Assembly: GCA_030951095.1 (NCBI GenBank)
Contig: JAUZQI010000174.1
Location: forward strand, 1 to 15,345
Direction of reading: 5' to 3'
Length of the DNA stretch: 15,345 bases
Source: Mariprofundus sp.
Lineage (GTDB): Bacteria; Pseudomonadota; Zetaproteobacteria; Mariprofundales; Mariprofundaceae
Shown: piece by piece, positions 1-15,345 of the stretch
Numbering within the stretch: the stretch's first letter is position 1
Layout of the letters: every line of letters starts with the position of its first letter
Program-made: the position numbers and the translations under genes
Notes under the pieces: model-generated
What the model saw: the letters and a program-made list of their open reading frames with translations, nothing else
Told to the model about the DNA's origin: nothing
Databases searched by the model: none

Positions 1-339
1 GGTATCAATGATGCGCCGGCATTGGCGGCCTCGCATGTCGGTATTGCCATGGGTACTGGCACCGATGTAGCCATGGAATCGGCCGGGGTCACATTGGTGA
101 AAGGCGAATTGACCGGCATTGTTCGCGCCCGCCGTTTATCACGCGCGACGATGAAGAATATCCGTCAGAATCTGTTCTTCGCTTTTATCTATAACTCCGC
201 AGGGGTGCCGATTGCCGCCGGGGTACTCTATCCAGTATTTGGATTGCTGCTGTCGCCGATTATTGCTGCGGCGGCCATGAGCTTTTCATCGGTGTCGGTG
301 ATTACCAATGCTCTGCGTTTGCGACACGCGAAATTGTAA
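1..339 (+). CDS. copA: Cu(I)-translocating P1B-type ATPase, C-terminal fragment (5' end outside window)
   Basis: The reading frame is open from base 1 and ends at TAA 337-339, giving 112 residues of a much longer protein (full-length CopA is normally about 750-850 residues). It opens with [20 protein letters not shown], the hinge of the P-type ATPase phosphorylation domain that binds Mg and ATP. Two membrane segments follow. The first fits the Cu(I) signature N-x6-YN-x4-P (from NLFFAFIYN) and the second fits M-x2-SS (MSFSS), ending in NALRLR. These two signatures are those described for the P1B-1 (Cu+) subgroup, so copper export across the inner membrane is the likely role. The next gene encodes an exported Cys-rich protein, consistent with a metal-handling locus. 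The N-terminal metal-binding domains, A-domain and DKTGT site lie upstream of the window. Confidence 0.93.
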
Positions 340-742
340 CGTTACCAAAAAATCGCAAGAAAAACAGGAGATATCACTGATAACATTTAAACGGCTGTTA
401 AGTCTGTCGGCATTTGCCGTCCTGCTGACGCTCTGTAGTCAGGTCGGCATTTCGGATGCTCAGGCATCGGCGCTAAAGCGCGTTCCAACTGAGCAGGTCT
501 GTATGGTCAATGATGCAGTCATGGCGAAGAAGCAGATCCCGATTCCTGGTCAGGGTAAGCTATATTATGGTTGTTGTCAGATGTGTGTCAGCACGCTCAC
601 CAATGATGCAGGCGAACGGCAAGCCATTGATCCGGTAAGTGGAAAAGCTGTGGACAAGGCGACTGCCATCATCTGGGCACTGCCGGATGGTAAGGTGTTT
701 TATTTTGAGAATGAGGCGAACCTGAAAGCCTATGCGCGATGA
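308..742 (+). CDS. exported TRASH/NosL-like Cys-rich putative metal-binding protein
   Basis: A small protein of up to 144 residues. Residues 28-43 carry KR followed by a hydrophobic stretch and then a DAQA-S type cleavage region, so it looks like a Sec signal peptide. C43 is not in a convincing lipobox. The mature part has C65 (CMVND) and C89, C90, C93 (YYGCCQMC), a pattern like the TRASH/YHS treble-clef metal-binding families and NosL-type proteins. A conserved-looking [11 protein letters not shown] and FYFEN region follows. Its place just after copA suggests copper binding in the periplasm; that function is inferred. The start is uncertain. ATG 308 overlaps copA by 32 nt and has no clear ribosome site, whereas a good GGAG at 367-370 lies before non-ATG codons (CTG 377, ATA 380) that would give a normal-length signal peptide. 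Confidence 0.72.
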
Positions 743-1031
743 CAAAGCAACTGTCCGGTGACAAGAGCCTTGCAAGAGCGGATGGCTTGCTGATTGCCGA
801 ATATTCCGGAAGACCATGAAGCACGCGATACTTATGGTGGGGTAATATAAAATCGGCAAAGTTCCGGAACATGCCGGTGATTTTGCCTTCCAGTGTCAGG
901 TGGGCATGTATCGAGGCACATTGCACATCCGTTAGATACAGCTGTACAGCTCTCCCATTTGTTTTGAAATTACACAAATTCGTTTTAAACCAAAGGTGAA
1001 GTATCACGCAGCTGGGGATATCCTTCGAGAT
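743..1031. other. intergenic region before nadB with small palindromes
   Basis: No convincing gene is present in these 289 bases. Visible structure: TTCCGGAA at 804-811 and the palindrome GTTCCGGAAC at 861-870; an inverted pair TTGCCGA (794-800) / TCGGCAA (853-859); and a 12-bp palindrome at 940-951. The A+T-rich stretch 961-995 probably holds the nadB promoter, but I cannot pick -35 and -10 boxes with good spacing. Confidence 0.4.
940..951. promoter_or_regulatory. 12-bp perfect palindrome upstream of nadB, possible operator
   Basis: AGCTGTACAGCT is a perfect palindrome about 80 bp before the nadB start codon. Its position would suit a repressor or activator site, but a 12-bp palindrome can occur by chance and I do not recognise it as the site of a known NAD-synthesis regulator. 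Confidence 0.22.
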
Positions 1032-2621
1032 ATGAAAGCACAGACAACACAACTGAAAACGGATTTTCTGATTATCGGCAGCGGCGCGGCCGGACTGCTG
1101 GCGGCGAGCAGGCTGGCGCCGCATGGCGACGTGATCATCGTCAACAAGGGCACGTTCAGAGACTCCAGCACATGGTATGCGCAGGGTGGCATTGCCGGCG
1201 TTTCTTCAAGTAAAGATACCTTCGAATCGCATGTGCAGGATACCCTGATTGCCGGGGCAGGGTTGTGTCATGAGGATGTGGTGCGAGCCATTGTAAATCG
1301 TGGCAGCGAAATTATTCAGGAACTGGAAGAAATCGGCACACCGTTCGATCAGCGCGATGGCGAACTACATTTGACCAAAGAGGGGGGGCACAGCAGCCGA
1401 CGCATCGCCCATGCCAAGGACGCGACTGGACAAGCAATAAGCAGGGCTCTGATGTCGCAAGTGGAGCCACAGGCCAATATTCAGCGACTGGAACAGCACA
1501 CAGCTATTGATCTGATTACCTCCCGGCGGCTGGGTAAAAATTATCAGAACCGATGCCTGGGCGCGTATGTTCTCAATCGGGATGGCGAAGTGCTAACCAT
1601 TGCCGCCCAACACACGGTTCTGGCTACTGGCGGCGCGGGCAAAGTTTATCTCTATACTTCCAATCCGCATCCGGCTTCCGGCGATGGCATTGCCATGGCC
1701 TGGCGCGCTGGTTGTTCAGTGATGAATCTGGAATTCATCCAGTTTCATCCCACCTGTTTGTTTGATCGAGAAGGCTCTAATATGTTGTTGTCCGAGGCAT
1801 TGCGCGGTGAAAAAGCACAGTTGGTGGATCGGGATGGCCGCCGTTTTGTGTTCGATTATGATCAACGCGGAGAGCTGGCGCCGCGCGATATTGTGGCGCG
1901 CGCCATTGATCATGAGATGAAAAAGCAGGGCGTGGACTGCATGTATCTGGATGCGCGTCCGATCGGGCGCAAGAAAATCGAGGATCATTTCTGCAATACT
2001 CACGCGCGATTGCTGGAGCTCGGTCTGGATATAACCAACGAACCCATTCCCATAGTGCCAGCGGCGCATTATCTGTGCGGCGGCATCAAGGCGGATGTGC
2101 ACGGGCGCACCGATATTGCAGGCTTATACGCCATCGGTGAAACCGCCGGAACCGGTTTGCACGGGGCAAACCGGTTGGCCAGTAATTCATTGCTGGAATG
2201 TCTGGTAATGGCCGATTATTGCGCGACTGATATTCTGAAACAGCCGATTCCATCGGATTGCCCGGTTCCGGTCTGGGATGATTCGGGCATTGTGCCTGAA
2301 AACGAACGTATTCAGATCAAGCAGAACTGGGATGAGATTCGCGCCACTATGTCTCACTATGTCGGCATCGTTCGCTCCGATGAACGTTTACGGCGGGCAC
2401 GCAGACGTTTGCGTTTGATTCAGGAAGAGATTGCTTCCTATTACTGGATGCATCCGGTCTCCCAAGATTTGCTGGAGTTGCGCAATCTGGCACTGATGGC
2501 GGAATTGATTGTGCTGAGCGCCCAGCAACGGCATGAATCGCGCGGGCTGCACTATTCCACGGATTATCCGCATACAGATGAACATGCCAAAGACACTATT
2601 TTGAGGCCGGATGATTTGTGA
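1032..2621 (+). CDS. nadB: L-aspartate oxidase
   Basis: The flavoprotein that oxidises L-aspartate to iminoaspartate, the first step of de novo NAD synthesis; NadA uses the product with dihydroxyacetone phosphate to make quinolinate. From ATG 1032 the protein has 529 residues (E. coli NadB 540). The FAD-binding GSGAAGL is at residues 16-22, followed by STWYAQGGIAG. The HSSRRIAHAKDATG segment, H239 (FHPT), R285 (APRDIV) and R381 (GANRLASNS) match the positions of the E. coli active-site His244, Arg290 and Arg386. The C-terminal helical domain is complete. An upstream in-frame GTG at 996 would add 12 residues without family support; I chose ATG 1032 because it leaves the usual short leader before the Rossmann motif, although its ribosome site (GGGGA 1013-1017) is rather distant. 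The stop overlaps the acyP start, implying translational coupling. Confidence 0.95.
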   Translation: MKAQTTQLKTDFLIIGSGAAGLLAASRLAPHGDVIIVNKGTFRDSSTWYAQGGIAGVSSSKDTFESHVQDTLIAGAGLCHEDVVRAIVNRGSEIIQELEEIGTPFDQRDGELHLTKEGGHSSRRIAHAKDATGQAISRALMSQVEPQANIQRLEQHTAIDLITSRRLGKNYQNRCLGAYVLNRDGEVLTIAAQHTVLATGGAGKVYLYTSNPHPASGDGIAMAWRAGCSVMNLEFIQFHPTCLFDREGSNMLLSEALRGEKAQLVDRDGRRFVFDYDQRGELAPRDIVARAIDHEMKKQGVDCMYLDARPIGRKKIEDHFCNTHARLLELGLDITNEPIPIVPAAHYLCGGIKADVHGRTDIAGLYAIGETAGTGLHGANRLASNSLLECLVMADYCATDILKQPIPSDCPVPVWDDSGIVPENERIQIKQNWDEIRATMSHYVGIVRSDERLRRARRRLRLIQEEIASYYWMHPVSQDLLELRNLALMAELIVLSAQQRHESRGLHYSTDYPHTDEHAKDTILRPDDL

Positions 2622-2890
2622 AGGGCTGTTTGAGTGTGCATATTCAGGGGAGAGTGCAGGGCGTGGGTTTTCGTTATTACACCCAACTCGAGGCGCAACG
2701 GCTGGGCGTTTGTGGTTGGGTGCGCAACCAACCCGATGGCAGTGTCGAAGCATGCATCTGCGGAAATGCAGAATCGCTAGCGACCATGCAAGCGTGGTTA
2801 AACCATGGCCCGAACTATGCACAAGTGGAGCATATCGAATTTTCTGCTGGTCATTTGCCCGATAACTGCAATGATTTTCGCATTGTTTGA
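2618..2890 (+). CDS. acyP: acylphosphatase
   Basis: A 90-residue enzyme that hydrolyses acyl phosphates to carboxylate and phosphate. The family motif GRVQGVGFR lies at residues 11-19 with catalytic R19, and VRNQPDGSVE supplies catalytic N37; length and the overall ferredoxin-like layout are normal for the family. It starts at GTG 2618, which overlaps the nadB stop by 4 nt (GTGA), so it is very likely translated from the nadB message by coupling. The physiological role of small bacterial acylphosphatases is generally unclear and the pairing with nadB does not explain it. Confidence 0.93.
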   Translation: MKGCLSVHIQGRVQGVGFRYYTQLEAQRLGVCGWVRNQPDGSVEACICGNAESLATMQAWLNHGPNYAQVEHIEFSAGHLPDNCNDFRIV

Positions 2891-2913
2891 AGGGTAAAAG
2901 AGTCAAAAGCATT

Positions 2914-2924
2914 TACCGCAAAGG
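2914..2924 (+). repeat. left arm of a CCGCAAAGG-type inverted repeat
   Basis: TACCGCAAAGG at 2914-2924 is followed directly by the related TACGCAAAGG at 2925-2934. The reverse complement of the 11-bp unit occurs at 3160-3170 (CCTTTGCGGTA). Together they bracket the MITE-like element. I recall similar CCGCAAAGG intergenic repeats from other bacteria, but cannot verify that here. Confidence 0.55.
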
Positions 2925-2984
2925 TACGCAAAGGTAATTTGTAACAGGATTTGAATGATGTGTTCGAATATACTGTGGGCTCAA

Positions 2985-3136
2985 GAGCCACTTGCAAAAG
3001 TCGTGAATGACGATTTACTTTCCCACTCCGACGGACTGCAAACTGGAGTTTTGGAGAATGGCATCACCAGGCCCCTCATTCCATTCCAAAAATTCACTCG
3101 AAGTGGGGTTGCAACTCAGACTTTTGCAAGTGGCTC
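2985..3136. mobile_element. MITE-like element, copy 1 (152 bp)
   Basis: The element begins with GAGCCACTTGCAAAAGTC and ends with its exact reverse complement, an 18-bp perfect terminal inverted repeat. The 4-bp direct repeat TCAA flanks it on both sides (2981-2984 and 3137-3140), as expected for a target-site duplication. The interior is partly self-complementary: CCCACT(C/T)CGA occurs subterminally on both sides, and TTTTGGA..AATGG faces CCATTCCAAAA around the middle, so the RNA or single strand could fold into a long imperfect hairpin. It has no room for a transposase and must have been mobilised in trans. A diverged copy lies at 9643-9803. It is inserted between acyP and hemH. The transposase family is not identified. 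Confidence 0.85.
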
Positions 3137-3159
3137 TCAAGAAAGCCCTTTATTGTCTT

Positions 3160-3170
3160 CCTTTGCGGTA
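3160..3170 (-). repeat. right arm of the CCGCAAAGG-type inverted repeat
   Basis: CCTTTGCGGTA is the reverse complement of 2914-2924. Without the 152-bp element and one TSD copy the arms would be about 80 bases apart. The arm runs into an A+T-rich TATAAAAT (3169-3176) just upstream of hemH, which may be a -10 region, but no well-spaced -35 was found. Confidence 0.5.
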
Positions 3171-3193
3171 TAAAATGTTTTTTTGGAGATTGA

Positions 3194-4210
3194 ATGGATT
3201 TTAGCGCAAAATGGGATTTTGATCATGAACATCCTGTCAGCACAGGTGTTTTGCTGACCAATCTGGGTACGCCGGAAGCGCCGACCAAATCCGCTTTGCG
3301 CACCTACCTGAAAGAATTTCTGTGGGATCCTCGCGTGGTGGAACAACCGCGCTGGCTGTGGTGGCTTATTCTCAATGGTGTGATTCTTAATACGCGCCCG
3401 GCCAAATCGGCAGCATTGTATCAGTCCGCTTGGACAGAACAGGGTTCTCCATTGCTCGCTACCGGAAAAAAACAACGCCATGCATTGCAACAGTCACTGC
3501 GCGAATCAATGGGTGAGGCCGTGCATGTGGAACTGGCCATGCGTTACGGTAATCCGTCTATCCAAACGGGGCTGGACGCCCTGCGCGAAAAGAATTGCAG
3601 AAAAATCGTCATCCTGCCGCTGTATCCGCAATATTCGGCGACTACAACCGGCTCTACATTCGATGCCGTTGCCGATGTGTTGAAAACATGGCGTCGTGTT
3701 CCGGAACTGCATTTGATTGACGCCTATCATCAACATCCCGCCTATATCTCAGCATTGGCCGATAGCGTTCGAATGCATTGGGCCGAGCATGGCGAGCCTG
3801 AGCGTTTACTGATGAGTTTTCACGGTATCCCCGAACGTTATTTCAAGTCGGGCGACCCGTATCCATGCCAGTGCCGAAGCACAGCACGGTTATTGCGCGA
3901 GGAACTCGGGCTGGATGAAGAAAGGGCGCAGGTATCGTTTCAGTCGCGTTTTGGTAAAGAACCGTGGGTACAGCCCTATACCGATGAAACCTTGAAAGTA
4001 TGGGGCAAAGATGGCGTGAAATCCGTCGATGTCATCTGCCCCGGATTCGCCGCCGACTGTCTGGAAACGCTGGAAGAAATCGGCATCGAAAACCGCGATT
4101 ATTTTCTCTCTGCCGGAGGTGAACAATATCGCTATATCCCCGCTCTGAATGATAGCGCAGCCCATATCTTCGCGCTAAAACAGCTTATTTTAGCGTGCAT
4201 TAAGAATTAA
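3194..4210 (+). CDS. hemH: ferrochelatase
   Basis: Inserts Fe2+ into protoporphyrin IX to make protoheme, the last step of the classical heme pathway. The 338 residues are typical for the proteobacterial family. Recognisable parts are LLTNLGTPEAPT near the N-terminus, WDPRVVEQPRWLWW, the LPLYPQYSATTTGS substrate-cleft segment, SFHGIP with the metal-binding H210, and DCLETLEE with E291. H210 and E291 keep the spacing of the His/Glu pair of known ferrochelatases. GDPYPCQC is followed by the usual QSRFG(K)EPW segment. ATG 3194 is preceded by GGAG at 3184-3187. It is expressed from its own region downstream of MITE copy 1, so the element may influence its transcription. Confidence 0.96.
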   Translation: MDFSAKWDFDHEHPVSTGVLLTNLGTPEAPTKSALRTYLKEFLWDPRVVEQPRWLWWLILNGVILNTRPAKSAALYQSAWTEQGSPLLATGKKQRHALQQSLRESMGEAVHVELAMRYGNPSIQTGLDALREKNCRKIVILPLYPQYSATTTGSTFDAVADVLKTWRRVPELHLIDAYHQHPAYISALADSVRMHWAEHGEPERLLMSFHGIPERYFKSGDPYPCQCRSTARLLREELGLDEERAQVSFQSRFGKEPWVQPYTDETLKVWGKDGVKSVDVICPGFAADCLETLEEIGIENRDYFLSAGGEQYRYIPALNDSAAHIFALKQLILACIKN

Positions 4211-4254
4211 GAATAGTGAAGTGAGAAAGCCTTGTTCTTCACCTTTCTCTATTC
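4211..4254. repeat. imperfect inverted repeat between hemH and cstA
   Basis: GAATAG (4211-4216) and AGAAAG (4224-4229) can pair with CTTTCT (4243-4248) and CTATTC (4249-4254), leaving a 7-base bulge on the left arm. There is no T tract after it, so it is not a standard intrinsic terminator; it may be an RNA hairpin at the hemH 3' end or chance. Confidence 0.3.
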
Positions 4255-4306
4255 ACAATTTCCACGCCCCCTTCGCTGCTCACAAACACATCTACAGGAG
4301 AAATAA

Positions 4307-6001
4307 ATGAGCCCAGTCGTTATGGCAATCACAGTGCTTTGTTTCTACATGCTGTTTTATCGTTTTTATGCCAAGGGAGTGCTGGCTAAAAAAATCTTTG
4401 AACTGGACGATAGCGATCCGACTCCGGCGCATACCATGCGCGATGATGTCGACTATATCCCGACCAATAAATATGTGCTGTTTGGCCATCATTTCGCTTC
4501 CATTGCCGGCCTTGCGCCGATGCTGGGGCCTGCCATTGCAGTGATTTGGGGTTGGGTTCCTGCGCTATGCTGGGTTGTGTTTGGAACCCTTCTGGTTGGC
4601 GCCGTGCATGATTTTTCGGCGCTGGTGCTCTCGATTCGCCATAAAGGCCAAAGTGTCGGCACAATTGCCCGCGATGTTATCAGCCCGCGAACACGATTAT
4701 TATTTCTGCTGGTAATTTTCTTCCTCGTTGCACTTGCCATGGGCGTATTCGTATTGGTGATTTCCGGACTGTTTGCCGCCCCTGATGCGGCCAATATTCC
4801 TGCTACGGCGCATCCGGAAGCGGTATTTCCGACCTATTCGCTGATGCTGATTGCCATGGTGATCGGATTTTTGGTTTATAAGAAGAACATGCCATTGTGG
4901 CCCATGATCGGCGTGGGGTTTGTGCTGATGCTGATTACCACCCGCATCGGTCTGGACATGCCGGTGACCGGATTTTCCGCCGGCGACTGGACATGGTCGC
5001 TGTTGATTTACGCCTTTATCGCCAGCGTGCTGCCTGTCTGGTTACTGCTACAACCGCGTGATTTTCTCAATTCGCTGTTATTGTATCTGGCTCTATTCTC
5101 CATGCTGGCCGGATTCTTCATCCTGTCCCCGGACTGGGTTGCGCCTGCCATTAACCCGAATCCGGTTGGCGCACCACCGATGATGCCCTTTCTGTTCATT
5201 GTCATCGCCTGCGGTGCGGTTTCCGGTTTCCACGGCTTAGTCGCATCGGGCACAACCTCGAAACAATTAAGTCGGGAAAGCGATGCACCATTTGTCGGTT
5301 ATGTCGGCATGGTAGGCGAATCATTGCTGGCCTTATTGGCAGTGTTGGCCACCACTGCGGGAGCGTTTGCCACACGGGCCGATTGGGAAGCCTTCTACGG
5401 ATCATGGGACAAAGCCGCCGGCCTGCATCAAAAACTCGGCGTATTTATTCAGGGCAATGCCAACTTCATTCATCAGCTCGGGATTCCGCTGGATTATGCT
5501 GCTGCATTTATTTCGGTGGTCGTGGTCGGTTTTGCCATGACCTCGGTGGATACCGGTGCGCGGTTGCTACGTTTTAATCTGGAAGAAATCGGCCAGACCC
5601 TTGGTGTTAAAATATTGGGCAATCGTTATGTAGCGACAGCTTTGGCGGTGGCTGCAATTGGATTCTTTGCCTTTTTCAAAATGGACGGCAAACCCGCCGG
5701 CTTATTTTTATGGACGTTATTCGGCACTACCAATCAGATTTTGGCCGGGCTGACCCTGCTCACTGTGACAATCTATCTGTATCGTAAAAAGAAACCGATT
5801 CTGTACACCTTGTTGCCTATGCTACTGGTGCTCGGTGCCACCATTTCCGGCATGGTCATGGGTATCGTCAAAGCCATCGGCAAGGATCAGTGGACGGTTG
5901 CAGCCGTTGGCGCAGTGATTTTCATATTGGCAGGATGGGTGTTGGTCGAAGCTCTGATTGTGGTCAAAAAAGTAAGAGCTGAAAGAGCAGGTACCAAGTA
6001 A
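4307..6001 (+). CDS. cstA: CstA-family carbon starvation protein / peptide or pyruvate transporter
   Basis: A 564-residue, highly hydrophobic inner-membrane protein. The N-terminal region with DDVDYIPTNKYVLFGHHF followed by LAPMLGPAIAVIWGW is the hallmark of the CstA family (PF02554). GAVHDFSALVLSIRHKGQS and SGFHGLVASGTTSKQL are further family blocks. Many membrane spans continue to a basic C-terminus. It is shorter than E. coli CstA (701 residues) and BtsT (716), as in the short form common in other bacteria. E. coli members are linked to peptide uptake and pyruvate uptake, so the substrate here is undecided. AGGAG at 4296-4300 is well placed for ATG 4307. No two-component regulator such as BtsSR is adjacent. 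Confidence 0.93.
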   Translation: MSPVVMAITVLCFYMLFYRFYAKGVLAKKIFELDDSDPTPAHTMRDDVDYIPTNKYVLFGHHFASIAGLAPMLGPAIAVIWGWVPALCWVVFGTLLVGAVHDFSALVLSIRHKGQSVGTIARDVISPRTRLLFLLVIFFLVALAMGVFVLVISGLFAAPDAANIPATAHPEAVFPTYSLMLIAMVIGFLVYKKNMPLWPMIGVGFVLMLITTRIGLDMPVTGFSAGDWTWSLLIYAFIASVLPVWLLLQPRDFLNSLLLYLALFSMLAGFFILSPDWVAPAINPNPVGAPPMMPFLFIVIACGAVSGFHGLVASGTTSKQLSRESDAPFVGYVGMVGESLLALLAVLATTAGAFATRADWEAFYGSWDKAAGLHQKLGVFIQGNANFIHQLGIPLDYAAAFISVVVVGFAMTSVDTGARLLRFNLEEIGQTLGVKILGNRYVATALAVAAIGFFAFFKMDGKPAGLFLWTLFGTTNQILAGLTLLTVTIYLYRKKKPILYTLLPMLLVLGATISGMVMGIVKAIGKDQWTVAAVGAVIFILAGWVLVEALIVVKKVRAERAGTK

Positions 6002-6051
6002 TACGGTGCCAACAGCGTATCCACATGATGTTTCCGGCGGGTGCAAAATAA

Positions 6052-9000
6052 ATGCGCCAGCGGTATGCTCGCGGGATGCGTTTCGCTCCATTTGTTCATC
6101 TTCACAACCACTCGGATTTCTCCCTGCTAGGGGCAAGCACGTTAGTCGATAGCCTGCTCAAAAGGGCGGTCGAGCTTAAGCAGCCAGCGGTGGCACTAAC
6201 TGATTATGGCAACCTGTTCGGAGCTATCGAGTTTTATAGCAAAGCCATGCGCATGGGTATCAAGCCGATTTTGGGCTGTGAAATCTATCTCTGCGATGAC
6301 CACACCAAACGTGTGTCCGAAGGACCGAGAGGACCAAAATTTCAGCAGCTCGTGCTGCTGGCCCGCAATAATCACGGCTGGAAAAACCTGATAAAGCTGA
6401 TTTCCATCTCTTATCTGGACGGTTTCTACTATAAACCGCGAGTTGGAAAACCATTGTTGGCCGAGCATAGCGATGGTTTGATTGCACTCTCATCCGGCTG
6501 GAATGGTGAAGTGGAGCAACTGCTGCAAAAAGGAGACAGACCAGGGGCCAGACAGGCAGCACTGGCTTACAAACAGATGTTTCACGACAACTGTTTCTTC
6601 CTTGAGTTGCAACGCCATGGTGCAGTCGGGCAGGAAGATATGAACAGGCAACTGATTGCGTTGGCGCATGAACTCGACATCCCGCTGGTAGCCAGTAACA
6701 ACTCTCATTTTCTGTCTCGCGAAGATTTTCAGGCATTTGAGGCCATGATTGCCCTGCAACAAAACCGCAAATTGAACGATGAGGTGTCAGGTTTTTTTAC
6801 ACCGGAATATTATCTGAAATCGTATGAAGAAATGACCGAATTATTTGAAGATATCCCCGAAGCGCTGGAAAACAGCATGCATATCGCAAATCGCTGCAAT
6901 GTGGATCTGCAATTCGGCCACTACCAGTTGCCGGATTTTCAGCCACCGGTGGATATGGAGTTGAGCGCTTATATGCGCCTGCAGTCCCGTGAAGGGCTGG
7001 ATGCCCGTTGGCCTGCTATTGTTGCCGGCAGCCCCGATGCTGATCGACAGGTCTATGATGACCGTCTGGCCTTTGAGTTGGATATTATTGAAAAAATGAA
7101 GTTTCCCGGTTATTTCCTGATCGTCTCGGATTTCATTACATGGTCGAAAAATCAGGGCATTCCAGTCGGCCCTGGCCGTGGCTCCGGTGCCGGATCTCTG
7201 GTTGCTTACTGCCTGAAAATAACCGACCTTGACCCAATCAAGTATGGCCTGCTGTTTGAGCGCTTTCTCAATCCGGAACGCGTTTCCATGCCGGACTTTG
7301 ATATCGATTTCTGCATGAGCCGCCGTGAAGAAGCAATTCGCTATGTCACCAACAAATACGGTGAGGATAAAGTATCCCAGATTATCACTTTCGGTTCGAT
7401 GAAGGCCAAGGCGGTGATCCGCGATGTTGGCCGGGTACTGGACATGGAACTGGCCAAGGTCAATACCATTGCCAAGCTGGTTCCAAACAATCTGAACATG
7501 ACGCTAGAAAAAGCACTGGTGGAAGAACCCAAACTGACCAAAATGATAGAACAGGATGATGAGGTTGCGCGTCTGTTTGATCTGGCCAGAAGGCTGGAAG
7601 GCTGCCACCGTAATGCCGGCAAACATGCTGCCGGCGTGATTATCAGCCGTGAACCGTTGACCGAAACAGCGCCGCTATTCAAGGTCGCCGGCGAAGAAGG
7701 AAAAGTGGTGCAGTGGGATATGGCCAATGTCGAAAAAGTTGGCCTGATAAAGTTCGACTTTCTGGGGCTGAAAACGCTCACTGTCATTGATATCGCCTGC
7801 AAGCTGCTCAAGCAGTACGACCCTCGCCCCGCAGCACAACATTTTGATATTACCACCATTCCAATGGACGATGCTGCCACCTTCAAACTGATGCAGCGTG
7901 GTCAAACCGGTGCTGTATTTCAGGTGGAATCCTCCGGTATGCGTGATCTGCTTACCCGTCTGCGCCCCGATTGTTTTGAGGATATTATTGCACTGGTGGC
8001 ACTGTATCGACCCGGGCCTCTCGAGTCAGGCATGGTAGATACATATATCGAATGCAAACACGGTCGCCAGGAAATTGTGTATCCGCTGCCACAGCTGAAA
8101 CCGATTCTGCAGGAAACCAATGGCGTGATTCTGTATCAGGAACAAGTGATGCAGATTGCCCAGGTACTTGCAGGTTTTACTCTCGGACAGGCTGATATGC
8201 TGCGCCGTGCCATGGGCAAGAAAAAACCGGAAGAGATGGCCATTCAACGTAAAATTTTCATGGCCGGTGCCGAACAACAGAAGATCAACCTCGACAAAGC
8301 CGAACAAATTTTCGATCTGATGGAGAAATTCGCCGGTTACGGTTTCAACAAATCCCATTCGGCTGCCTACGCGCTGATATCTTATCAAACCGCCTATCTC
8401 AAAGCCCATTTCCCGCATGCTTTCATGGCCGCCACGCTTTCCTGCGATATGGGTAATACCGACAAGATAGCCATTCTTGTAACAGACTGCCGTAATATGG
8501 GTATCGAGATTTTGCCGCCGCATATCAATGCATCGGACTGGGAATTCCGACCGGAAAATGATGCGATTCGTTATGGTTTGGGAGCCATCAAAGGCGTTGG
8601 AGAAGCGGCAGTTCGGGCTGTTGTTGCTGAACGCAAAAGCAACGGCACGTTTGCCAGCTTTGAAGATTTAATGATGCGCAGCCCCGCCCGCACACTCAAT
8701 AAACGCATTATGGAAGCGCTGATCAAGTCAGGCGCATTGAATGAGCTTATTCCACACCAGCAGGCAGCCCTTGAAGGACTTTCCGATACCCTTGAACAAC
8801 TAAATCGTACACGTAAGGAGTTTACTTCCAACCAGTCCGCCCTGTTTGAGCTGGCTGAACCCGAAAGTCATCAGAATTTTCCGCTGATCCAGGTGTGGAG
8901 TCCCGGAGAATGTTTGCAAGCCGAACGCGAAGTGCTGGGCTTCTATCTGACCGGACATCCGCTGGAAGCATATCTGAATTTATCCAGTGGACTGGGCAAC

Positions 9001-9570
9001 TGCAATTTAAGTCAGCTGGCTAATCGCCAAGATGGCGATCAGGTTGTTATTCCAATCGGTATTTCCAGTATCCGCCAGTATCACGGCGGTCGCGGCACCA
9101 TGGCGTTTATTCAACTGGAGGATTTGCACGGACAAGCGGAGATGGTCTGTTTTGCCAAACTATACAACGAGCACTCAGATTTGCTGGCGGCTGATCAACC
9201 ACTGCTGGTGGCGGCCCGGGTGGATAAATCCAGAGGGGATGAACCGACACTGGTGGCCGAAGCGATTGCACCGCTTGACTCTATCCTGCCGGAGCTGGTG
9301 ACCGAAATTCAAATTTCTGCCGCCAGCATTGCCTGGGATGAGGTGACCCTGGCACGTCTGAAAAGCACGGCCACGGGAGGTAAGGCACGGCTATCGTTCC
9401 ATGTACGCCTGCCTGACGCTAGTCTTGCGATTCTGGCAACCGGCCCGTGTATCGAATGGTCTGATCATATCAAAGCGCAACTGGAAGCGCGTTTTGGAAC
9501 AGAGGCGATACATATTCGCTGTAAATCGTGGCAACCACCCCGTAAACAACAGATTCGGCGGGGTAGTTGA
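6052..9570 (+). CDS. dnaE: DNA polymerase III subunit alpha
   Basis: The replicative polymerase subunit, 1172 residues (E. coli 1160). Order of parts: PHP domain from HLHNHSDFS near residue 16; polymerase core with PVGPGRGSGAGSLVAY; catalytic D415 and D417 in PDFDIDF and D569 in IKFDFLG, keeping the E. coli 401/403/555 spacing; fingers with GQADMLRRAMGKKK; helix-hairpin-helix IKGVGEAAV; a beta-clamp binding motif QSALF at 928-932, matching the E. coli QADMF position; and an OB fold near VIPIGISSIRQ. The PHP domain has TDY, SNNSHF and AFEAM where metal-binding forms usually have TDH, TNDVHY and AH, so it is probably inactive as in E. coli. ATG 6076 (MRFAPFVHL) is an alternative start that fits family N-termini; ATG 6052 has a slightly better purine-rich leader. 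accA follows. Confidence 0.96.
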   Translation: MRQRYARGMRFAPFVHLHNHSDFSLLGASTLVDSLLKRAVELKQPAVALTDYGNLFGAIEFYSKAMRMGIKPILGCEIYLCDDHTKRVSEGPRGPKFQQLVLLARNNHGWKNLIKLISISYLDGFYYKPRVGKPLLAEHSDGLIALSSGWNGEVEQLLQKGDRPGARQAALAYKQMFHDNCFFLELQRHGAVGQEDMNRQLIALAHELDIPLVASNNSHFLSREDFQAFEAMIALQQNRKLNDEVSGFFTPEYYLKSYEEMTELFEDIPEALENSMHIANRCNVDLQFGHYQLPDFQPPVDMELSAYMRLQSREGLDARWPAIVAGSPDADRQVYDDRLAFELDIIEKMKFPGYFLIVSDFITWSKNQGIPVGPGRGSGAGSLVAYCLKITDLDPIKYGLLFERFLNPERVSMPDFDIDFCMSRREEAIRYVTNKYGEDKVSQIITFGSMKAKAVIRDVGRVLDMELAKVNTIAKLVPNNLNMTLEKALVEEPKLTKMIEQDDEVARLFDLARRLEGCHRNAGKHAAGVIISREPLTETAPLFKVAGEEGKVVQWDMANVEKVGLIKFDFLGLKTLTVIDIACKLLKQYDPRPAAQHFDITTIPMDDAATFKLMQRGQTGAVFQVESSGMRDLLTRLRPDCFEDIIALVALYRPGPLESGMVDTYIECKHGRQEIVYPLPQLKPILQETNGVILYQEQVMQIAQVLAGFTLGQADMLRRAMGKKKPEEMAIQRKIFMAGAEQQKINLDKAEQIFDLMEKFAGYGFNKSHSAAYALISYQTAYLKAHFPHAFMAATLSCDMGNTDKIAILVTDCRNMGIEILPPHINASDWEFRPENDAIRYGLGAIKGVGEAAVRAVVAERKSNGTFASFEDLMMRSPARTLNKRIMEALIKSGALNELIPHQQAALEGLSDTLEQLNRTRKEFTSNQSALFELAEPESHQNFPLIQVWSPGECLQAEREVLGFYLTGHPLEAYLNLSSGLGNCNLSQLANRQDGDQVVIPIGISSIRQYHGGRGTMAFIQLEDLHGQAEMVCFAKLYNEHSDLLAADQPLLVAARVDKSRGDEPTLVAEAIAPLDSILPELVTEIQISAASIAWDEVTLARLKSTATGGKARLSFHVRLPDASLAILATGPCIEWSDHIKAQLEARFGTEAIHIRCKSWQPPRKQQIRRGS

Positions 9571-9642
9571 TGGCGGCAAGCCTTATTCACGATGAAGCGT
9601 GATTCCATTTATTGGGAGCACCAATTGCTTGATATGACAGAG

Positions 9643-9803
9643 GAGCCACTTGCAAAAGTCGTGAACGGCGATTTACTTCCCCACTCCGGCGCATTATCGA
9701 ACTGGAATTTCAGAGAATGGAACCACCATGCTCCTCATTCCATTCCAAAAATGCACTCGACGTGGGATTGCAACTCATCCACTCAGACTTTTGCAAGTGG
9801 CTC
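9643..9803. mobile_element. MITE-like element, copy 2 (161 bp)
   Basis: It has the same 18-bp perfect terminal inverted repeats as copy 1 (GAGCCACTTGCAAAAGTC and its reverse complement), in the same orientation relative to the genome. It is flanked by a different 4-bp direct repeat, AGAG, at 9639-9642 and 9804-9807. The body is diverged from copy 1, with many scattered substitutions in the middle third. It is 9 bp longer, mainly from an 8-bp TCCACTCA duplication next to the right terminus (about 9778-9785). There is no coding capacity. It separates dnaE from accA and its right end abuts the accA ribosome-binding site. Confidence 0.86.
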
Positions 9804-9812
9804 AGAGGAGAG
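9804..9812 (+). promoter_or_regulatory. accA ribosome-binding site rebuilt by the element's target duplication
   Basis: AGAGGAGAG is a strong Shine-Dalgarno sequence placed about 6-8 nt before GTG 9819. Its first four bases are the right copy of the AGAG duplication. The left copy followed by the element's first bases GAG also reads AGAGGAG (9639-9645). This site decides in favour of GTG 9819 as the accA start. Confidence 0.75.
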
Positions 9813-9818
9813 ATAATA

Positions 9819-10778
9819 GTGGCATATAGTTACCTTGAATTTGAACGTCCAATTGCTGAACTGACATCAAAAATTGAAGATCTGTCAAGTATGGGATCCG
9901 GCTCCGGTGTCAATATTGCCGAGGAAGTCGAGCGTCTGAGTGCCAAGCGCGATAAACTGATCGAGCAGACTTACAGCAATGCAAGCCGAGCCCAGATTTG
10001 TCAGTTGTCGCGCCATCCGGATCGCCCCTATATTGTCGATTACATTCCGCAATTATTTGATGATTTTCAGGAACTGCACGGTGACCGCGCCTTTTTCGAT
10101 GATGCTGCCATCGTCGGAGGCATTGCAAATTTTCGCGGCAAAAGCGCCGTTATTGTCGGCCATCAGAAAGGCCGGGATACCAAAGAAAAACTGAAACGTA
10201 ATTTTGGCATGCCTCGACCCGAGGGTTACCGTAAGGCGTTGCGCCTGTTTAAGCTGGCTGAACGTTTTGAAATGCCTGTGCTGACATTTATCGATACAGC
10301 CGGTGCATGGCCCGGCATTGATGCTGAAGAACGGGGACAGAGTGAAGCGATTGCCCGTAACCTGCAGGAACTGGCTGCGTTGAAAGTACCTGTGATCTGC
10401 ACCGTCATTGGCGAAGGTGGTTCCGGAGGCGCACTGGCTATTGGTGTCGGCGACCGCATGTTTATGCAGCAGTTTTCCACCTATTCGGTCATTTCCCCTG
10501 AAGGTTGCGCAGCAATTCTCTGGCGCGATCGGGCTTTTTCCGGCGATGCCGCAGAAGCCCTGAAACCCACAGCAACAGATTTGCAGGCGCATGGTCTGAT
10601 CGACGGGATTATCCCCGAACCCAAAGAGGGAGCACATCGCAATATTGAAGCGGCGGCCGAACTCATTGCTGAAACACTGGAGAAGGCGCTAAATGAGCTT
10701 CTTGCCCAACCCTTGGACAAACTACTGGATCAACGCGCAAAACGTTTACGCAATATAGGGGCATTTAGCACCAAATAA
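9819..10778 (+). CDS. accA: acetyl-CoA carboxylase carboxyltransferase subunit alpha
   Basis: Partner of AccD in the carboxyltransferase that moves CO2 from biotin-BCCP to acetyl-CoA, giving malonyl-CoA for fatty acid synthesis. From GTG 9819 the protein is 319 residues, exactly the E. coli length, and opens with the family N-terminus [18 protein letters not shown]. Later come [29 protein letters not shown], the core [30 protein letters not shown] with its oxyanion-hole glycines, and [15 protein letters not shown] longer in-frame ORF reaches back to 9717, but those 34 residues are translated MITE sequence and not part of the protein. The gene is followed by tRNA-Ser after 38 bases, with no terminator between them. 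Confidence 0.95.
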
Positions 10779-10816
10779 GCAGCACCCAAAACCGGCATAG
10801 ATTTTCACTATTACAT

Positions 10817-10908
10817 GGAGAGGTACTCGAAGTGGTCATAACGGCACCGACTCGAAATCGGTTGGGGGCGAAAGTCCCGCGCGGGTTCGAATCCCGCCCT
10901 CTCCGCCA
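10817..10908 (+). tRNA. tRNA-Ser (anticodon CGA)
   Basis: The acceptor arm pairs GGAGAGG at the 5' end with CCTCTCC at the 3' end, followed by discriminator G and an encoded CCA (10906-10908). The anticodon stem ACCGA/TCGGT encloses the loop CTCGAAA, giving anticodon CGA, which reads UCG serine codons. The long variable arm (GGGGGCGAAAGTCCC region) is the class II feature expected of tRNA-Ser. The T arm GCGGG-TTCGAAT-CCCGC is perfect. Confidence 0.97.
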
Positions 10909-10951
10909 TTCATCACAAAGGGCTACCCACGGGTAGCCCTTTGTGATGAAT
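10908..10951. terminator. 21-bp perfect hairpin directly after tRNA-Ser, likely transcription end or processing signal
   Basis: TTCATCACAAAGGGCTACCC (10909-10928) is followed by AC and then the exact reverse complement at 10931-10950. The last A of the tRNA CCA also pairs with T10951, so the stem reaches 21 bp around a 2-base centre. The symmetry would work for transcripts from either side. There is no T tract on the plus strand, so its role as a terminator is inferred from its place at the end of the accA-tRNA unit. Confidence 0.6.
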
Positions 10952-10983
10952 AGGCGGGATGGATGGTATGGCTTTTACCCCAC

Positions 10984-11016
10984 AAAAAAACACCCCGTCT
11001 GAAAACAGACGGGGTG
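10984..11016 (-). terminator. intrinsic terminator of the cold-shock gene
   Basis: Read on the minus strand, an 11-bp stem CACCCCGTCTG / CAGACGGGGTG with a TTTT loop is followed directly by seven T residues (complement of 10984-10990). It lies about 20 bases after the cold-shock stop codon. This is a textbook Rho-independent terminator. Confidence 0.92.
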
Positions 11017-11036
11017 CGGATTAAGCCATGGTTGGT

Positions 11037-11240
11037 TTAAGCTTCTGTGACGTTGCGAGCCTGTGGGCCTTTCTGTCCGTCTTCGATTTCGAATTCCACT
11101 TTCTGACCTTCAGCCAGAGACTTGAAGCCTTCTGTCTGAATAGCTGAAAAGTGAACGAATACATCGTCACCACCATCGTCCTGAGCAATAAAGCCAAAGC
11201 CCTTGGTGTCGTTGAACCATTTAACTGTACCTGTTGCCAT
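11037..11240 (-). CDS. cold-shock domain protein (CspA family)
   Basis: A 67-residue single-domain nucleic-acid chaperone of the CspA family. It starts [11 protein letters not shown] and has RNP1 as KGFGFI and RNP2 as VFVHF, with the usual GPQARNV C-terminus. A longer in-frame ORF begins at 11348, but the added 36 residues have no family counterpart. ATG 11240 is preceded by GAGGAA at a normal distance, so the short form is chosen. Between this start and the protease gene lie about 190 bases, which leaves room for the long 5' leader often found on cold-shock mRNAs. A strong terminator follows. Whether it is cold-induced cannot be told from sequence. Confidence 0.95.
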
Positions 11241-11431
11241 TTTTACATTCCTCGATTTATCTATTGGTATGCATGCATGTTTATTAAGATTGTTACTGGA
11301 AAAAAACGAGAAGAAACTTCCGAATCGGCCAAAAAACGCTTTCAACAACCATGTCGTGCTGGCCGCACTTTATGGCAGTGATTCACATAAATCCAGTAAA
11401 ACAATCATGCACATGTTCAATGACGCCCTTC

Positions 11432-12703
11432 TTATGCCTTATCGGCCAGCCTTTTCTCAATATAATCAATGCGTATCAACGCTGGTGGATGGGAATCATG
11501 CCAGGCAGAGTATAGTGAATCCGGTGTGAGCGTGCTGGCATTATCTTCGTACATTTTAACCAGCGCAGAGGCCAGGGCTTCACCATCGCTATGATTTACA
11601 GCATATGCATCTGCTTCAAATTCATTCTTACGCGAGAAATAGCTCATAACCGGATCCATCACAAACGTGAATACAGGTAATACCAGCATGAATAGCGCCA
11701 GCGCGGCATGATTTGACGGGTGTGTCACGCCCAGCCCGGTATAAAACCAGGCTTGTTGCGTCAGCCAACCAAGCAGCCCGAAACCAGCCAACGAAACCAT
11801 AATCATCACAATCAATCTCTTTTTTACATGTCCATGATGGAAATGACCCAGCTCATGAGCCAGTACTGCCTCGGTTTCCACAGGCTCAAGTTGTTCCAAC
11901 AATGTATCAAAAAATACAATACGCTTGGCATTTCCAAGCCCGGTGAAATAGGCATTGCCATGGCTGGAACGGCGTGATCCATCCATGACAAACAGGCCGT
12001 TACTTTCGAAACCGCAACGCGTGAGCAACGCTTCAATACGCGATTTCATTTCACCCTCCTGCAATGGGTGAAATTTGTTAAACAGCGGTGCAATGAAGGC
12101 AGGGTAAGCCCATATCATCAACAGCATAAAGGCTGTCCACACAACCCATGCATACAACCACCACCAGGTTCCGGCTCCGCCCATCAGGCTGAGAATTACC
12201 CATCCAAGAGGTGCGCCAATAGCCATCATCAACACAAGTTGTTTGAACATATCGCTGATATACAAGCCGAGCGTCATTTTGTTAAAGCCGAATTTTGCTT
12301 CAACATTGAAGGTCGTATATATATCCAGAGGCAATTCCAGCATGTGTCCGATCAGAAAAAACATCATCAGAAAGACAACACCCGTCCATACCCCGGAAAG
12401 GCCGAATGTGGCAGTTACGATGTCCAGAGATGCAAAACCTCCGCCGACAGTCCAGACAAGCAGTAGTAATACCGCATAAATTTGCCCGAAGTTTCCCGGA
12501 GCGAGCTTGGCAACTGTATAGTCTGCAGCTTTTTGATGTGCAGAAAGGGCTATCTTATCACTAAACCGAGAAGGAACATGATCCCGATGCGCCAGCACAT
12601 AAATTTTTTGCCGCTCAGACAAATATAGCCCGATTGCTGTAGCCAAAGATGCAAAAACCAAGACTGTCCATGTCCATGATGTCATGGCAAATGCTGTTGT
12701 CAT
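11432..12703 (-). CDS. M48 family membrane zinc metalloprotease, Ste24/CAAX protease 1 type
   Basis: A 423-residue multi-pass inner-membrane protease. The zinc site is HELGH at 283-287 with a third ligand E361 in NEFEAD (361-365), and the C-terminal SHPP (404-407) is also typical of Ste24-like enzymes. Several hydrophobic spans precede and follow the active site; the N-terminal region with LPLDIYTTFNVEAKFGFN is the M48 N-terminal domain seen in Ste24 and absent from the shorter HtpX (about 290 residues). In bacteria such proteins are thought to act in membrane protein quality control rather than on prenylated proteins; that is family knowledge. AGGAAGG lies just before the start ATG at 12703. 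It follows the cobT-like gene by 62 bases on the same strand. Confidence 0.92.
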   Translation of the reverse strand: MTTAFAMTSWTWTVLVFASLATAIGLYLSERQKIYVLAHRDHVPSRFSDKIALSAHQKAADYTVAKLAPGNFGQIYAVLLLLVWTVGGGFASLDIVTATFGLSGVWTGVVFLMMFFLIGHMLELPLDIYTTFNVEAKFGFNKMTLGLYISDMFKQLVLMMAIGAPLGWVILSLMGGAGTWWWLYAWVVWTAFMLLMIWAYPAFIAPLFNKFHPLQEGEMKSRIEALLTRCGFESNGLFVMDGSRRSSHGNAYFTGLGNAKRIVFFDTLLEQLEPVETEAVLAHELGHFHHGHVKKRLIVMIMVSLAGFGLLGWLTQQAWFYTGLGVTHPSNHAALALFMLVLPVFTFVMDPVMSYFSRKNEFEADAYAVNHSDGEALASALVKMYEDNASTLTPDSLYSAWHDSHPPALIRIDYIEKRLADKA

Positions 12704-12765
12704 ATAATGCCTTCCTGATAGTACAGAATAATACGTTGAAAAATATGGTTATAGCCTGAAAAACT

Positions 12766-13761
12766 CTATGTTTGTGCCTCAATACTGGCCAGTCCGCGCT
12801 GCAAGCTAATGGCTGATTGCAATACCGGCACCATTAAAGTTGCGACCTTACCTTCGCCGATACTGTGCTTGAGTTCTATCAGTGGATCCAGCCCCATTTC
12901 CTCCAGAACTTCCTGGTGCCCGGTATCACTACTCACATGACTGGCCAACATCCAGCCTGCAATACGCACATCCCATGCAATGGCCGCCAGCGCGGCCGTC
13001 GCGGAAGCGAGGCCATCGATCAAAACCGGAACACCCTTTAATGCTGCACCACGATAAAACCCGGCCATGGCAGCCATTTCCAGACCGCCCAATTCCCGGA
13101 GCACATCATGGGACGGTGTACCTGCGGCACGGGCTCTGGCTTTTTCTACCGCCATTAGCTCGCGAGCATAGATTTCGGGATTTGTATCAGGGTTCAATGT
13201 CAACGTCTGCTCCGAAGGCAAACCAACAAGCTCGGAAATGATTGCTGCAATGGAAATTCGGTTTCCTGCCGCAATGGAACCGGCAATGAGCAAATTGGCT
13301 CCTGCCGCAACAGTACGATTAGCCATTTCTTCACCGATACCGACGATTTCCCAATATTCAGCCTGATTCATGGCTGATTCGACTGTGATGTCGGCGGTGC
13401 CGGTGGAGCGAACTTTGGCATGTTCTACTGCATCGATATCCGCAAGGCTTTCGTTCACCCCAACATCGACAATATGTAAATTACTGCCTGACTGTCTACA
13501 TAATTCAGCGATGACAGCATCACTTGCCGAGGCATTGCGAATCCGATCAGCGGTTGATGCAATCGCGGGATATTCAATGCTGTTGGCTACACAGTGATCT
13601 GCAGCGAATAAAACTGTTGCGGCGTGAATAGAATCAGGGACTTCCTTATTTTGGCGCTTGGAAAACCACAATGCCAGATTTTCCATTTTGCTCACACAAC
13701 TGGAAGGCTGTAACAGGATACTGTGGCGATCCTGCTCAGGATGTATGGAAGGGATTCCCAT
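12766..13761 (-). CDS. cobT: CobT-like phosphoribosyltransferase, divergent
   Basis: A 331-residue homologue of nicotinate-nucleotide:dimethylbenzimidazole phosphoribosyltransferase, which makes alpha-ribazole phosphate for the lower ligand of cobalamin (Salmonella CobT 356 residues). The match is clear in FAADHCV (52-58), HIVDVGVNESL, LRELGGLEMAAMAG, VPVLIDG and IGEGKVA, where E303 corresponds to the catalytic Glu317. Several normally conserved motifs differ. The N-terminal KPxGSLG is QPSSCVS (18-24), AADHG is AADHC, GEMGIGNTT reads GSIAAGNRI (161-169), and the GxGTG loop is replaced around 180-194. It may have altered base or substrate preference, or be a paralogue. AGGAGG lies 9 bases before ATG 13761. 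No other cobalamin gene is nearby. Confidence 0.82.
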   Translation of the reverse strand: MGIPSIHPEQDRHSILLQPSSCVSKMENLALWFSKRQNKEVPDSIHAATVLFAADHCVANSIEYPAIASTADRIRNASASDAVIAELCRQSGSNLHIVDVGVNESLADIDAVEHAKVRSTGTADITVESAMNQAEYWEIVGIGEEMANRTVAAGANLLIAGSIAAGNRISIAAIISELVGLPSEQTLTLNPDTNPEIYARELMAVEKARARAAGTPSHDVLRELGGLEMAAMAGFYRGAALKGVPVLIDGLASATAALAAIAWDVRIAGWMLASHVSSDTGHQEVLEEMGLDPLIELKHSIGEGKVATLMVPVLQSAISLQRGLASIEAQT

Positions 13762-13864
13762 GATTAATGTCCTCCTGCATGGAGATGTTCAACTCTCAGA
13801 CAGGTATCAGTATAGACCATTTTTCTCCAGCTCGCATGATTCATAAATCATAGGCTATGCGGGT

Positions 13865-14971
13865 TTAGCCATATGAATGGATTAATTGTCTGATGGCTGC
13901 AGGATCAACATTTTCGGCTACGAAGGCATTACCAATATCGTGCAATAAAATATAACGAATACGGTCGCCTATGTTTTTTTTGTCATGCCCCATTGCATCC
14001 AGCCAGACATCAGCACTGAATGCCGGGATAACTATCGGTAATCCGGTCTGTTGATAACAGTTGCGAATCTGCTCTTCAATGCCACGACTGGCATATCCCA
14101 ATTGCTCAGATAAACGTGCTGCCATCAAAGTGCCCATGGCAACGGCTTCGCCATGCAGAAAGGTGGTATAATGTGTCATCGATTCAATGGCATGGCCAAA
14201 TGTGTGCCCCAAATTCAGCAATGCACGCATACCCTGCTCAGTCTCATCAGCCATCACAACTTCAGCCTTATGACGGCAACAGGTGTGAATCATGGTTGAA
14301 AGCGAACCGGCATCCAAATCCTGTATGCTTTGAATATACTGTTGCATCCAGTCAAAAAAAGCGGCATCCCTGATCAAGCCGTATTTGATTGCCTCGCCCA
14401 GACCCGCCCTGATTTCACGAATATCCAGCGTTGTTAATACAAGCGGATCAATCCATACAAGCCGGGGCTGATAAAAAGCCCCGATCATATTTTTTCCGTC
14501 TGGATGATTAATCGCTGTTTTGCCGCCAACACTGGAATCGACCTGTGCCAGCACCGTGGTTGGCACCTGAATAAACGGGATTCCCCGCCGATAGCAAGCG
14601 GCGGCGAAACCGGCCATATCGCCCACCACACCTCCGCCAAGTGCAATCACCGGCTCATGTCGTGAGAGTCTGGCATGCATCAGGGCATCCATGATCCGGC
14701 TGAAGCTGTCCATTGTTTTGAATTGCTCGCCATCGGCAAGAATGCATTCGGAAACCTGCCAGCCACGCTGCTCCAGCGAATTGCGCAGCTGTTCCATATA
14801 TAATGGTGCGATCGTCACGTTGCTGATAATCATGCAACGGGCAGGCGCATCAAATAACGTAACCATTGCATCACCCAATCGATCCAGACATCCCGGTTCA
14901 ATATGGATATCGTACGATCGGGAACCCAGATCGACCCGGTAACCCTGTGTGTTAGCAATCATTTTTGGCAT
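13865..14971 (-). CDS. aroB: 3-dehydroquinate synthase
   Basis: Converts DAHP to 3-dehydroquinate, the second step of the shikimate pathway, using NAD+ and a divalent metal. From ATG 14971 it has 368 residues (E. coli 362). The NAD-binding ALGGGVVGD is at 110-118, followed by QVPTTVLAQVDSSVGGKT. The metal ligands are E193 (GLGEAIKYG), H256 (NLGHTFGH) and H273 (LHGEAVAMG). A longer frame begins upstream at 15139, but its extra 56 residues run through the intergenic region and resemble nothing in the family. ATG 14962 is a second candidate. aroK, the usual partner just upstream, is not here; msrB takes that place. A 103-base gap separates it from the cobT-like gene downstream. Confidence 0.95.
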   Translation of the reverse strand: MPKMIANTQGYRVDLGSRSYDIHIEPGCLDRLGDAMVTLFDAPARCMIISNVTIAPLYMEQLRNSLEQRGWQVSECILADGEQFKTMDSFSRIMDALMHARLSRHEPVIALGGGVVGDMAGFAAACYRRGIPFIQVPTTVLAQVDSSVGGKTAINHPDGKNMIGAFYQPRLVWIDPLVLTTLDIREIRAGLGEAIKYGLIRDAAFFDWMQQYIQSIQDLDAGSLSTMIHTCCRHKAEVVMADETEQGMRALLNLGHTFGHAIESMTHYTTFLHGEAVAMGTLMAARLSEQLGYASRGIEEQIRNCYQQTGLPIVIPAFSADVWLDAMGHDKKNIGDRIRYILLHDIGNAFVAENVDPAAIRQLIHSYG

Positions 14972-15041
14972 GTGCCGACTCTGACATTTTCTCACTATGC
15001 AGAGAAGCCGGAAAATCCTTCTTTTAACTGAGCTAATGAAT

Positions 15042-15345
15042 TCAGGACGGAATGAATTTAAGCGCCACACCGTTATTGCACCAGCGCTGGCCGGTCGGTT
15101 CAGGGCCATCATTAAAGACATGGCCCTGATGGCCTCCACAGCGGGCGCAGTGGTATTCGGTGCGCGGCAGAATCATCATAAAGTCCCGTTTGGTTTCAGT
15201 ATGCCCGTCAATCGGCGCATAAAAGCTGGGCCAGCCGGTGCCGCTGTCAAATTTTCTATCCGATTCAAACAGAGGCAAATCGCAACCGGCACACACATAG
15301 CTTCCCTGGCCATACTCTTTGTTCAATACACTGCTGAATGGCCTC
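15042..15345 (-). CDS. msrB: peptide methionine-(R)-S-oxide reductase, 5' end cut by window edge
   Basis: Reduces the R form of methionine sulfoxide in proteins. The frame is open to the right edge and reads RPFSSVLNKEYGQGSYVC, so the N-terminus lies beyond the window. Two CxxC pairs, CAGC and CARC, form the structural zinc site. DSGTGWPSF and HCARCGGHQGHVF are family signatures, and the RWCNNGVALKF near the C-terminus carries the catalytic Cys. A TTG at 15326 could be read as a start, but homology continues upstream of it, so the gene is treated as partial. Stop TGA at 15042; aroB begins 70 bases downstream on the same strand with no clear terminator between them. Confidence 0.94.
   Translation of the reverse strand, partial: RPFSSVLNKEYGQGSYVCAGCDLPLFESDRKFDSGTGWPSFYAPIDGHTETKRDFMMILPRTEYHCARCGGHQGHVFNDGPEPTGQRWCNNGVALKFIPS

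What the first reader, a model, noticed from the sequence alone, without database searches (positions are those of the whole stretch)
2985..9803. Two-copy MITE-like family with 18-bp perfect terminal inverted repeats and 4-bp target duplications
Copies at 2985-3136 (152 bp) and 9643-9803 (161 bp) share identical 18-bp termini. Each is bordered by its own 4-bp direct repeat (TCAA versus AGAG), and the interiors are clearly diverged and partly fold-back. Perfect ends with a drifting middle is the pattern expected when a transposase in trans selects only the ends. No transposase is present, so the parent element must lie elsewhere or be lost. I do not recognise the family name.
Basis: seen in the sequence. 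Interest (0 to 1): 0.78.

Follow-up and report, generated by a model that had tools for sequence, protein, structure and literature searches.

The report
High-copy hairpin mini-transposon, probably of Zetaproteobacteria
The two repeats belong to a large family of tiny non-coding jumping DNA pieces, for which I found no published name, probably moved by a transposase seen in related bacteria; it is a new family of a well-known kind.

Summary
In detail: copies at 2985-3136 and 9643-9803 have perfect 18-bp ends and 4-bp duplications (TCAA, AGAG). They are not a two-copy family. The draft genome (1.65 Mb, 78% complete) holds 158 terminus sites, about 79 elements. Of 71 places examined, 63 hold full-length copies; 49 of those have a perfect 4-bp duplication. 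The accA site is empty in two close relatives.

The likely mobiliser is an IS5/IS1182-type insertion sequence with almost the same ends in same-genus genomes G010 and G017, whose flanks show the same target bias. The host draft shows only remnants. Homologous copies occur in other Mariprofundaceae and one other family; MAGs labelled Acidobacteria, Chlamydiae, Lentisphaeria and Verrucomicrobia carry the same 15-bp ends around unrelated interiors.

Representatives of eight genomes fold essentially end to end. Pairing is kept between lineages by paired changes, but rare changes within copies show no such care. Two copies have one arm rewritten as the complement of the other. So the palindrome looks maintained at DNA or mobilisation level. 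Verdict: a MITE; new family, known kind.

The parts
2985..3136 (+). MITE copy 1 (152 bp, 9 bp shorter than the consensus), acyP-hemH gap
2981..2984 (.). target duplication TCAA, left
3137..3140 (.). target duplication TCAA, right
2985..3002 (+). 18-bp terminal inverted repeat, left, copy 1
3119..3136 (-). 18-bp terminal inverted repeat, right, copy 1
9643..9803 (+). MITE copy 2 (161 bp, 1.2% from the genome consensus), dnaE-accA gap; folds end to end (-65.2 kcal/mol as RNA)
9639..9642 (.). target duplication AGAG, left
   Evidence: empty site in G018 and G004
9804..9807 (.). target duplication AGAG, right
9643..9660 (+). 18-bp terminal inverted repeat, left, copy 2
9786..9803 (-). 18-bp terminal inverted repeat, right, copy 2; 24 bp (9780-9803) are identical to IS right ends in G010

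Best explanation
These are two copies of a MITE family (consensus 161 bp, no gene). A DDE transposase of the IS5/IS1182 type, supplied in trans by an insertion sequence with the same ends, cuts the element at its ends and joins it to a 4-bp staggered target, preferring a C just outside the 4 bp on one strand or the other, AT-rich in Zetaproteobacteria and mostly between genes. Gap repair leaves the 4-bp duplications. Lineages amplified their own versions; inserted copies then decay neutrally. The whole element folds back on itself. Shown: copies, ends, duplications, empty site, IS with nearly the same ends and the same target bias, hairpin. Inferred: that this particular transposase does the moving, and that arm-to-arm DNA templating plus repeated transposition keep the hairpin.
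For: 158 terminus sites; 49 of 63 full-length copies with a perfect 4-bp duplication, 3 more with 5 bp. Empty accA site in G018 and G004. 4 of 63 reconstructed sites lie inside ORFs of 100 aa or more, against 82% of random positions in the same flanks. Same ends on an IS of the same genus: 30 sites in G010 and 40 in G017 with at most 1 mismatch; transposase of 379 aa with DDE_Tnp_1 and DUF772. Target bias: C before or G after the duplication in 47 of 49 own copies with a perfect duplication, 38 of 44 in other Zetaproteobacteria, 22 of 22 in the Acidobacteria MAG; C at the matching place in 14 of 33 IS-end flanks of G010 and G017, background 18%, p = 0.001. A 63-bp deletion form with the same junction at two loci.
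Against: No intact transposase of this kind in the host's draft genome: one 38%-identity remnant with three stops and one DDE fragment at a contig end. IS and MITE share only the ends (22-24 bp), so the MITE is no simple internal deletion of that IS. The only complete G017 IS has an imperfect duplication (GTAT/ATAT) and a left end with 4 mismatches. In G084, which has both, the IS ends (GAGGTAATTGCAAAACTC) differ at three places from the local MITE ends, and 1 of 3 elements with both ends found has a 4-bp duplication. 14 of 63 own copies lack a perfect 4-bp duplication. In 3 of 5 genomes of other phyla with the same ends no relative of the transposase was found. Movement was not observed.
Confidence: 0.87

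Rival explanations
1. The repeat is an RNA-level regulatory element: its hairpin acts in transcripts of neighbouring genes (as RNase III substrate or mRNA stabiliser) and host selection keeps it.
For: Hairpin in the eight genomes folded; 279 cells with changes on both sides that keep pairing against 95.5 (sd 7.4) in shuffles. The window copies lie in the gaps before hemH and accA. Correia elements are cut by RNase III according to a review (passages of PMC10969869).
Against: Rare stem changes within copies keep the pair no more than expected: 15 of 69 against 14.2 (sd 2.9). Orientation to flanking tandem genes is 23 against 12 of 35, not decisive. Two copies show arm rewriting, a DNA process. 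G018 and G004 lack the element altogether.
Confidence: 0.08
2. A true MITE, but moved by a different transposase family with similar ends, not by the IS of G010 and G017.
For: Most MITE-rich drafts lack a full-length relative of that transposase; only ends are shared; the G084 IS has somewhat other ends.
Against: 18/18 and 17/18 identical ends, 24 bp identical on the right, 4-bp duplications at two IS copies and the same target bias.
Confidence: 0.09
3. A vertically inherited structural repeat (REP or ERIC-like) whose flanking 4-bp repeats are accidental.
For: Mostly intergenic, palindromic, many copies.
Against: 49 of 63 perfect duplications of differing sequence; empty site; copies group mostly by host genome in a tree (support values not looked at).
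Confidence: 0.02

Closest known systems
Bacterial MITEs in general (Chunjie, QMITE2, Correia; passages of review PMC10969869 seen)
   Same: Short, no transposase gene, terminal inverted repeats, flanking direct repeats, tens of copies, mostly intergenic; QMITE2 is also drawn there as one folded transcript.
   Different: No sequence comparison with the named families was run. The held text of that review has no occurrence of Zetaproteobacteria, Mariprofundus or IS1182.
IS5/IS1182-type insertion sequences (the 100%-identical protein P0001 bears the NCBI name 'IS5/IS1182 family transposase')
   Same: DDE_Tnp_1 and DUF772 domains, element of about 1.45 kb, inverted ends, 4-bp duplication at a G084 copy and a G006 remnant.
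   Different: The transposase scores under the curated cut-off of the NCBIfam models (103.7 of 270 for IS1182, 62 of 140 for IS5_4), so the exact family is open. The MITE lacks the gene and shares only the ends.
Template-switch (quasipalindrome) correction of hairpins (PMC8794818, abstract and start of the introduction seen)
   Same: Several changes together make one arm the complement of the other (L183, L144).
   Different: That paper concerns RNA genes; here it is a mobile element. One search for quasipalindromes with MITEs listed a single paper, on a detection program.

Membership tests
MITE | Short, non-coding, terminal inverted repeats | tested here: met
   152-161 bp with 18-bp ends; too short for the 80-aa ORFs listed; shorter ORFs not tested
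MITE | Flanking target duplications of constant length | tested here: met
   perfect 4 bp in 49 of 63; perfect 5 bp in 3
MITE | Many dispersed, mainly intergenic copies | tested here: met
   158 end sites; 4 of 63 inside ORFs of 100 aa or more
MITE | Polymorphic presence (empty sites) | tested here: met
   accA gap of G018 and G004; one of the two window sites shown base-exactly
MITE | Shares ends with an autonomous element | tested here: met
   IS of G010 and G017
MITE | Moved in trans by that element's transposase | not testable with these tools
   needs a transposition assay
IS5 or IS1182 family (for the partner IS) | NCBIfam curated cut-off | tested here: not met
   IS1182 103.7 of 270; IS5_4 62 of 140
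IS5 or IS1182 family (for the partner IS) | DDE_Tnp_1 domain over Pfam cut-off | tested here: met
   57.1 bits, cut-off 23
IS5 or IS1182 family (for the partner IS) | 4-bp target duplication (value recalled, not looked up) | tested here: inconclusive
   TATG at one G084 copy, AATA at the G006 remnant; GTAT/ATAT at G017; none at two interrupted G084 elements
Correia-like regulatory MITE | Outward sigma-70 promoters in the ends (as described in PMC10969869) | tested here: inconclusive
   0 near copy 1 (chance mean 0.6); 1 weak (9 of 12) at the right end of copy 2 (chance mean 0.4)
Known Rfam RNA family | Gathering-score match | tested here: not met
   2 matches in the window, none over either copy

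The most novel reading that the evidence does not exclude
The end-to-end hairpin is not kept by a host function: one arm is now and then rewritten from the other by replication template switching, and only hairpin-shaped elements between these ends amplify. The same ends in several phyla have therefore gathered unrelated palindromic interiors by convergence, and the apparent RNA covariation is a DNA by-product.
Probability: 0.3. Interest if true: 0.55.

Novelty: new member of a known kind. Interest (0 to 1): 0.4.

Why it matters
It offers a natural experiment in one package: a MITE family in many copies, a likely transposase with the same ends, an empty site, and same-ended elements with unrelated interiors in other phyla. 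It also gives a caution: strong covariation, usually read as a sign of a functional RNA, can occur in a mobile hairpin whose individual copies show no sign of selection for pairing and in which arm rewriting is visible in two copies.

Tried and rejected
RNAalifold on the 132-copy alignment gave a poor consensus (22 pairs); the structure counted is the fold of the alignment's majority sequence, so it leans towards that sequence, and the shuffle control does not allow for relatedness. A gain/loss count of arm complementarity against nearest neighbours has no direction and told nothing (221 gains, 272 losses). Insertion into hairpin loops, which copy 1 seems to show, is no rule: 1 of 49 sites, 2.6 expected. 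Promoters and terminators: no copy-borne signal above chance. Shared insertion sites: flanks of 22 QILF copies were compared only with the fetched flanks of own copies; flanks of 4 QILF copies hit something, and no shared insertion point was shown. L247 ranked with L183 and L144 in the arm test, but both its arms differ from its neighbours, so I did not count it.

Papers. Listings only: 6 papers; 2; 153, 15 listed; 1; 21, 12 listed; 217, 8 listed; the term miniature inverted-repeat occurs in none of those 8. Zero papers: Zetaproteobacteria with MITE; 15-base terminus. Passages: PMC10969869. Abstract and start of introduction: PMC8794818. That I found no published name for the family rests only; IS and MITE sequence databases were not searched.
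Full report
What is there. Both repeats are as described. The window is contig C84 of a draft genome of 1,647,439 bases in 193 contigs, 78% complete. The host is therefore probably a member of the Mariprofundaceae (inference). The terminus occurs 158 times in the genome (81 forward, 77 reverse, up to 3 mismatches; reversed control 0 and 1), so about 79 elements, one per 21 kb.

Copies. I examined 71 places (list; DNA and the window), built from the 100 termini that one search listed and the 40 copies, so some 8 elements were not examined. Of 71 places, 63 hold full-length elements (38 of 161 bp, 19 of 160 bp, 6 of other lengths from 152 to 163 bp), 7 hold elements cut at one end (one by a contig end), and 1 holds a 63-bp form. 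A second 63-bp form lies in the flank of another copy. The two 63-bp forms have the same junction, at a CCACTC that occurs at both deletion borders; one is flanked by AGGT on both sides, the other has no 4-bp duplication. The deletion form may have moved on its own; the same deletion arising twice is not excluded. A perfect 4-bp duplication flanks 49 of 63 full-length copies and a perfect 5-bp one flanks 3 more; the remaining 11 have neither.

Mobility. AccA of G018 is 95% and of G004 94% identical to the window's. Their dnaE-accA gap aligns with the window's, after removal of the element and one AGAG, without a gap at the insertion point. The acyP-hemH gaps of G018, G004, G014 and G022 hold no copy, but they are too diverged for a base-exact empty site. 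G018 and G004 have no match to the element anywhere. Reconstructed sites avoid genes: 4 of 63 fall inside an ORF of 100 aa or more, against 82% of random positions in the same flanks (simple ORF caller).

Partner. G010 and G017, of the same genus, carry an insertion sequence with these ends: 30 and 40 sites with at most one mismatch. Nearly all of the fetched ones lie within 300 bases of a contig end, as expected when an assembly breaks at a repeated IS. The only complete copy seen (G017 C126, 1,458 bp between its ends) encodes a 379-aa DDE transposase. In G010 the left end of C107 is 17/18 and right ends of other contigs are 18/18 identical to the MITE end; 24 bp at the right are identical to window copy 2. 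Of 78 genomes of the order, 12 match the transposase somewhere, but over its full length only G017, G010 (one stop) and G084 do; the own genome has one decayed piece. Of the same 78, 20 match the MITE, of which G010, G017 and G006 match by IS ends only and some others by fragments. G084 has both; its IS ends differ at three places from its MITE ends. Most of these genomes are drafts, so absence of the IS is weak evidence.

Target rule. Just outside the 4-bp duplication there is a C on the left or a G on the right (the same thing on the other strand) in 47 of 49 own copies with a perfect duplication, about 39% being expected from nearby composition; in 38 of 44 of other Zetaproteobacteria (66 copies had full flanks); in 22 of 22 of the Acidobacteria MAG (29 with flanks; about 50% expected); and in 8 of 8 of the other phyla (9 with flanks). 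IS-end flanks of G010 and G017 show C at the matching place in 14 of 33, background 18%, p = 0.001.

Distribution. I compared the first 80 loci. The 48 zetaproteobacterial ones are 80-89% identical to window copy 2. The 32 in MAGs labelled Acidobacteria (one MAG), Chlamydiae and Waddliaceae, Lentisphaeria and Verrucomicrobia are 55-62%, that is, unrelated inside; most have 4-bp duplications. Fragments of a related transposase (41-56% identity) were found in 2 of 5 of these genomes, none in 3. MAG labels and binning were not checked.

Hairpin. As RNA, copy 2 folds end to end at -65 kcal/mol; representatives of seven other genomes give -68 to -103. On 132 copies (63 own, 69 from eight other genomes) 91.9% of pair cells are standard against 88.4% in shuffles and 35-43% when slid; 279 cells have both sides changed against 95.5 (sd 7.4). 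Consensus elements of nine genomes form 53-59 of 60 pairs. Within copies there is no such care: of 69 rare stem substitutions 15 keep the pair, with 14.2 (sd 2.9) expected from the pooled spectrum and 12.2 (sd 2.7) from unpaired sites; a first own-genome count gave 3 of 23 against 2.65. Two copies show how arms can stay matched. In L183 the four left-arm differences from its sister consensus, one an insertion, make the left arm the exact complement of the right arm, which is unchanged. In L144 the right arm differs by 11 edits (median) from its five nearest copies and the left by 1, and the right now mirrors the left. Conversion from another copy in inverted orientation would look the same. 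Interiors of unrelated same-ended elements also fold strongly in the representatives I chose: z = -6.0 (Lentisphaeria), -8.8 (Chlamydiae), -6.2 and -14.3 (Waddliaceae), -3.1 (Verrucomicrobia); but only -1.6 to -2.7 for three Acidobacteria copies, and -0.6 for window copy 1.

Reading. Best supported: a MITE family mobilised in trans by an IS5/IS1182-type transposase, amplified within lineages, with a palindrome kept at the level of the active elements. In a tree the copies group mostly by genome, but nine own copies form a second subfamily beside G014 and G070 copies. Whether the palindrome is needed for movement or merely corrected by template switching is open. Effects on hemH and accA are unknown; copy 2 ends 15 bp before the probable GTG start of accA. 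On rechecking I lowered the main confidence from 0.88 to 0.87 because two further G084 elements lack a duplication, and raised the RNA rival from 0.07 to 0.08.

Noticed in passing
window 9717-10778: An open frame starts at an ATG inside MITE copy 2 and runs in frame into accA (34 codons before the probable GTG start at 9819), so the insertion offers an alternative N-terminal extension.
   Followed up: no
window 2915-2924 and 3160-3169: Copy 1 lies between the arms of another inverted repeat (ACCGCAAAGG / CCTTTGCGGT); similar CTTTGCG or CTCTGTG motifs flank the hemH gap of G018 and G022, which have no MITE there.
   Followed up: partly
window 2977-2981 and 3144-3148: Without the element the site reads as a GGGCT/AGCCC hairpin followed by TTTATTGT, so copy 1 sits in the loop of a possible terminator; not a rule for other copies (1 of 49).
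   Followed up: yes
L110 1201-1263 and L123 368-430: Two 63-bp deletion forms with both ends and the same junction at a CCACTC repeat.
   Followed up: partly
L255 399-936: Three MITE copies lie in close succession in one contig of Mariprofundus sp. AMOR20_M1620.
   Followed up: no
G010 and G017 IS ends: Four different IS right-end sequences share the same 22 terminal bases, so several IS isoforms use these ends.
   Followed up: no
window 10817-10905, 10897-10962, 10987-11397: A tRNA gene with a strong adjoining inverted repeat, and a cspA thermoregulator match over the cold-shock gene.
   Followed up: no
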